Assembly: GCF_000470315.2 (NCBI RefSeq)
Contig: NZ_CBRF02000020.1
Span: 1 to 64,000, forward strand
DNA: 64,000 bases
Origin: Psychromonas sp. SP041
GTDB lineage: Bacteria; Pseudomonadota; Gammaproteobacteria; Enterobacterales; Psychromonadaceae
Direction of reading: 5' to 3'
Positions 1-64,000 of the stretch are shown in pieces; the first letter of the stretch is position 1; the number at the start of each line of letters is the position of its first letter. The notes under the pieces were generated by a model. The model was not told the DNA's origin. It searched no databases and worked only from the letters and a program-made list of their open reading frames with translations. The position numbers and the translations under genes are program-made.

Positions 1-57
1 TTGTGCAACTTCTAATTTAAATTCGGGTGAATAAGTTGGTCTTGTTTGTTTTGTCAT
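1..57 (-). CDS. IS3-family transposase OrfA, N-terminal fragment
   Basis: Nineteen codons are visible, starting at ATG 57-55 and running off the window edge: MTKQTRPTYSPEFKLEVAQ. The pattern of a basic, Thr-rich start followed by YSPEFKLE-A is the standard opening of IS3/IS911-type OrfA proteins, which carry an N-terminal helix-turn-helix that binds the element ends and are fused to OrfB (the DDE integrase) by programmed frameshifting. Nothing more of the gene can be seen, so whether the element is intact is unknown. Confidence 0.75.
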   Translation of the reverse strand, partial: MTKQTRPTYSPEFKLEVAQ

Positions 58-100
58 ATTAATACCTGATTAGTTAAAGTGAGTTTATCACCTCTAATCA
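1..100 (-). mobile_element. End of an IS3-family insertion sequence (partial)
   Basis: The minus strand enters the window with the first codons of an IS3-type OrfA at 57-1. Upstream of its start codon, the sequence up to position 100 reads on the minus strand as TGATTAGAGGTGATAAACTC, which begins with TGA as IS3-family termini usually do. I therefore place the outer end of the element at about position 100. The opposite end, and any target duplication, lie outside the window, so the exact boundary is an inference. Confidence 0.55.
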
Positions 101-114
101 GATGGCCAAATTCA

Positions 115-505
115 TTATGCCACTACACATGCTTCAGCTTGCAGGGATTCTGGTGTTAGGTTTGATCCTTTGACCTTATTCTTTTGACCTTCGTTATCAA
201 AGTAAAAAGCACAAAACAACCAATACACAAAAGATCTGCAAGCTAAAGCGTGCGCCCCGAGTAATCGAACATAGAATTTAAATACAACAACCACAATCAA
301 CACACAAAAGATCTGCAAGCTAAAGCGTGCGCCCCGAGTAATCGAACATAGAATTTAAATACAACAACCACAATCAACACAAAAAACATCTGCAAGCTAA
401 AGCGTGCGCCCCGAGTAATCGAACATAGAATTTAAATACAACAACCACAATCAACACAAAAATCATCTGCAAGCTAAAGCGTGCGCCCCAAGTAACAAAC
501 CTAAA
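115..505. repeat. REP-related block with a 77-bp tandem repeat (about four copies)
   Basis: A plus-orientation REP core (GCTTCAGCTTGCAG) lies at about 131-144. Four minus-orientation REP cores (CTGCAAGCTAAAGCGTGCGC) then begin at about 235, 312, 389 and 466, exactly 77 bp apart. The intervening 54 bp are also nearly identical between copies, so the whole 77-bp unit has been duplicated in tandem. The last copy degenerates after about 495. Open frames crossing this block are not credible genes. The block sits between the IS3 end and the damaged 3' end of the metallo-beta-lactamase gene. Confidence 0.9.
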
Positions 506-541
506 ATATAAAAAATAGCTCTGACTTCGGATGCACACTTT

Positions 542-1531
542 CTAGTGTTTAGGTTCATGCCTTTGACCTCGGTGGGTATCAACCATATACAAACTATCAA
601 AGTTTAGAAGTTGCCTCCCTTGTTTTACACGCATTTTAGCTTCAGCATCCCACAGCGTCTGAAAATGTTGATAATGCTCAGTGAATTTAGCGGCCATCGG
701 AGAATCGACAATCACTTCAATATCAGCCAGCTTCTTAAACTTAGCCTTCGCGGTGATCTGCTCTAACTCATAAAGCAACTCTTGTGTGCGACCAATACTA
801 AAAGCAGGAATAATCACCACACCATTATCACTAATCGCTTTAATTAATACCTTTTCTAAACTCTTAGCTCGGTCACGTCGTCCTTGATGGTTCTTATCAC
901 CGTAAGTACTTTCAATAACGACAACATCCGCTTTATAAGGACTTTTAGGAGAAGCGAGTAAGGGAGAATAAGTTGCGCCAAGATCCCCTGAAAAAACAAC
1001 GTGTTTAGCAGTCTGATCAGAGCCCTTAACATCAGCCTTAACGTCTATTTCAATATAAGCAGAACCAAGAATATGTCCTGCAGGTTGGAACTTAACTTTC
1101 GTGCGACTCGCCTCCTTTAGCGTCACCTCAAACCATTGTTGATAAGGCACCGCAATCAACTGCTCCTTTAAACGAGCCAAGCAGGCTTTAATAATCGATT
1201 GATTACGTGTGACTCCTACTTTCAGCGCATCTTCAATCACCATCGGCAACAAAGCCGCAGTAGCTTCTGTGGCGATGATCGGCCCGTTAAACCCTGCTGC
1301 TAATAAATATGGCAATCGCCCCACATGGTCAATGTGACAATGCGTTACTAACAAAGCTTGAACCGTACTAATATCAAACTCGATAGATAACAAATCATCG
1401 TCACCTCGGCCAGACGTTTCAGCACCTTGAAACAAACCACAATCAACTAGCAAACTATTATTAACGTCAACAATCAACTGATGACAAGAACCAGTCACCC
1501 CATTAACCGCACCATGATGAAGAATTTTCAT
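542..1531 (-). pseudogene. MBL-fold/beta-CASP RNA-processing hydrolase, C-terminally truncated
   Basis: The 329-residue product has the metallo-beta-lactamase motif THCHIDH (His64, His66, Asp68, His69), a GHILGSA segment, FSGDLG and the ESTYG motif of the beta-CASP group (predicted zinc-dependent RNA exonucleases/endonucleases). Related proteins are usually about 450-460 residues and end with a beta-CASP region containing a GSGMCxGGR-like motif. Here the reading frame is collinear with the family up to ...FDSLYMVDTH and then changes to RGQRHEPKH and stops. The nucleotides at this junction (CGAGGTCAAA) also occur next to REP cores at 57000-57330, so REP-associated DNA appears to have replaced the 3' end. 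The metal site is present but the missing last quarter makes activity doubtful. The start MKILHHGAVNG is normal for the family. Confidence 0.75.
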
Positions 1532-1624
1532 ACCCCCTCCTATCGATTACGAATAGCATTAATCTTAATCCTATTTTTGAAAATGATATGAGAAATGGTT
1601 CACTTATGCTTAGTTTAATTGCCT

Positions 1625-2875
1625 TTAAATTGTGCTCTTTTTTAGTTCAGATTCAGATTCAATTTCTTTATTTAACTTAAATCGATACTCTTCTAGTTTC
1701 GATTTAATTACAGGCCCCTTAGGCCTTGCTAAATTAGCAAGGTTCATTAAATCAAATGCAACTTTAAGGTTATCACCCTCATTTTTAATCGCCATTTCTC
1801 GTAATAAATTAATCGTTTTTTCTTCTAATGCAGGAAATTGAAAAGATCCCTTTATTGAACAAATTCTATCTACAACATCAATTAATTTTGGTAACGAGAT
1901 GATAAAAGGAGTTCGACTTGCACTTTGTATTTGAAATGGTGAATTTTTATCATAAAGGAAAAATTCAGTAAGGTAACAATATGAAAAAACACCTTTAGCT
2001 AAACCTCTCCCCATTAAGTTCGATAACGTCAAATCGTTACTTAAAACGGGGCTAACCTCAAGATCACCAAATAGATCGATATCGATAGTTTCATGGAAGT
2101 AACCATAACCACTTAAGCTAAATTTGTGGCCATTGATCATAATACCTGAGTGGCCTTCTTTATTTTTAACTCGAAGGTAACCCACAGATAAAAGTTTAGC
2201 CGTACTAGAATTTTGTAGTAAAAAAGTATCTTTAACGTCTAGATATTTAAGCCTCATCAAGCTATTACTAAATGTTTTTATAGCGTTATTATTTTTTAAA
2301 GGTAGATCTTCAATATTAATAACTTTAAATGGCATGTTTCTACAATAACCTTGCTGCGGTTTTTGGCCAATATCTGAATCAAGTAACTCTTTACCAAGCA
2401 CAATACCAAGTGCATAAGAAGCATCATGAGTTATGTGAATGTTATCACTAAAATGGTGTCTAGAGAATGGTGTCTCATTAAGGTCTAATACACACAAGGA
2501 ATACAATCTTGAACTTTTTTTAATTTGTTCATAGTAAGTTATGGTATCTCTCTTTTTTAAATCTCTAATAGGAAAGAGAACATTTATAATTCTAGTATTA
2601 ATAGAGCTTAATAAGTAATAAAAATCTTCACATAATTGATTGTACTCTTCACCAAGGGCTTCTGAGTAAAAATTTACATCGTTAATATAATGATCAATCA
2701 AAAGTAAATCTGATGACTCTATCAATGCCTTATTATTTTCAATTGTTTTAATATGATAAAAAAAAGGGACTCTACCGGAAGACAATTGTATGACTTCATG
2801 ATCGAGCATTAATGCCTTAATAAAGCCATTCCCCCCCATTACTGAATTTGAAGTTCCAATAACGACAATTTTCAT
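1625..2875 (-). CDS. SGNH-like surface-polysaccharide locus protein with C-terminal RPxG module
   Basis: The product has 416 residues and I do not recognise a named family with certainty. The N-terminus (IVVIGTSNSVMGGNGF) resembles the first block of SGNH hydrolases, and a later SDNIHITHDASYALG segment looks like the D-x-x-H block of the same fold, so an esterase or acetyltransferase-like role on a glycan is possible. The middle (about residues 190-330) is unclassified. The last 65 residues form helices ending in ARPKGPVIKSKLEEYR, a module shared with the proteins at 6283, 11724 and 18328. It is the last gene of the minus-strand capsule locus; a GGTGAG ribosome site precedes the ATG. Substrate unknown. 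Confidence 0.5.
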   Translation of the reverse strand: MKIVVIGTSNSVMGGNGFIKALMLDHEVIQLSSGRVPFFYHIKTIENNKALIESSDLLLIDHYINDVNFYSEALGEEYNQLCEDFYYLLSSINTRIINVLFPIRDLKKRDTITYYEQIKKSSRLYSLCVLDLNETPFSRHHFSDNIHITHDASYALGIVLGKELLDSDIGQKPQQGYCRNMPFKVINIEDLPLKNNNAIKTFSNSLMRLKYLDVKDTFLLQNSSTAKLLSVGYLRVKNKEGHSGIMINGHKFSLSGYGYFHETIDIDLFGDLEVSPVLSNDLTLSNLMGRGLAKGVFSYCYLTEFFLYDKNSPFQIQSASRTPFIISLPKLIDVVDRICSIKGSFQFPALEEKTINLLREMAIKNEGDNLKVAFDLMNLANLARPKGPVIKSKLEEYRFKLNKEIESESELKKSTI

Positions 2876-2924
2876 AAATACTCACCATTTAAATTAAAAA
2901 ATGAATAACAAAATGTTAAAAGAA

Positions 2925-4244
2925 TCATATAGAAAATAATCTAAGTTTAATTTTATTAAGTAATTTAATTTTTCTTGTCCCATTAGTAGACGATTCATTA
3001 AATATAATAAGTAACTTGTTTAAGTGATCTATAAAATTAACATGGCCGGGGTTAAAAAAATATGCAGCTTTAGCAAAAGCAAAACTTGATTCAAAATCAC
3101 CTATTTCTTCAAAATAACAAGACATCTGAAAACAAACTCCACCTCTTTTCATAGGGTGAATCATGAATTTATTAATATATTTTAATAGCGCATCATCAAT
3201 TAGATTATTTTTATTGAGAGGTACAGGCTCAACCCCAAAGACATCATAGATAAAGGGATTATCGACTACTAGATTAGGATTATTTTTTAATAAAATGTAT
3301 AAGTCTTTATATAAACTTTTATTTTTACTTTTTACATGTTCAGCAATTAAATTTAAAATAGTAAAATCAGCAACCTGTCTAAGATAATCACGTTGCTCAC
3401 CTTTTTGAAATTTATTTAATAACGGAATTAAGTGTAATTGTTTATGCTCCTCGATAAACAACTTCATTTGTAAACAACTTTCATTATTTAAAGTATTAAA
3501 AGTATCTTTATTCATTAATGAATAATGTTGAGTTCCTATATTACAACTTTGTAACACAGCATCTAATTTAGTATCTAAATCGCCTAACTCAAAATAATTA
3601 CAAAGGCGTTTAAACTCTAGAGCTCCAAATGTAAAAGAAGGATTAATATTCCTATCTTTAATAACAGCCTCTACCCCTAAAACACTGAGTAAATCAGAAA
3701 TAATACTTCCCTTTATCATTAACTCTTTGTTGTAAGCTCTTAAATGAATTTTAGAGACATCAAGTGTATTAAATACTTTGTGCAAGTAAGGCCAAAAATA
3801 GTTTTCTAAATTTTTTGGAGGAACAAATTTTTGGGTTTTACCGTGGCGTTTAATACTTTGATTATAATTAGACTCTATTAACTCAATAGGATTACGAATA
3901 TAAGCGATAAACTCAGCTTCTGGGATAGCCTTACTTATCTCAGCAATATGCATGAAGAAGAACTCAGATGATAAAAGCAACATGGAATATTTACTTTCTT
4001 TAAAGCGAGCTAATAGATCCTTAACTTTTTGATAGTCAACTACCCAAGCACCATTTTCTCGTTGAGTTAATATTTGTGCTCGATTACCTGAGCTAATTTT
4101 CTCTTTTGTTAATTTATACTCAGGATATAAAATGCCATGTGCTGATATAAAATCAAACTCTTCGATTAACCAAGCTTGAATAGCAGATGTTCCAGTTTTA
4201 CCTGGCCCCGTGTGTATAACGACTCTTTTATCTATTTTATTCAT
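2925..4244 (-). CDS. Sulfotransferase-like protein with C-terminal helical repeat
   Basis: The N-terminus RVVIHTGPGKTGTSAIQ matches the 5'-phosphosulfate-binding loop of PAPS-dependent sulfotransferases, and EFIAYIRNPIELIESNYN matches the 3'-phosphate-binding segment with its Arg. The final 80 residues (YFEEIGDFESSFAFAKAAYFF) look like a TPR-type helical hairpin. I start at the ATG at 4244-4242, directly before MNKIDKRVVIH; a GTG at 4262 would add six residues and neither has a clear ribosome site. It would transfer sulfate to a glycan or act as a related glycan-modifying enzyme in the cytoplasm. Four other sulfotransferase-like genes are in the same locus. The sulfate-donor pathway is not in the window. 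Confidence 0.65.
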   Translation of the reverse strand: MNKIDKRVVIHTGPGKTGTSAIQAWLIEEFDFISAHGILYPEYKLTKEKISSGNRAQILTQRENGAWVVDYQKVKDLLARFKESKYSMLLLSSEFFFMHIAEISKAIPEAEFIAYIRNPIELIESNYNQSIKRHGKTQKFVPPKNLENYFWPYLHKVFNTLDVSKIHLRAYNKELMIKGSIISDLLSVLGVEAVIKDRNINPSFTFGALEFKRLCNYFELGDLDTKLDAVLQSCNIGTQHYSLMNKDTFNTLNNESCLQMKLFIEEHKQLHLIPLLNKFQKGEQRDYLRQVADFTILNLIAEHVKSKNKSLYKDLYILLKNNPNLVVDNPFIYDVFGVEPVPLNKNNLIDDALLKYINKFMIHPMKRGGVCFQMSCYFEEIGDFESSFAFAKAAYFFNPGHVNFIDHLNKLLIIFNESSTNGTRKIKLLNKIKLRLFSI

Positions 4245-4376
4245 CGTCAATTGAACTTTCACTTTTAAAAATATTAGTAACTAAAAATCAATTATACGTA
4301 TTAATTAATAAATTTAATACGTTAGATAGAATCGTTATTAATATACTGGATAAATTATTAAACACATTACAAGGCA

Positions 4377-6086
4377 CTATTTAACATAAAAATAAGTTGG
4401 ATTTTCATATGAAAAATTTTCAGTTAAGATTGTTAACCATGGACTATAAGCAGGATCTATGTAATTCGATAACTGCCAAGTTTTTTTCATATAATCGAGT
4501 TCTGATAAATAACGTTGGTGTTGATCAGATTCAAAATCAGAAGGGCGACTAACCGATTCATGATGGTATAATTCAATATAAGGAGACCAAATATTAAAGT
4601 ACCCTGCTGTTCTTACTTTAAGGCATAAATCAACATCATTATAGGCAACGGCTAATGACTTCTCATTTAGCCCATCAACCTGTTCAAAAACATCTTTACG
4701 TATCCCTAAACAAGCCCCTGTGACAGCACCATAATTTTGAACTAATTTCAAACGATTCATATAACCAGTATCAGTACGTTTATAGTGTTTATGCCCATGT
4801 CCGGCACACCCGCCTAGGCTGAGGATCACACCTGCATGTTGTATTGTATCATTTGGGAAATATAACTTGGCCCCAACACAACCAGTAGAAGGTCTCATTA
4901 ACTGAGAGACTATTTCAGTTAACCAATCAGGTGAAATAACTTCAATATCATTATTGAGTAAAACGAGTAAAGTCCCATTAGCTTGTTTGACAGCAAAATT
5001 ATTAATGGCAGAGTAATTAAAGGGGTAATTATAATGAAGTAAACGAATTTTTTTTTGTTCCGCCAAACTATCGAAATAACTAATCGCATCCTCATGATCC
5101 GATTGATTATCAACTAATAATATTTCGAAATTAGTATATGTTGTTTTTTCATATAATGTATCAAGGCATTGCTTAACTAGCTTTTTACCGTTTTTTGTAG
5201 GAATGATGATCGAAACTAGAGGTAGTATATTAGGTAGATTCCAATTAACTTTATAACTCCCTTCAATTAGACCTACTTCAGCAGAAGCCCCTTTTTCTTT
5301 TAAATAAATATTTAGAGCTTCTAAATCAGATTTATCAGTAAAAACATGAGATGTATTAATAGCAAATTGTTCTCTAGAAACATGATAAAGGGTATAAGCA
5401 ATATGCTGGAATAGACCTTTACTTACTTCACGTAAATATAATATACGTTGATAATGTGACTTAAAATCCAGCCATTCTTGGAGACTATTAAAGTTACATA
5501 ATCTATATAACGTCAAGTTTTCAGTATAAAAAGTAGAATAAGCAAGTTCATCATTCCACTGTGGTTTATATTGTGGAGAGTAATGCTTACCGATATCATC
5601 AATAAAATCGTGATCACAGTAAATAAGATTAGTTTCGTCAGTTATTTTATTAACAAATGCTTTAAGTGCATGTTTATGTAATCGATCACCAACGAAAACT
5701 TCACCTATAAATACACTATTACTGTTGATAGGAGCGCTACTTATAACACGAGAATCAATTAAACCTAATGCTTCTAGAACAACGTTGGGAACCACCAATA
5801 ACCAGTTAACATAACTTTGTTGTAATAAACTATTAATGGTTTGTATGTATTGGGAAATATTATAAACAGAAAAATCATCATCTAATACCAAAATAATGAG
5901 CATTTCATTATCTTTAATCGGTAATGCTTTTAACAGCTTATTTTGAGTTGATTTAACTAAGCGTTCTGGCTTATTTAAGCCATAAGGTAAATTAGTAAAA
6001 AAAAAATGATACACGTTAACTAAAAAAGGAATCTGTCTTAGTGTTTGTCGAATTGAAGTAGTATTTAAATTAAAAAAATATTTCAT
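4377..6086 (-). CDS. Family 2 glycosyltransferase
   Basis: The product has 569 residues. A GT-A family 2 domain occupies about residues 285-540: PLVSIIIPTKNG opens the fold, LLVDNQSDHED and LLVLLNNDIEVISPDWL supply the nucleotide and metal-binding DxD-like motif (NND), and YNDVDLCLKVRTAGY is the usual ED-like catalytic block (here ND). The first 280 residues form a separate, weaker GT-like region. It probably adds a sugar to the polysaccharide repeat unit at the cytoplasmic face. Donor and acceptor cannot be read from the sequence. It is preceded by a 196-bp AT-rich gap without a gene. Confidence 0.8.
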   Translation of the reverse strand: MKYFFNLNTTSIRQTLRQIPFLVNVYHFFFTNLPYGLNKPERLVKSTQNKLLKALPIKDNEMLIILVLDDDFSVYNISQYIQTINSLLQQSYVNWLLVVPNVVLEALGLIDSRVISSAPINSNSVFIGEVFVGDRLHKHALKAFVNKITDETNLIYCDHDFIDDIGKHYSPQYKPQWNDELAYSTFYTENLTLYRLCNFNSLQEWLDFKSHYQRILYLREVSKGLFQHIAYTLYHVSREQFAINTSHVFTDKSDLEALNIYLKEKGASAEVGLIEGSYKVNWNLPNILPLVSIIIPTKNGKKLVKQCLDTLYEKTTYTNFEILLVDNQSDHEDAISYFDSLAEQKKIRLLHYNYPFNYSAINNFAVKQANGTLLVLLNNDIEVISPDWLTEIVSQLMRPSTGCVGAKLYFPNDTIQHAGVILSLGGCAGHGHKHYKRTDTGYMNRLKLVQNYGAVTGACLGIRKDVFEQVDGLNEKSLAVAYNDVDLCLKVRTAGYFNIWSPYIELYHHESVSRPSDFESDQHQRYLSELDYMKKTWQLSNYIDPAYSPWLTILTENFSYENPTYFYVK

Positions 6087-6282
6087 ATTTAATAGCTATT
6101 AATATTAAGTGAGAAAAGGAAGGTAAATAATTAAAACTAGACTTGATTTCAGTATTTAATATTAAGAGAAGTAAGCTCTAACTTGATATATAAATTAAGT
6201 GATATTACCATATCAATTATTATGAAGAGTAAAAATGAAAATTATCATCATAAAACAGAATTTAAAAGGGCTATCTTTGAGT

Positions 6283-7647
6283 TTATAAACATTTCCACTC
6301 ATTCACTTTTTTCTTAATAAACACACCATTTGGTCTTTGCTCCAGAGCTTTACACATAAGAGTATAAGCGGTTTTCCTATCTCCCATTTTTTCAAAGGAA
6401 AGAGCCATATCTCTTAAAGCTTCCGCTGGTTGCGTTTTATTTGAAAAGGTTAGCTCACTGAAAACAATTTTACTATTAAGCTTAAGTATTGGTTCATCTA
6501 AACGCGCAGTCGAACCTATTAACCCCATTAACAAATTATAAATAGTTTGCCATGCAATAGAGTAAGAATTGTTCATAATCGCTTTTGACTTTTCTGATAT
6601 TATTTTCTCTTTAGGTACCACTTTAACGCTTTCATCATAACTGTGTATAAAAGTATTTAACAAACCGTTACCGTGTATCACACCCTTTATATTAGATATC
6701 ATAAAAGGGACCATGCAGCCTGTACCACTATTAGCGATAAAGAAATCGCAGACATTTGCATAAGCGATTTTTGATTTATAATCATTGTTGATTAAGTTAA
6801 CAAAATCGATAGATGTAACGGAAGAAAATTCATTTTTAATTTGATCATAAACATCATTATCTTCCACATTAATAGAGTCGTCATTTTCGTAGTTTGTCCA
6901 ACCATCAACTATGACAGTAATGCTTTTGTAAATAGTATGTAGATTTTTAATAATTTCAACATACCCATCCACTTGTTCAATCCATGATCGTTTCTGCCCC
7001 GTAACACCTAACCAAATTGTGAATTCACTTTTAACTTTCATTTTAGAAGTGTTATTTTTTAAAAAATAATGCATTTTCACTGCATCTTTATCCAAATAGT
7101 TGCCCGGCATAGTACAAGGAAAAAAATAGCACCCTTTTTTAGCGATTAACTTAAAGGTAGTTGACTCGGTATCTGAGTAAAAACAAGTATTATCAGTAAA
7201 GCAATATTCATCGATATTTTTTACTGCTGATAACTTAAAATAATTTACAAACTGATCGTAAAAATAATGATAAGGCCTTTTTTGAGAAAAAATTAAACCA
7301 TCAACTTTGGTGGAACTTGATGTTAAATCAAATTTAAGACTCCCCGCATCAATTGCTTTTTTTACAGTAGATACATCAGGCATATTCCTAGGATTGAATA
7401 AGACTCCGCTTGGTAAATAATAACCATCTATTAATTTAGTAATTTGAATGTAATACCAATGATTATTTAGTAATTCATCTGAAAAGAGAATAACGTTTGC
7501 CATTCCTTTCACTTTACTTACTCTAGGAAAAGTAGGTATATCAAGCAATGGGTGCTTGATTGAAATCGTTTTATTATCTAAAAGCTGAGAAATAAACGTC
7601 TCAGCTTTAGATGTATCAAAATCAAATAAATCGTTTATGTATATCAT
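6283..7647 (-). CDS. Glycosyltransferase-like protein of unknown family with C-terminal RPxG module
   Basis: The 454-residue product has no family I can name. Residues about 120-375 are clearly related to the C-terminal half of the 865-residue protein at 18328: both have a PYHYFY/PYHYYY segment, then WLGxxxxKRxWxEQVDxY, then VTVIxDGWTN and a DFFIxxSxT block. The last part resembles the second Rossmann domain of GT-B enzymes, so a glycosyltransferase role is my inference. Residues 405-454 form the helical module ending QRPNGVFIKKKVNEW. An ATG at 7647 with TGGA upstream is taken as the start. Confidence 0.5.
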   Translation of the reverse strand: MIYINDLFDFDTSKAETFISQLLDNKTISIKHPLLDIPTFPRVSKVKGMANVILFSDELLNNHWYYIQITKLIDGYYLPSGVLFNPRNMPDVSTVKKAIDAGSLKFDLTSSSTKVDGLIFSQKRPYHYFYDQFVNYFKLSAVKNIDEYCFTDNTCFYSDTESTTFKLIAKKGCYFFPCTMPGNYLDKDAVKMHYFLKNNTSKMKVKSEFTIWLGVTGQKRSWIEQVDGYVEIIKNLHTIYKSITVIVDGWTNYENDDSINVEDNDVYDQIKNEFSSVTSIDFVNLINNDYKSKIAYANVCDFFIANSGTGCMVPFMISNIKGVIHGNGLLNTFIHSYDESVKVVPKEKIISEKSKAIMNNSYSIAWQTIYNLLMGLIGSTARLDEPILKLNSKIVFSELTFSNKTQPAEALRDMALSFEKMGDRKTAYTLMCKALEQRPNGVFIKKKVNEWKCL

Positions 7648-7688
7648 TAAAATCCAGTTATTAGAATGACTTAAAGTCTAGCGAGTCA

Positions 7689-8537
7689 TTAAATCCACGT
7701 ATATCTTGTCGTCAATCGTTCTTTATCATTAGAAAATGCATTCTTTACAATCTGACTTTCAATCTTTTTCTTTATACTAACTTCATACTCATTTTTATAA
7801 TCTAACTTATTTAAAAAATTAATAAATTCTTGCCTATCATTTTTATCATTAGCGACTCGATCAAAATGACGCAACATTGGTGCTGTAGCTAATTTAATTG
7901 ATGTATTTACCTTAGCTTCTTGTTTGTTTTCTACTGGTAAGTTTATGCCAATGGTATTAAAAAACAAATTCACAAAACCATTTTTTTTGGTATCGTAATC
8001 TAAAAGAAAAACATTTTCGTCACCAATATGTCGAGCCCATTGATCAACCAGTAAAGGCATCTTTATAGAGGCTAACTCTCTTTCACAAAATTCAAATATA
8101 TTTTCATTCGTTTTAATTCCCCAGTTGACTTTAACCGCTTGCAAAAAAGCAGACACTAGATAGTCAGTATAGTTTCTAACCGCGACAATAACTTTTACAT
8201 TTAACCCTTTTTCTTTTGCTTCTTTAAGCATAGTAGCAATATGTTTAGGATTATCTCTGATAAGAAACTCACTAGAAACGATAGTGCTACTATTTCGGTT
8301 TAATGCAAACTCCAAAAGTAATGCCCATTGCTCTTGATATTTATCCATAGAAAAGTTCGGGTGATTGGACGCAAGATCATTATTTGCACCACCATGAACA
8401 CCATATGGAGAAAAACAAGCCTGATCACTAAGATTGGCAGGTAACTTAAAGCCCACATTTTGTATTGCACTGGTGGCCGTTTTACCGATGCCAGGGTGAA
8501 ACACGATTGTTCTAGGTTGATTTAGATTTATACTCAT
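7689..8537 (-). CDS. Sulfotransferase-like protein
   Basis: The product has 282 residues, about the usual size of a single-domain sulfotransferase. TIVFHPGIGKTATSAIQN (residues 10-27) corresponds to the PAPS 5'-phosphosulfate loop with Lys19, IVSSEFLI follows as in the paralogues at 20974 and 21911, and VKVIVAVRNYTDYLVSAF around Arg121 is the 3'-phosphate segment. It lies 9 bp downstream of the RgpF/HAD gene and is probably cotranscribed with it. Target and true reaction are unknown. Confidence 0.65.
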   Translation of the reverse strand: MSINLNQPRTIVFHPGIGKTATSAIQNVGFKLPANLSDQACFSPYGVHGGANNDLASNHPNFSMDKYQEQWALLLEFALNRNSSTIVSSEFLIRDNPKHIATMLKEAKEKGLNVKVIVAVRNYTDYLVSAFLQAVKVNWGIKTNENIFEFCERELASIKMPLLVDQWARHIGDENVFLLDYDTKKNGFVNLFFNTIGINLPVENKQEAKVNTSIKLATAPMLRHFDRVANDKNDRQEFINFLNKLDYKNEYEVSIKKKIESQIVKNAFSNDKERLTTRYTWI

Positions 8538-8546
8538 ACTTTATAA

Positions 8547-10574
8547 TTACTCGCCTAAGAATGGGAAACGACCAAACTGACTAATCAGAGGTCCCCATTT
8601 TAAAATTTGTTGTTCATTTAATTCATTGCCTTCATTGAATGGGTTATCCCATCCTGCAGCTTGCCATTTGTCCATCGGGTTAAGAATATGTAAGTTAGTC
8701 AAACCAAAGTCACCTGGTATTTGAGCATCAGCCACCGCATTATCACCCACATGTACAAAAGATCCTTTATCAGCTAAGTGCTCTTTCATAAATGCCCACA
8801 TAGTACCGCTATCTTTGCGTAAGTCTAACTCTGAAGACACATATAATTGATAACCATTTGTCACGCCTGCCTTTCTTAACATTAATACAATTTGGTGCTC
8901 AGAGTAATAAGTATCAGAAATAATATAAACGGTCTTTCTTTGCCCAATTAAAGCATTCAAGATATCAACGACTTCATCTTTACTTTCAATCATATCAAGG
9001 TCGTACGCAAACTCCATATCAGAATAATGCAGGGACTTTTCTTCATCCCAGCTCAACTCTTTGCCTAATTGCTGATAGGTTTCAACGATTTTAACATCAC
9101 CTTTAAAATTCTTTTGCTTACGAACCGTAAACTCAGCAGCATTTCTCAATTTAACAAAGGCATGCGCATCTTTTACTTCGCCTTGCTCTACTAAATATTG
9201 ACCTAACTTCAGTTTCGCATAATCAGGGACAAAATGAGAACGACGAACGAGTGTATCAAACACATCAAATGAAATGATATCAAAAGGTTGAATTTTATGA
9301 AGAAGCTGTTCTTGGCTACAGACATAATTAGCAAAAATATGGCTTTTATCTTTTGTAAAACGCCCTAATTCAGGGTAATAAAATAGCTGCTTATAACCAT
9401 TACGTTCAGCTAATAGGCCAATCGTTCTTTCTAATGCATGTAATTCCGATCCATCATTAGGTAAAGGCTCAGCAGGAAAGTCTTCGTATTTGTATTCTTT
9501 CTCTAATAACTGTTTTAAAGCGTTTGGTTTAGCCCAAAACATACCACCGACAGGGTAAGCAAGAAATTCAGAATGGTCTTTAATCTGCCATTCATCAAAA
9601 AGCTTATTTTTAAAGGGCTTATTTTTAAGCCAATGATTAACCCAATCAGGCATCATCATGAAAGACGTTGGGTAATAAATACCACACTCATTATCTTTTG
9701 CCATATGAGTAATCGCCTTAGCAATAACATTCGCATCATTTAATAAAAACTCACCTAAATAATCTGCCCATTGTGTTTGTGGACGACCTGAATAGAGAGA
9801 CTTTTTAGAATGCAAATGGCAAAAAAGATCATAATTTAACAGCTTTTGACCATATTCAACTAACATAGGCCCAAAATTACGACCTCGGTTGGGAACAGCA
9901 ACTACTTCAATATTATTGACTGTAATTAACGATCCTAATTTTTCAAGCGCAACATCTTTTAAAGCGATATCACTGACAGAAATAAACACATCCACATTCA
10001 CTGGAAAATGCTCTAAACATTGTCGATAATAATCTAAAAAGTCTTCATAAAAAACGTGTAAGCACACTGCAATTTTTTGTTTCTTAATAAGTGTAGTATC
10101 TATTTCATCATATAATTTATCTTTAGGCTCCCATCTCGGTGCAAAAGGCGTATTAATGCGCCCTTCTTTAATACCTGTTGAAATATAATGTTCAAGTGGG
10201 CTTAAACCAAAATGATATACATCTAAATTGTTTTTTAAATAATCCCAATTATTAAAAGCAGGACTTGGACTGACGCTAGAAAAGCGGCTTTTCATTAAAT
10301 AATCATTAAAAGCAGAGGCTTCTGAGTCAAATGGTTTATCTTGCACATCACAGTACCATGCAAAATTAAAAAGACCATGCTTCTTTGCATCGTTCAATAA
10401 ATTGGGGCTGTTATTAATAGGAACAGGTACATGTATTGGAATTTCATTTGCCGGGACCTCTACACGTTTTATTAACTTATTTTCAATGTTAACTGCAGTT
10501 TGCATTAGCTTTGGGTTACTTCTTAACACACTTCCAACCAAAGGTAAGCGATTAATTATTGCTCTGTAATTCAT
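8547..10574 (-). CDS. RgpF-like glycan synthesis domain fused to HAD hydrolase
   Basis: The product has 675 residues. Residues about 70-130 carry a DVYHFGLSPLEHYISTGIKEGR segment, a module found in large polysaccharide glycosyltransferases. About residues 155-400 match the rhamnan synthesis F (RgpF) type: KIAVCLHVFYEDFLDYY, NRGRNFGPML, FCHLHSKKS. About residues 425-640 are a HAD-like domain with FDVFDTLVRRS as motif I and VHVGDNAVADAQIPG as motif IV. Its ATG overlaps the TGA of the upstream gene at 10571 (ATGA), implying translational coupling. It probably builds or modifies the glycan in the cytoplasm. Confidence 0.7.
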   Translation of the reverse strand: MNYRAIINRLPLVGSVLRSNPKLMQTAVNIENKLIKRVEVPANEIPIHVPVPINNSPNLLNDAKKHGLFNFAWYCDVQDKPFDSEASAFNDYLMKSRFSSVSPSPAFNNWDYLKNNLDVYHFGLSPLEHYISTGIKEGRINTPFAPRWEPKDKLYDEIDTTLIKKQKIAVCLHVFYEDFLDYYRQCLEHFPVNVDVFISVSDIALKDVALEKLGSLITVNNIEVVAVPNRGRNFGPMLVEYGQKLLNYDLFCHLHSKKSLYSGRPQTQWADYLGEFLLNDANVIAKAITHMAKDNECGIYYPTSFMMMPDWVNHWLKNKPFKNKLFDEWQIKDHSEFLAYPVGGMFWAKPNALKQLLEKEYKYEDFPAEPLPNDGSELHALERTIGLLAERNGYKQLFYYPELGRFTKDKSHIFANYVCSQEQLLHKIQPFDIISFDVFDTLVRRSHFVPDYAKLKLGQYLVEQGEVKDAHAFVKLRNAAEFTVRKQKNFKGDVKIVETYQQLGKELSWDEEKSLHYSDMEFAYDLDMIESKDEVVDILNALIGQRKTVYIISDTYYSEHQIVLMLRKAGVTNGYQLYVSSELDLRKDSGTMWAFMKEHLADKGSFVHVGDNAVADAQIPGDFGLTNLHILNPMDKWQAAGWDNPFNEGNELNEQQILKWGPLISQFGRFPFLGE

Positions 10575-11617
10575 AATTTCAATCCAAAAAAGTCTAAACC
10601 ATTAACTGTGCCTTCATTGGCAATGTCATCATCAATCGTAAAAAGAGGCCAGCTATGTTTCGGTAACATACCTTTCTTTGTAACAAATGTAGTATAGAGC
10701 GTTTCTACTTCTGCCTCTGAAAAAGAGACGCCGTGTTCAACATATTGGTTCATTTGTCTAATCGCGCCTTGGCACACCTGCTCAAGTAAATGGAACTGGT
10801 GTTGCGAAGTCACTTTACGCCCATAATAAATATCAAAGGTATTATCAGGCAAAGGACTTAAACGAATATCTTGAAACTGTCCGACCGGCGCTGTGAGTAA
10901 AGACTCCAAAAACATAGAACGGTCCAGTGGAATATACCCACCGCCCATTTTAACACCCTCTTTTAAATACCCAACCATCGTCACTTTTTTATTTTCAATC
11001 GTCTGTTCACCTGGCTTCGAGGCGATAAGATAATGCCCTTTTGTATTTTTTTTAAATAAAATCGTCAATAAAGTTTGAATGGTACCACTATAGCCAAGAT
11101 CAACTAAATTAGCCGTATCAACTTTAAAAAAACCAATAGAGGTCAAGTACTCTTGATAAGCGACTCTTGAAGGTTCGATAGCAATTTTTAATTTCGCTTG
11201 TTTTTGCTCCAATAACGTTGATATTTTTTCGATATTTTCAGGGAGTGTAATAGTTTTTTGCTGCTGTTTTTCTGTAAATATATTTTTTAAACTAATATCA
11301 CTTAGCATAAATCTAGATCGCATTAATTCATATAAGCTACCTTCGAATTTAAAATCTAATGACAGTGGGAAGGTCTTAGGCTCAGTTAACCCTATTTTGA
11401 AAAGGAACGCTCTAGACACCAACATATACTGGCTATTATCAACATGTCCATTAACACGACAATACTCACAATACGAACGACTAAACCAATAACCTTCCCT
11501 TGCTAAAAAAAAGATCGGCTCTTGGGTATTTATCTCTTTTGTCAGTTTGTGATTAAAAAAAGTAAACATCGGGGCAACCAGCGTTGCTCCTAACTGTTGA
11601 AGTGATGTAATTGACAT
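10571..11617 (-). CDS. Partner of HAD/RgpF protein, polysaccharide locus protein
   Basis: The 348-residue product starts MSITSLQQLGATLVAPMF and has the segments PIFFLAREGYWFSRSYCEY, YMLVSRAF and VDLGYSGTIQTLL. These are typical of the region that follows the HAD domain in long polysaccharide-locus proteins, where HAD and this part are fused in one chain. Here they are separate genes in reversed order that overlap by 4 bp with the HAD-bearing gene at 8547, so the two products very probably work together. The chemical role is not established to my knowledge. Confidence 0.55.
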   Translation of the reverse strand: MSITSLQQLGATLVAPMFTFFNHKLTKEINTQEPIFFLAREGYWFSRSYCEYCRVNGHVDNSQYMLVSRAFLFKIGLTEPKTFPLSLDFKFEGSLYELMRSRFMLSDISLKNIFTEKQQQKTITLPENIEKISTLLEQKQAKLKIAIEPSRVAYQEYLTSIGFFKVDTANLVDLGYSGTIQTLLTILFKKNTKGHYLIASKPGEQTIENKKVTMVGYLKEGVKMGGGYIPLDRSMFLESLLTAPVGQFQDIRLSPLPDNTFDIYYGRKVTSQHQFHLLEQVCQGAIRQMNQYVEHGVSFSEAEVETLYTTFVTKKGMLPKHSWPLFTIDDDIANEGTVNGLDFFGLKL

Positions 11618-11723
11618 TTGAGATCTCTATAATAAATTATTGATATTAATGATTAATCTTTATCTTATAGTAAAATTAACAGATTGTGTTATTTACGAAC
11701 AAAATAATTATATAAAAATATAA

Positions 11724-12359
11724 TTAGAGCTCAATATTTAAAGCTTTCTTATACTCAATTACTTTTTCTTCAATAAATAAACCACCAGGTCGAGCTTGAT
11801 ATGCTAATGACATTAAAGACAATGCTTTTTCTAAGTTAACTTTTTCTAATTTAACCGCTTCATCTCGAATAAAATCAATATCCAGGCTGTTTTTCAAATC
11901 CTCTAAACTAACAGTGTCGACATCAAGCCTTGGCGGTTGTGAAGACTTTATTTTTAAGAAAGAAAAAAAACGATTAGACAGGTTTATTAAACGATATTCG
12001 TCAACATGGTACAACCAATCACTAATAGTATTTATATTAGAATCTTCCCCTTTAAATTTAACCTTTTCCTGCTCTAATGCATTAATGATAGACACTTTAT
12101 CTTGAAAATTTAATGCAACCTCAAGCTTCATTGTGACTTCTACATTAGCTTTATGACTTCTGGTAGCCTTAAAAGAATTTTTTTCATAGATAACAAACCA
12201 ATTTCTTTTAAGGTCACTCACATTCAATTTAATGACTTGAGATTCAAGCTGAGTTAAATTGTGCTCTTCAGAAAGGTAATTTAACGCTTTACATATTGCT
12301 TTGCTTTGAAGAGTTATAGGTATAAGTTTCAATGCTGTTAATATTATTATTTTTTTCAT
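11724..12359 (-). CDS. SCP2/UbiT-like lipid-binding domain protein with RPxG module
   Basis: The product has 211 residues. Residues about 20-125 follow the pattern of SCP2-type domains as in UbiT/UbiJ (hydrophobic N-terminus, VIKLNVSDLKRNWFVIYE, VEVTMKLEVALNFQD, VKFKGEDSNINTISDWLY), which hold lipids such as ubiquinone precursors. Residues about 155-208 form the helical module ending in ARPGGLFIEEKVIEYKK, shared with three other proteins of this locus. I infer a role in handling a lipid-linked intermediate, but the similarity is weak and seen by eye only. No clear ribosome site. Confidence 0.4.
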   Translation of the reverse strand: MKKIIILTALKLIPITLQSKAICKALNYLSEEHNLTQLESQVIKLNVSDLKRNWFVIYEKNSFKATRSHKANVEVTMKLEVALNFQDKVSIINALEQEKVKFKGEDSNINTISDWLYHVDEYRLINLSNRFFSFLKIKSSQPPRLDVDTVSLEDLKNSLDIDFIRDEAVKLEKVNLEKALSLMSLAYQARPGGLFIEEKVIEYKKALNIEL

Positions 12360-12406
12360 AAAAAACCATTTTAGTTATAAATCAGAAATTGCAATTTATA
12401 CATCTC

Positions 12407-14086
12407 TTATTTAATGATTCCTTTCCAGTGCCCGTATATACGGGTAATAAAATCAGCTTCACTAGCAGAACAAGTAATATAAGAGCAAGCATCTGCTAAC
12501 CATTTTTGTGTATCTTTTTTGTTCATGTTTTCTTTAATAGTATCTAAATAGCAAGCTTCGCCCTGTTTGTAATCAGCTTTTAATTCTATTTGTGTTAACA
12601 AAGCTCGAGCAAGAGAAGAGTTAGTCTTATTAATGAGGTCTACCAATAAAAGCTTCGCATCATTTTCTTTCTCATTATTGACTAAAAAGTCACAATATGG
12701 CAGTACACATTCAGGTTTATCGCTTCCCATTTTTAAACCTTTATTAAAAGCATCTTCAGCCTCGTCCATTCTATTTAAGCGAATTAAACACGTTGCTTTA
12801 TGAGTGTAAAAAAGAGGCTGTTTGGAATTATTCTTAATTGCTTTATCGTAAAAATATAAAGACTTATGAAATTTAGAAAGCTTTTGATAACAGTCTCCAA
12901 GCAGCATATCAACATAAGGAAAATAAATACCTAATGTAACCGTTTTTTCGAAGTAATTAATGGCTAAATCAGATCTTGAAATTCGCATTAATAACTTTCC
13001 AACAGCCAGTAAAAGTTCACCATTTAGACTGTATGCGCCCTCAAAAAGTTCCAGAAATTTTTTGATATCTAACTGCGTTAATTGTGCTTGAGTTGCAGAA
13101 TTCAACATAATAATTAATGCTTTTTGATCGTTGATCAAAGAGAGTGAATCTAACCAATTATTTTCTAAATTATTAATAGTATTTGGCGCAGTTAGCGTAC
13201 TAGTTACTTGAACGTTGTTATCTAGTGCTTTTTGATAAGAGACCCATAACTGACTATCTAGAATAGGAGCTTCAAAATAAATAGGCTTCTCATTGTGAGA
13301 TTTATAATCAGATAAACTTAATAGTTCAGACCAAACAGCATCAAGTTGATGCTTTAAAGAATAAGAAAGTGAATCCCTAATACCTACGCAGGCTTCATCT
13401 CGTAATAATTCGTTCTGAAAAGGAGAAGCCGTATTTTCATTTAAATTAAAACCAAATCGAGAGTTCAACGTTGATAATATTGGTGCCCCTTCAAATAAAG
13501 CACGTTGAGAGACCAATAAAACTTTACTTTTATACTTAGTTGCAAAGTCTAAAATACGCTTATTATAAGTTAACCACATTTGTGCCGCGAGTTGCGGCTG
13601 CAACCATAACTTTAACCCTTCATTCTCTGGCTTAGGTTGAGGTAAATGGTGCGCTAATTCTCTACTATGACGGTGCAACAGAGATTCAATACAACAACTC
13701 CAGTGCCTTATAATAAAAAGGTATCGACCGTTGTCTTGCAAAACCTCATCCCAATCATCTAAAAAAAGACAAGCACGAGGATCCTTACCTCCCCAATGTT
13801 CAGCATGATCAAATCGTTCTTGTGCGTAGCGTTTAAATGGTATGGGATCATGAAGTAGCTTACATTGATCATGAAACTGTAAATTAGTGCCTGAAAGCGT
13901 TAACTGTTGATCATGTAACTTAACCATATCCCAGTCTTCGAAATGCCCTTTTGCATTACTGATATGCCCAGGCACAAGATTATCACCTAGATTTAGTCCT
14001 GCATCATATAAATAATTAGCAGTAGCAGAGGTCGCACTGCGGTGAAAACCGGCACAAATAAGAGCAATTTTTTTAGATTGAGACAT
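12407..14086 (-). CDS. Sulfotransferase-like protein with TPR domain
   Basis: The product has 559 residues. KIALICAGFHRSATSATANY (residues 6-25) is a phosphosulfate-binding loop, GGKDPRACLFLDDW and FIIRHWSCCIESLLHRHS (about 123-140) give the 3'-phosphate segment. About residues 330-500 are TPR repeats (for example AINYFEKTVTLGIYF, SLYFYDKAIKNNSKQPLFY, EDAFNKGLKMG). TPR plus sulfotransferase is a known combination in bacterial glycan and protein sulfation. An AGG before the ATG supports the start. It is the first gene after a 1-kb gap, so it may open a separate transcript. Confidence 0.7.
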   Translation of the reverse strand: MSQSKKIALICAGFHRSATSATANYLYDAGLNLGDNLVPGHISNAKGHFEDWDMVKLHDQQLTLSGTNLQFHDQCKLLHDPIPFKRYAQERFDHAEHWGGKDPRACLFLDDWDEVLQDNGRYLFIIRHWSCCIESLLHRHSRELAHHLPQPKPENEGLKLWLQPQLAAQMWLTYNKRILDFATKYKSKVLLVSQRALFEGAPILSTLNSRFGFNLNENTASPFQNELLRDEACVGIRDSLSYSLKHQLDAVWSELLSLSDYKSHNEKPIYFEAPILDSQLWVSYQKALDNNVQVTSTLTAPNTINNLENNWLDSLSLINDQKALIIMLNSATQAQLTQLDIKKFLELFEGAYSLNGELLLAVGKLLMRISRSDLAINYFEKTVTLGIYFPYVDMLLGDCYQKLSKFHKSLYFYDKAIKNNSKQPLFYTHKATCLIRLNRMDEAEDAFNKGLKMGSDKPECVLPYCDFLVNNEKENDAKLLLVDLINKTNSSLARALLTQIELKADYKQGEACYLDTIKENMNKKDTQKWLADACSYITCSASEADFITRIYGHWKGIIK

Positions 14087-15136
14087 TAAAAACCTAATTT
14101 ATGAGAAAGTGTTTTTCAATATTAATATAAAAAATCAAAATAATTTTTTATATTAAGGCATACACATACTTATTATGTTAATCACGTTAAAAACCTAATA
14201 TCAAAAATACAAACATTGTATTATGAAGGAAATAGTCATGTTGTCATATCTCCGTTATTTTTATAAAGAAGTATTAAATTGTCACATAATATTTTTTACT
14301 ATTTCAAATAAATTTAACCTATACAGAACCGCAGAGATAGACATTTAGTTCACTTTAAACCTTACTATATCAAAATAAAGTAGACACTTAGCTATAATTT
14401 TTATCATTCCATAATTCATAACTGTTTAAGGTTATATAAAGTTAACTTCATAACATCAATAGCCTATAATATGAATTTATTATTTAAAGTTGAAATAACA
14501 TCAGAAAATACCTAAAGAAAAATAATCAGAACAACTTCAACATAAAAGAATCATCACATAAAAACCAGTTCAGTAGACACCAATGAATCTCACTATTAAA
14601 ATCGTTATTTTTTTGAAGCAATATAAGACTAATGATAATAAATTACAGATCTATGTTACTAATTAGCCCTATTTCTTAGCTATAAGCTTCATAAATGAAA
14701 CAATCATTCACATTAACTTATGCTTTACATAAAATTTAATACAATTGATATAATAAAAAATTTAAACGTAAATTATCTAGCCCAATTGTTCTATCTAATA
14801 CATATCGGTATATCCAAGCATTCGGATCCGTGACAACAAATAAATGCATTGTTGAGCAACCACTCATAAAAATAAAGCGACAAACGACGTTATAGTGAGA
14901 TAAATTTATTGCACGATGTACCGAAAAGCGGAAGTTAACATTCTATTGCAAAGAAAATTGGTTAGTCGAAGAGTATTTAAGTATTTACATAATAAACCGT
15001 GCTTATTATTACCAATACTAAATGAGTGAAAAGAATACAATTGATAAATTGTATTTATTGTATTTATTGTAAATATTGCACTTTATCAGTTTAAATAAAG
15101 TGCAATATTCTTAGCCAGTGATAAAAACTAACTCAG
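14087..15136. other. Gene-free AT-rich interval
   Basis: About 1050 bp lie between the sulfotransferase-TPR gene and the end of the cytidylyltransferase gene. I see no credible coding frame, no REP core and no RNA gene; the only clear structure is the hairpin at 15072-15109. The interval should hold the promoter of the downstream minus-strand group, but I could not pick one reliably. Confidence 0.6.
15072..15109 (-). terminator. Perfect 15-bp hairpin after the cytidylyltransferase gene
   Basis: AATATTGCACTTTAT and its exact complement enclose an 8-nt loop, 28 bp beyond the kdsB-like stop codon. The strand leaving the stem is AT-rich but has no long T run, so termination efficiency is uncertain. 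Confidence 0.5.
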
Positions 15137-15871
15137 CTATAGTGTATTTAAATAAGCAACTACTTTATCTACATCAGAAGGCACATCAACAGCGAGAGAA
15201 CCACTTTCAACTTCCACCATGTCAACTTGTATATCTGATTCTAAAAAGCGTAATATTTCAATATCTTCAATTTCTTCTAATGGCGTTTTTTCTGCATGAG
15301 AAGTAAAAAATGATAAATGCTCTCTGCTAAAAGCATAAACACAAACCTGTTTATATGCCTTTACATAACTACCACTTTTAGTAAGCGGTATTGATGAACG
15401 GCTCATGTATAGTAGCTTCTGCTCTTTGGTTGTCACCACTTTAGGAACCGTTAAAGAGCGAAACTCTTCTTCTGAATTAATTTCGCAATACGCATTGGTA
15501 ATATTACCCGTTCTTTTATACGACTCTATTATTTTAATAATATTATTAGGGTCAATAACAGGTTCATCACCTTGTACATTAATCAAAAAATCACAATCTA
15601 AAGTAAGGTTGGCCTCAGCCAACCTATCAGTGCCTGTCAAACAATCAGAAGAAGTCATCACGACCTTTCCACCAAAACCTTCAACACAATGAGCAATTTT
15701 CTCACTATCGGTAGCAACGTAAACATCTTTAGGATCAACCGCCGCACAACATTTTTCCCAAACATGTTGGATCATTGTCTTGCCACAAATATCAACTAAA
15801 GGTTTCCCAGGAAACCGGCTAGATTGAAACCGAGCAGGAATAACAACTGCATACTTCATATTATTTTCCAT
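15137..15871 (-). CDS. kdsB: CMP-ulosonate cytidylyltransferase, KdsB-like
   Basis: The product has 244 residues, the usual KdsB length. AVVIPARFQSSRFPGKPLVD is the CTP-binding opening, VYVATDSEKIA and GTDRLAEA follow, and FLINVQGDEPVIDP is the sugar and metal-binding motif of CMP-Kdo synthetases. It couples CTP to a 3-deoxy-ulosonate. It overlaps the HAD phosphatase gene by 11 bp with a GGAAG upstream of the first ATG; an internal ATG four codons later is also possible. In this operon it follows an aldolase and a phosphatase, so its natural substrate may be a Kdo relative rather than Kdo of core LPS. Confidence 0.75.
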   Translation of the reverse strand: MENNMKYAVVIPARFQSSRFPGKPLVDICGKTMIQHVWEKCCAAVDPKDVYVATDSEKIAHCVEGFGGKVVMTSSDCLTGTDRLAEANLTLDCDFLINVQGDEPVIDPNNIIKIIESYKRTGNITNAYCEINSEEEFRSLTVPKVVTTKEQKLLYMSRSSIPLTKSGSYVKAYKQVCVYAFSREHLSFFTSHAEKTPLEEIEDIEILRFLESDIQVDMVEVESGSLAVDVPSDVDKVVAYLNTL

Positions 15872-16523
15872 TTAATTCTTCCCACGATTGAATTACAACA
15901 GTGTTAGCTTCTTTACAAAGCGCCGTCATTTTGTCTTTAACATTTGAAAATGGTACATAAGCAACAAAATCAATATTATTCAATTGCGCAGCTTCAAAGT
16001 CAGACACCGCATCACCGAACATAACTGCATTGTTAGTTGTATTAGTTGCCAGTACATCCCTCACTAAATCAGACTTTTTAGCAGGAGAGCCGTAGATACC
16101 CTTAAAGTAAGTATCTAACCCTCTTTCTTTGAAAACCTGCCGTAACTCACCTTGCTCAGAGCCGCTAGCAATATACTTTTTACCGTCTAACCCACTCACA
16201 AAATCAATAAAACCAGGCGTCAAATTTGCAGATAAATAAAGCGTTTTACATTGACCAGAATAAGCTTTCAAAATTGCTTCTCTAGTCGACAACTTAGCGT
16301 CTTCATTTAACTGTAATAACGCTTCAACAAAAAACTCAACATGATGAAAACGTGAGCGGCCAAAGTTATTACGAAAGTAATCAACACATTCATTGACTTT
16401 ATTAGCATCCGTTACTATTGGTAAAAGCGCATTACGCATAGCATCAATTTTTAACTGGTTAGAGTCTAAAATCACACCATCACAATCAAAAATATACACA
16501 TCATAATTAGCAAGGTGGTGCAT
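15861..16523 (-). CDS. HAD-superfamily phosphatase
   Basis: The product has 220 residues. YIFDCDGVILDSNQLK (Asp14, Asp16) is motif I, IASGSEQGEL motif II, a Lys in SPAKKSDLV motif III, and MFGDAVSDFEAA motif IV, with a cap domain between motifs I and II as in beta-phosphoglucomutase and phosphoglycolate phosphatase types. It overlaps the aldolase gene upstream (17 bp) and the cytidylyltransferase downstream (11 bp), so the three are translated as a unit. Its position suggests it dephosphorylates the sugar acid before CMP activation, as KdsC does for Kdo-8-phosphate. Confidence 0.7.
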   Translation of the reverse strand: MHHLANYDVYIFDCDGVILDSNQLKIDAMRNALLPIVTDANKVNECVDYFRNNFGRSRFHHVEFFVEALLQLNEDAKLSTREAILKAYSGQCKTLYLSANLTPGFIDFVSGLDGKKYIASGSEQGELRQVFKERGLDTYFKGIYGSPAKKSDLVRDVLATNTTNNAVMFGDAVSDFEAAQLNNIDFVAYVPFSNVKDKMTALCKEANTVVIQSWEELNGK

Positions 16524-18120
16524 AAACAGAGCCTTTAGTTAGCGGGTAAGTCGTTGGTGTTAAAGAAACAATGTCACAACTACGCTTGTCTTTATTATAT
16601 AACTCTAGAATCTTAACCATCTCTTGCTGACGTAAATCATTGATATCGTAACCATCAAAACCGACTGTTTTAATCGATGTTGGTTGAGACTCTAATAACA
16701 TACTTAACACATACCCAGCAGTAATATCTGAAGGGATAATACAATGCGTTGTATTTGAAGTAAGTACATTAGCTTGAATTTCTAGACCGTAATCTAGCTT
16801 TTGTACGTTGTCGATAAGGGAAAGCTCTTCAGCAGAAAAACGGTGTACAGGTAAAACGACAGGCTTGTTAAGCTCTTTGTAACCATTAGCATCAGATAAA
16901 AATTTAGCATTATGTGAGATAACATAATAATCAATCATGTCAGCAGGTATAACATTAGAAATGTTAATGGATATAACCACTGGTTTATATTGTGTTATGT
17001 ACAATAGAACTGCATTTAAATACTTTTCAGTAGTAGGTGCATTAGTAATGATTAATACATTTTTATTATTAAAAATACCATTGACTGCGTCACTACCTGA
17101 CGTGACTGTTTTACTACTATTAAACGATAAAGCAGTATCTAACACAGCTCCATTATACGACGTAGTACTTTCTAGTTTACTTAAATAATCAATCGCACCG
17201 ACTACTTCATCTGTCCCATAATGGGTATTAGACAATAAATTTTGAATGTAAGTCGGGTGCACATCATTTTGAGCCCCAAGAAAGTACAGTAAGTTACTAC
17301 CCCAACCGTATTTTCTTTGCATTGGTTCAAAGTGTCGAATCACTAATTCATAGATAGGCTTAGAAACATATTTAGTGTCTCCTTTATCTAATACTGCCAA
17401 TAAACTCTCAGTTTGTGTATTACCCGCACCACGTCCCATACCAGTAATCGTCGCATCAAGCCAACTTACACCTGCATTTTTAGCCGACAAGCTATTATCC
17501 AACCCTTTTGCCATATTATTATGCGTATGAATACCTAATGGACCTTGCCATTGAGTGCGTAACACCTTAACAATACGTTCAACTTCATCATGGTCCATGT
17601 TCCCCAGTGAATCAGCAAAATACAGCACATCTAAACCTTCCCATTCAGTAGCTTGACGGGCTTTATCTGCAATCACTTCATCCGGTTTTCCACCCGCTTG
17701 CATTAAGTTATAACCAACAATATAACCCAATGATTTCAAATGCTTTATGATAGGCCCAGAATGTTCGACTTCAGGAAAGTGTGCTGCAACGCGCACCAAG
17801 CTTAGTTTACTCTCACTTGCAGGGACAAATAAGGCATCGATCGCATCTTCAACAGACAACTCAGACTCTAAAATTGTTTTAGCATCAACCATCACGCCAT
17901 AAGTAGGCCCCTCAGGTAAATCCAGTGTATTAAGGTGCGCTTCTGTAGTATATGCATAAGCCCCTAAAAATCCTGCTTTAGGAAAATTACGTAAACCAAG
18001 CTCAACATAATCAATATTGGCAGCGCTAACTGCTTTTAAATAGGCTTCAACAACAGTAGGTTCGAAGTCCCAATTGTTGTAATAGCCACCATCGCGCAAT
18101 GTGCAATCTAAAATTTTCAT
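16507..18120 (-). CDS. DRE-TIM (HMGL-like) aldolase fused to a Rossmann-like C-terminal domain
   Basis: The product has 537 residues. The first 320 are an HMGL-like TIM barrel: ILDCTLRDGGYYNNW gives the catalytic Arg9-Asp10, LGIHTHNN (His198, His200) gives the metal ligands and GMGRGAGNTQTE is the usual loop. Such enzymes make or break C-C bonds next to a 2-oxo acid. About residues 325-537 (NNKNVLIITNAPTTEKYL, YYVISHNAKFL, TVGFDGYD, VSLTPTTYPLTKGSVY) form a second domain of uncertain family, Rossmann-like by pattern. It heads the three-gene cassette with the HAD phosphatase and the KdsB-like gene, standing where KdsA would be expected. The real substrate is unknown. Confidence 0.65.
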   Translation of the reverse strand: MKILDCTLRDGGYYNNWDFEPTVVEAYLKAVSAANIDYVELGLRNFPKAGFLGAYAYTTEAHLNTLDLPEGPTYGVMVDAKTILESELSVEDAIDALFVPASESKLSLVRVAAHFPEVEHSGPIIKHLKSLGYIVGYNLMQAGGKPDEVIADKARQATEWEGLDVLYFADSLGNMDHDEVERIVKVLRTQWQGPLGIHTHNNMAKGLDNSLSAKNAGVSWLDATITGMGRGAGNTQTESLLAVLDKGDTKYVSKPIYELVIRHFEPMQRKYGWGSNLLYFLGAQNDVHPTYIQNLLSNTHYGTDEVVGAIDYLSKLESTTSYNGAVLDTALSFNSSKTVTSGSDAVNGIFNNKNVLIITNAPTTEKYLNAVLLYITQYKPVVISINISNVIPADMIDYYVISHNAKFLSDANGYKELNKPVVLPVHRFSAEELSLIDNVQKLDYGLEIQANVLTSNTTHCIIPSDITAGYVLSMLLESQPTSIKTVGFDGYDINDLRQQEMVKILELYNKDKRSCDIVSLTPTTYPLTKGSVYAPPC

Positions 18121-18327
18121 TATAAACCTTATTTTTAAATATGTGTTTCATCTAATATATCAAACTAATATATCATCAATTATGATGGAAAAATTGACAA
18201 TTTAAACTCAAAAGTTTGGAATAAATTGCGTTCTATTGAATTCATAGCCTTGCCCTACAGAAATATTCATTTGTAATAATTCATATCTATAAGCAATAAA
18301 CTAAAAAAAACACCTTCGATAAAAGAA

Positions 18328-20925
18328 TTAAACCTTTCTGCTGAAAGCCTCTAAAGCTAAAGGAAATGTTATTTTCATAAAATTTTCTGTGCTGAGGCTA
18401 TAAGACACATGAAATGTACTCGATGGGCTTTCACTATGAATATCATTAATGCAATTCTCAGGTATTAATACTGCTTTAGGGTGAACATGTGCAGAAATAG
18501 CTGTCGCTCTTGCAGCATTACTAATATGTGTAACGCCATTTTTACCTGCAAAACGAGAAACCCATATAGAAGCTGTACTATGACTTGTAATAAAAAAATC
18601 AACATCAAGAGCTATTTTAGCTTTAATTTCGGCATATTCACCAATTAAGTCAATGAAGACTACTTCCGTATTGACAAAATAGCTTATCAATTTATCAGCT
18701 AAGATCTTATCTCCTGAATATAATGAAATATTTTCACCAAGACCTTTAGCATTAGTCCAGCCATCTATTATTACTGTAACGCTGAGGCCTGCTAAAATTA
18801 ATTCGCGAATAAGCTCCTTATAAGAATCAACTTGCTCTACCCACGTTCTTTTCCCTGAATCTATACCTAACCATAAAATATAAGATTGAGATTTAGATTC
18901 TTTAATTCTATTAATTTTTTTATTATTATAAATTTCAGTTATTAAATAGTTATTAAGTAACTCATCACATGCGATGAATTGTTCTAACTTTATTTTATTA
19001 GTGTGCTCTCCAAACTTAATATAAAAAGAGTTAGAATTTAATTGCTCTTCTATAGTAAATGGAGAATCTAACATAATATCTTTACTTATCTTATTTGAAA
19101 CTCTTGACAAGTCTAGATAAGAACTTCCTTTTAAAGAATAAACAATGACATTGTTGAGATTTTTTTCTTTTTCAAGTAAAGGTAAAAAACTTGACACTTG
19201 AAAATAGTAATAATGATAAGGACTTTTATGAAAGCAATATATTCCCCAAGAATGTGTGGGGTTAGCGTAATATTTATTTAGTTTTTCTTTGTTTTCATTT
19301 AACTGAGATGTAAGGTGGTTAATTTTAACTTTATAGTTAAAGCTACCATTTAATAAAATAACAACCGAGGAATTTGGATAATAAAAAGCGTCGATGGAAA
19401 ACTCATCTTGCAGTAAATAAAATGGCTCATCTCCTTTAAAATATAAAGCATTCGAATTATTAAAAGCTAAAGAGTGTTGGCATTTAGCAATTTTGTTATG
19501 TATTGGACATTTTAACTCTAAATAACCACGTGAAAGTTGTTTAATAAACATAGCAGTATTATCAGTATGTATTATTTCTTTTAAATTCCCTTTCAACACA
19601 TTGATATTAATATCTGGGTAGAGTGAAACCAATTTTTGAAGCGAATCTGTGTTTAACCAATTAACAATAATGGGTTTCTTATTTCCTACAGTACTATTAC
19701 CTAATAAGTTCTTGAATTTATTTGTATCAAGAATAGCTTTATATTCATCATGTTTTTTCTTTAATACAGGACCATTTGGTCTAATTTTTAATGCTAGTTT
19801 AATTAAATGGAAAGAATAATTAATATCCTTACTTTCCCAAAAAACAGCTAATTGATAACAAAAATAAAAGTCTTTTTCCGTTTTAAAGTCATCAAGAGTA
19901 ATTTTTAGCGGATCTAATTGTTTTTCACGAGTGATAGTTAATAGATTAATACTTCTCCAAGCTAAGAATTCTTTATCATTTCGCCCAGAAAAAAGCATGC
20001 TAAACATATTTTTAGTGTTAAAAGGAATATCTACAGAACGAAACTTTTCACCGAAAAAATTTAAAAAATAAGGCTTTGGCAGTGCAGAGTTAGGCACATC
20101 GACTAAATATCTCTCAGCATTACCAGTCAATACAATGTCGGGGGTTAATACTTTAACGATATCTGTAAATATATAAGGGTTTCTAAAGTAAATAACTTCC
20201 TCGAAAATCTCACTAAAAATATCCAAAGAGTTTCTAAAAAAGCTATCACCAAACAACACAATTCGTTTTTTAATGATAGCATTACCATTGAAATTAAAAT
20301 CAATATGACCTGAGTTACCAGCAAGATATTCTGCGAGACTAAACCTTTGAATAACACCTTTGGTATGCCCCTCAAAATATTCAAGGTGTTCCGACATATG
20401 CGGTTCTGAGCCATACATCTTCCCTAATCCTCCTTGCCGAGTCATTTGCTTGTATATAGGAACTAACTTCGAGATATCTTCACCTATAGCAACAAGGCCT
20501 TGTTTTATTATTTCATATAGACCTTGATCGTTGTGATGTGTATCATCAAAGTAGAAGTGACGAGTTATCGACTCTCCATATATGACAGAAGGCATGAGAT
20601 GCTCTGATGTGACAATAGAGTTAATGTCTACACCAATATCTTTAAAAGATTCTTTATATACACAAGGTTTAGCAGGATAAATGATGTGTAAATATTTAAA
20701 ACCGACCTCATTTGCTAAAGATAAGTTATGCTTAATATTACATTTAAAGTTATTTACACTTTCATCTGGGATTTTTTTATTCCCTAGAAAATAATCAAAT
20801 TGCTGTTGTGCTACGCCTTTTTGACGAAGAAATAAACACCCATTTACTTTTAACACACCATCACGTACTTCAATATCTGGGTGGTCATCTATATCACTTT
20901 GAACAGCATTAACTCCATCTGTCAT
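18328..20925 (-). CDS. AlgX/AlgJ-like SGNH domain fused to RPxG module and glycosyltransferase-like domain
   Basis: The product has 865 residues. Residues about 20-300 look like an AlgX/AlgJ-type SGNH acyl-transfer domain: CLFLRQ near the start, YFDDTHHNDQG with Asp128 and His130, and IVLFGDSFFRN with Ser228. Having Asp-x-His before Ser is the permuted order known for AlgX. Residues 350-400 are the helical module (KIRPNGPVLKKKHDEYK). Residues about 560-865 match the protein at 6283 (PYHYYYF, WLGIDSGKRTWVEQVDSY, VTVIIDGWTN, DFFITSHSTASIW). No signal peptide is visible, so unlike AlgX it seems cytoplasmic. AAGGAAAG precedes the ATG. Function inferred: glycan O-acylation and glycosyl transfer. 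Confidence 0.5.
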   Translation of the reverse strand: MTDGVNAVQSDIDDHPDIEVRDGVLKVNGCLFLRQKGVAQQQFDYFLGNKKIPDESVNNFKCNIKHNLSLANEVGFKYLHIIYPAKPCVYKESFKDIGVDINSIVTSEHLMPSVIYGESITRHFYFDDTHHNDQGLYEIIKQGLVAIGEDISKLVPIYKQMTRQGGLGKMYGSEPHMSEHLEYFEGHTKGVIQRFSLAEYLAGNSGHIDFNFNGNAIIKKRIVLFGDSFFRNSLDIFSEIFEEVIYFRNPYIFTDIVKVLTPDIVLTGNAERYLVDVPNSALPKPYFLNFFGEKFRSVDIPFNTKNMFSMLFSGRNDKEFLAWRSINLLTITREKQLDPLKITLDDFKTEKDFYFCYQLAVFWESKDINYSFHLIKLALKIRPNGPVLKKKHDEYKAILDTNKFKNLLGNSTVGNKKPIIVNWLNTDSLQKLVSLYPDININVLKGNLKEIIHTDNTAMFIKQLSRGYLELKCPIHNKIAKCQHSLAFNNSNALYFKGDEPFYLLQDEFSIDAFYYPNSSVVILLNGSFNYKVKINHLTSQLNENKEKLNKYYANPTHSWGIYCFHKSPYHYYYFQVSSFLPLLEKEKNLNNVIVYSLKGSSYLDLSRVSNKISKDIMLDSPFTIEEQLNSNSFYIKFGEHTNKIKLEQFIACDELLNNYLITEIYNNKKINRIKESKSQSYILWLGIDSGKRTWVEQVDSYKELIRELILAGLSVTVIIDGWTNAKGLGENISLYSGDKILADKLISYFVNTEVVFIDLIGEYAEIKAKIALDVDFFITSHSTASIWVSRFAGKNGVTHISNAARATAISAHVHPKAVLIPENCINDIHSESPSSTFHVSYSLSTENFMKITFPLALEAFSRKV

Positions 20926-20973
20926 TACACTTTCCTTTATTACATAATCTTATAACCAAGATATTCTCATAAA

Positions 20974-21864
20974 CTATATTTTTATAAAATTTAATTTATC
21001 ACGACTGCTTTGATATATTTTTTGGTATTTTTCAAGCTCAACACAATGTTTACCGCGTATAAAGCTTTGCTTAGCAGAATCAAGAGCGGGTTTAGATTTT
21101 TTATTCGTTGCCTCTAAGCTTGTTAATTGTACATTTAGCTCTTTACCTGCTTTTTCACCAAATTCATCATTAATTAACCGTATTGCAGTTAAAGCATTTA
21201 AACTAAGAGATGGATTGACATTACGTTTATTAATAGAATTTACAATGAACACTTTAGGGGAGATATCTAATACTTTAGCAGCAGATAACAGTAAGCCAAA
21301 CTCACCAACTAATTCATTCTCATATGAAAAACTGTACGAATCATCAACTACATCATTGATAATTAATATGTTTCTCCAGACTTGTAAGTCGGTAGTAGTT
21401 AAGAAGTCAATTAGTGATTTAACTTCACCATGATTACGCACTATTTGTGCCCAATGTGACGGGTAATATTTTTCTGGCTGTCTAAAATAAGAAAAAACAA
21501 CTAAATGAATATTAAGTGATAAACAAACATCATTAATAATGTTCCAAATTTCTGGATTGACGATACCTAGTGTCTCATCTGATAAAAAAACTTTATTTTT
21601 CCCCAGTGAAAACAAACCTGTCAGCATTTCAATCAATTTATGTTTAACGTCATGCAGTTGCTTACTTGTTTTATAAATTAACAGCCTAGTTAATAACTGA
21701 CCATTTATATCTACATTTGAAGATGGCTGATAAGTATTTTTATATACACCTGGATATAAAATGCCACACTCATTTAATTCCTTTGAGCTTTTATTAAAAA
21801 CAGATTGCAAAAAACTACTCCCTGTTTTTGGTGTACCTGAATGTATAAATAATTTTTTAAGCAT
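20974..21864 (-). CDS. Sulfotransferase-like protein
   Basis: The product has 296 residues. KLFIHSGTPKTGSSFLQSVF (residues 4-23) is the phosphosulfate loop with the TPKTGSS signature, CGILYPGVYKN follows as in the neighbour, and LHLVVFSYFRQPEKYYPSHW is the Arg-containing 3'-phosphate segment. It is paralogous along its length with the next gene at 21911 (same order of motifs, NPSLSLNALTAIRLI against SSLSLNALTALRLI), so the pair probably arose by tandem duplication. Acceptor unknown. Confidence 0.65.
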   Translation of the reverse strand: MLKKLFIHSGTPKTGSSFLQSVFNKSSKELNECGILYPGVYKNTYQPSSNVDINGQLLTRLLIYKTSKQLHDVKHKLIEMLTGLFSLGKNKVFLSDETLGIVNPEIWNIINDVCLSLNIHLVVFSYFRQPEKYYPSHWAQIVRNHGEVKSLIDFLTTTDLQVWRNILIINDVVDDSYSFSYENELVGEFGLLLSAAKVLDISPKVFIVNSINKRNVNPSLSLNALTAIRLINDEFGEKAGKELNVQLTSLEATNKKSKPALDSAKQSFIRGKHCVELEKYQKIYQSSRDKLNFIKI

Positions 21865-21910
21865 TTGATCTCTTTAATCGGTAGTTAACTAAGTTTAAAG
21901 CTTCAAAATC

Positions 21911-22789
21911 CTAATTATTCGATGAAGCTAAAGCTAATACATCTAATTCACTCTGATATAATTTATCAACGACCGATTCCATATGTTCAGATAAAACTGG
22001 CTTGTTCAGTTTATGTTTAGCTACCGCATTAGTTAACGTTTTCTCTACCTCATTAATGGCATCATTTTCAAACTCAGCATTTATTAGGCGTAAAGCTGTC
22101 AATGCATTTAAAGACAAAGAGGAATTTACTTCATCATTATTCAGCGATTCTAACTCTTCACAATTAATATTAATGGTATTAAAAAATGATTTTGAAATAC
22201 CTTTATTTGTTTTAGCCTCTTGATCGTATGAATAAATAGAAACTTTATTATAAAATTTATAGAGGGTGATTAAGTTACTCCAATAAGGAATTTTTTCTTG
22301 TTCAACAAATTCGACTAAAGAGCGAGTTTCTTGGTGTTTTTTTACTAACTGTGCCCAATGAGAAGGTAGATATTTACTTGGTTTTCTATAATAGGCGACG
22401 AATGAAAGCTCAATATTTAACACTTTACAAACTTCAATTAAGCACTCAAATATAAATAAATTCCCCTGATTAGGTACATTATAAGCAATGAGTGTTTCAT
22501 CTGAAATTAACACAGTATTTACATTAAAGTTGAATAATGAAATAAAATCATTTTTAATTAGATTACATATACTTTCTTTATCTAGTTTATTAAAAAAATA
22601 TCTTAAAATATGACTAGCATTAATTGGAATATTAGCTTTTTTAACAAAACTATTACTTTCAACTCCAGGGTATAAAACCCCCGATGCTAAAAGTTTATCG
22701 TAATTTTTTATACAGACTTCTTGTAAAAAGCTAGTACCCGTTTTAGGTGTACCAATATGGATGATTAATTTTTTTTTCATATCTACCAT
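21911..22789 (-). CDS. Sulfotransferase-like protein, paralogue of its neighbour
   Basis: The product has 292 residues. KLIIHIGTPKTGTSFLQEV is the PAPS loop and LSFVAYYRKPSKYLPSHWAQ the 3'-phosphate segment. The first ATG lies inside the end of the upstream glycosyltransferase gene (7-bp overlap) with AAGG 6 bp before it, so translational coupling is likely; MKKKLIIH four codons in is an alternative start. With the gene at 20974 it forms a tandem pair. Confidence 0.65.
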   Translation of the reverse strand: MVDMKKKLIIHIGTPKTGTSFLQEVCIKNYDKLLASGVLYPGVESNSFVKKANIPINASHILRYFFNKLDKESICNLIKNDFISLFNFNVNTVLISDETLIAYNVPNQGNLFIFECLIEVCKVLNIELSFVAYYRKPSKYLPSHWAQLVKKHQETRSLVEFVEQEKIPYWSNLITLYKFYNKVSIYSYDQEAKTNKGISKSFFNTININCEELESLNNDEVNSSLSLNALTALRLINAEFENDAINEVEKTLTNAVAKHKLNKPVLSEHMESVVDKLYQSELDVLALASSNN

Positions 22790-25700
22790 TTTGTACCTTC
22801 TGTATATACAGTTTGTAGTTGATAACCACTTTGTGACACCACATGCGACACTAAACGTTCAGACGCATGCATATAAGAGCCATCGTAAGGCAATGGTTCT
22901 TTTTGCAGATAAGATTCCAGATCAAGTTCAAATAAGGGAGCTAACGCTTGCGGTTTAGCCCAGAACATAGTGCCTAATGGGAACAGTGTCGCGGTGGCTA
23001 AATGCTCAATGTTCATTGCATCACATAGAGTGTCAGAAAACGTTTTATTTTTGCCAAAGTCTACATTATGACAATCTTCAGCAAATACAAGCCCAATGTT
23101 GTCATCTTCAAAAGGTTTAAAAATATCATTAATAGTTTCTTTTGAACCAATTAGGTTAGTTAATAGGTACTCTCGCCACCTGTCGCCTGTACCTTGGTCT
23201 ACATCATTCGATTTTTTACTGTGAAAATGACCAACAATATCATAGCCTTGCTTGTACACTTTATTTCTTAAAGAGATAAAGAATGGGGCAACATCACGAC
23301 CAATATTTTCAACTTCAATCACTTCAACTTTATTTGCACCGATGTTTGAAAAAGCCGCTTGCACTTTATCTTCTATATCTGATTCACAAACAGTGACGAA
23401 CAAATCAAAACCACTTGGTAAGCAAGAGAAGTATGTAGCAAAATGTTCCGCAAGGTCAAAATAGTAAAGGTGAAGGTGAACCGCTATTTTTTTGGTAGAA
23501 ACACTTTGACAGTCACCATTTACTAATAAACAATTATGTGTAGCCACAGGGTTATTTGACTTAATTTGTTCATAAAGTGGCACTGTGTAAATACTTTCTG
23601 GTTTGTTATCTTCAAACCATTTCCCTACCGAAAACCCTGGCATTGGTGACGTAGAATGAATCCCTTTTAGAGATGTTTTTACGTAGTACTCAATAGCGGA
23701 GTTATCATCACCTTTATTATAAAAACTGAGATTAAACAGGCCTGATTCAGCAATCGCTTTTACTATTTCATTGCGTTTTTTTATTTCAGCTTTACTTTCT
23801 TCGATAATTGAAATTAGGCTTTTAACATATTTATTAAAATCTAGTTTATTTTTAACTAATCGACGATTAACATTTGGATTTTGCTTTTTAGCACCTAAAA
23901 ATCCTATTGCTTTTTTTGCCATTTCGGTGGTATCTAAAAAAGGGACAACTGCACTATTTGATTTATTCTCTAAGAGAAATTCAGCACACCCTGTTGTACG
24001 GTCAAAACAGACAACGGGTAGATCCGCTTGTAACGCATCGATAACGACGTTAGGAAACGGGTCTAGTCGGGATGTTAATAAGTAAACATCTGCTAAATCG
24101 AGAATATCATCTAAGCTTTTTTGGTGGTTTAAAAAATAAAAGTCGCCCTCTAAGCCAAATTCTTGTAACTGACTTTGTAGCCAGACTGAACAACCAATAT
24201 CATGCTCGGGATCATAACCACCACCAACCCAGATAAACTTACAGCTTTTCGAATAGTGTTTTTTAATTTTTGCTGCCGCATCAACAAATAAGTCAACCCC
24301 TTTACGGGTTTGAACATAGCCCGCTCCGACAATCACTTTATCTGTTTTGCTGATGTTAAATTTCGCTCTTAGCTGCTCTACAGATAAATTAACACCATTA
24401 TTTTGTGGTAAAAAAGGCAATTTACCCTGCGGTAATACAACCATATTATTTGGTTTGTTTTTAATACCAAAGTAGTCTTTCATTTCTTTATAGGCAGATT
24501 CAGCGATAATTCTTGCAGGAACAATGACTTTATCTGAATTAATCACAGTATTCGTTATTTTGCCCCTTGGTCGTGTATATTCACTGAATTCATGGAGTAA
24601 ACTTATGACTGGAATATTTAAGTCTGATGCACTTTCAAGTACTGAGTAGGTTTCGACAGAGTTACAGATAATTGAATCAAGTTTAAATTGTTCATGTAGC
24701 CATTCTAATAATATTTTTATGGTGGCTTCTTTGTTGCGTAAATGAGTCAATGTAAAAACGGAGTTATCTACAAAATCGTCTTGTAAAGTTGATTCATGCA
24801 AAACAATATGGATAACATTATATTCTTCACATATAGACAAGCCTAGGTTTAGGCCAACTAAAGGTGCACCTGTTGCTGATGATTCATGGCATGCAATAAC
24901 GATAGTAGGCAATAGAGGATTATATTCTTTTTTCCCGCCAATATAATGCGTATTAATCAACCCTTGAAAGCTTCCTAAGCGCCCTTCTTGTTTCCCATTG
25001 GTGAAGTAATGCAAGAGCAAATCGACACCATGCAATGTGATATCAGGATACGTTTTATTATAAAACTCGGTCGACAAATCATCACCAACAATAAAGTCTT
25101 GTACGTCTTTATGTTGAATATAAAAATCAATCGGATCTTCTGAATCGAGTATATGATTATCTGAAGAAAATTGTGCCCAATCGATGTCCAACGAGCTCAA
25201 CTGGCGATACAAAAGGCTCTTTTCTTGAGCGTCTTCATTTGAAGGTGCTAATTTACTTTCAACCATTTCTGTATGTTGTTCTGGCGTTTCAATATCAACG
25301 CTTTGCTCTACTGCTTCGATATCTGAGGTAAATGGTACCAATATCTCATTATCAGCATTTTGATCATGTATATCGATATAAAAATCTTTATCTGACGCCT
25401 CCATTTGAAAGTCTAATTCCGACGACTCTATTTGAGATGTTAACTCTTCCAAATGATCATTCTTTATAGGAGCTTCATGACCTTGGCGTCCTTCAGCTTT
25501 CCCCCAAAGGTAGTAATGAAGAATAGGATCTAGGTTGTTTTCAACAACACCAGGATAAGCTTTTTTATAATATGAGGTTGAAAATTGATCTTCTATAACA
25601 AACTCTGTTGAATATTTATTTTGAATATAGAAGTTAATCGGGTCTTCATTTTCAGGAATATTATTTTCACTTGCAAATAAACGCCAATCGATCGCGAGTA

Positions 25701-26196
25701 GTTTTAGTTGTTCACTTAACTCTATTTTTTCATCACTATTTTTTATGGCATTTTTTTTATTAGCAGTGACAACATCGGATAAAAAATTTCTTATTTTATC
25801 GCTCATTGGTGAAATAGCTTGTTGAGAAAATAATTTAATATCGGTAATTAAATAGCTTTCAAATGCGTCAATTGAATACTTTATGTTTTTATTCGTTAAT
25901 TCTAAATTAAAAATATCCTCTTCATGATATTCAACTTTAATCGTAAAACCATAACAAGCAGGAAAAAGATAAGGGAGGAACTCTTTTTCTAAATCACCTC
26001 TTCTGAATGTTATTAAATCAAAATCACAGTCTTGGCCATTAATAGCTACCCCATAATCTTTTTGTGGTTCAATGACTAAAGAATCTATATTTTTATCACG
26101 AAACCAACCCGATATAACTATATATTCGCTTTCATGGTATACATAATCTATATGTAATGACGATTTTTCTTTTAATTCAGAATTTATTTTTATCAT
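22783..26196 (-). CDS. Large multidomain glycosyltransferase: GT4 domain plus RgpF-like domain
   Basis: The product has 1137 residues. About residues 165-260 and 330-420 are two copies of a module with DWxxFxxxNxI, a SEDPIDFYIQ-like block, FYNKTYPDI and HYxxxGxxEGR. About residues 430-780 are a GT-B, family 4 domain: CHESSATGAPLVGLNLG at the start, VIVGAGYVQTRKGVDLFVDA, and the donor-site block DVYLLTSRLDPFPNVVIDAL (an E-to-D version of EX7E). About residues 895-1130 are RgpF-like (KIAVHLHLYYFDLAEHFA, NIGRDVAPF, VGHFHSKKS). It probably polymerises or extends the polysaccharide with two activities in one chain. Starts 2 bp after the epimerase gene. Confidence 0.75.
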   Translation of the reverse strand: MIKINSELKEKSSLHIDYVYHESEYIVISGWFRDKNIDSLVIEPQKDYGVAINGQDCDFDLITFRRGDLEKEFLPYLFPACYGFTIKVEYHEEDIFNLELTNKNIKYSIDAFESYLITDIKLFSQQAISPMSDKIRNFLSDVVTANKKNAIKNSDEKIELSEQLKLLAIDWRLFASENNIPENEDPINFYIQNKYSTEFVIEDQFSTSYYKKAYPGVVENNLDPILHYYLWGKAEGRQGHEAPIKNDHLEELTSQIESSELDFQMEASDKDFYIDIHDQNADNEILVPFTSDIEAVEQSVDIETPEQHTEMVESKLAPSNEDAQEKSLLYRQLSSLDIDWAQFSSDNHILDSEDPIDFYIQHKDVQDFIVGDDLSTEFYNKTYPDITLHGVDLLLHYFTNGKQEGRLGSFQGLINTHYIGGKKEYNPLLPTIVIACHESSATGAPLVGLNLGLSICEEYNVIHIVLHESTLQDDFVDNSVFTLTHLRNKEATIKILLEWLHEQFKLDSIICNSVETYSVLESASDLNIPVISLLHEFSEYTRPRGKITNTVINSDKVIVPARIIAESAYKEMKDYFGIKNKPNNMVVLPQGKLPFLPQNNGVNLSVEQLRAKFNISKTDKVIVGAGYVQTRKGVDLFVDAAAKIKKHYSKSCKFIWVGGGYDPEHDIGCSVWLQSQLQEFGLEGDFYFLNHQKSLDDILDLADVYLLTSRLDPFPNVVIDALQADLPVVCFDRTTGCAEFLLENKSNSAVVPFLDTTEMAKKAIGFLGAKKQNPNVNRRLVKNKLDFNKYVKSLISIIEESKAEIKKRNEIVKAIAESGLFNLSFYNKGDDNSAIEYYVKTSLKGIHSTSPMPGFSVGKWFEDNKPESIYTVPLYEQIKSNNPVATHNCLLVNGDCQSVSTKKIAVHLHLYYFDLAEHFATYFSCLPSGFDLFVTVCESDIEDKVQAAFSNIGANKVEVIEVENIGRDVAPFFISLRNKVYKQGYDIVGHFHSKKSNDVDQGTGDRWREYLLTNLIGSKETINDIFKPFEDDNIGLVFAEDCHNVDFGKNKTFSDTLCDAMNIEHLATATLFPLGTMFWAKPQALAPLFELDLESYLQKEPLPYDGSYMHASERLVSHVVSQSGYQLQTVYTEGTKW

Positions 26197-26198
26197 AG

Positions 26199-27101
26199 TT
26201 AACCAATTTTCTCATTTAAAGCTATATCTATATATTGATAAACATCCATAGAGTTACGCTTTGCTCTATATTGATATAGTTTATCAACACATATTTTATT
26301 CACTAACACATCATAGTCAGGTTTATTCGATTCTCTTGTAATGAAATGTTCGCCTTTCATTTTTTTAATAATATAGTCAGTAATTGACTTTAATGAATGA
26401 CTTTCACCACTTCCAAGATTAAAAAGACCCGTCGCATTGACTTTAATTAATTCTACAATTGAAAAGGCCATATCTTCAGCGTAGATGAAATCTCGAACTG
26501 GATTGCAGTCTTCATAAAAAGAGAATTTATTACCTGAAAGTACTGAGTTAATTAAAACATCGATAAAACCATGCGTCGTTTTCTTCTTATTCCCATAAGG
26601 GTTTGAAACTCTTAAGCATAGGTAATCACAATCGTTAATTTGACAATGCTTCTCTAAATAGAGTTCCTCAATAACCTTTGCCTTTCCATACCATGAAATA
26701 GGATTAACTGTGCTTTTTTCAGTGTGCCTAATATCATTTTGTTCTCCATACACTGTTCCTGCAGAAGATATATGAATTAACTTAGCAACCTTACCAAGCT
26801 TTAATGACTCACTTAAACTGATCGCATTTTGCCATAAATTATTAAGTGTATCAGTGGGATTTTCTTCATAGTCCTTGGGCTTTGCAGAGCCTAAGGCATT
26901 AATCACAATAGATGAACATCGAAAAACATCCAAAAGAGCATCTTTATCCGTTAAATCAACCTTTTTAATTCTTGGGTCTTCACTTTCATCTCTTGAAATT
27001 CCAACCCAATCAATTTTTCTATCATCTAGTTCTTTAGCTATTGCACTTCCTAAAAAGCCAGTCGCTCCTAGCAAACAAATCGAGGTGGTTTTTTCTTTCA
27101 T
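26199..27101 (-). CDS. NAD-dependent sugar epimerase/dehydratase
   Basis: From the ATG at 27101 the product has 300 residues. SICLLGATGFLGSAIAKEL is the GxxGxxG NAD-binding loop, HISSAGTVYG and SWYGKAKVIEELY give the Ser/Tyr-x-x-x-Lys catalytic set of extended SDR enzymes. I choose this start because ATG overlaps the rmlB stop as TAATG and removes an odd 14-residue extension. It sits between rmlB and the large glycosyltransferase, so it may make a further deoxy sugar from a nucleotide-sugar, but the specific reaction cannot be told. Confidence 0.7.
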   Translation of the reverse strand: MKEKTTSICLLGATGFLGSAIAKELDDRKIDWVGISRDESEDPRIKKVDLTDKDALLDVFRCSSIVINALGSAKPKDYEENPTDTLNNLWQNAISLSESLKLGKVAKLIHISSAGTVYGEQNDIRHTEKSTVNPISWYGKAKVIEELYLEKHCQINDCDYLCLRVSNPYGNKKKTTHGFIDVLINSVLSGNKFSFYEDCNPVRDFIYAEDMAFSIVELIKVNATGLFNLGSGESHSLKSITDYIIKKMKGEHFITRESNKPDYDVLVNKICVDKLYQYRAKRNSMDVYQYIDIALNEKIG

Positions 27102-28174
27102 TATAAAAGTTCCTTCCACCAATCTTCGCTGCCAAGATACCATTCAATTGTTTTACGAATACCCGTTTCAAATGACTCTGCTGGTTTGTAGCCTAATTCA
27201 TTATTTGTTTTAGTTGCATCAATCGCGTAACGCCAATCATGCCCAGCACGATCTTCTACAAAAGTAATGAGATCTTCTGCTTTGTTATCTAACGCAGCTT
27301 TAGCTAATGGATAGTCAGCTGCTAGTTTTGAATTTTTATTAAACTGCTCATTTAAAAGCTTACAAACTAATTTAACAATATCGATATTTGCCCACTCATT
27401 GTGACCGCCAATATTATAGTTCTCACCTAGGCGTCCTTTGTTTAATACAAGTTCAATGCCACGCGCATGATCCTCAACATATAACCAATCACGAATTTGT
27501 TGCCCATCGCCATACACAGGTAAAGGTTTATCAAACAAAATATTAGTAATAATCAACGGGATCAATTTTTCAGGGAAATGATATGGACCATAGTTATTTG
27601 AACAATTCGACGTTGTTACTTCTAAACCATACGTATGGTGATAAGCACGTACTAGATGATCAGAGGCAGCTTTAGACGCTGAATAAGGGGAATTTGGAGC
27701 ATAAGCTGTTTCTTCAGTGAAAGCTGGATCGTTTGGTCCTAGTTCACCGTAAACTTCGTCTGTTGAGACATGGTGGAAGCGATGTTTAAGCGGTGCTTGA
27801 CCATTTGCTTTCGGCTCATCAATCCACACTTTTTTAGCGGCTTTAAGTAAGCTGTAAGTACCAATAATATTAGTTTCAATAAACGCATCTGGACCAGTGA
27901 TTGAACGGTCAACATGTGATTCAGCAGCAAAGTGCACTAATGTATCAATGCTATGCTCTTTTAATAACGTTTCTACTAAAGCAGTATCGCAAATATCACC
28001 CTGTGCAAATACAAAATTTGGGTTATTTTCAACTGATGCTAAACTTTTACGATTACCTGCGTAGGTTAATGCATCTAATACCACGACTTTATCTTGAGGA
28101 TTGTTTGCAAGCCAATATAAAACGTAGTTTGCACCAATAAAACCTGCACCACCTGTTACTAATAAATTTCTCAT
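27101..28174 (-). CDS. rmlB: dTDP-glucose 4,6-dehydratase
   Basis: The product has 357 residues, the family length. [20 protein letters not shown] is the NAD-binding loop, [12 protein letters not shown] and [11 protein letters not shown] are signature RmlB blocks, and [15 protein letters not shown] holds the catalytic Tyr and Lys. It removes water from dTDP-glucose to give dTDP-4-keto-6-deoxyglucose, the second step to dTDP-L-rhamnose. It is separated from rmlD by 181 bp and followed directly by the epimerase gene. Confidence 0.95.
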
Positions 28175-28355
28175 GTCGTTATTCCATCTTTTTGGGTTAA
28201 TATTTGTAACGTTGTCAGGTTCTAACTTTTTAGTATCACAACGTTTAATTAAATTGAGCAGAATTCCTTATCTAAGGTTTATTAACTGCTGTTTTTTACA
28301 ATTTAAGGTTTCAATTTACCTTATTGTTAACTTATTTAGATAAATCTTTTAATCT

Positions 28356-29246
28356 TCAATTTGCTTTTAATTCATCCATCATAGTCGACAACTGTTGGCG
28401 CCAATGAACTGTTTCTACACCACTTTCTTGTTCAGCTGACTGTTTATCTATCACGCTAAAGCTTGGACGTTGCGCTGGTGTAGGGTAAGCACTTGCTGGT
28501 ATTGGACGCACTGGAATGGTTTTATCAAGCATGCCTTTTTCCACCGCTAGTTCTTGAATGGCTACGGCAAAGTCATACCATGAACAAACACCTGCATCTG
28601 TCCAATGTAAAATCTTAGCGGCATCTAATGTTGATTCAGTGTTTTGGTTTTTTTCCACTAATGCCCAAATCATGGTCGCTAACCCTTTTGCCCACGTCGG
28701 CGTGCCAACTTGATCGTAAACAATACCTAATTGCTCTTTTTCAGCCATTAAACGCAACATTGTTTTGACAAAATTATTACCATTGACAGAATATACCCAA
28801 GCGGTACGAATAATGATCGCTTGGTTACCTAAAATAGCATTCACTTTACTATCACCAGCAAGCTTTGAAGCGCCATAAACATTGATAGGATTAACTTGAT
28901 CATTTGTTTGATAGGGAGTTGTTTTAGTACCGTCAAAAACAAAATCCGTTGAGACATGAATTAATTTTGCTGATATCTTTTTACAAGCCAACGCGAGATA
29001 TTCACTGCCTAGATCATTAACCGCATAGGCAGTTTCTGTGTCGGTTTCAGCTTTATCCACTGCAGTATAAGCAGCTGCGTTGATGACGATGTTTGGCTGA
29101 AATTGTTCAATCGTATGATTAACTTGATCTACGTCGGTAATATCTAAATCTTGTGCAGAGCAACTGAGTAGTTGTACGTTTTTAGGCGCTAGCTGTTCTA
29201 ACTCCCAAGCTAACTGCCCGCCTTTCCCTGTAATTAATACTTTCAT
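28356..29246 (-). CDS. rmlD: dTDP-4-dehydrorhamnose reductase
   Basis: From ATG 29246 the product has 296 residues. KVLITGKGGQLAWELEQL is the NADPH loop, INAAAYTAVDKAE and HVSTDFVFDG are RmlD signatures and VYGASKLAGD carries the Tyr-x-x-x-Lys pair. It performs the last step to dTDP-L-rhamnose. AAGG sits 6 bp before this ATG; an in-frame ATG at 29267 would add seven residues without a better site. It lies between the two rhamnosyltransferase-like genes and rmlB. Confidence 0.93.
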   Translation of the reverse strand: MKVLITGKGGQLAWELEQLAPKNVQLLSCSAQDLDITDVDQVNHTIEQFQPNIVINAAAYTAVDKAETDTETAYAVNDLGSEYLALACKKISAKLIHVSTDFVFDGTKTTPYQTNDQVNPINVYGASKLAGDSKVNAILGNQAIIIRTAWVYSVNGNNFVKTMLRLMAEKEQLGIVYDQVGTPTWAKGLATMIWALVEKNQNTESTLDAAKILHWTDAGVCSWYDFAVAIQELAVEKGMLDKTIPVRPIPASAYPTPAQRPSFSVIDKQSAEQESGVETVHWRQQLSTMMDELKAN

Positions 29247-29276
29247 AACAACCTTACTCATTTTCATTGTGTGTTT

Positions 29277-30233
29277 TTAATGCCGTTGACGTTTACTTGT
29301 TAAAAGTGATATCAAGAGCGCAAGTCTACCTAAAAAATGAGATCGAGTCACATTCCCTTTACAAAAAAAAGATATTTTTTTGTAAATCGGTAGATAATTC
29401 AGACTGCTTAATGCACTAATTGTTGCATCAGGTATCATTTTATTTTTTTGTTCGAAGGCTTTAAAAGCGATCGCTTGATTTATAATCGCTTGTTGGCTTT
29501 TTTTAAAAGCTTTTAAATGTTTAAAAAATTGAAAACATAAAGAAAACAAACCTCTTTTTTTCGCTCCAATTACATTTGATTGATGCTGACGATATTGAAT
29601 TAATGCTTGATCAATAAACACAATTTCACCACAACGATGTGCAACCAACGCTAACCACCAATCATGCATATACGCCTTTTCTGGCATAGGTAACGCTTTA
29701 TCAATTAATGCACGGTTAAATAACATGGTACAACCTGAAATAACGTTCTGTTGGCATAGTTGATTAAACTTTAAATACCACTCTTTATTTATGTTTTTTA
29801 GTTTGAAATAGCTGCTGCAGATCGGTTGTAAATTTTCATCTACGATTTGTTTATCGCTAAAAATTAATAAGGGTGTTTGTGGAGGAGAAGTGCTTTCAGC
29901 TTGCTTTAGGTGTTGCATAGAGAGTTCTATTTTATGAGGCAACCAAATATCATCTTGGTCACATAGCATAACGTAATCTGCTTTGCTCTTAGTTAATCCA
30001 AAGGCAAAGTTATCTTTAGGTCCTTTTTTTCCACTATTATTTTCAATCCAGAATATTCTGTTATCTTGTTCGGCTAATGTCGCGACTATATTTTGAGTGT
30101 TATCCGTTGAACCATCATCTATGACAATGATATTATGAACCCATTTATGATAGCCGATATTGTTTCGTATTGACCTTATTTGTTCCGCCAAAAAGGCTTG
30201 ACCATTGTAGGTCGCTAATACAATATCAATCAT
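29277..30233 (-). CDS. Family 2 glycosyltransferase, rhamnosyltransferase-like
   Basis: The product has 318 residues. IDIVLATYNGQAFLAEQIRS opens the GT-A fold, IVIDDGSTDNTQNIV and YVMLCDQDDIWLPHKI supply the metal-binding DQDD motif, and AYMHDWWLALVAH the acceptor-side block. Proteins of this pattern beside rml genes usually transfer rhamnose or another deoxyhexose. Its ATG overlaps the stop of the previous glycosyltransferase gene (ATGA), so both are made together. Confidence 0.8.
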   Translation of the reverse strand: MIDIVLATYNGQAFLAEQIRSIRNNIGYHKWVHNIIVIDDGSTDNTQNIVATLAEQDNRIFWIENNSGKKGPKDNFAFGLTKSKADYVMLCDQDDIWLPHKIELSMQHLKQAESTSPPQTPLLIFSDKQIVDENLQPICSSYFKLKNINKEWYLKFNQLCQQNVISGCTMLFNRALIDKALPMPEKAYMHDWWLALVAHRCGEIVFIDQALIQYRQHQSNVIGAKKRGLFSLCFQFFKHLKAFKKSQQAIINQAIAFKAFEQKNKMIPDATISALSSLNYLPIYKKISFFCKGNVTRSHFLGRLALLISLLTSKRQRH

Positions 30234-31033
30234 TTTTTATAACGATTTTGATATTCAAGGCTAGAATTTAATGCAGACTCTTCCTTTTTACCAAATGAAT
30301 ATTTAAAGACACTTTGCACATGCCAAAAGAAGTATTTACTTAAAAACTGTTTACTTGAACAGCGTCTGAAATGGACTGCTTTAACATTCTCAAAATATTC
30401 CAGCGGAAAGCCTGCTTTATTAGCTCTAAAACTAAAATCAATATCTTCGCAATACATATAATAACGTTCATCTAAACCATTAAGCTGATTATAAACATCC
30501 GCTTTTACAATCATAAAAGCGCAACTTGCCCAATACTCTTTATCTGGTGACAAGCCTTTTATACGATTTACCATGGTAGAACGGTCATTGAGTAGGTAGG
30601 TTTTTATGAAGCTAGAAAATTTAGGATATAGGCGAATATTATCGTCTTGCACCATCTCTTCTCTATCTAAGTAGAGATTAGCGACACCTAAGCCTGTCGT
30701 GCCTTTTTTTAAATGTTCAATTAACGTTAATATATTAGACTTGGTGATAAATACATCTGGGTTTAATAGGATGAAATAATCGTCTTCTTCCATACCCAGT
30801 TCAAATTTACAATGCATGTAATTCGCATTGTTATTCGCAGAAAAACCTTGTTCATTACCATTTGCAATATAATGAGTGTCATATTTATCACAATATTTTT
30901 TTAGCTTACCAACAGGGTCATTGTCCCTACATACTACGGTTATATCATCGTATTTAGATAATGTTTTAATGGTGCCTAGATTGATAATCACATCATGATG
31001 GCGATGGGAGACTATTGAGATAAATATGTGCAT
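30230..31033 (-). CDS. Family 2 glycosyltransferase, WbbL-like
   Basis: The product has 267 residues. FISIVSHRHHDVIINL replaces the usual VSY-N opening, GFSANNNANY and YFILLNPDVFI (NPD as DxD-type motif) are typical of WbbL/RfbF-like rhamnosyltransferases, and YMYCEDIDFSFRANKAGF is the catalytic ED block. It begins 3 bp after rmlC and overlaps the next glycosyltransferase gene, giving a tight rmlC-GT-GT-rmlD-rmlB order. Role: adds a sugar, probably rhamnose, to the lipid-linked unit. Confidence 0.8.
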   Translation of the reverse strand: MHIFISIVSHRHHDVIINLGTIKTLSKYDDITVVCRDNDPVGKLKKYCDKYDTHYIANGNEQGFSANNNANYMHCKFELGMEEDDYFILLNPDVFITKSNILTLIEHLKKGTTGLGVANLYLDREEMVQDDNIRLYPKFSSFIKTYLLNDRSTMVNRIKGLSPDKEYWASCAFMIVKADVYNQLNGLDERYYMYCEDIDFSFRANKAGFPLEYFENVKAVHFRRCSSKQFLSKYFFWHVQSVFKYSFGKKEESALNSSLEYQNRYKK

Positions 31034-31036
31034 TAA

Positions 31037-31582
31037 TTACAGCTTCGGCGCGTCAGAGAAGCTTAAACCGTTTTCATCTTTAGCAGATAATAGTGGTTTT
31101 TGATCAGGGTTGATTGGCCATTCGATATTAATTTTAGGATCATCCCATTTAATTGAGACTTCTGAACTTGGATTGTAGATATCTGTACATTTATATACAA
31201 ATTCTGCTTCATCTGTTGTTACATAAAAGCCGTGTGCAAAGCCTTCTGGTACCCAAAGTTGACGTTTATTTTCTGCTGATAATAAGACACCGACCCATTC
31301 GCCAAATGTAGGAGAGTCTTTACGCATATCAACTGCAACATCAAATACTTCACCTTTTGTTACACGCACTAATTTACCCTGAGTATTTTCTGTTTGGTAA
31401 TGTAGGCCACGTAAAATACCGTGACTTGATTTACTGTGATTTTCTTGAACGAATTCACGCTCACCACACTGTTCGTTGAATAATGAAGTACGGAATGTCT
31501 CCATAAAGAAACCACGCTCGTCACCAAACACTTGTGGTTCAACAATTTTTACATCAGGAATATTTGTTTCTATAAATTTCAT
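31037..31582 (-). CDS. rmlC: dTDP-4-dehydrorhamnose 3,5-epimerase
   Basis: The product has 181 residues, the usual length. FGDERGFFMETFRT, FVQENHSKSSHGILRGLHYQ (with the catalytic His) and GEVFDVAVDMRKDSPTFG are diagnostic cupin-type RmlC blocks; WVPEGFAHGFYV completes the active site. It epimerises C3 and C5 of dTDP-4-keto-6-deoxyglucose. Its distance from rmlA (about 1.5 kb) is abnormal: the gap is filled by a REP array. Confidence 0.95.
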   Translation of the reverse strand: MKFIETNIPDVKIVEPQVFGDERGFFMETFRTSLFNEQCGEREFVQENHSKSSHGILRGLHYQTENTQGKLVRVTKGEVFDVAVDMRKDSPTFGEWVGVLLSAENKRQLWVPEGFAHGFYVTTDEAEFVYKCTDIYNPSSEVSIKWDDPKINIEWPINPDQKPLLSAKDENGLSFSDAPKL

Positions 31583-31956
31583 ATATACACTCAGTTATAA
31601 ATTAGATAACACTTAATAATATTAAAAATCAACACCATCGCTCATCTCAACATAATTGCGATAGCTATCAAGCGTAGCTTGATATTCGGGGCGCTGGCTT
31701 TAGCCTGCCAGTATGCGAGTTATCGCATACGACGATTAGCTTCGCTGAACAAAGCGAATCATAAATGACTAAAACAAACCAAAACCCAAAACCTAAAGAC
31801 TAAAGACTAAAATCAAAACAAGCAGGCTAAAGCATGCGCCCCTTACAAGATGTATCGTATCTTACAATGTTGTTCATCAATTACGGTATATCATAAAATC
31901 AACACCATCCTCATCTCAACATAATTGCGATAGCTATCAAGCGTAGCTTGATATTC

Positions 31957-32070
31957 GGGGCGCTGGCTTTAGCCTGCAGGGGTTTGTGTATTGTTTTTTG
32001 ATTGTTAACTACAAAGTCAAAAAACTAACACATGTAAACATTAAAATCTGCAAGCTAAAGCATGCGCCCC
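31957..32070. repeat. REPIN 1 (114 bp inverted REP pair)
   Basis: A plus REP at 31957-31979 faces a minus REP at 32048-32070. Inner arms are also complementary (TTGTGTATTGTTTTTTGA against TCAAAAAACTAACACATG), so nearly the whole element can fold as one long stem with a loop around TTGTTAACTACAAAG. Confidence 0.9.
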
Positions 32071-32307
32071 TTACAAGATGTATCGCATACAACGATTAGC
32101 TTCGCTGAACAAAGTAAACCATAGATGACACTAGGTTCAAACTTCAAGTTCAAAAGATTAAGGTCAAAACAAGCAGGCTAAAGCATGCGCCCCTTACAAG
32201 ATGTATCGTATCTTACAATGTTGTTCATCAATTACGTTATATCAAAAATCAACACCCTCGCTCATCTCAACATAATTGCGATAGCTATCAAGCGTAGCTT
32301 GATATTC

Positions 32308-32421
32308 GGGGCGCTGGCTTTAGCCTGCAGGGTTTTGTGTGTTGTTTTTTGATTGTTAACTACAAAGTCAAAAAATCAACACATGTAAACATTAAAATCT
32401 GCAAGCTAAAGCATGCGCCCC
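32308..32421. repeat. REPIN 2 (114 bp inverted REP pair)
   Basis: Same size and inner sequence as the copy at 31957-32070, with only a few base differences. GGGGCGC begins it and GCGCCCC ends it. Confidence 0.9.
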
Positions 32422-32775
32422 TTACAAGATGTATCGTATCTTACAATGTTGTTCGTCAATTACGTTATATCAAAAATCAACACCAACACCTAAAGGCTAA
32501 AATCCAAACAAGCAGGCTAAAGCATGCGCCCTTTACAAGATGTATCGTATCTTACAATGTTGTTCATCAATTACGTTATATCAAAAACCAACACCTAAAG
32601 GCTAAAATCAAAACAAGCAGGCTAAAGCCAGCAGGGTTTTGTGTGTTGTTTTTTGATTGTTAACTACAAAGTCAAAATCAACACATACAAACATTAAACA
32701 CTGCAAGCTGAAGCATGCGCCCCGAAAACCAAACACCGAAATCAATACATGTAAACACTACAAGCTTTTGAACTT

Positions 32776-32889
32776 GGGGCGCTGGCTTTAGCCTGCAGGG
32801 GTTTGTGTGTTGTTTTTTGATTGTTAACTACAAAGTCAAAAAATCAACACATGTAAACATTAAAATCTGCAAGCTAAAGCATGCGCCCC
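32776..32889. repeat. REPIN 3 (114 bp inverted REP pair)
   Basis: Third pair of exactly 114 bp, with the same loop (TTGTTAACTACAAAG) and the same outer arms as the other two. Confidence 0.9.
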
Positions 32890-33119
32890 TTACAAGATGT
32901 ATCGCATACAACGATTAGCTTCGCTGAGCAAAGCGAATCATAAATGGCACTAGGTTCAAACTTAAAGCTCAAAAGATTAAGGTCAAAACAAGCAGGCTAA
33001 AGCCAGCGCCCCTTACAAGATGTATCGTATCTTATAATGCTGTTCGTCATTACGTTATATCAAAAATCAACACCAAAACCTAAAGACTAAAATCAACATA
33101 CTATTAAGGTTATAGTTAA

Positions 33120-34025
33120 CTAGGTGCTTGGTAGAATTCTGCGCTCTAGCAAGCTTAATAGGTATTCGCCGTAGCCTGATTTTTTCAATGGCTCTGCTAA
33201 CTTTCTGATACCTTTCTCGTCGATGTAGCCCATACGGAAAGCGATTTCACCTGGGCAACATACTTTTAAGCCTTGGCGTTTTTCGATAGCACGGATGTAT
33301 AATGCGGCATCTAGAAGATCATCTAATGTACCTGTATCTAACCATGCAGTGCCACGGCCCATTACTTCTACTTTTAGCGTTTCATTCGTTAGATATTGCT
33401 CAATAATGTCAGTAATCTCTAATTCACCGCGTGGTGATGGTTTTACATTTTTTGCATATTGAACAACATCAGCATCGAAAAAGTATAACCCTGGTACTGC
33501 GTATGATGACTTTGGTTCCGCTGGCTTTTCTTCAATTGAAATAGCTTGCCCTGCATCATTAAACTCTACAACACCGTAAGACGTTGGATTTGAAACATAA
33601 TAACCAAATACCGTCGCGCCTTTTTCTTGTTGATTGGCTCTTTGTAATGATTTAGCTAAATCATGACCATAGAACAAGTTGTCGCCTAAGATTAACGCAG
33701 CAGGACTACCATCTAAAAACTCTTCGGCTAATAAAAATGCTTGTGCTAAACCATCTGGACTTGGTTGTACTACATATTCAATTTTAACACCCCATTGAGA
33801 ACCATCTTTTAATAGTTCTTTAAATCGAGGTAGCTCTAACGGTGTCGAAATAACTAATATTTCAGTAATACCTGCCATGAATAAATTAGACAGCGGATAA
33901 TAGATCATAGGCTTGTCATAAACAGGCATTAATTGCTTACTAACTACTTTTGTTAACGGATAAAGCCTTGTGCCTGAACCGCCAGCGAGGATAATTCCTT
34001 TGCGGTTTAATGGGTTATTATTCAT
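33120..34025 (-). CDS. rmlA: Glucose-1-phosphate thymidylyltransferase
   Basis: The product has 301 residues. [20 protein letters not shown] is the nucleotide-binding loop, [17 protein letters not shown] follows, and [22 protein letters not shown] and [11 protein letters not shown] are RmlA signatures. It makes dTDP-glucose from dTTP and glucose 1-phosphate, the first and feedback-controlled step of rhamnose synthesis. AAGGAA precedes the ATG. It is the first rml gene in transcription order and is cut off from rmlC by the REP array. Confidence 0.96.
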
Positions 34026-34072
34026 GTTAATTCCTTTTCTTATTTACTTTAAAGTTTGATACTTATTCAAAT

Positions 34073-35485
34073 TTATTTTAATTCGCGAATAGTGCTGACA
34101 ATTATTTTCCCTATGCCAAATGCGAGGCTTAATAACAGTAAAAATAACGAAATATTATAAACCACATCGGGATACTTGTTGTCTTCACTTAATGTTGCTT
34201 GCTCAACAACGATCAAGTATTTAAGTTGACGATAGGCTTCTATTCTTGATTTCTCTAATGAGATTTGTGAAGAAGTATAAGCCTGTAACGCCAAATCCAT
34301 TTTGATTTTATAGTCAGTAAATTTAGATAAAAGTTCACTAATCGGAATCTCATCTAACCCAGACTGTGATAATTTATCTCTTTCTATTTCCAATTGTGCA
34401 TTAAGTGCTTTTAACTCATTCTGCAGGCCTCTCACTTGTGGAGAATTTGCACTCATGATCGCTCTAATCGTTTTTATTTCTGTTTGTTTAACGGCAATCT
34501 GACTCTCAAGCGTGTAAGTAATTTGTTGCTTTGCAGTCCCTTCAGCCGTTGGATCAAGTAGGTTATATTTCTGCTGATAGGTTAATAGATCTTTTTGTGC
34601 ATCAGCTAAACGTTGTTCTATTAGTTTATGCTCACCTTGCATAAAGCTTAACTGTGCATTCGCTAATTGATGCCCTATTGAGTTAATAAACCATTCTGCT
34701 CGTTCAACCACAGCATTCGCTAACAATTGTGCATACTCACTATCAAATGCCTGTGCACTAATGGTGATAACCCCTGATTTATCATCGATAATCACGTCAA
34801 GGTGCTCTTGATAATATTGGTCTAGCGTTTCTCTTGAATCTGACTCATGAATCCCACTGAAGTAATCAATAAACGATTGAGAGTAATGTTCTCTTAATGC
34901 AATTTTATTGTTTAAGTAATCAATCATGTCATTAGAATAGATGTAAGCTTTCACTAAATCAGGATCAGAGCCTCCACCTGAACCACCTAGTCCAGTTAAT
35001 AAGGCCATACCGGAATCTAATGTTGAGGCACTATCTGGTTGTTGAACAATCACTTTAGATTGGCTCTCAAATCTTTCGGTAGCCCATAACGTCTGATAAA
35101 CTGCAAATAAGAAGGTGGGCAAAATAACCAGTAAAATAAATGGAGAAAGATCTAATATTTTTTTAAATTTAATATTTTTTATAGATGCTTTCACGTCATC
35201 AGTAACCGAGTTAGTTGAACTTTTTATCGAAGAAGCCTCAGTATTTAGTTTGTTTTTTTCATTGCTTAAAAGAGTAGCATTCTCATCGTTCCCTTCACTT
35301 TTAACTGTTTTTTTTGCTTCGCGTTTACTTTGACTTACTAAACGTTTCACTCGCACTAAAATACGCTTTGACAGTTGAGGATCAGACTCTTCTACAGCCT
35401 TTGCCTCATTTGTTAAAAACTCTATACTATTAAACTCTTCAGGTTTAAGTCTTTTTCGTAAAGCTAAAAATCGTTGTTCAGGCAT
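34073..35485 (-). CDS. Capsule export inner-membrane protein, KpsE/CtrB/Wzz-like
   Basis: The product has 470 residues. A charged cytoplasmic N-terminus of about 115 residues precedes a first membrane segment (LSPFILLVILPTFLFAVYQT), then a periplasmic part with SQSKVIVQQPDSAS and long coiled-coil helices, and a second membrane segment near the end (YNISLFLLLLSLAFGIGKII). This two-segment layout with a coiled coil is that of KpsE/BexC/CtrB polysaccharide co-polymerases, which link the ABC transporter to the outer-membrane channel. The long N-terminal extension is unusual. Neighbours KpsM-like and KpsD-like genes agree. Confidence 0.8.
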   Translation of the reverse strand: MPEQRFLALRKRLKPEEFNSIEFLTNEAKAVEESDPQLSKRILVRVKRLVSQSKREAKKTVKSEGNDENATLLSNEKNKLNTEASSIKSSTNSVTDDVKASIKNIKFKKILDLSPFILLVILPTFLFAVYQTLWATERFESQSKVIVQQPDSASTLDSGMALLTGLGGSGGGSDPDLVKAYIYSNDMIDYLNNKIALREHYSQSFIDYFSGIHESDSRETLDQYYQEHLDVIIDDKSGVITISAQAFDSEYAQLLANAVVERAEWFINSIGHQLANAQLSFMQGEHKLIEQRLADAQKDLLTYQQKYNLLDPTAEGTAKQQITYTLESQIAVKQTEIKTIRAIMSANSPQVRGLQNELKALNAQLEIERDKLSQSGLDEIPISELLSKFTDYKIKMDLALQAYTSSQISLEKSRIEAYRQLKYLIVVEQATLSEDNKYPDVVYNISLFLLLLSLAFGIGKIIVSTIRELK

Positions 35486-35575
35486 AATTCAAAATAAAGG
35501 CTATAGGCTATGAACCTAAAGGCTTAAATATAAAAAAGGAACTTTCCAACCTTTCGGTTTTCCAGCAATTATTAT

Positions 35576-36361
35576 TTACCGGCTTATCGCCTGTTTCCAG
35601 GCAATGTGATAACAGGCTAGGGCAAAAAAAACACTTATCAATGTGACCATATCTAAATAAAAGAAACTTACACCAATGTCGCCATAATTTGGATATCCAG
35701 AATATCTAATTAACTCCACCGCATGTAAAATAGGGTTCCAATCTAAATAATGCCAATACTCCCTAGGGATATCTTGTAAACTAAAAAATATTCCAGATAT
35801 AAAGAATACTGGCCGTGTTATAAATACTTGCAATTTATTAACTTCAGGTACATAACAACCTGCTAAAGATAATATCATTCCTACCGACATCGCAATTAAC
35901 CAAACCCTTAAGACAATAAAAATAACTTCAATAGGGTCATTCATATACAAATCAAAATGAGCAAAAAAAGCGATTGTCATTAAAACAATAACTAAAAATA
36001 TTTTCACTAATAATTCAAAGCCAGCAATCGCAATGATTGAACTTATCGGTTGTACCTGTCTGAATGCATACAGAGGTTTATTTTTTTGAATTGATCTTGA
36101 TACTTTCTCTAACACCCCTAAAAAAAACTGTATCAACACAACCCCATAAACAATAAAATAAATAGTAGGCATCCCGTGTGTTTCGCCACTATCTAAAGCA
36201 CCTCGAATAGCAACCATAACTACGACCATTAACATCGGAGAAACCAAAGCCCAACTTAAGCCGAATTTATCACTAAAATTACTTTTAATTTCCCTTAAAA
36301 AGATAGCAAATATCACATCACCCCATACTTTTAGGGTTGAGCGTTTTTTAACTGATGCCAT
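35576..36361 (-). CDS. ABC-2 polysaccharide export permease, KpsM-like
   Basis: The product has 261 residues and six predicted membrane segments, with the opening IFAIFLREIKSNFSDKFGLSWALVSPMLM typical of KpsM/BexB/CtrC permeases and the late segment VFFISGIFFSLQDIPREYWHYLDWNP. It would move the finished polysaccharide across the inner membrane together with a KpsT-type ATPase. No such ATPase gene is present in the locus as seen here, so it must lie elsewhere or be shared. Confidence 0.85.
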   Translation of the reverse strand: MASVKKRSTLKVWGDVIFAIFLREIKSNFSDKFGLSWALVSPMLMVVVMVAIRGALDSGETHGMPTIYFIVYGVVLIQFFLGVLEKVSRSIQKNKPLYAFRQVQPISSIIAIAGFELLVKIFLVIVLMTIAFFAHFDLYMNDPIEVIFIVLRVWLIAMSVGMILSLAGCYVPEVNKLQVFITRPVFFISGIFFSLQDIPREYWHYLDWNPILHAVELIRYSGYPNYGDIGVSFFYLDMVTLISVFFALACYHIAWKQAISR

Positions 36362-36425
36362 TAAACCAATCTCATTGTTATAGGTTGAGATAGGCTTATG
36401 AAATATTGCATTACATCAGCATTCA

Positions 36426-38189
36426 TTATCGAATCGCCACGTTTGCTGCAATAGCAATTTGATAAACTATTTGGGTAATATCTTTCACTGCTTGCACAAT
36501 TTTAGTATCCACTTTAGGTAACACTAAAATTTGATCACCGCGCTGAATTTTCATGTTTTTGGCTTCTTCGCCTTCTCTCACAAAAATAACAATGCCATTA
36601 GCACGAACAATTGAAATACGCTCATCTTCAGCTCTATCGGTAAAGCCCCCAGCCCAAGCGATATAATCATCTACCGTTGCATTAGGGTTAAACACAACGG
36701 CTTGCGGCATTAGCACTTCACCACCAATATTGATTAAGTCTGTGTAATGCGGAATAACAATTTGGTCGCCTTTCTCTAATAAAATATTAGCGGTGGTGCC
36801 ATTGTCAGAAACAATCACCTTGCCTAGCGGTTTAACCTGTCTTGCTTTTTCAACAAATTGCATCACCATTTCCGCTTCTTTTGCACGAATAGAGGCTTCA
36901 CCATCTGAAGATGCTGGGGCAGTAAATACGCTTCGTTCAAGTCTGTCTAACGAATCATCTAAGATTGTCTTTTGACGTTCAGCCACGCTTTTACGCAGGA
37001 TATAAATAGATTTGTTATCAGTAAGTTCGGGTACGATTGGAATCGCATTTAATACATCATGTAAACGCGCACTTTTTTTGACGGCAAAATATGATGGGCC
37101 TAAATAACTACCTGACACTTGAACATCGATGACTTGTGCGTGAGAGTCGTCGTTAAATACTAAGCTGTCACCATCTTGTAATGTGTAGTTTAAGAAGTCT
37201 TTATATTCTAAGTAGACAGAGAAAGGGCCTGTTGCTCGATTACCAAACACACCCACATGGCTTATTTTGGCAAGCGGTAAGGCAAATTGAGCCAGCTCAC
37301 TACCTTTAGTTTGAATATTTTTTAGTTCGAATCGGAAAGGGTTTTTAACACCACCCGCAACATTAACCGCCGATTTTTGTGGTTTAACTAAAATAACGTC
37401 TTTATCTTTAAACGTAATATTCGGTAATGTTCCTGTTTGAATGAAGGTATATAAATCGACCTCTTCCAGTATTTTGTTATTACGAATAATTTGGATACTG
37501 CGGTAACTTCCTCGATCAGAGTCAATGCCACCAGCACGTTTTAAAAAGTACAATACGCTATCTGATGCCATACCGGCATATTGTCCAGGACGTATGATAG
37601 CCCCTGATAAGTAAACACTAACTGGTGTTGCTGTTAGTAGATTGACATAAACTTCGACGTTATTGGTGTAGGTTTGTGTTATTTTTGATTGGACGAGTTT
37701 ATTGATATTACTCGCAGGTACATCTAATACGTTAATGGGGCCAATATTAGGAATAAAGATATTCCCTTGGCTATCAACTGTTGCAACATTGGAGTAAGTG
37801 ACCGCGCCCCAGATCCAAATATTTATTTTATCGCCCGCTGCGATCAGGTAGTTTTCATTTAAGCCATCAACTCGCTCTGTTTCATATCCACCAGCGAACA
37901 AGTTTGCGCCGTATGGCGGTGGGTTATCTTCACCTGAAGAAGGTAATAATTCACGAACATCAACTTCACCTGGTAGTAACACACCTGAGCGATTTTGCTT
38001 TTGGTAAGATCCTGTTTCTAAACTTGTTTCATTATCACTTGCTTGTATTTGCGGTATGCCGTTGCTTGTTCCATTTTGCAGATCAATAGAGCTTGGCTCA
38101 AAAGCGGCAAATGCATTAGGCAATAAAAAACAGCTTGAAAGTATGCTCATCGTCGCTATTTTTAGTAAGTCCATTTTTAATAAATTCAT
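36426..38189 (-). CDS. Polysaccharide export outer-membrane/periplasmic protein, Wza/KpsD-like
   Basis: The product has 587 residues. A signal peptide (MSILSSCFLLPNAFA) is followed by the Poly_export domain at about residues 110-190 (YLIAAGDKINIWIWGAVTYS, VDSQGNIFIPNIGPINVLDV) and several SLBB-type domains (VYLSGAIIRPGQYAG, VNVAGGVKNPFRFELK, INIGGEVLMPQAVVFN). It forms or guides the export path through the periplasm and outer membrane, KpsD being closer in length than Wza. First large gene of the minus-strand capsule operon, after the small lipoprotein gene. Confidence 0.85.
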   Translation of the reverse strand: MNLLKMDLLKIATMSILSSCFLLPNAFAAFEPSSIDLQNGTSNGIPQIQASDNETSLETGSYQKQNRSGVLLPGEVDVRELLPSSGEDNPPPYGANLFAGGYETERVDGLNENYLIAAGDKINIWIWGAVTYSNVATVDSQGNIFIPNIGPINVLDVPASNINKLVQSKITQTYTNNVEVYVNLLTATPVSVYLSGAIIRPGQYAGMASDSVLYFLKRAGGIDSDRGSYRSIQIIRNNKILEEVDLYTFIQTGTLPNITFKDKDVILVKPQKSAVNVAGGVKNPFRFELKNIQTKGSELAQFALPLAKISHVGVFGNRATGPFSVYLEYKDFLNYTLQDGDSLVFNDDSHAQVIDVQVSGSYLGPSYFAVKKSARLHDVLNAIPIVPELTDNKSIYILRKSVAERQKTILDDSLDRLERSVFTAPASSDGEASIRAKEAEMVMQFVEKARQVKPLGKVIVSDNGTTANILLEKGDQIVIPHYTDLINIGGEVLMPQAVVFNPNATVDDYIAWAGGFTDRAEDERISIVRANGIVIFVREGEEAKNMKIQRGDQILVLPKVDTKIVQAVKDITQIVYQIAIAANVAIR

Positions 38190-38315
38190 TTTTTAACTCA
38201 ATATTGAATAAGTTTGTGGAGCTGTAAATCGTTTGTGCTCTATTGATAACTCTTTATAGAGTAAAGTTATCGCTTATAGAACAATGTTATTGTTTTATAG
38301 AGCAAGGCTATTGTC

Positions 38316-38720
38316 TTATAAAATAATGTTATCGTCAGATTCGATAATCGCATTTTCTAAAAACCAAGATTTAACTAATATAGTGTTTTCTTTATAAGTA
38401 ATTTCACAAGCAATTCTTTTTTTAGACGACAGTCCAGATTCTGAGAAAATCATCTTACGACATGGATAACCTAATGCAGAGACATAAGTAGGCATCACAC
38501 TAACGTCATATCTTCCATGCGTTAATCGTGTAGAAGAAGGGTCACTTAGTATGGTAGAAAAAGTCGCAGGTAATACTTCTAGATTAGGTTTTGCTTCATT
38601 AGCACTGACCAGAGGAATAGAAGCATAAACTTCTCTCGGTTTACTGGTACATGCAGTTAGTGCTAGAACAACAGGCACTAATAAGTATTTATAATGTTTA
38701 GAAGATAAAATATTAATCAT
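38316..38720 (-). CDS. Small predicted lipoprotein
   Basis: The product has 134 residues. YLLVPVVLALTACTSKP is a lipoprotein signal peptide with the lipobox LTAC. The mature part contains two further Cys (CRKM, ACEIT) and no domain I recognise. Placed directly before the KpsD-like gene with the candidate promoter at 38776-38804 in front, it may be an accessory of capsule export, but this is only by position. Confidence 0.6.
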   Translation of the reverse strand: MINILSSKHYKYLLVPVVLALTACTSKPREVYASIPLVSANEAKPNLEVLPATFSTILSDPSSTRLTHGRYDVSVMPTYVSALGYPCRKMIFSESGLSSKKRIACEITYKENTILVKSWFLENAIIESDDNIIL

Positions 38721-38775
38721 AATTAAAGCTCTTTAAATACCTAAAAAAAGATAATTTTTATAAAAAAAGAAGAGG

Positions 38776-38804
38776 ATAATAACAAAAAGGTACTATTTGA
38801 GCAA
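38776..38804 (-). promoter_or_regulatory. Candidate sigma-70 promoter of the capsule locus
   Basis: On the minus strand TTGCTC (38804-38799) and TATTAT (38781-38776) are separated by 17 bp, about 55 bp before the lipoprotein ATG. The -35 is weak (three of six). No JUMPstart/ops element was found nearby. Confidence 0.35.
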
Positions 38805-39181
38805 TCTATAAGCGCATGCTTGAAACACTCTCTTTTTCAAAAGTTCCTAAGAAATAAACCTTTATATTTATTTTTATATTGTTAACAATCAATTCATCAT
38901 ATTTCAATTTAAAATAAAGCTAAATATTAAGTAAAATATCAAACAACAACAAAATATCTTTCCACTTTTAAAAAATTAATATTTTTATAATAAAAGCGGC
39001 TCAATAATATTTTTAAAATTAGTACAATATTTTAAGGACTAGTGTGACACCATGATCGCATTAATATAAAATATCTTATCAACTAATTTTATTTGTACTT
39101 TATTTTAAAATGATGCTTGTTAAAAATTCATTTACGATAGCCTGTAAGCCTTATTCACATTCTATAAAAGTTAACATTCCT
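38805..39181. other. Divergent intergenic region
   Basis: This AT-rich stretch separates the minus-strand capsule locus from the plus-strand methyltransferase gene. I see no further gene and no repeat family member. A short extension of the methyltransferase frame back to 39110 lacks codon character and is not counted as coding. Confidence 0.5.
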
Positions 39182-40033
39182 ATGATCAAACGCACTTTTA
39201 CTACTCCTTGGCAAGATTATGAACTCATTGATGCCGGTAATAACCAAAAGCTTGAGCGTTGGGGAAATGTATATACAATTCGCCCTGAAATGAATGCTTA
39301 CTTTGAGCCTGTACTATCAAAAAAACAGTGGTTGGCTAAAGCACACTTTGAATTTATTGAAAGTAGTAGTAGTGCCGGTGAATGGGAGACACTACAAGGT
39401 AATTTGGAGCATGATTGGCGAATTAAGTTCAATAACATCACAATTAATTTGCATCTGACTAAATTCAAACATGTTGGGTTATTTCCAGAACAACGCGCTA
39501 ATTGGGATTTTATTGCTGATAACCTTCAATCTGGCGACCGTTTCTTGAACCTCTTTGCTTATACAGGTGTGGCTTCATTAGTAGCAAGAGATCAGGGCGC
39601 TGAAGTGCTACATTGTGATTCTGTTAAGCAAATCATTAAATGGGGCAAAGAGAACATGGAGTCCTCTGGTTTAACAGATGTGCATTGGGTTTTAGAAGAT
39701 GCATTGAAATTTGCTCAGCGTGAAATAAAACGCGGAAAACAATACCAAGGCTTGATAATGGATCCCCCTGCTTTTGGTATTGGTGCAAAGAAAGAACGCT
39801 GGAAGATTGAAAACAAATTCCCAGAGTTAATAGAGGCAGCTTTAGCATTACGCGCAAAAGGTGGTTTTATTATTGCCAACACTTATTCCCCTCGCCTAGA
39901 TGCAGAACGTATTCGTCAAATCACCAGTGATTTATGTAACGGCGAAAAAGTACAAGTCACCACCCTAAGCGTAAAAAGCCAAACAGGTAAAATATTAGAT
40001 TACGGATTGAGAACAGTTATTACTGGGAGTTAG
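39182..40033 (+). CDS. Class I SAM-dependent methyltransferase, RlmI-like
   Basis: From ATG 39182 the product has 283 residues. FLNLFAYTGVASLVARDQGA is the SAM-binding loop, and LIMDPPAFGIGAKKERWKIE contains the DPPAFG catalytic motif that is shared with rRNA cytosine-C5 methyltransferases of the RlmI/RlmK type. The N-terminus (RTFTTPWQDYELIDAGNNQKLERWG) is that of stand-alone homologues lacking the PUA domain. RNA is the probable substrate. The start was chosen because earlier in-frame ATGs at 39110-39113 add 24 residues without family character. Confidence 0.7.
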   Translation: MIKRTFTTPWQDYELIDAGNNQKLERWGNVYTIRPEMNAYFEPVLSKKQWLAKAHFEFIESSSSAGEWETLQGNLEHDWRIKFNNITINLHLTKFKHVGLFPEQRANWDFIADNLQSGDRFLNLFAYTGVASLVARDQGAEVLHCDSVKQIIKWGKENMESSGLTDVHWVLEDALKFAQREIKRGKQYQGLIMDPPAFGIGAKKERWKIENKFPELIEAALALRAKGGFIIANTYSPRLDAERIRQITSDLCNGEKVQVTTLSVKSQTGKILDYGLRTVITGS

Positions 40034-40139
40034 TATAGACAGTTAATACAGGCTGTTGGTTTTGCAGGATTAGTTTGCTTTACAGTCAGTAGCTTTAACT
40101 TTAGTGTGTAGACTTCAAGGAGTTTACACACTTTGTAAT

Positions 40140-40700
40140 GGTATTGACTTCGAGCGAATGAGACGAAGCTTTAGCCTGCAGGGGGTTATGTGTTGATTTG
40201 GCTTTAAGTTGGATAATAGAAAGTATGGAAGGCAATATCACCCCCCCTAAAAATCAACACACAAAAGATCTGCAAGCTAAAGCGTGCGCCCCTAAAATAA
40301 AAAACTACAAACTGAAAACATAACTCGTAAATTCTAAAACCAACACATAAAAGATCTGCAAGCTGAAAACAGGACTCACAGAGTTCCTCAGCTCATAATA
40401 CTAGGCTGTCGCCTAATTCGCCAAGCGCCCTCAATTCAAAATCAACACACCGAAACCTTTTAGCTTTCTACAACTATTCTTAGCCTTTAGCTTCAGTCAA
40501 CAGCAGATTATGTGTTGTTTTGACTTGTTGCTACAAGTTTATGAGCCTTTGACTCTGGGGCGCATGCTTTAGCTTGCAGGGGTTGTGTGTTGTTTTTTCT
40601 TTTAACTTCACACAAAGTCAAAATCAACACATGTAAACATTAAAATCTGCAGCCTGAAAACAGAACTCGCAGAGCTCCTACACCCATGACAATAGGTTTA
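40140..40700. repeat. REP copies on the 3' side of the RAYT gene
   Basis: A plus core (GCTTTAGCCTGCAG) lies near 40168, a minus core at 40270-40292, a long-insert minus variant at 40356-40430 and a further plus core at 40557-40579. A truncated long-insert copy at 40647-40690 runs up to the RAYT stop codon. The long-insert variant keeps the outer ends (CTGCAAGCTGAAAAC and CCAAGCGCCC) but has about 50 extra bases where the hairpin loop would be. Confidence 0.88.
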
Positions 40701-40701
40701 A

Positions 40702-41223
40702 TCACTCACTTTCATAAACCCCATAAAACCGCTTTTTTGCATCTTTTAATTCTGCTTTATATGCATTATTTTTAATATATTGATAAGTTATTTGAAACTG
40801 CTTTTCAGTTCGAATGGCTTTGTCATAATAACTTTTCTCCCATAATTTTCCTGACTCAGTTTTGTATTTATTGATGACAAAGGCGCTACCTCCTTTAATA
40901 TTTTGCATGATGAGGCTTAGCGGCTGGATTTGTTGAAAAAGTAGATGTACATGGTTAGGCATAATAGAGACTGCAAATAAGTTGTAATCTAATTTATCTT
41001 TAGATTTGAATAATGAAATAAGCAAAGGAATGGTTTCATTATTTAATATTGCCCCTGCCCTGCTAGTATCCAAAAACTGATCTAACTGATGCTGTTGCTT
41101 AGCGGTACTTTCGATTATTTGCTTGTTATGTTTTTTGAGGTAGTAGGTAACACTTTCATGTGTTCTAAATGTTACGAACTGAACAGTATTTTTCTGATCT
41201 ATGTGGAATAAATTACTACTCAT
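40702..41223 (-). CDS. REP-associated tyrosine transposase (RAYT, Y1/HUH family)
   Basis: The product has 173 residues. VQFVTFRTHES opens the IS200-like fold, AVSIMPNHVHLLFQ contains the HUH-type metal motif His91-Val-His93, and LWEKSYYDKAIRTEKQF contains the catalytic Tyr (most likely Tyr133). This is the pattern of RAYT proteins, single-strand endonucleases that cut at REP hairpins and are thought to disperse them. Fitting this, the gene is flanked on both sides by copies of the window's REP family: a truncated copy reaches the stop codon and more lie from 41340 on. No IS200-like ends of its own are visible. All key residues are present, so it appears active. Confidence 0.88.
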   Translation of the reverse strand: MSSNLFHIDQKNTVQFVTFRTHESVTYYLKKHNKQIIESTAKQQHQLDQFLDTSRAGAILNNETIPLLISLFKSKDKLDYNLFAVSIMPNHVHLLFQQIQPLSLIMQNIKGGSAFVINKYKTESGKLWEKSYYDKAIRTEKQFQITYQYIKNNAYKAELKDAKKRFYGVYESE

Positions 41224-41339
41224 TTTTACCTCATCGCTATGACAGATAATTAGCTTTAGAGATTAAGTTTAGTTTAAAATTTGAAGTTTAGTAAAAAGTA
41301 AACATTGCTTTATCTTAGTGATTGTTAGACTTTGACTTC

Positions 41340-41645
41340 GGGGCGCTGACTTTAGTCTGGAGGATTTTGTGCATTGTTTTTGGTTTTAAATTAAAAAGTA
41401 CAAAATCAAAGTCAACACATGTAAACATTAAAATCTGCAAGCTGAAAACAGGACTCGCAGAACTCCTCCGCTCATGGCACTAGGCTGGCGCCTAATTCGC
41501 CAAGCGCCCCTAAAATAAAAAAACTCATGCACCAAGTCAAAATCAACACATGTAAACATTAACTCCTGCAAGCTGAAAACAGGACTCGCAGAACTCTTCC
41601 GCTCATAACACTAGGCAGTCGCCTAATTCGCCAAACGTCCCAAGG
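41340..41645. repeat. REP copies on the 5' side of the RAYT gene
   Basis: A plus core at 41340-41362 carries the hairpin GCTGACTTTAGTCTGG, in which G-C has become A-T on both stem sides relative to GCTGGCTTTAGCCTGC. It faces a long-insert minus variant at 41435-41510, making a REPIN of about 171 bp. A second long-insert copy ends near 41643, just beyond the kinase/phosphatase stop codon. Confidence 0.88.
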
Positions 41646-41652
41646 TCAACAA

Positions 41653-43416
41653 CTAAAGCACTCTAGTGCTTAGTAGTATGAAGAGCTCTACAGCACTGAT
41701 GCCGATGAAGATAAAGGCTAGGCATTGCCAGAATTTTACTGGATCTCTTTCTAGGAGTGACTTTTTGGGTTCTTGAATTGTTTGTCTTTTTTGGATGACG
41801 GTTAGTTCTGCAATAAATTCGCTCATGGTGCTATAGCGTTTATTGGGTTTTGGATCTAATGCGCGTCGTAATACGTTATCAAGTCGGCTTGATAACTCTG
41901 AGCGGTGAGTTTGGATGGGTTGGTAAATCCAAGTGTATTGTCTTGCTCTGTCTAATGATTGTGCTTGGTTGGCGGGATAAGGTAAATACCCCGATAACAG
42001 CTCATAGGCAATAACCGCAATGGAGAATAAGTCTGACAACGACGAGCTTTGGTTATCGTTTAAGTATTCTGGTGCGATGTAATCTACTGCTCCTAAGGGT
42101 TCTTCTTGTTGTTCTTTTACTATCTCTTCAAAACCATTAACTTTAACGGTACCGAAGTCGATTAACTTAACTTCATTTTGCCCTGAGATAATAATATTTT
42201 CAGGTTTTAAATCTCTATGCACCATACCCGCACGCTGTAAGACACGGACTGCATTCACTATTTTTTTAATGATGTCATAGGCTTGATCTAACTCAGGTTT
42301 AGGGTTTTCTTGCATCCATTGTCTTAATGGCATGCCTTCCACATGTTCACATATATGATATAGAAAAACTGAACCTTTGATATTGTCTGCAATCGACATG
42401 ACATTGGGGTGATTAATTGACTGCCCTACCCACTGCTCTTTATAAAAGCCTAATAGGTAATTTACATCTTCTTCAAAATTGAGTGATGGCATTTTCAGCA
42501 CCACTTTGTTTTGGGTGCTTTTGTCCGTGGCTAGATAAACATGGCTACGTGCCCCTTCATGCAATATTTTATCTATTTTAAAACAATCAATTTCGTTACC
42601 TACCTGTAATGCTGGCGGGATATTTAAACTGCTTAAATGTGAAAATAACTCGTTTAAATTGGATCTAGGTAATGAGGTTACTTTTACCAATAAACAACTG
42701 ATATTGTCGCTGCTGCCTTCTGTTAAAGCATCATCACATATTTTTTTAGCCAGTAGCTCAAATTCTTGTGTTGTTGCCTCTTCTGTTAATTGGCTTAAAT
42801 AAGCCTTTAAGCTTTCTTTAGTTAAATAGTCATGTACACCGTCACTGCTTAACATGAACAGGTCACCGACTTGTAATGGGATTGTTTGATAGTCAATATC
42901 AAGGTGGCAATCCATGCCAAGTGCACGTGTTAATACTGGGTTTTGTTTATAAACAGCACGACTGTGATCATGTGATAGTTGTTTGAGTTCTTCATCTTGA
43001 TAACGATAAACGCGGCTATCACCAATATGCAAAATATGGGCTGTTGTAGATTTAATAACGACACTGCTGAAAGTGGTGATTAAACCATTATGTCGAAGAT
43101 CATCTTGATTATGTTGATATAACCAACTGTTAAGGGAGTTAAGGACTTTGCTTGCGGATTGTTTAACATCCCAGCTTTTGTTGGTGCTGTAATAATCAGC
43201 AATGAATTGGGTAACACTGGTGTGGCTGGCTTGTTGTCCTTTATCGCTACAACTTACGCCATCAGCAACACAGGCCACAATGCCTTTCATCTTTTTTTCT
43301 GACTCTGAATACGGGTCTTTTACTGCAAAAGCATCTTGATTAACAGAACGTTTACCTGCCGTGGAATAGCCACCGATACAGACTTTTAATGTTGGTTCTG
43401 TTTGACTCTTATTCAT
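41653..43416 (-). CDS. Fused PP2C phosphatase and Ser/Thr protein kinase, membrane-anchored
   Basis: From ATG 43416 the product has 587 residues. About residues 10-255 are a PP2C phosphatase: SVNQDAFAV, VACVADGVSCSDKG, HILHIGDSRVYRY and SSDGVHDYL give the metal-binding Asp residues. About 275-545 are a Hanks-type kinase: KVVLKMP for the ATP lysine, MVHRDLKPENIII as catalytic loop and KLIDFGTVKV as the DFG block. The last 25 residues (LAFIFIGISAVELFILLS) form one membrane segment. Kinase and phosphatase in one chain next to narK and nir genes is a recurring arrangement in marine gammaproteobacteria and suggests control of nitrate uptake or assimilation by phosphorylation. Target unknown. Confidence 0.85.
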   Translation of the reverse strand: MNKSQTEPTLKVCIGGYSTAGKRSVNQDAFAVKDPYSESEKKMKGIVACVADGVSCSDKGQQASHTSVTQFIADYYSTNKSWDVKQSASKVLNSLNSWLYQHNQDDLRHNGLITTFSSVVIKSTTAHILHIGDSRVYRYQDEELKQLSHDHSRAVYKQNPVLTRALGMDCHLDIDYQTIPLQVGDLFMLSSDGVHDYLTKESLKAYLSQLTEEATTQEFELLAKKICDDALTEGSSDNISCLLVKVTSLPRSNLNELFSHLSSLNIPPALQVGNEIDCFKIDKILHEGARSHVYLATDKSTQNKVVLKMPSLNFEEDVNYLLGFYKEQWVGQSINHPNVMSIADNIKGSVFLYHICEHVEGMPLRQWMQENPKPELDQAYDIIKKIVNAVRVLQRAGMVHRDLKPENIIISGQNEVKLIDFGTVKVNGFEEIVKEQQEEPLGAVDYIAPEYLNDNQSSSLSDLFSIAVIAYELLSGYLPYPANQAQSLDRARQYTWIYQPIQTHRSELSSRLDNVLRRALDPKPNKRYSTMSEFIAELTVIQKRQTIQEPKKSLLERDPVKFWQCLAFIFIGISAVELFILLSTRVL

Positions 43417-43439
43417 TGATATTTTTACCTTAATTTTTT

Positions 43440-43465
43440 CATCCCTCATTTTATAATGAGGGATG
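43440..43465 (-). other. Intercistronic hairpin between narK and kinase/phosphatase genes
   Basis: CATCCCTCATT and AATGAGGGATG form a perfect 11-bp stem with a 4-nt loop between the narK stop and the next ATG. There is no T run after it, so it is more likely a processing or stability element than a terminator. Confidence 0.5.
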
Positions 43466-43475
43466 AAAATATAGC

Positions 43476-44948
43476 TTAGTGAGCACCTACATCGATTAGG
43501 GTAACACTACCATCTTCGTTTACTTCTGCAATTTTACCTTTAGGTTCAGTCATCAACGATAATGTTAAAAGCCCTAAGAAAGCAGTTGCTGCAATCACGT
43601 AAAAGAAAATTTGGTAACTAACAAAAGATAACACCGTTAGGTAAACTACTGCACCCACGTTACCGTAAGCACCGGTCATACCTGCAATTTGTCCTGTCAT
43701 ACGACGTTTGATTAGTGGAACCGTTGCAAATACAGCACCTTCACCCGCTTGTACAAAGAAAGAACAAATCATAGCAGCAACAACAGCAACCCATAATGTC
43801 CAGCTACTTTCGATTTGCGCCATTAATAAGTAACCTAACGCTAAACCCGCCGTTAAAATAAGTAAGGTAGATTTACGACCAAACTTATCTGATAACCAAC
43901 CGCCACCTGGGCGAGACACTAAGTTCATGAAGGCATAAGCTGATGCCACCATACCGGCAACAACCGGTGTTAATTCAAATGTTTCTAGGAAAAATAAAGG
44001 TAACATTGAAACAACGGCTAATTCAGAACCAAACGTAGCAAAATAAAGAACGTTTAATACGGCTACTTGTTTGAATTTATATTGGTGTAGTTCTGGTACT
44101 GGTGTTGTAAAGATTGATTTGTTAACTTTCCAAACCTGTGACCATTCGTAAAGATATAGCGCAAATAGTAATGCATAAATAACATAACAAACGGTGTTAG
44201 AAATCATCCCTACGTTATCTGGTGATAGTTTCCAGGCTAGCAATGCTAAAGCCGCATACATTGGGATCTTCATAATAAGTAGTAAGAAGAAGTCACCTTT
44301 TGATGTTACTTCCATTGCTGTTAAGTTAGCAGGTTTGAAGTAAGTAGAACCTTTAGGTGTATCTGTTACGTTTGCGTAAAAAATAAAACCAAATACTAAA
44401 CTTAGTAGACCCGTTACGACCATTGCGTAACGCCATCCGTCTTCGCCACCAAATAGTAATGCCAATGTTGGTAAGCTGAACGCGGCAGCCGCACTACCGA
44501 AGTTACCCCAACCACCGTAAATACCTTCAGCAGTTCCTAGCTCGTTATGTGGGAACCATTCAGAGACTAAACGGATACCAATAACAAAACCTGCACCAAT
44601 GAAACCTAAAGCAAAACGCGAGATAGCCGCTTGCAAGAAGTTTTCAGAGAAAGCAAAAGTAAAACATGGGATTGAACATAGAATAAGCAGAGCAGAATAA
44701 ACTAGTCTTGGGCCGTATTTATCGGTTAATGAACCAATAATAACACGCGCTGGAATTGTCATTGCCACGTTAAGAATAAGCAGTGTTTTAATTTCTTCAG
44801 TGCTTAAACCCAATGTTTCTTTTACTGATTGTAATAATGGTGCAAAGTTAAACCAAACGGCAAACGTGATAAAAAAGGCCATCCAACTTAAATGCAGTGT
44901 TTTCATTTTCCCTTGAAAAGAAAAAATATTAAAAGAATCCTTACTCAT
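43476..44948 (-). CDS. narK: Nitrate/nitrite transporter of the NarK/NasA MFS family
   Basis: The product has 490 residues and about 12 membrane segments. FAVWFNFAPL, RVIIGSLTDKYGPRLVY (the first MFS loop), GFIGAGFVIGIRLVSEWFP and YGGWGNFGSAAAAF (nitrate signature with Gly-rich helix) are characteristic of NarK-type nitrate porters, and SRPGGGWLSDKFGRKST is the second copy of the loop. An AGG precedes the ATG. Placed after nirBD and before the kinase/phosphatase, it imports nitrate for assimilation. Confidence 0.9.
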   Translation of the reverse strand: MSKDSFNIFSFQGKMKTLHLSWMAFFITFAVWFNFAPLLQSVKETLGLSTEEIKTLLILNVAMTIPARVIIGSLTDKYGPRLVYSALLILCSIPCFTFAFSENFLQAAISRFALGFIGAGFVIGIRLVSEWFPHNELGTAEGIYGGWGNFGSAAAAFSLPTLALLFGGEDGWRYAMVVTGLLSLVFGFIFYANVTDTPKGSTYFKPANLTAMEVTSKGDFFLLLIMKIPMYAALALLAWKLSPDNVGMISNTVCYVIYALLFALYLYEWSQVWKVNKSIFTTPVPELHQYKFKQVAVLNVLYFATFGSELAVVSMLPLFFLETFELTPVVAGMVASAYAFMNLVSRPGGGWLSDKFGRKSTLLILTAGLALGYLLMAQIESSWTLWVAVVAAMICSFFVQAGEGAVFATVPLIKRRMTGQIAGMTGAYGNVGAVVYLTVLSFVSYQIFFYVIAATAFLGLLTLSLMTEPKGKIAEVNEDGSVTLIDVGAH

Positions 44949-45029
44949 ATATATCCTACCTGTCTTTATACAAAATTAACGAACGTGATGGATGCCCAAG
45001 CACCTAACAACTAATCAATCTTATTTACT

Positions 45030-45066
45030 AAAACAAGTTATTCCATGGTTAGAAATAACTTGTTTT
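45030..45066 (-). terminator. Terminator-like hairpin between nirD and narK
   Basis: AAAACAAGTTATT pairs with AATAACTTGTTTT around an 11-nt loop, about 85 bp after the nirD stop. A-rich and T-rich flanks would make it work in both directions. It may reduce narK transcription relative to nirBD. Confidence 0.6.
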
Positions 45067-45150
45067 TAAAGGAACATTAAGCCGCTTTTTTTGCTGTGAA
45101 TTGCTTATTCATAAAGTGGCTTAGCGTCATGTGTTTACTGTAATAGATGA

Positions 45151-45501
45151 TTAGCTCGCTTCTTTAAGCTGAACTTGTTCATTTTCAATACGCACGTTAA
45201 AGATTTTGATTTTATGTTCTTCAGAATCTAAACATTCGCCCGTTGCTAAGTTAAAACGCTGTTTATACAAAGGCGATGCAACATAAATAATATCTTCTGT
45301 TGAGCCAATGATGCCGCGAGATAAAACATTAGCATGTCCAAATGGGTCAAAGTTAGCAACGGCATAAACGTTGCTGCTTTGTTTACATAAGAAAATAGCG
45401 ACTTGTTGTTCATTGTATAGCGCGCAAATACCTGCATCTGGTGTTAAGTCGTTAATAGGGCAGATATCTGTCCATGTTGTATTGCTTGATGTAATGTCCA
45501 T
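45151..45501 (-). CDS. nirD: Nitrite reductase [NAD(P)H] small subunit
   Basis: The product has 116 residues. It shows the Rieske-like NirD fold: WTDICPINDLTPDAGICALY, VAIFLCKQSSNVYAVANFDPF and FNLATGECLD, without the Cys-His cluster ligands of true Rieske proteins, as usual for NirD. It is the small subunit of cytoplasmic NADH-dependent assimilatory nitrite reductase. AGGAA precedes the ATG and the gene is 10 bp after nirB. Confidence 0.92.
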   Translation of the reverse strand: MDITSSNTTWTDICPINDLTPDAGICALYNEQQVAIFLCKQSSNVYAVANFDPFGHANVLSRGIIGSTEDIIYVASPLYKQRFNLATGECLDSEEHKIKIFNVRIENEQVQLKEAS

Positions 45502-45511
45502 TTTATTATTC

Positions 45512-48040
45512 CTATTCGACTAATTCAGTAATTTCAATTTCTTTTGCTAAAGGGAAGCGTTGACCCCTTATCACTTTAAACGCAAGACCTGTATCAACTT
45601 CCTTACTGTTAATAAAGTGTTTAAAGCGTTTCAGTTTTTCAGGACTCTCAATCGTTGTTTTCCATTCACATTGGTAATTTGCAACGTTACTTTCCATTTC
45701 TGCTTCTAACTCGGCATTAATGTTGAGTGAATCATTGAGAATGACCTCACGTAGATATTCAATACCACCTTCTAAGTTTTCTAACCATACTGAAGTACGT
45801 TGCAAACGATCTGCCGTGCGGATATAGAACATGTAAATACGATCAACATAAGTACGTACTTGTTCGTCAGTTAAATCAGAGGCAAATAAGTCACCATGAC
45901 GAGGACGCATACCACCGTTACCACCGAAGTATAAATTCCAACCACCTTCTGTTGCGATTAAACCAAAGTCTTTACCTTGCGCTTCTGCACATTCACGCGT
46001 ACAACCAGAAACACCAAATTTCACTTTATGAGGAGAGCGTAAACCTTTGTAACGATTTTCAAGATCAATCGCAAAACCGATACTGTTTTTAACACCGTAA
46101 CGACACCAAGTATTACCAACACAAGATTTAACAGTACGTAGCGATTTACCGTAGGCATGTCCTGTTTCAAAACCTGCATCGACTAATTTTTTCCAAATAA
46201 CAGGTAACTCATGCAACTGTGCACCAAATAAATCGACACGTGCGCCGCCCGTTACTTTGGTATAAAGGTTAAACTCTTTTGCTACTTGACCAATCACGAT
46301 TAGCCCGTCAGGCGTTACTTCACCACCAGGCATACGTGGAACAACCGAATAAGTACCATCTTTTTGCATGTTACCGAGGTAGTTATCATTAGTATCTTGC
46401 AAACCGACATGTGCATCTTCTAATACATATTCGTTCCAATAAGCAGCAAGAATGTTAGCAACGGCAGGTTTACACGTTTCACAACCAAGACCTGAACCGC
46501 AATCTACTAATAATTCAGAGAATGTTTTAATTTTTTTAACACGAATGATGTCAGCGAGTTCTTGACGAGAATAAGCAAAATGTTCACAGATATCTTTTTT
46601 CACTTCAAAACCAAGACTTAATAATTCACTATCAAGCACTTGTTTTGCTAGTGCAGTACAACCACCACAGCCTGTTGCTGCTTTAGTTGATGCTTTAAGT
46701 TCACCCATGTTACAACAACCAGCTGCAACCGCGTTTTTAATGTCACCTTTAGAGACATCAAAACACGAACAAATTGCCGCTGTATCTGGTAACGCATCAA
46801 CGCCCATTCCAGCGGCTTCTTCACCACCTGATGACGGTAAAATAAGCACACTTGGGTTCGCAGGTAGTTTCATATCATTTAGTTTTAATTGTAATAATGT
46901 ACCGTAAGCTTCTACATCACCTACCAATACTGCGCCGACCATTTTTGTGCCATCAGCTGAAACAATTAAACGTTTGTAAACTTGTTCTATTTCATCGTGA
47001 TAAGTATACGACTGTGCCCCCGGTGTTTTACCGTGCACTTCACCAATACTGGCTACGTCAATACCTAACAACTTCAATTTAGTACTCATGTCTGCACCGG
47101 TAAACTCAGTGTCTGAATCTCCATGCATGTGTGCAGCAGCGACTTTTGCCATTTGGTAACCAGGCGCGACTAAACCGAATATAAAGTTTTCCCATAACGC
47201 ACATTCACCAATTGCGTAAACATCTTCAACACCTGTTTCACAATGGTTGTTAATGACGATACCGCCACGCTCACCAATTGGGATACCTGTTTTACGTGCT
47301 AGTTCATCTTGTGGGCGAATACCCGCAGAAAAGATGATCATGTCTGTTTCTAAATGTGAACCATCAGCAAAATTCATTCTGTAGCGAGAGGTTGTACCTG
47401 CAACGATTTCTGTGGTCGCTTTTTCAGTATGTACATGCACACCTAAGTCTTCAATTTTGCGTTTTAGTAATGAACCGCCGCCATCATCTAACTGCACAGC
47501 CATTAAACGGGGTGCGAATTCAACAATATGTGTTTCAACACCTAAATTAACCAGTGCGTTACCTGCTTCAAGCCCTAGTAAACCACCACCAATAACAACA
47601 CCAATTTTACTCGTTTCACCTGATTTGGTGATATCTTCTAAATCATCAATAGTACGATATACATGACAATGTTCTTGGTCATTACCTGGAATAGGCGGAA
47701 CAAATGGGTAAGAACCTGTCGCTAGTACTAGTTTGTCGTAGCTTTCAACGCGACCACTTGCCGTGATAACGTTTCTGTTATCAAAATCTAAATCGACTAC
47801 TTTATCGTTAAGGACAAATTTGATGCCATTTTCTTCGTAATAAGCAGCATCTGTTAATGCGAGATCTTCAGCTGTTTTGCCTGAAAAGAAATAACTTAAT
47901 TGGACGCGGTCGTAAGCAAGGCGAGATTCTTCAGAAAAAGTAATCACCTCATATTTGGTTTCATCATTACCGATAATTGTATCGATAAATTTATGGCCTA
48001 CCATGCCGTTTCCAACTACAACAATGCGTTGTTTACTCAT
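45512..48040 (-). CDS. nirB: Nitrite reductase [NAD(P)H] large subunit
   Basis: The product has 842 residues, the normal length. RIVVVGNGMVGHKF is the FAD loop, VVIGGGLLGLEAGNAL the NAD loop, ICSCFDVSKGDIKNAV with GCCNMGE and TGCGGCT is the BFD-like [2Fe-2S] region, and GVSGCTRECAEAQGKDFG with TWCRYG gives the four Cys of the sirohaem-[4Fe-4S] site. It reduces nitrite to ammonium with six electrons from NAD(P)H. AAAGGAA precedes the ATG, and a sigma-54-like promoter at 48116-48132 lies in front. Confidence 0.95.
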   Translation of the reverse strand: MSKQRIVVVGNGMVGHKFIDTIIGNDETKYEVITFSEESRLAYDRVQLSYFFSGKTAEDLALTDAAYYEENGIKFVLNDKVVDLDFDNRNVITASGRVESYDKLVLATGSYPFVPPIPGNDQEHCHVYRTIDDLEDITKSGETSKIGVVIGGGLLGLEAGNALVNLGVETHIVEFAPRLMAVQLDDGGGSLLKRKIEDLGVHVHTEKATTEIVAGTTSRYRMNFADGSHLETDMIIFSAGIRPQDELARKTGIPIGERGGIVINNHCETGVEDVYAIGECALWENFIFGLVAPGYQMAKVAAAHMHGDSDTEFTGADMSTKLKLLGIDVASIGEVHGKTPGAQSYTYHDEIEQVYKRLIVSADGTKMVGAVLVGDVEAYGTLLQLKLNDMKLPANPSVLILPSSGGEEAAGMGVDALPDTAAICSCFDVSKGDIKNAVAAGCCNMGELKASTKAATGCGGCTALAKQVLDSELLSLGFEVKKDICEHFAYSRQELADIIRVKKIKTFSELLVDCGSGLGCETCKPAVANILAAYWNEYVLEDAHVGLQDTNDNYLGNMQKDGTYSVVPRMPGGEVTPDGLIVIGQVAKEFNLYTKVTGGARVDLFGAQLHELPVIWKKLVDAGFETGHAYGKSLRTVKSCVGNTWCRYGVKNSIGFAIDLENRYKGLRSPHKVKFGVSGCTRECAEAQGKDFGLIATEGGWNLYFGGNGGMRPRHGDLFASDLTDEQVRTYVDRIYMFYIRTADRLQRTSVWLENLEGGIEYLREVILNDSLNINAELEAEMESNVANYQCEWKTTIESPEKLKRFKHFINSKEVDTGLAFKVIRGQRFPLAKEIEITELVE

Positions 48041-48115
48041 AATTGTTATTTCCTTTTAACTTCTATTTTGTAGTGTTCACTTAGTCTTACTTAATAAGTG
48101 CCTTAAAGTGTCTGT

Positions 48116-48132
48116 TGCAAGACAGAAGCCAA
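48116..48132 (-). promoter_or_regulatory. Sigma-54-like promoter for nirBD
   Basis: On the minus strand TTGGCTTCTGTCTTGCA has GG and GC separated by exactly 10 bases, as in the TGGCAC-N5-TTGC consensus. The start point would be near 48105, about 65 bp before the nirB ATG. Confidence 0.55.
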
Positions 48133-48260
48133 TAACGGAAAACTATCAAATAAAAACAAATACATATAAAAATTCAAAGAGTTACAAGGAATAAATCAAA
48201 AGAGTTATTTTTCACTAGACAAATTAACCGCTTCAAATGTTACTAAAATGTAAACAAACA

Positions 48261-48306
48261 GTGCATGTTGCCCTTATTTGGTGCAGTTTTTTATATTTAG
48301 TGCACT
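48261..48306. promoter_or_regulatory. Three GTGCA direct repeats in the nirB-nasA control region
   Basis: GTGCA occurs at 48261, 48281 and 48300, i.e. 20 and 19 bp apart, placing them on the same DNA face. The last one lies in the palindrome AGTGCACT. The halves resemble NtrC half-sites (GTGCA/TGCAC), and the position between two sigma-54-like promoters fits an activator region. Confidence 0.45.
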
Positions 48307-48412
48307 ATAATAATTTCATTTCATTTATTACACCTGCAAATTAAATATCTTACTTATTGATTTTAAAGTTAAAATTTATATTTTTTCATCTATTTCAATA
48401 ATTCCCCCTTAC

Positions 48413-48430
48413 TTGGTGTGCTCTTTGCTC
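48413..48430 (+). promoter_or_regulatory. Sigma-54-like promoter for nasA
   Basis: TTGGTGTGCTCTTTGCTC keeps GG and GC 10 bases apart. The start point would be near 48440, leaving a leader of about 37 bases before the nasA ATG. Confidence 0.55.
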
Positions 48431-48476
48431 TATATATAGGTATAGATATGGATATTCAAAGAGTAGAGAGAACAAC

Positions 48477-51212
48477 ATGACCCAAGAAAAAAGCTTATGG
48501 ACTAAATCAACCTGCGCATATTGTGGTGTGGGCTGTGGCATTGAAGCAAGTATCGGTGCTAAAGGTGAATTAAGCATTCGCGGTGATCAATCACACCCGG
48601 CTAACTACGGAAACCTCTGCTCTAAAGGATTAGCGCTAGGCGAAACCGTGAGTCATGAAGGTCGATTATTACACCCTTCAATTGACGGTATTGAAACGGA
48701 CTGGCCTAACGCGTTACAACATGTTGCTTCAAAATTCTCACAAGCGATTGAAGAACATGGTCCAGATTCAGTGGCTTTTTATGTATCTGGGCAACTGCTA
48801 ACTGAAGATTATTATGTTGCGAATAAACTGATGAAAGGGTTTATTGGCAGCGGTAATATCGATACCAATTCACGACTATGTATGTCATCAAGTGTTGTTG
48901 GCCATAAGCGTGCTTTTGGTAGTGATACGGTGCCTGGTTGTTATGAAGATCTTGATACGGCGGAATTAGTTATTATCACTGGGTCTAACCTCGCATGGTG
49001 TCATCCCGTTTTATTTCAGCGCTTAAAAGCTGAAAAAGCCAAACGTGACAATCTATTTATTGTGGTTATCGATCCTCGTGAAACAGATACCTGCTCTATT
49101 GCCGATTTACATTTAGCCATTCAGCCAGAAACTGACGTCGCATTATTTAACGGTTTACTGGCTTACCTTGTTGAACATAAAAAAATTGATAACGATTACA
49201 TTGAACAACATAGTGAAGGATTTAAAGCTGCACTAAAAAGTGCACAAGAAGATATGCCAAGCATGGCTCAATTAGCCACGAACTTAGCGTTAAATGAGCA
49301 AGACTTAATATCATTTTTCGCGCATTTTGCTAACACCGAGAAAACACTGACAATTTACTCTCAAGGTGTTAACCAATCAACGCAAGGTAGTAATAAAGTA
49401 AACAGTATTATTAACTGCCATATTGCCACTGGCCGAATAGGCAAACCCGGCATGGGCCCTTTCTCAATCACAGGGCAACCCAATGCAATGGGAGGTCGCG
49501 AAGTGGGTGGACTTGCGAATACCTTGGCAGCGCACATGGAATTTGGCGATCAGAAAGCCAATCAACTGATTAGCGATTTCTGGGAAACAGAGCAACTAGC
49601 CACCCGCCCAGGATTAAAAGCAGTCGACCTATTTGAAGCAATGAATGAAGGTAAAATAAAAGCAGTTTGGATCATGGCAACCAACCCTGTAGTGAGCTTA
49701 CCTAATAGTAATAAAATCATTGAAGCATTAAAAAAATGCCCTACGGTGGTTGTGTCAGATTGCATGGCAGAAACAGCCACAACTGAATATGCAGATGTAT
49801 TATTGCCAGCCCAAGGTTGGAGTGAAAAATCAGGTACCGTCACCAACTCTGAAAGACGTATTTCAAGACAGCGCCGTTTATTACCTAGCCCAGGCGTTGC
49901 TAAACCTGATTGGTGGATTATTAGTGAAGTTGCTAAATGTATGGGTTTTGCAAAAGCATTTAACTTCCTTCATGAAGGAGAGGTTTTCTCTGAATTTACA
50001 AAAATGACCACGTTAGACAATGAAGATGGTTTATCACGTGACCTTAATTTAATTGGATTAACGACGTTAGATGCAAAAGGATATAGTCAATTAACACCTC
50101 AACAATGGCCAGTCACTGAATTACAAACAGACAATGTACATCAACGCTTATTTGCTGATAAACAATTTTTCACGCCCTCTAAAAAAGTACAGTTTATTGC
50201 AGTTTCACAGTTAGCAACGAGCATTAATGTAAAAAGCGAACCTCTTAAACAATCTCAATACCCTTTAATCTTAAATAGTGGACGTATTCGAGACCATTGG
50301 CATACGATGACTCGCACCGGATTATCAAGTCGATTAGGTGCACATATAACTGAACCTTTTGTTGCAATACATCCAAATGATGCTGAGAAACTGCAGATCA
50401 CTGAAAACAACTTAGTAGCGATCAACAGTCCTCAAGGTGCGATGTTAGTAAGGGCTTTACTCACAAAACAACAAAATAAAGGGCAAATTTTTACGCCAAT
50501 TCATTGGAATAGCCAAACCGCTAAAAGCGCTAATATTTGTAATTTAGTCAGTGATGATAACGACCCTATTTCCGGTCAACCTGGTTTTAAATCTACTCAA
50601 GTCAATGTTAAAAAATGGCATTATCACAGTGAAGCCATGTTATTAACTCGAGAATCAATCGAGCTTAGTGAATTTGATTATTGGGTAAAACAGAAAGTTG
50701 AAAAAGGTTATTTATATCGTATTGCAGATAACCGCTCACCTTTAGAGCTATCGCAAGCATTACAAAACCTATTACAGAATAAACAAGGCAAAACGCTACA
50801 ATTCTCAAGCACAGATGAATCTCAACAAATGATTCATCGCTATGCTTTTGTACAAAATGCACAGCTTAATAATGCTTATATCACCTCAGAGCAATTAACC
50901 ACTCAGTCATTAGACTGGTTACAAAGCGTATTAGATTTACCGCTTGATAGCAGTATCGAACTCACACTGATTTCAGGCATTGTTGAAGGAAAACTAGCCC
51001 AAGGTAAAATCATTTGTGCTTGTAAACAAGTCGGTATCAACACTATTACGGACGCTATTTTAGAAGAAGGTTGTCAAACACTTGATAGCATCAAACAATG
51101 CACCGGTGCAGGAACAGGCTGTGGTAGCTGTTTACCTGAAGTCGAATCAATACTCGCCAATAAGATGGAAGATATAACACAGCGAATTGAAGTCGAAGAA
51201 TTTGTTGCTTAG
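48477..51212 (+). CDS. nasA: Assimilatory nitrate reductase catalytic subunit
   Basis: The product has 911 residues. CAYCGVGCGIEASI with NLCSKG (Cys18, Cys21, Cys25 and a later Cys) binds an N-terminal [4Fe-4S] cluster. The body has molybdopterin-oxidoreductase blocks (NSRLCMSSSVVGHKRAFGSD with the likely Mo-binding Cys, ATNPVVSLPN, and NSGRIRDHWHTMTRTG in the dinucleotide-binding domain). About residues 845-895 are a BFD-like [2Fe-2S] domain (IICACKQVGINTI, CTGAGTGCGSCLPEV), as in Klebsiella-type NasA. It reduces nitrate to nitrite in the cytoplasm. GAGAG precedes the ATG. Divergent from nirBD. Confidence 0.94.
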   Translation: MTQEKSLWTKSTCAYCGVGCGIEASIGAKGELSIRGDQSHPANYGNLCSKGLALGETVSHEGRLLHPSIDGIETDWPNALQHVASKFSQAIEEHGPDSVAFYVSGQLLTEDYYVANKLMKGFIGSGNIDTNSRLCMSSSVVGHKRAFGSDTVPGCYEDLDTAELVIITGSNLAWCHPVLFQRLKAEKAKRDNLFIVVIDPRETDTCSIADLHLAIQPETDVALFNGLLAYLVEHKKIDNDYIEQHSEGFKAALKSAQEDMPSMAQLATNLALNEQDLISFFAHFANTEKTLTIYSQGVNQSTQGSNKVNSIINCHIATGRIGKPGMGPFSITGQPNAMGGREVGGLANTLAAHMEFGDQKANQLISDFWETEQLATRPGLKAVDLFEAMNEGKIKAVWIMATNPVVSLPNSNKIIEALKKCPTVVVSDCMAETATTEYADVLLPAQGWSEKSGTVTNSERRISRQRRLLPSPGVAKPDWWIISEVAKCMGFAKAFNFLHEGEVFSEFTKMTTLDNEDGLSRDLNLIGLTTLDAKGYSQLTPQQWPVTELQTDNVHQRLFADKQFFTPSKKVQFIAVSQLATSINVKSEPLKQSQYPLILNSGRIRDHWHTMTRTGLSSRLGAHITEPFVAIHPNDAEKLQITENNLVAINSPQGAMLVRALLTKQQNKGQIFTPIHWNSQTAKSANICNLVSDDNDPISGQPGFKSTQVNVKKWHYHSEAMLLTRESIELSEFDYWVKQKVEKGYLYRIADNRSPLELSQALQNLLQNKQGKTLQFSSTDESQQMIHRYAFVQNAQLNNAYITSEQLTTQSLDWLQSVLDLPLDSSIELTLISGIVEGKLAQGKIICACKQVGINTITDAILEEGCQTLDSIKQCTGAGTGCGSCLPEVESILANKMEDITQRIEVEEFVA

Positions 51213-51885
51213 GTTGTTACCTAGTTTTCAGGATAGCTTTCAGGATAGTTTGCAGGGATAGTTTTTGGCATAACTAGCTGACATAACTTTCTCATATAAC
51301 TTTCTGGCATAGCTTTAAGGATAGTTTTTTAGCTAGCTTTGTAACTGGTGTGTTATGCAACTAGCGTCATCTACTTTTAAATTAGGGGCGTTGAGGTCAA
51401 AGCCCTCTAATTTTGCAGCTCCGATTATCAGCCTTTGGCTTTGGGGCTGAGCTCCCCCTTTAATTTTGCAGCTTCGATTATGAGTCTTTGACTTCGGAGC
51501 TGAGCTCTCCCCTTTAATTTTACAGCTCCGATTATGAGCCTTTGACTTTGGGGCGCTGGGCGAATGAGACGCAGTCTCTTGCAATGAGCGGAGGAGCTCT
51601 GCGACTCCTTTTTTCAGCCTGCAGGGGGTTATGTGTTGCTTTTGACTTTGAATTAGACTTTGATAATAGAAAATAGAAAAGGTAATCTTAAAATACCTAG
51701 AACCCAACACAAAAAAAGATCTGCAAGCTGAAGCATGCGCCCCGACGTAAAAAGAAAAATCAACACATGTAAACACTAAAATCTGCAAGCTAAAAACAGG
51801 ACTCGCAGAGCTCTTCCGCTCATAACACTAGGCTGTCGACTAATTCGCCATGCCCCCGAAAATAAAAACTGTAATCTAAAAACAA
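51213..51885. repeat. REP block with a 53-bp tandem repeat after nasA
   Basis: 51213-51330 contains degenerate repeats of AGGATAGTTT and similar. Three tandem copies of about 53 bp (each with AATTTTGCAGCT or a close variant near its start) begin near 51409, 51462 and 51516. A plus long-insert REP variant follows at 51550-51626, a normal minus core at 51721-51743 and a minus long-insert variant at 51783-51857. The open frame running across these repeats on the minus strand is an artefact of their composition. Confidence 0.85.
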
Positions 51886-51911
51886 AATAAGCGATCAATT
51901 GATCGCTTATT
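51886..51911 (-). terminator. Perfect 26-bp palindrome, terminator of the hydratase gene
   Basis: AATAAGCGATCAA is followed directly by its complement. On the minus strand a T-rich run (TTTTGTTTTT) follows, as in an intrinsic terminator. Confidence 0.7.
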
Positions 51912-51922
51912 ACTTGAAGTAG

Positions 51923-51946
51923 GTTATTCAAACAGTTTTGAATAAC
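51923..51946 (-). terminator. Second hairpin downstream of the hydratase gene
   Basis: GTTATTCAAA and TTTGAATAAC pair perfectly around a 4-nt loop, just upstream of the larger palindrome. Possibly a tandem terminator; no T run of its own. Confidence 0.45.
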
Positions 51947-51969
51947 TTACATTTTATCAGCTTTTATTA

Positions 51970-52794
51970 TTAAGCTTTTTTATTATCAACTAACGTAAAG
52001 TTCATTGTACAAACATCACCAAACTTAACTGTTGAAGTTGAACCTACTAGTGTTTCATGCACACCTGTGATTGCGCCAGAACTACATAAAGAACCTGCAG
52101 GTAATGTAATGCCACGTTCTGCACAACAGTCGATCATGAAAGCAAATGCTGATAATGGGCCATTAAAAATGCCATCTGTTGGAGCAGTATTGATCAACTC
52201 ATCATTAATCGTAGTGCTTGTTTCCATTGATGTAATAGCCGTTTTCCAATCAGTAATAGATGTGCCTAAAATTACACCGTATTGATTACCAATATCTGAA
52301 GCAATTGCCGTTGGACCATAGCCATTTAAATCAATAACTGGGCTACTTGCGATTTCAATTCCTGCATAAGCCGCTTTAACTAGATGCTCAACACCGTCTG
52401 CTGTATTAATACTACCCGGCTCAATCTCTTGGTTTGTTTCAAACACTAATTCAGGTTCAATCGCAATAAAACCACCAGCAAATACAGGTAATTCAAATGC
52501 TTGTCCCTTTGATTCTTGCTCTGTCAAAGTAATGCATACGTCTTTGAATACAGGTCCTAAAATACGTGCAGCTCCAAGCTCATCACGTAGATCTGGCGGT
52601 ACCATTCCTACTTTCCAGCCAACAATAGGTTGATCAGAAGCCGCAATAGAACCGTCTTGAACAACGTAAGCTTCAGCTAGTGTACTTGGGATTGGGCCAG
52701 GGAAACCGTCTAGGATACGAACATCTTTACGAGCACTAGATAGTGCATTTACTAGCGCGCTGATTTGCTCACTAGTTAAAGGGGTAGTTGACAT
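51970..52794 (-). CDS. 2-keto-4-pentenoate hydratase/FAH-family protein, MhpD-like
   Basis: The product has 274 residues. The order AYVVQDGSIAASDQPIVGWKVG, GGFIAIEPELVFETN and SSPVIDLNGYGPTAIASDIG, ending GSLCSSGAITGVHE and STVKFGDVCTMNF, is that of MhpD/DmpE-type hydratases and related 4-oxalocrotonate decarboxylases, which hydrate or decarboxylate 2-oxo acids with a divalent metal (the Glu-x-Glu in AIEPELV). It stands alone, with its own terminator and no pathway partners in the window, so the substrate is unknown. Confidence 0.75.
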   Translation of the reverse strand: MSTTPLTSEQISALVNALSSARKDVRILDGFPGPIPSTLAEAYVVQDGSIAASDQPIVGWKVGMVPPDLRDELGAARILGPVFKDVCITLTEQESKGQAFELPVFAGGFIAIEPELVFETNQEIEPGSINTADGVEHLVKAAYAGIEIASSPVIDLNGYGPTAIASDIGNQYGVILGTSITDWKTAITSMETSTTINDELINTAPTDGIFNGPLSAFAFMIDCCAERGITLPAGSLCSSGAITGVHETLVGSTSTVKFGDVCTMNFTLVDNKKA

Positions 52795-53131
52795 AAAATA
52801 CTCTCACAATTGTTTGATAAATTTATGGTTATGGTCGCTACAAGCAAATGAAAACCTGAGCAATAAAAAACCAGTATAAACGCCCTGTAACATCAAACAA
52901 AGGGATTATTAGCTGTTTCACTGTGATTTTGACTGAGATCTATAATTCAACAGCTTATAAAGAAAAAGACTGATAAATAGACTGTAAAATAGCGTAGTTT
53001 AAACAAATTAATCAATAAATTATTAAGCTTTAGGGCATTTAATTATTTATATTAAATATTAGATTCAATAAAGATAAATTTATAAAAAAGATCTAATACC
53101 TGTATTTTATAGTTCGTATTCATCTTTTTAT
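52795..53131. other. Intergenic region before the zinc-type ABC operon
   Basis: AT-rich sequence between the divergently oriented hydratase and ABC genes. I see no coding frame or repeat; it must contain the hydratase promoter. Confidence 0.5.
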
Positions 53132-53150
53132 TTTGTTATGTTGTAACAAA
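53132..53150 (+). promoter_or_regulatory. Zur-like operator 1
   Basis: TTTGTTATGTTGTAACAAA is a near-perfect dyad that fits the GTTATANTATAAC core of gammaproteobacterial Zur sites. It starts 22 bp before the second box. Confidence 0.65.
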
Positions 53151-53153
53151 AGT

Positions 53154-53172
53154 TTTGTTATATTGTAACAAA
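53154..53172 (+). promoter_or_regulatory. Zur-like operator 2
   Basis: TTTGTTATATTGTAACAAA, a dyad matching box 1 at all but one position, lies two helical turns downstream and 40 bp before the ABC gene ATG. Confidence 0.7.
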
Positions 53173-53211
53173 GTAATGATTTAATACTAAAAACTTATCG
53201 GTGAGAAGAAC

Positions 53212-53907
53212 ATGATTAACCTAACTAATTTACGCTTTGCCTGGCAGAAAAAAGACATTATTGATATTAGTTCGTTAAATATTAAAAAAGGCCAACATCT
53301 ATTTATTGAAGGCCCGAGTGGAAGCGGTAAAAGTACATTATTGAATTTACTAGGGGGCGTTTTAACACCACAAAATGGCGATGTTACGATTCTTGGTCAA
53401 TCTTTAAATGCATTATCTTCAAGTCAAAAAGATAGTTTTAGAGCAAATCATATCGGTTTTATATTCCAACAGTTTAACTTGATCCCCTATTTAAGCGTGT
53501 TAGATAACATCACTTTACCTTGCACCTTCTCAAAAGCCCGAAAAGAAAAAGCGTTAAAGCACAGTAAAAACTTAAATGAAGAAGCCATTCGTTTACTAGC
53601 TGCACTGGGTTTACACGATTCAGAATTATTACAGCGTAGTGTTAATGAACTGAGTGTTGGACAACAGCAACGTGTTGCTGCAGCAAGGGCAATGTTAGGT
53701 AGCCCTGAAATCATTATTGCCGATGAACCCACCTCTGCATTAGACAGTGATCACCGCCAAGGCTTTATTAAAATACTATTCGAAGAATGTCAAAAAGAAG
53801 AGATTACCCTCATTTTTGTCAGCCACGATGCCGATTTAAAACATCACTTTACGCATAGTATTAACTTACAACAGATCAATCAGGTTAACTTCAAGGAATC
53901 GATATAA
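53212..53907 (+). CDS. ABC transporter ATPase, LolD/MacB-like
   Basis: The product has 231 residues. EGPSGSGKSTLLNLLGG is the Walker A, LSVGQQQRVAAARAML the signature, and IIIADEPTSALDSD the Walker B; the H-loop is FVSHDAD. The close spacing and LolD/MacB type match the FtsX-like permease that begins at the last base of this gene. GTGAGAAG precedes the ATG. Together with the two Zur-like sites in front, the operon is probably switched on by zinc starvation, and resembles the Vibrio Zrg-type system by gene content (from memory). Confidence 0.85.
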   Translation: MINLTNLRFAWQKKDIIDISSLNIKKGQHLFIEGPSGSGKSTLLNLLGGVLTPQNGDVTILGQSLNALSSSQKDSFRANHIGFIFQQFNLIPYLSVLDNITLPCTFSKARKEKALKHSKNLNEEAIRLLAALGLHDSELLQRSVNELSVGQQQRVAAARAMLGSPEIIIADEPTSALDSDHRQGFIKILFEECQKEEITLIFVSHDADLKHHFTHSINLQQINQVNFKESI

Positions 53908-55889
53908 TGGCGATTTTATCATTAGCATTCAAAAGCTTACTTAACCGTAAACTGACCTTTTTCATTACTCTTTTTTCTATCGCAATCAGCGTAACTTTAT
54001 TGCTAGGTGTTCAAACCTTAAAAACAGAAACGAACAATAGCTTTATGAAAAGTATTTCTGGTACTGATTTAATTATTGGTTCTCGAGGCGCTTCTTCACA
54101 ATTGTTATTGAGCTCAGTTTTTCATATCGGTAATACCACTAATACCATTAAATATGATACTTACCAAAAAATCAGTCAATCACCTGCGGTTGAATGGGCA
54201 GTCCCTATTTCATTAGGTGATTCTCATCATGGCTATACTGTGATGGCAACCGACTTAAGTTTCTTTGATTATTTTAGTTACGCTAATAAACAACATTTAA
54301 AGGTTGAATCAGGAAAAATAGATGACGATATGTTCGCAGTTGTTATTGGTTCAGAAGTCGCTAAAAAATTAAATTATAAAATTGGCGATGAGGTTATCGT
54401 AACGCATGGAGGTGGTGAAATAGAAGGACATAATCATGATAATATTCCTTACTTCATCAGTGCAATCCTATCCCCTTCTTTTACCGCTATAGACCAATCT
54501 CTTATTATTTCATTGGAAGCAATGGAAGCGATGCATACAGATAATCATGGCCATTTTGGTGCATTGCCTGGAGAAACAACCCTAGCAGCCAATCACGCAG
54601 ATCACGATGAACATGATCACGAAGATGAAAATCATGAGCAGCATCATGACGAAGCAACGCATGATGAACATGAACACGAAGATGCAGATCATGAGCAGCA
54701 CCATGATGAAGCAGCGCATGATGAACATGAGCACGAAGATACAGATCATGAGCAGCATCATAACGAAGCAGCACATGATGAACATGATCACGAAGATGCA
54801 GATCACGAACAACACCATGACGAAGCAGCGCACGATGAACATGATCATGAAGATGCAAATCATGAAGAACACCATGACGAAGCAGCGCATGATGAACATG
54901 AGCACGAAGATGCAGATCATGAGCAACACCATGACGAAGCAGCGCACGATAAACATGAGCACGAAGAACACCATGACGAAGCCACTCACGATGAACATGA
55001 TCATGAAGATGCAAATCATGAAGAACACCATGATGAAGCAGCGCATGGTGAACATGATCACGAAGGTGAAAATCATGAGCAACATCATAACGAAGCAGCG
55101 CACGATGAACATGATCACGAAGATGAAAATCATGAGCAACATCATAACGAAGCAGCGCACGATGAACATGATCATGAAGAACACCATGACGAAGCCACTC
55201 ACGATGATCATGAAGATGCAAATCATGAAGAACACCATGATGAAGCAGCGCATGATGAACATGATCACGAAGCAGCCCATGAAGGTCACCGTGAGACACA
55301 AGATCAACGTGTTGCTAGGTTATTAAAGGTAAAACCAGAGAAAATTAATGCAATCTTTGTTGGTTTAACCTCTCCTCAAGCAGTGTTAGGCATGCAAAGT
55401 TATGTTAATAATTTTCAAGAAGAGCCTTTATCTGCGATTATTCCTGCCCTCGCTCTTCAGGAATTATGGGAATTCTTTAGCCTTGCTGAAGTTGCGTTGA
55501 GTATTGTGACCGTATTTGTTGTCTTAGTTGGCTTATTGGGAATGTTAAGCATTATTCTAATGAGCTTGAATGAACGTCGTCGAGAAATGGCAATTTTACG
55601 CTCAGTAGGAGCAAGACCTGGACATATCTTTAGTTTGATTATTGGCGAAGCAGGTTTTGTTTGTTTTGCTGGCATATTATTGGGTATTGCATTACTTTAC
55701 CTACTCCTTCTCATACTACAGTCACCGTTGGCATCGTATTATGGGTTTTATTTGGATATTAATATGTTGACGTCTAATGATTTACTTATTTTAGCAATTA
55801 TTCAAATTAGTGCATTATTGATAGCATTAATTCCTGGTTGGTTAATTTATAAGTACTCATTATCAGATGGCATGAGCATCAAGTTTTAG
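53907..55889 (+). CDS. FtsX/MacB-like ABC permease with a giant His-rich repeat domain
   Basis: The product has 660 residues. An N-terminal membrane segment (LTFFITLFSIAISVTLLLG) precedes a MacB-type periplasmic part, and three segments near the C-terminus (VALSIVTVFVVLVGLLG, AGFVCFAGILLGIALLYL, LLILAIIQISALLIALIPGW) complete the four-helix FtsX-like layout. About residues 229-465 (54590-55300) are a 19-residue repeat such as DEHDHEDADHEQHHDEAAH, in about 12 copies with two 14-residue forms. It is made almost only of D, E, H, N, Q and A, without Cys. Placed on the periplasmic side it should bind many metal ions, probably zinc. The repeats are still close at DNA level, so copy number may vary. 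Reading frames on other strands here are shadows. Confidence 0.85.
   Translation: MAILSLAFKSLLNRKLTFFITLFSIAISVTLLLGVQTLKTETNNSFMKSISGTDLIIGSRGASSQLLLSSVFHIGNTTNTIKYDTYQKISQSPAVEWAVPISLGDSHHGYTVMATDLSFFDYFSYANKQHLKVESGKIDDDMFAVVIGSEVAKKLNYKIGDEVIVTHGGGEIEGHNHDNIPYFISAILSPSFTAIDQSLIISLEAMEAMHTDNHGHFGALPGETTLAANHADHDEHDHEDENHEQHHDEATHDEHEHEDADHEQHHDEAAHDEHEHEDTDHEQHHNEAAHDEHDHEDADHEQHHDEAAHDEHDHEDANHEEHHDEAAHDEHEHEDADHEQHHDEAAHDKHEHEEHHDEATHDEHDHEDANHEEHHDEAAHGEHDHEGENHEQHHNEAAHDEHDHEDENHEQHHNEAAHDEHDHEEHHDEATHDDHEDANHEEHHDEAAHDEHDHEAAHEGHRETQDQRVARLLKVKPEKINAIFVGLTSPQAVLGMQSYVNNFQEEPLSAIIPALALQELWEFFSLAEVALSIVTVFVVLVGLLGMLSIILMSLNERRREMAILRSVGARPGHIFSLIIGEAGFVCFAGILLGIALLYLLLLILQSPLASYYGFYLDINMLTSNDLLILAIIQISALLIALIPGWLIYKYSLSDGMSIKF
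54590..55300 (+). repeat. Coding 57-bp tandem repeat for the His-rich domain
   Basis: About 12 units of 57 bp (some 42 bp) encode the DEHxHEDxxHExHHxEAAH pattern. Differences between units are mostly synonymous or D/E, N/D and T/A changes. Units 2, 4 and 6 are nearly identical, which points to recent duplication or unequal exchange. Confidence 0.9.
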
Positions 55890-55897
55890 GGAGTAAC

Positions 55898-56563
55898 ATG
55901 AAAAAGTACTTATTAATCTTATTATTAGGTTTAACATCCGCGATGCAGGCTCAAGCGCAACCAATGAAAATTGATTGGCAAGACTTGCAAGGAAAAGTTG
56001 AACCTTACCAAGACCCTTTTGGTGATTTAACAGAGGATCAACTTTATAATCTTTCAGTTTATGGTCGAATAACGGAAATGAAAAAAGTATTTCCTTCTTA
56101 TGACATAACAGATGCAATGCTTAAAGAAGCTGAAGATGCAAAAGCTCAATTGATAAAAGAAAAAGTAGATATTGATGAAATGTTTGCACAACGTGACATC
56201 ATAATGGAAAAGCGTAAAAAAGCTTCTTTAGTAACCAATGACTTATTAGCAAATAGAGAAATAGAAATGTCTGGTTATATGCTTGCTCTTGAATTTGATA
56301 ATGGCGAGGTTTCTGAGTTCTTATTAGTACCAACTATTGGTGCTTGTTCACACAAACCCGTACCGCCTGCAAATCAATTGATATACGTGAAAGCGAAACA
56401 ATCAATTGCAACAGGCTCACCTTATATGCCAATTAAAATAACAGGTACATTACGCATTACCCCATCAACTCAAGACCTTTATTTGGTCGATGGAAATAAA
56501 AAAATCAATATGGCTTATAGTCTAGATGGCGCAATTGTAGAACCTTTTATTGCAACACATTAA
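55898..56563 (+). CDS. DUF3299-type periplasmic protein
   Basis: The product has 221 residues. MKKYLLILLLGLTSAMQAQA is a signal peptide. MKIDWQDLQGKVEPYQDPF, ALEFDNGEVSEFLLVPTIGACSHKP and PPANQLIYVKA are the conserved blocks of DUF3299 proteins, which have a single Cys-x-His (ACSHKP) in their core. It begins 8 bp after the permease and shares its operon, so it is probably a periplasmic partner of the zinc-type transporter. Its exact job is unknown to me. Confidence 0.7.
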   Translation: MKKYLLILLLGLTSAMQAQAQPMKIDWQDLQGKVEPYQDPFGDLTEDQLYNLSVYGRITEMKKVFPSYDITDAMLKEAEDAKAQLIKEKVDIDEMFAQRDIIMEKRKKASLVTNDLLANREIEMSGYMLALEFDNGEVSEFLLVPTIGACSHKPVPPANQLIYVKAKQSIATGSPYMPIKITGTLRITPSTQDLYLVDGNKKINMAYSLDGAIVEPFIATH

Positions 56564-56619
56564 CAAGCTCAACTTGATAAACTTTTATAACTAAAGTTTA
56601 TAGTTAAGCAGAACAAACT

Positions 56620-56654
56620 AAAGCCGTGATAGATTAACTGTCACGGCTTTTTTC
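56620..56654 (+). terminator. Intrinsic terminator of the ABC/DUF3299 operon
   Basis: AAAGCCGTGA and TCACGGCTTT form a 10-bp perfect stem with an 11-nt loop, followed by a T run. It is 56 bp after the stop codon. Confidence 0.9.
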
Positions 56655-56666
56655 TTTTGATGCCCT

Positions 56667-56702
56667 CTGAACTATCTGAACTATCTGAACTATCTGAACT
56701 AT
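56667..56702. repeat. Four tandem copies of a 9-bp unit
   Basis: CTGAACTAT is repeated four times without change, just past the terminator. No gene is affected. Confidence 0.95.
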
Positions 56703-56739
56703 AAATAAGAAATTTAACTAATTGCCCAGTCGAACGTTA

Positions 56740-57790
56740 CAGATTGTGATTTGGAGTGCATGCAACATAACCTAGTGTTATGAGCTTAAGCGATCTGCTA
56801 ATTCTATTTTTGGCTTGCAGATCTTTTGTGTGTTGGGTTCTAGGTATTTCGATATTACCTTTTCTATTTTCTACTATCTAATTCAAAGTCAAAGCCAAAA
56901 TCAAAAGCAACACATACCCCCTGCAGGCAGAAGCCAGCGCCCCGAGGTCAAAAGCAACACATACACCCCTGCAGACTAAAGTCAGCGCCCCGAGGTCAAA
57001 AGCAACACATACACCCCTGCAGGCTAAAGCCAGCGCCCCGAAGTCAAAAACAATACATAACCCCCTGCAGGCTGAAGTCAGCGCACCGAGGTCAAAAAAA
57101 ACACATAACCCCCTGCAGGCTGAAGTCTGCGCCCCGAGGTCAAAAGCAACACATACCTCCCCTGCAGGCTGAAGTCTGCGCCCCGAGGTCAAAAACAACA
57201 CATACCCCCCTGCAGGCTGAAGTCTGCGCCCCGAGGTCAAAAGCAGCACATCCCCCCCTGCAGGCTGAAGCCAGCGCTCCGAGGTCAAAAGCAACACATA
57301 ACCCCCTGCAGGTTGAAGCCAGCGCCCCGAAGTCAAAGGCTGATAATAGTTGCTGAAAACCAGAAGGTTTTGAATTCGGGGCGCTTGGCGAATTAGGCGA
57401 CAACCTAGTGTAATGAGCGGAAGAGCTCTGCGAGTCCTGTTTTTAGCTTGCTGATCTTTTTTGTGTTGATGTTTTGTCTTTGATATTTTCAGCATAAACT
57501 CAAAAGCACATATACCCCCTGCAGGCTGAAGCCAGCGCCCCAAAGTAAAAATCAACACATAACACCCTGCAGGCTGAAGCCAGCCCCCCAAAGTAAAAAT
57601 CAACACATAACTCCCTGCAGGCTGAAGCCAGCGCCTCAAAGTAAAAATCAACACATAACCCCTGCAGGCTGAAGCCTGCGCCCCAAAGTAAAAATCAACA
57701 CATAACCCCTGCAGGCTGAAGCCTGCGCCCCGAAGTCAAAAGCAACACATACACCCCTGTAGGCTGAAGCCTGCGCCCCAAAGTAAAAAT
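56740..57790. repeat. Large tandem REP array, 47-49 bp period
   Basis: Nine minus-oriented REP cores begin at 56921, 56969, 57017, 57065, 57113, 57162, 57210, 57258 and 57306. After an interruption by a plus long-insert variant (about 57378-57455), six more begin at 57519, 57567, 57615, 57662, 57709 and 57757. The 23-bp cores (for example CTGCAGGCTGAAGCCAGCGC) and the roughly 25-bp linkers (GAGGTCAAAAGCAACACATA) are both conserved. In the last three copies the hairpin is a perfect palindrome, GCAGGCTGAAGCCTGC. Frames crossing the array on the minus strand are not genes. Confidence 0.95.
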
Positions 57791-58249
57791 CAACTCATAA
57801 ACTCATAAACTCATAAACTCAGCAAAATGAAATACCTTTCTTTTTATTGAGTAAAGTCAATGAGAGAAAATAAAAGATAAAAAAATTAGCCACACTGTAA
57901 TAATTAAATATATTCAAAAATGTAATCGTTGTATTTTCGTTAGCCTGCACCTCCTCCCTATTTATCTAAACACAAACAACTGATTATTAAACAGTTTTAA
58001 TTTAAAACCTAATAGCGATAGTTGCGTTAGTCACTATAAAAAAGGAGATCTGTTACTCCTTTTTGGTTGTAAGCATTGTCTTTGATATAAAAAATGAGTC
58101 ATAGATCTAATTAATGAGAGCACCCCACTCATCAAAAATGAAAGATGGCTCACAAAAGCATTAAATGTATTTAAAGCTAGCTCACAAAATAATTGAGTTA
58201 GATGAAAAGAATATTTAGAAAGGTGTTAGCTTCCATAAAGCAAAGTATG
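57791..58249. other. Intergenic region before the alkaline phosphatase gene
   Basis: No credible gene. The hairpin at 58039-58064 is the only clear structure. The rest is AT-rich spacer between the REP array and the Pho box. Confidence 0.55.
58039..58064 (+). terminator. Terminator-like hairpin with no visible gene upstream
   Basis: AAAAAGGAG and CTCCTTTTT pair around an 8-nt loop, with T's at the end. It may protect the phosphatase region from read-through out of the REP array. Confidence 0.5.
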
Positions 58250-58267
58250 CCGTCATAAAACTGTCAC
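58250..58267 (+). promoter_or_regulatory. Pho box
   Basis: CCGTCATAAAACTGTCAC matches the enterobacterial PhoB consensus of two TGTCA-type repeats 11 bp apart (CTGTCATAAAnCTGTCAC). A TATTAG that could be the -10 lies at 58275-58280, 49 bp before the phosphatase ATG. Confidence 0.8.
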
Positions 58268-58328
58268 ATTACAGTATTAGCATGCCAGCCATATCAAAAC
58301 GATTAATCTATATTAAAAGGAAATAACA

Positions 58329-59915
58329 ATGAAAAATAGTAAAGGACTTACGAGAGTAGCCATTGCGTTATCACTAGGACTTGTAAGCAATCTTAGTTAC
58401 GCTGAATCTAAAATAAAAAATGTTATTTTAATGATTGGCGATGGTATGGGCCCTGGCCAAATGAGCTTATTAGAAGAATATGCAACTAAGGCACCGAATT
58501 CAATCTACAAGGGTCGTGATACCGCGATGAAAACGATAATTGATAATGGTGCTTTAGGCATGTCAATGCACAGCCCATTTAATGCCCTAGTTGTAGATTC
58601 AGCTGCTTCAGCATCACACCTTGCTACTGGTGTTGATTCTCCTTCAGAAGGTATTGGTATCGATAAAGATGGTAACCCTGCTGAAACAGTACTAGAAATT
58701 GCTAAAAAACTCGGAAAAGCAACAGGGTTAGTTTCTGATACTCGTTTAACTCATGCAACGCCGGCTGCTTTTGCTGCACATCAACGACATCGTTCACTTG
58801 AAAATGAAATCGCTGCAGATATGTTAGCAACAGGCCCTGATGTCATGTTATCAGGTGGTATTCGCTATTTTATTCCAGAATCAGTTAATGAAAAAGGTGC
58901 TTTATATAAACAACTTATGGAGCAAACTGGCGGTACAATTGAAATAAAATCTAAACGTAAAGATGAAAGAAATTTATTGGCAGAAGCTAGCGATGCAGGT
59001 TATTCACTTGCTTATACTCGTGATGGTTTAGCTGATGTTGAAGGCGATAAAGTACTTGGTTTATTTGCTTATTCAGGTATGCAAAATGGTATTACTTATA
59101 GCCAAACTAAAGACTCAGCTGATCGTACTATGCCAAGTCTGAAAGAGATGACGATGAAGGCACTTGATGTGCTTGCTAAAGATCCTGATGGTTTCTTTTT
59201 AATGGTTGAAGGTGGTCAAATTGACTGGGCATCTCATAGTAATGATGCAGGTACAGCACTACATGAAATGCTTAAATTTGATGAAGCAATTCAGTATGTT
59301 TATGATTGGATAAAAGATCGTGACGATACATTATTAGTTGTAACAGCCGACCACGAAACAGGCGGTTTTGGATTCAGTTATTCACGCGCTAATGTACCAG
59401 AAGCTAAAAAATTAAGCGGTTCTACATTTAAAGATCATGACTATAAACCAAACTTTAACTTCGGTACATTACCGACTTTAGATAGATTATACGGACAAAA
59501 AGAAAGCTTTGGCGACATGCTAGCTGAGTTCGATAAAACAGATAAAACGCCAGAATCATTATTAAAAATTGTTAACGCTAGCAGTGAATTTAAAATCGAC
59601 TTAGCACAAGCTAAAAAGATTTTAGAAACTGAAGAAAACAAGTTTTATGATCCTGATAATACTTACCTAAAACTTAAAACGTTCCCTAAAGTTGACGATT
59701 TCGAAGCCTTTTATGTATACGGTCAAGATATTCGTGGTGACTTAATTGGACGTGAACTAGGTCAGGAACAAAATATTGTTTGGGGAACAGGAACACATAC
59801 AAATACACCAGTAGCGGTTGTTGCTGTCGGTCCTAAAACATTTTCTGAGAAATTTTCTCGATTATCTCACCATACTGATATCGGTAAATTACTGATTGAA
59901 GCAGTAGAACAATAA
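58329..59915 (+). CDS. phoA: Alkaline phosphatase
   Basis: The product has 528 residues. A signal peptide (LSLGLVSNLSYA) is followed by VILMIGDGMGPGQMSL with the metal-binding Asp, VVDSAASASHLATG with the nucleophilic Ser, DTRLTHATPAAFAAH, MVEGGQIDWASH with the Mg/Zn ligands and VTADHETGGFGF with the DHE metal ligands. It is a periplasmic zinc-dependent phosphomonoesterase, longer than E. coli PhoA and closer to the forms found in marine bacteria. AAAAGGAA precedes the ATG and a Pho box is in front, so it should be induced by phosphate limitation. Terminator follows. Confidence 0.9.
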   Translation: MKNSKGLTRVAIALSLGLVSNLSYAESKIKNVILMIGDGMGPGQMSLLEEYATKAPNSIYKGRDTAMKTIIDNGALGMSMHSPFNALVVDSAASASHLATGVDSPSEGIGIDKDGNPAETVLEIAKKLGKATGLVSDTRLTHATPAAFAAHQRHRSLENEIAADMLATGPDVMLSGGIRYFIPESVNEKGALYKQLMEQTGGTIEIKSKRKDERNLLAEASDAGYSLAYTRDGLADVEGDKVLGLFAYSGMQNGITYSQTKDSADRTMPSLKEMTMKALDVLAKDPDGFFLMVEGGQIDWASHSNDAGTALHEMLKFDEAIQYVYDWIKDRDDTLLVVTADHETGGFGFSYSRANVPEAKKLSGSTFKDHDYKPNFNFGTLPTLDRLYGQKESFGDMLAEFDKTDKTPESLLKIVNASSEFKIDLAQAKKILETEENKFYDPDNTYLKLKTFPKVDDFEAFYVYGQDIRGDLIGRELGQEQNIVWGTGTHTNTPVAVVAVGPKTFSEKFSRLSHHTDIGKLLIEAVEQ

Positions 59916-59960
59916 TGAACTACTAACTATCACCTTAAAAGGAGATAGTTAAGAAATGTT

Positions 59961-60002
59961 AAAAGCCGTATTAGTCATTAATATTACTAACACGGCTTTT
60001 TA
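59961..60002 (+). terminator. Intrinsic terminator of the alkaline phosphatase gene
   Basis: AAAAGCCGTATTAGT pairs with ACTAACACGGCTTTT with one mismatch around a 10-nt loop, and the T run follows. Its GC core (AAAGCCGT/ACGGCTTT) resembles the terminator at 56620. Confidence 0.9.
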
Positions 60003-60737
60003 AGTTTATGAACGAAGTATTTATCAGACCATCTTTCTACCTATTTCTGCACTACTCTACTAAACTATTTCAAACTCAGTTTACTTTCTTAACTATAAAT
60101 CTCTTACCTTTAGATTTTCTTAAATCTATGATCACTTTTTCACCGCCAACTCCATACCGCCAACTCCATGTAGATTACATTTAGCATTGACTAAGACACT
60201 GACTAACATTTTAGTTAGTGTAAATTACATACACCACGTATAAAAGGTTGTTCATAGTCATCTTAATTGTAAGCTTACGAACTGTTAATGCATTAACCTC
60301 TAAGTGAATTACTAATCAAGTATTCCTATAGTTCTCTCCCCTGACCATTATTTTTCACTAAATAGACCGGAGTACATGGCATTATCTCATAATATAAAGA
60401 TCTGTATCTTAGATATGAGAAAAAATTAAGGTGTCGTACAGTTTACAGATACCATTGTAGAGGCTTTTATTACGGCGCAGCATATACTTAAGTTTTTAAA
60501 TTTACAGTTAAACCTTTAACTCAGACTTAACATTTAATACTTAAAAGATGGAATGTAGACATAATAAGAATCTCTACGTTAAACTCGATCGTAATAGAAT
60601 AGGTGACTTATCTTATATGATGATTTTTTGAGTTTATTTCAAGTATTGTTACGTAGCCATTTCAATATAGATTTAACGAAGGATAATGGTAAATGAAATA
60701 GAATCCTCTCATATACAACCCTAAATTCGCATAATAA
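60003..60737. other. Gene-free interval before the IS30 element
   Basis: About 730 bp with no credible gene. A short tandem duplication, ACCGCCAACTCCAT twice, lies at about 60142-60170. The left end of the IS30 element should fall near 60730-60760 but cannot be fixed without its right end. Confidence 0.5.
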
Positions 60738-60803
60738 GTGCAATTTCTGAGAAAGGTGGTCAGCTGTTATAGTTTGCTATCTTCTCGCCAAAGGAAATTG
60801 CAA

Positions 60804-61490
60804 ATGAATTATAAACAGCTGACACAAGAAGAACGATACCAGATTTACGTGTTGATTAAAGCAAATCATAATCAAAAAGAAATAGCTAAGATACTTGGAC
60901 GCTCTGCGTCTTCAATATCAAGAGAGTTAAAACGTAATAAAGACCTTAGAGGTTATCGCCCTAAACAAGCTCAAAGTTTAGCAGTTAAAAGACGCGTTAC
61001 AGCGGCTAAATCAGTGAAAATAACCGACCATGTTAAAAAGTGGATCCACGATTTATTATGGAAAGACTTCACGCCTGAGCAAATCGTTGGTCGTCTGGCT
61101 CTAGAAGGAAAAATAACGCTTCATCATGAGAGTGTGTATCGCTATATCTATCAAGATAAAGCCAGTGGTGGCACTCTATACAAGAAACTAACACGTGCTT
61201 GTAAGAAGTATAAAAAGCGTTATGGTAGTTATGATAAATACGGGCAATTAGTTAATCCCGTCAGTATTGATGAGCGCCCAGATATTGTTGATACCAAAAG
61301 CCGTATTGGTGATTGGGAAGGTGATACTGTTATCGGTAAAGGTCGAAAGAATGCGTTCGTTACTATGGTTGCAAGAAAAACATTATTTACCGTGGTTAAA
61401 CGTATTGAGAGTAAACATGCTGATATAACGGCTGATGCACTGATTAGCAGTATGAAGCCTCTACAATCGCATATTCTGACCATTAGATAA
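60804..61490 (+). pseudogene. IS30-family transposase, 5' part, interrupted by an IS66 element
   Basis: From ATG 60804 (AAGGAA 8 bp before) the frame encodes MNYKQLTQEERYQIYVLIKA, the usual IS30 opening, then the helix-turn-helix KEIAKILGRSASSISRELKR and the first catalytic Asp in RIGDWEGDTVIGKG. It stops at TAA 61488-61490, the last bases of the target duplication, directly at the IS66 end. The remaining part with DNGKEF and the catalytic Glu is at 63867-64000. Joining the two halves after removing the IS66 element and one duplication leaves the frame shifted by one base, so the transposase seems broken twice. Confidence 0.9.
61483..61490. repeat. 8-bp target duplication, left copy
   Basis: TTAGATAA directly before the IS66 left end, repeated at 63867-63874. 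Eight bp is the standard IS66 duplication length. Confidence 0.97.
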
Positions 61491-61512
61491 GTAAGCGTCT
61501 AGCGAATCACAC

Positions 61513-63015
61513 CTACTTTTTAACATTCCATGGTAACAAGCTATCGATATCGGGCTCTGGTTTGCACAGTTCATCAAGGCAAGCATTGACGTAATCAAAT
61601 GGGATCAGACCATTTGCCTTGGCGGTTTCTACAATACTGTAAAGTGTCGCACTAGCATGGGCACCATTGGTCGTTTGGCTAAATAACCAATTCTTTCGTC
61701 CTATCACAAACGGTTTTACTGCACGCTCTGCCCGATTGTTATCAATACTTAATCGACCATCATCTAGGTAGCGTATCAGCTTGTGCCATTGATTGGCTAG
61801 ATAGTTAGCCGCTTCTATTAGCTTGCTGTTACCGACTAATTGTCGCTGATTCTGTTCAAGCCATGTGTTTAGCTTATTAAGAATAGGCAAACTATCTGCT
61901 TGCCTTGCGGTGTATTTTTCATCGATACTTTTATCTTTAATACGGGATTCAACGCCATACAGTTTCTGGATGAGACTCAATACTACATCGGCTTTACCTG
62001 CTTTATGTTTACCTTGTAGCTTTTTCGCGTCAATGAATTTACGTCTAGCATGCGCCCAACAACCTACGAGGGTAGCCTGTGTTTTACCATAAGCTTGATA
62101 GCCATCAACATGCAAGTAGCCTTTATAACCATTAAGATAATCGACTACGCAGGTGGCTGCGCGACTATTGTGGAAGTCGTAAAGCACGATATTAGGGATA
62201 GAATTATTCGGGACTGGTGAGTCTTGCCCTGAGCAATAGACCCACATGTAACTATTCACTTTATCAGATTTGACCACTTTTAATGGCGTTTCATCGGCAA
62301 ACAGCGTGGACTGCTTTAGCAGCTCGTCTTTCAGTCTTTCAACTAATGGGGCGAAGCGGGTGGCTGATTTGTCTATCCAACTGCTCATGGTTTGGCGACT
62401 GAGCTCGATACCGTATTGCTTGAACATCGCTTCTTGGCGATAAAGCGGTAAACCATATTGGTATTTACTAGTAATAAGTTGAGCTAACAAACTCGCTGTT
62501 GCTATCCCTTTATTTATCGGCATCGCGGGCATGACAGCTTGTTTAATCGGTGTGTGAGTCGACGATTTATCACAGTGACGACAGGCGTATTTAGGACGAA
62601 TATGTTCAATCACTTTAATTTGAGCGGGGATAAACTCAAGCTTTTCTGACTTATCCTCACCCATTTTATGTAGCTCACCGCCACAGCAACCACAGGTTTT
62701 ATCCTCGATATCGTGGATCACTTGTTCACGCGGTAAATCTGTTGGTAGCGGCTTACGTATAGGCTTTTTACGGGGCGCGTTAGCCGATTGTTGCTCAGCC
62801 TTCAGGGCTTCAACAATCTCTTCTACTTCATTAAATAATTCACCTTGGCCAACAAAGCCTTCAGCACTTTTGCCGAATTGCTTTTGTTGGGCTAAACGCC
62901 AGCGCTCTTCCAATGCCGCAATGTGGGCATCTTTCTGTAAAGATAATTGTCGCTCATAGTCGAGGAGACTTTCAAGCTCAGCAATACGCTGCTTAAGGGC
63001 AAGTTCATTTTTCAT
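61513..63015 (-). CDS. tnpC: IS66-family transposase TnpC (DDE)
   Basis: The product has 500 residues. An N-terminal coiled coil (LKQRIAELESLLDYERQLSL), a zinc-finger-like region (CGCCGGELHKMGED, YACRHCDKSS), then the DDE catalytic core with LFADETPLKV (first Asp), LHVDGYQAYG (second Asp) and NNRAERAVKPFVIGRKNWLF (Glu) are all present. Its stop codon falls inside the terminal inverted repeat. It catalyses cutting and joining of the element ends. Confidence 0.95.
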   Translation of the reverse strand: MKNELALKQRIAELESLLDYERQLSLQKDAHIAALEERWRLAQQKQFGKSAEGFVGQGELFNEVEEIVEALKAEQQSANAPRKKPIRKPLPTDLPREQVIHDIEDKTCGCCGGELHKMGEDKSEKLEFIPAQIKVIEHIRPKYACRHCDKSSTHTPIKQAVMPAMPINKGIATASLLAQLITSKYQYGLPLYRQEAMFKQYGIELSRQTMSSWIDKSATRFAPLVERLKDELLKQSTLFADETPLKVVKSDKVNSYMWVYCSGQDSPVPNNSIPNIVLYDFHNSRAATCVVDYLNGYKGYLHVDGYQAYGKTQATLVGCWAHARRKFIDAKKLQGKHKAGKADVVLSLIQKLYGVESRIKDKSIDEKYTARQADSLPILNKLNTWLEQNQRQLVGNSKLIEAANYLANQWHKLIRYLDDGRLSIDNNRAERAVKPFVIGRKNWLFSQTTNGAHASATLYSIVETAKANGLIPFDYVNACLDELCKPEPDIDSLLPWNVKK

Positions 63016-63095
63016 GACGCCTATATTAAGGCATCACTACAGGCTTTCCAGTATTAAGTGAACAAGTGTTGATGATCATCAATTGATCCTTTTAA

Positions 63096-63446
63096 TTAGA
63101 GTACTTGCTTACCGGTAACATCAATATTACGATGACCGATGACGTCATAACCCGATAATAACCAATGTAATTGTTGCTGACTTAAGGTCATGGTAGGAGA
63201 TATAAGTTTGGGCCATTTGAACTTATGCTTATCTAACCGCTTATACCAGAGTGCAAAGCCGGTATTATCCCAATAAAGTAGTTTGAGTTTGTCACGGCCT
63301 TTATTACAAAACACAAATAGCGCCCCACTGAGCACAGGTAATTCAAGCTCTGCTTCCACCAAGGCCGCTAAGCCATTAATCGATTTACGAAAATCGACGG
63401 CATCGGCACATAAATAAACGGTGGGCACATCGACAAACATTCTCAT
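63096..63446 (-). CDS. tnpB: IS66-family TnpB (IS66 Orf2-like)
   Basis: The product has 116 residues. VYLCADAVDFRKSINGLAAL, LFVFCNKGRDKLKLLYWD and GFALWYKRLDKHKF are the standard TnpB blocks. Its start overlaps the tnpA stop by 4 bp (ATGA). TnpB is needed for transposition in IS66 elements, though its reaction is unclear. Confidence 0.95.
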   Translation of the reverse strand: MRMFVDVPTVYLCADAVDFRKSINGLAALVEAELELPVLSGALFVFCNKGRDKLKLLYWDNTGFALWYKRLDKHKFKWPKLISPTMTLSQQQLHWLLSGYDVIGHRNIDVTGKQVL

Positions 63447-63784
63447 ACTGCTAGCCCCTTAACGATAGCCACAATATCGGTTGTTGCTAAATCGACTGGC
63501 AGGGTAAGTTGGCCTGTACGCATATCAAACTGTATGTTGTTTTGGTGAGTTTGAGCGCTGATTTCAGTGGTTTGTTTTACCTGGACAAAGCGTGATGCTG
63601 TGGGTCTTGGCGTTTGTGTTGGTAAAGGTGTTTTAGGCAAGCCCTCTGTCAATAAAGTGCGCTGTTTATAATAAGTGGCAATAGAGACATGATGGTGTTG
63701 GCAGAATTCAACATTAGTGCCACTGAAATGGCTACGTAGTTGAAAGAGTTGTTGCCACTGTGCGCTTGTTCTGTAAGTTTGCAT
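63443..63784 (-). CDS. tnpA: IS66-family TnpA (helix-turn-helix)
   Basis: From ATG 63784 (GGAG 6 bp before) the product has 113 residues. SAQWQQLFQLRSHFSGTNV and EFCQHHHVSIATYYKQR form a helix-turn-helix as in IS66 TnpA. A longer TTG-initiated frame reaches 63826 but lacks a ribosome site. Confidence 0.88.
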   Translation of the reverse strand: MQTYRTSAQWQQLFQLRSHFSGTNVEFCQHHHVSIATYYKQRTLLTEGLPKTPLPTQTPRPTASRFVQVKQTTEISAQTHQNNIQFDMRTGQLTLPVDLATTDIVAIVKGLAV

Positions 63785-63866
63785 TATCTGCTCCGAATTT
63801 ATCATTGAGCAGGTATTCTTAGACAATCAGAAAATCGATACTAGGTGTGCTTTGCTAGACGCTTAC

Positions 63867-63874
63867 TTAGATAA
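63867..63874. repeat. 8-bp target duplication, right copy
   Basis: TTAGATAA directly after the IS66 right end, matching the left copy at 61483-61490. Confidence 0.97.
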
Positions 63875-64000
63875 TGGTAAAGAGTTCGCTCAACATGAAA
63901 AAATTGGGGAAAAGCTTAACGCGGATGTTTATTTTTCCCATCCTTATTCTTCTTGGGAACGAGGTATAAATGAGAATACTAATGGATTACTTAGGCGGTA
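63867..64000 (+). pseudogene. IS30-family transposase, 3' part (partial)
   Basis: In the frame TTA GAT AAT the sequence encodes LDNGKEFAQHEKIGEKLNAD, then VYFSHPYSSWERGINENTNG and LLRR, which is the second Asp and the catalytic Glu region of IS30 transposases. It continues past the window edge. It is the displaced other half of the gene that begins at 60804. Confidence 0.93.

Follow-up and report, generated by a model that had tools for sequence, protein, structure and literature searches.

A REP-associated tyrosine transposase of Psychromonas with a GGGG head in the GTAG position of its REPs, and a separate 54-nt module

The stretch of DNA analysed here (the window; 64,000 nucleotides of contig C20 in the 4.80 Mb, 121-contig genome of the marine bacterium Psychromonas sp. 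SP041, G000) probably carries a REPtron (a RAYT with the REPs cognate to it) of the GTAG/TTYA-loop kind whose guide tetranucleotide has shifted from GTAG to GGGG (probability of about 0.75). REPtrons of this kind are already known, and the new element is the GGGG head in the GTAG position of an otherwise known RAYT/REP system. A module of about 54 nt enclosed in some of the REPs (module M) is the more novel lead.

The RAYT gene (40702..41223, minus strand) encodes a TnpAREP-like HuH/Y1 nuclease of 173 aa, a transposase of the domesticated type, recognized by a Pfam Y1_Tnp match (44 bits), a fold model and a residue alignment with E. coli RayT. The latter identified H91-x-H93, W128-E129 (W94-Q95 in E. 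coli), D134, R138 and the catalytic Y149, which aligns with the catalytic Y115 of E. coli TnpAREP. The histidine pair proposed in the earlier note was thus retained, while its catalytic tyrosine (Tyr133) was replaced by Y149. The AlphaFold2 model (pLDDT 85.6) had as top Foldseek match PDB 4er8 (E 6e-7), the E. coli TnpAREP with bound REP, with IS200, ISDra2 and IS608 ranking below. The protein therefore possesses the HuH motif and single tyrosine in a 4er8-like Y1 fold that define RAYT/TnpAREP proteins, and is likewise accompanied by flanking, abundant and extragenic REPs. Against NCBIfam REP_Tyr_transpos it scored 63.6 bits, below the cut-off of 80, so that the equivalog threshold was not reached. 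The class 2 motif Y---NP read Y---NA in the GGGG lineages and was kept as Y---NP in G011, G012 and G004.

The gene, which had been described as single, is so inside the window, but the genome contains a second copy on contig C67 (G000:C67:7782-8300, L002; 88% identical) that is broken by one TAA stop and sits in another REP cluster with an array of slightly different flavour. The two copies are homologous over the gene and beyond it, starting 73 bp ahead of the ATG and ending about 48 bp after the stop codon. A second copy of this extent would suit an ordinary IS200-like insertion sequence with the repeats derived from its ends, as would the situation in G022 (L069 / L189), where at least three further copies of the final ~50 nt of the RAYT gene lie near it, each between inverted REPs, as expected for internally deleted units. 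However, only one or two gene copies were found per genome, none of them identical, instead of the multiple near-identical copies of an insertion sequence, and REPs exceed gene copies by about 100:1. In addition, the NCBIfam transpos_IS200 score was 34.5 bits for a cut-off of 55, and the gene occupies one and the same chromosomal site in G000, G013, G014, G017, G021 and G023, all of which makes an insertion sequence of this type highly improbable.

At this site, the RAYT gene lies between a methyltransferase-like gene (39110..40033, plus strand) and a PP2C/Ser-Thr-kinase-like gene (41653..43449, minus strand), the genes that also flank the orthologous locus of other species on the left and right. 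The tree of the neighbour gene placed G000 with G016 and G023 (support 100/99) and G013 with G021 (100/100), whereas in the RAYT tree G023 paired with G017 (98/94) and this pair grouped with G013 (100/99). Moreover, G000 and G023 were 92% identical in the neighbour gene but only 59% in the RAYT. The conflict between the trees and between the identities shows that members of the genus have exchanged the RAYT at a single locus.

Genome-wide, 193 REP copies were detected with a 24-nt pattern (≤3 mismatches), compared with 0 for the reversed control pattern; the count of the hairpin core that the earlier note had called for is thus not due to chance. The REPs were dispersed over many contigs, in both orientations, and belonged to two types, often inverted relative to each other: type A (GGGG-C-GCTGGC-TTTA-GCCTGC, with a T.T mismatch at pair 3) and type B (GGGG-C-GCAYGC-TTYA-GCTTGC, with a Y.T mismatch at pair 4). 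As had been claimed from the window alone, the RAYT gene is bracketed by the repeat, with type B copies at 40269..40292 (minus strand; GGGG-C-GCACGC-TTTA-GCTTGC) and, 3' of the gene, at 40557..40580 (plus strand; GGGG-C-GCATGC-TTTA-GCTTGC), a type A copy 5' of the gene at 41340..41363 (plus strand; GGGG-C-GCTGAC-TTTA-GTCTGG), all found by pattern match, and long forms on either side.

The window contained 35 REPs in five blocks (235-490 and 31.7-33.0, 40.3-41.4, 51.7 and 56.9-57.8 kb), or six when the two sides of the RAYT gene are taken separately, which agrees with the at least six intergenic blocks, in both orientations, first reported. Coding sequence covers 83% of the window, yet all 35 lay clear of genes (rough P of 1.4e-4 for five intergenic blocks). 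These blocks included four type B REPs in a 77-bp tandem array (about 235..490, minus strand), a BIME-like block of 12 A and B REPs in both orientations (31688..33012), and two head-to-tail arrays with a 48-bp unit, one with 9 type A-like REPs (56901..57337, minus strand) and one with 6 copies (57508..57800, minus strand). The 'unusual array forms' of the earlier note accordingly resolved into two kinds, namely these plain 48-bp head-to-tail arrays and REPs with a separate, structured 54-nt module.

The best conserved parts of the REPs were the loop and the head, the latter lying outside the hairpin. The commonest stems of the window genome, which carry the T.T or Y.T mismatch, folded like shuffled sequences (z -0.2 and 0.1), and the perfect stems of G001 and G014 reached z -2.9 and -3.2. 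For group 3 REPs, stem mismatches abolished activity in vitro (PMC8266576). The poor folding of the mismatched stems and this loss of activity weigh against the REPtron reading, as does the NCBIfam RAYT score below the cut-off. GACY ahead of GGGG was rejected as a conserved cut site, as it was strong only for type A in the window's own genome and the flanks differed in the loci of other lineages.

To leave the head free, loci were scanned for a 6-bp stem with a TTYA loop. The same geometry, a head of 4 nt followed by 7 nt and the TTYA loop, was observed throughout Psychromonas, and is that of GTAG-type REPs. GGGG stood 7 nt before the loop in most hairpins of nine genomes (G000, 91/117; G001, 17/17; G013, 34/37; G014, 18/23; G016, 51/58; G017, 14/16; G021, G022 and G023, each 19/23). 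The head was GGAT in G011 (5/5 hairpins), GGAA in G007, G012, G004 and G018, which had few hairpins, and GTAG in G006 (7/7) as well as in five loci from other genera (9/9, 10/11, 4/4, 4/5 and 16/16). Stems varied between lineages with compensation (GCGGAC/GTCCGC, GCAGGA/TCCTGC, GTAGCT/AGCTAC, GTGGGC/GCCCAC, GAAGGC/GCCTTC). Given the identical 7-nt spacing to the loop and the compensated stems, GGGG occupies the exact position of GTAG, and the claim of a RAYT with its own REP family and a head other than GTAG was borne out. The proposed GGGGCGC flank was narrowed to an invariant GGGG(C), since the next two bases, GC, are part of the stem and in other species change together with their pairing partners (GGGG-C-GTAGCT..AGCTAC, GGGG-C-GTGGGC..GCCCAC).

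The heads followed the RAYT lineages. RAYTs associated with GGGG heads were 59-100% identical to the window RAYT, those with GGAA/GGAT heads 43-53%, and the distant RAYT with the GTAG head within the genus 31%. The residue following the invariant W, at the position of E. coli Q95, was E or D with GGGG, A with GGAA/GGAT and Q with GTAG. Two or three independent changes underlie this correlation between head and residue 129. In E. coli, Q95 takes part in GTAG recognition (PMC6006769), and W94, Q95 and R104 are kept in GTAG subclasses (PMC6006769; PMC8266576). E/D129 may be the cause of the GGGG preference. In a survey of 395 genomes from the order, members of the RAYT subfamily (E≤1e-20) occurred only in Psychromonas, apart from one distant match in G119 (L107), outside the genus. 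This WQ protein has GGAGC-6bp hairpins with loops of five bases on its flanks, so that Q is not strictly linked to GTAG, and it may be related to the GGGG type.

Across the 24 Psychromonas genomes, GGGG REPs were present in 8/8 genomes with a GGGG-type RAYT (seven by pattern, G014 by reading its flanks) and in 1/16 genomes without one (Fisher p about 1e-5, calculated by hand and ignoring phylogeny). The pattern counts in relatives use the stems of the window genome, which missed G014, and zero counts concern that pattern. The exception, G016, possessed 154 REPs and no RAYT detectable even at E=10; at the orthologous position, flanked by the methyltransferase-like gene and the PP2C/kinase-like gene, it harbours a REP cluster and lacks the RAYT. 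The earlier note had named genomes with many REPs and no RAYT as evidence against the linkage, and G016 is literally such a genome, but the 15 other genomes without a GGGG-type RAYT gave no match to the REP pattern. Since REPs outliving their RAYT have been reported for E. coli strains (PMC3733652), G016 is best read as a RAYT loss, the simpler reading, which weakens the RAYT-REP inference and does not refute it.

The REPs retained by G016 could also be explained if the repeats spread by slippage or recombination independently of the RAYT, the gene being a passenger in a REP cluster. The 48- and 77-bp tandem arrays point in the same direction, as does the tandem duplication of the RAYT gene at the orthologous locus of G021 (Psychromonas sp. 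14N.309; L187 / L035). Such spread is nevertheless judged unlikely, as REPs are scattered in both orientations over many contigs, their co-occurrence with the RAYT is near-perfect in the genus, and head changes track the RAYT lineage.

For the REPtron, a mode of action can be proposed by homology with the E. coli and Marinomonas TnpAREP. The RAYT would bind the REP (GGGG-C-6 bp stem-TTYA loop) in single-stranded form, probably during exposure of lagging-strand DNA, and would read both the head and the T,T,A of the loop; in Marinomonas REPMb, the loop T,T,A is essential (PMC8266576). Y149 would then cut at a dinucleotide selected through its pairing with positions 4 and 3 of the head, and rejoining of strands could copy or move REPs and REP pairs. 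In REPMb, an altered head altered the cut dinucleotide, with GTGG giving CC (PMC8266576), so GGGG is predicted to select CC, or C-T by G.T wobble. The reading of the tetranucleotide guide by TnpAREP proteins has so far been studied with GTAG enzymes. A single genus here offers a natural series (GTAG, GGAA, GGAT and GGGG) in which loop and spacing are fixed and a candidate residue co-varies, which opens the guide code to a single-residue-swap test.

Among known systems, the group 3 / subclass 2.5 TnpAREP (Marinomonas Mb; Haemophilus influenzae, REP GTAGGGTGGGCTTYAGCCCACC) share with Psychromonas the short stem with a TTTA-type (TTYA) loop, the 11 nt from head start to loop, the clustering of REPs near the gene, a D at the E. 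coli E100 position and the R104 equivalent. In contrast to their GT(A/G)G before the hairpin, the Psychromonas head is GGGG (GGAA/GGAT in sister lineages); its RAYT also has D/E for Q95, Y---NA for Y---NP and, within its N-terminal third, an additional segment. E. coli TnpAREP (RayT, PDB 4er8) has the same fold, and the inverted A (mismatch at pair 3) and B (pair 4) REPs resemble the Y and Z units of its BIMEs, but the identity with the window RAYT was 14% over the structural alignment, and the Psychromonas REPs differ by their short stem with a TTYA loop and by their head. The subfamily, arrays and flank had been regarded as undescribed, and literature searches combining Psychromonas with RAYT/REP yielded nothing on these GGGG repeats. 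Non-GTAG RAYTs are nonetheless partly known: TIRYTs are RAYT-like genes without GTAG REPs whose flanking repeats share GGGGWSAS (Di Nocera 2013, PMC3733652). The Psychromonas repeat also begins with GGGG and lacks GTAG, but it continues with C-GC... instead of WSAS, so that the fit is not exact, and it forms genuine short REPs in high copy number.

The long forms are REPs whose stem or loop encloses the ~54 extra nt of module M. On the minus strand, they were found at 40345..40430 (M at 40369-40422), 41400..41515 (M at 41448-41501) and 41531..41641 (M at 41579-41632), together with the 3' half of a long form (about 40612..40701) that abuts the RAYT stop codon, an arrangement shared by the C67 copy. 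Another lies on the plus strand at 57375..57487 (M at 57387-57440), and the block at 51548..51862 consists of two long forms around a type B REP (51720-51743), with M at 51559-51611 (plus) and 51796-51849 (minus).

Over 34 distinct copies of M, 86% of the proposed pairs were kept compared with 78% in shuffles, with 62 double-sided changes (21 in shuffles) and a covariation of 0.268 (0.130 in shuffles; 0/500). Helix S1 alone was 92% paired, with 34 double-sided changes. The structure rests on this covariation, since folding as DNA was no better than in shuffles (z -0.1 to -0.9). A pseudoknot (GAGC/GCTC) was rejected, being 95% paired yet nearly invariant and therefore without covariation support. 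An Rfam search of the window gave no match at the gathering cut-off. The long form was not retained as a TwoAYGGAY element either (L170, 38.5 bits, cut-off 43), as the alignment revealed M as a 54-nt insertion within that element.

A covariance model detected M in 23/24 Psychromonas genomes, including genomes without GGGG REPs or RAYT (G005, 71 copies; G018, 44; G008, 39). With a stricter cut-off and filters, it was retained in 21 Psychromonas genomes, against 0/371 other sampled genomes of the order. Its contexts (beyond the window, in L203, L213, L224, L170 and L229-L248) comprised the loops of REPs and, in TwoAYGGAY-like elements, the first loop, as well as truncated 5S-like repeats and a duplicate of fusA. 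The truncated 5S-rRNA-like units form arrays downstream of rRNA operons in G005 (L203:1364-2000) and G008 (L213:900-2100), each unit being succeeded by a terminator-like hairpin and most carrying M; the filled repeats read AGTAGG[M]CCATCGCC, compared with AGTAGGTCATCGCC when intact. In G005, three tandem fusA 3'-end copies follow the intact gene (L224:1208-1886), the middle one filled by M and the two alongside empty.

The occurrence of M within structured-RNA-like elements and 5S-derived repeats, together with the intergenic position of every window REP, would also be compatible with a role of the hairpins at the RNA level, as terminators or mRNA ends, the link with the RAYT being historical. 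This appears quite improbable for the REPs, in which the head, outside the hairpin, is the best conserved part together with the loop, as for a guide.

M apparently constitutes a separate, undescribed mini-element that is not specific to the window RAYT. Its S1 loops, in 96 distinct but related copies, were GNNA in 77 cases, only 4 of them GNRA, and GNA in 7 others. The cGNNAg tetraloop and GNA are stable DNA loops, and this bias, suggestive only as the copies are related, would favour a single-stranded-DNA role. Tentatively, at somewhat below even odds, M could be an independent mobile mini-element of ~54 nt, with two hairpins and no gene, that spreads among Psychromonas genomes and enters the loops of other hairpin elements (REPs, TwoAYGGAY-like RNAs) and 5S-derived repeats, probably as single-stranded DNA because its first hairpin keeps the cGNNAg loop and avoids GNRA. 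If mobile, it would rank with the smallest mobile elements known from bacteria. PATEs and other non-autonomous IS200-IS605-derived elements are similarly short, with two hairpins, inserted in one orientation and without evident target duplication, but M differs in being only 54 nt long and restricted to one genus. Literature searches on PATE-like elements and on the cGNNAg DNA loop returned nothing on these repeats.

Elsewhere in the window, long His/Asp/Glu-rich repeats were present at 54597-55284, inside an ORF of 660 aa (53907-55889).
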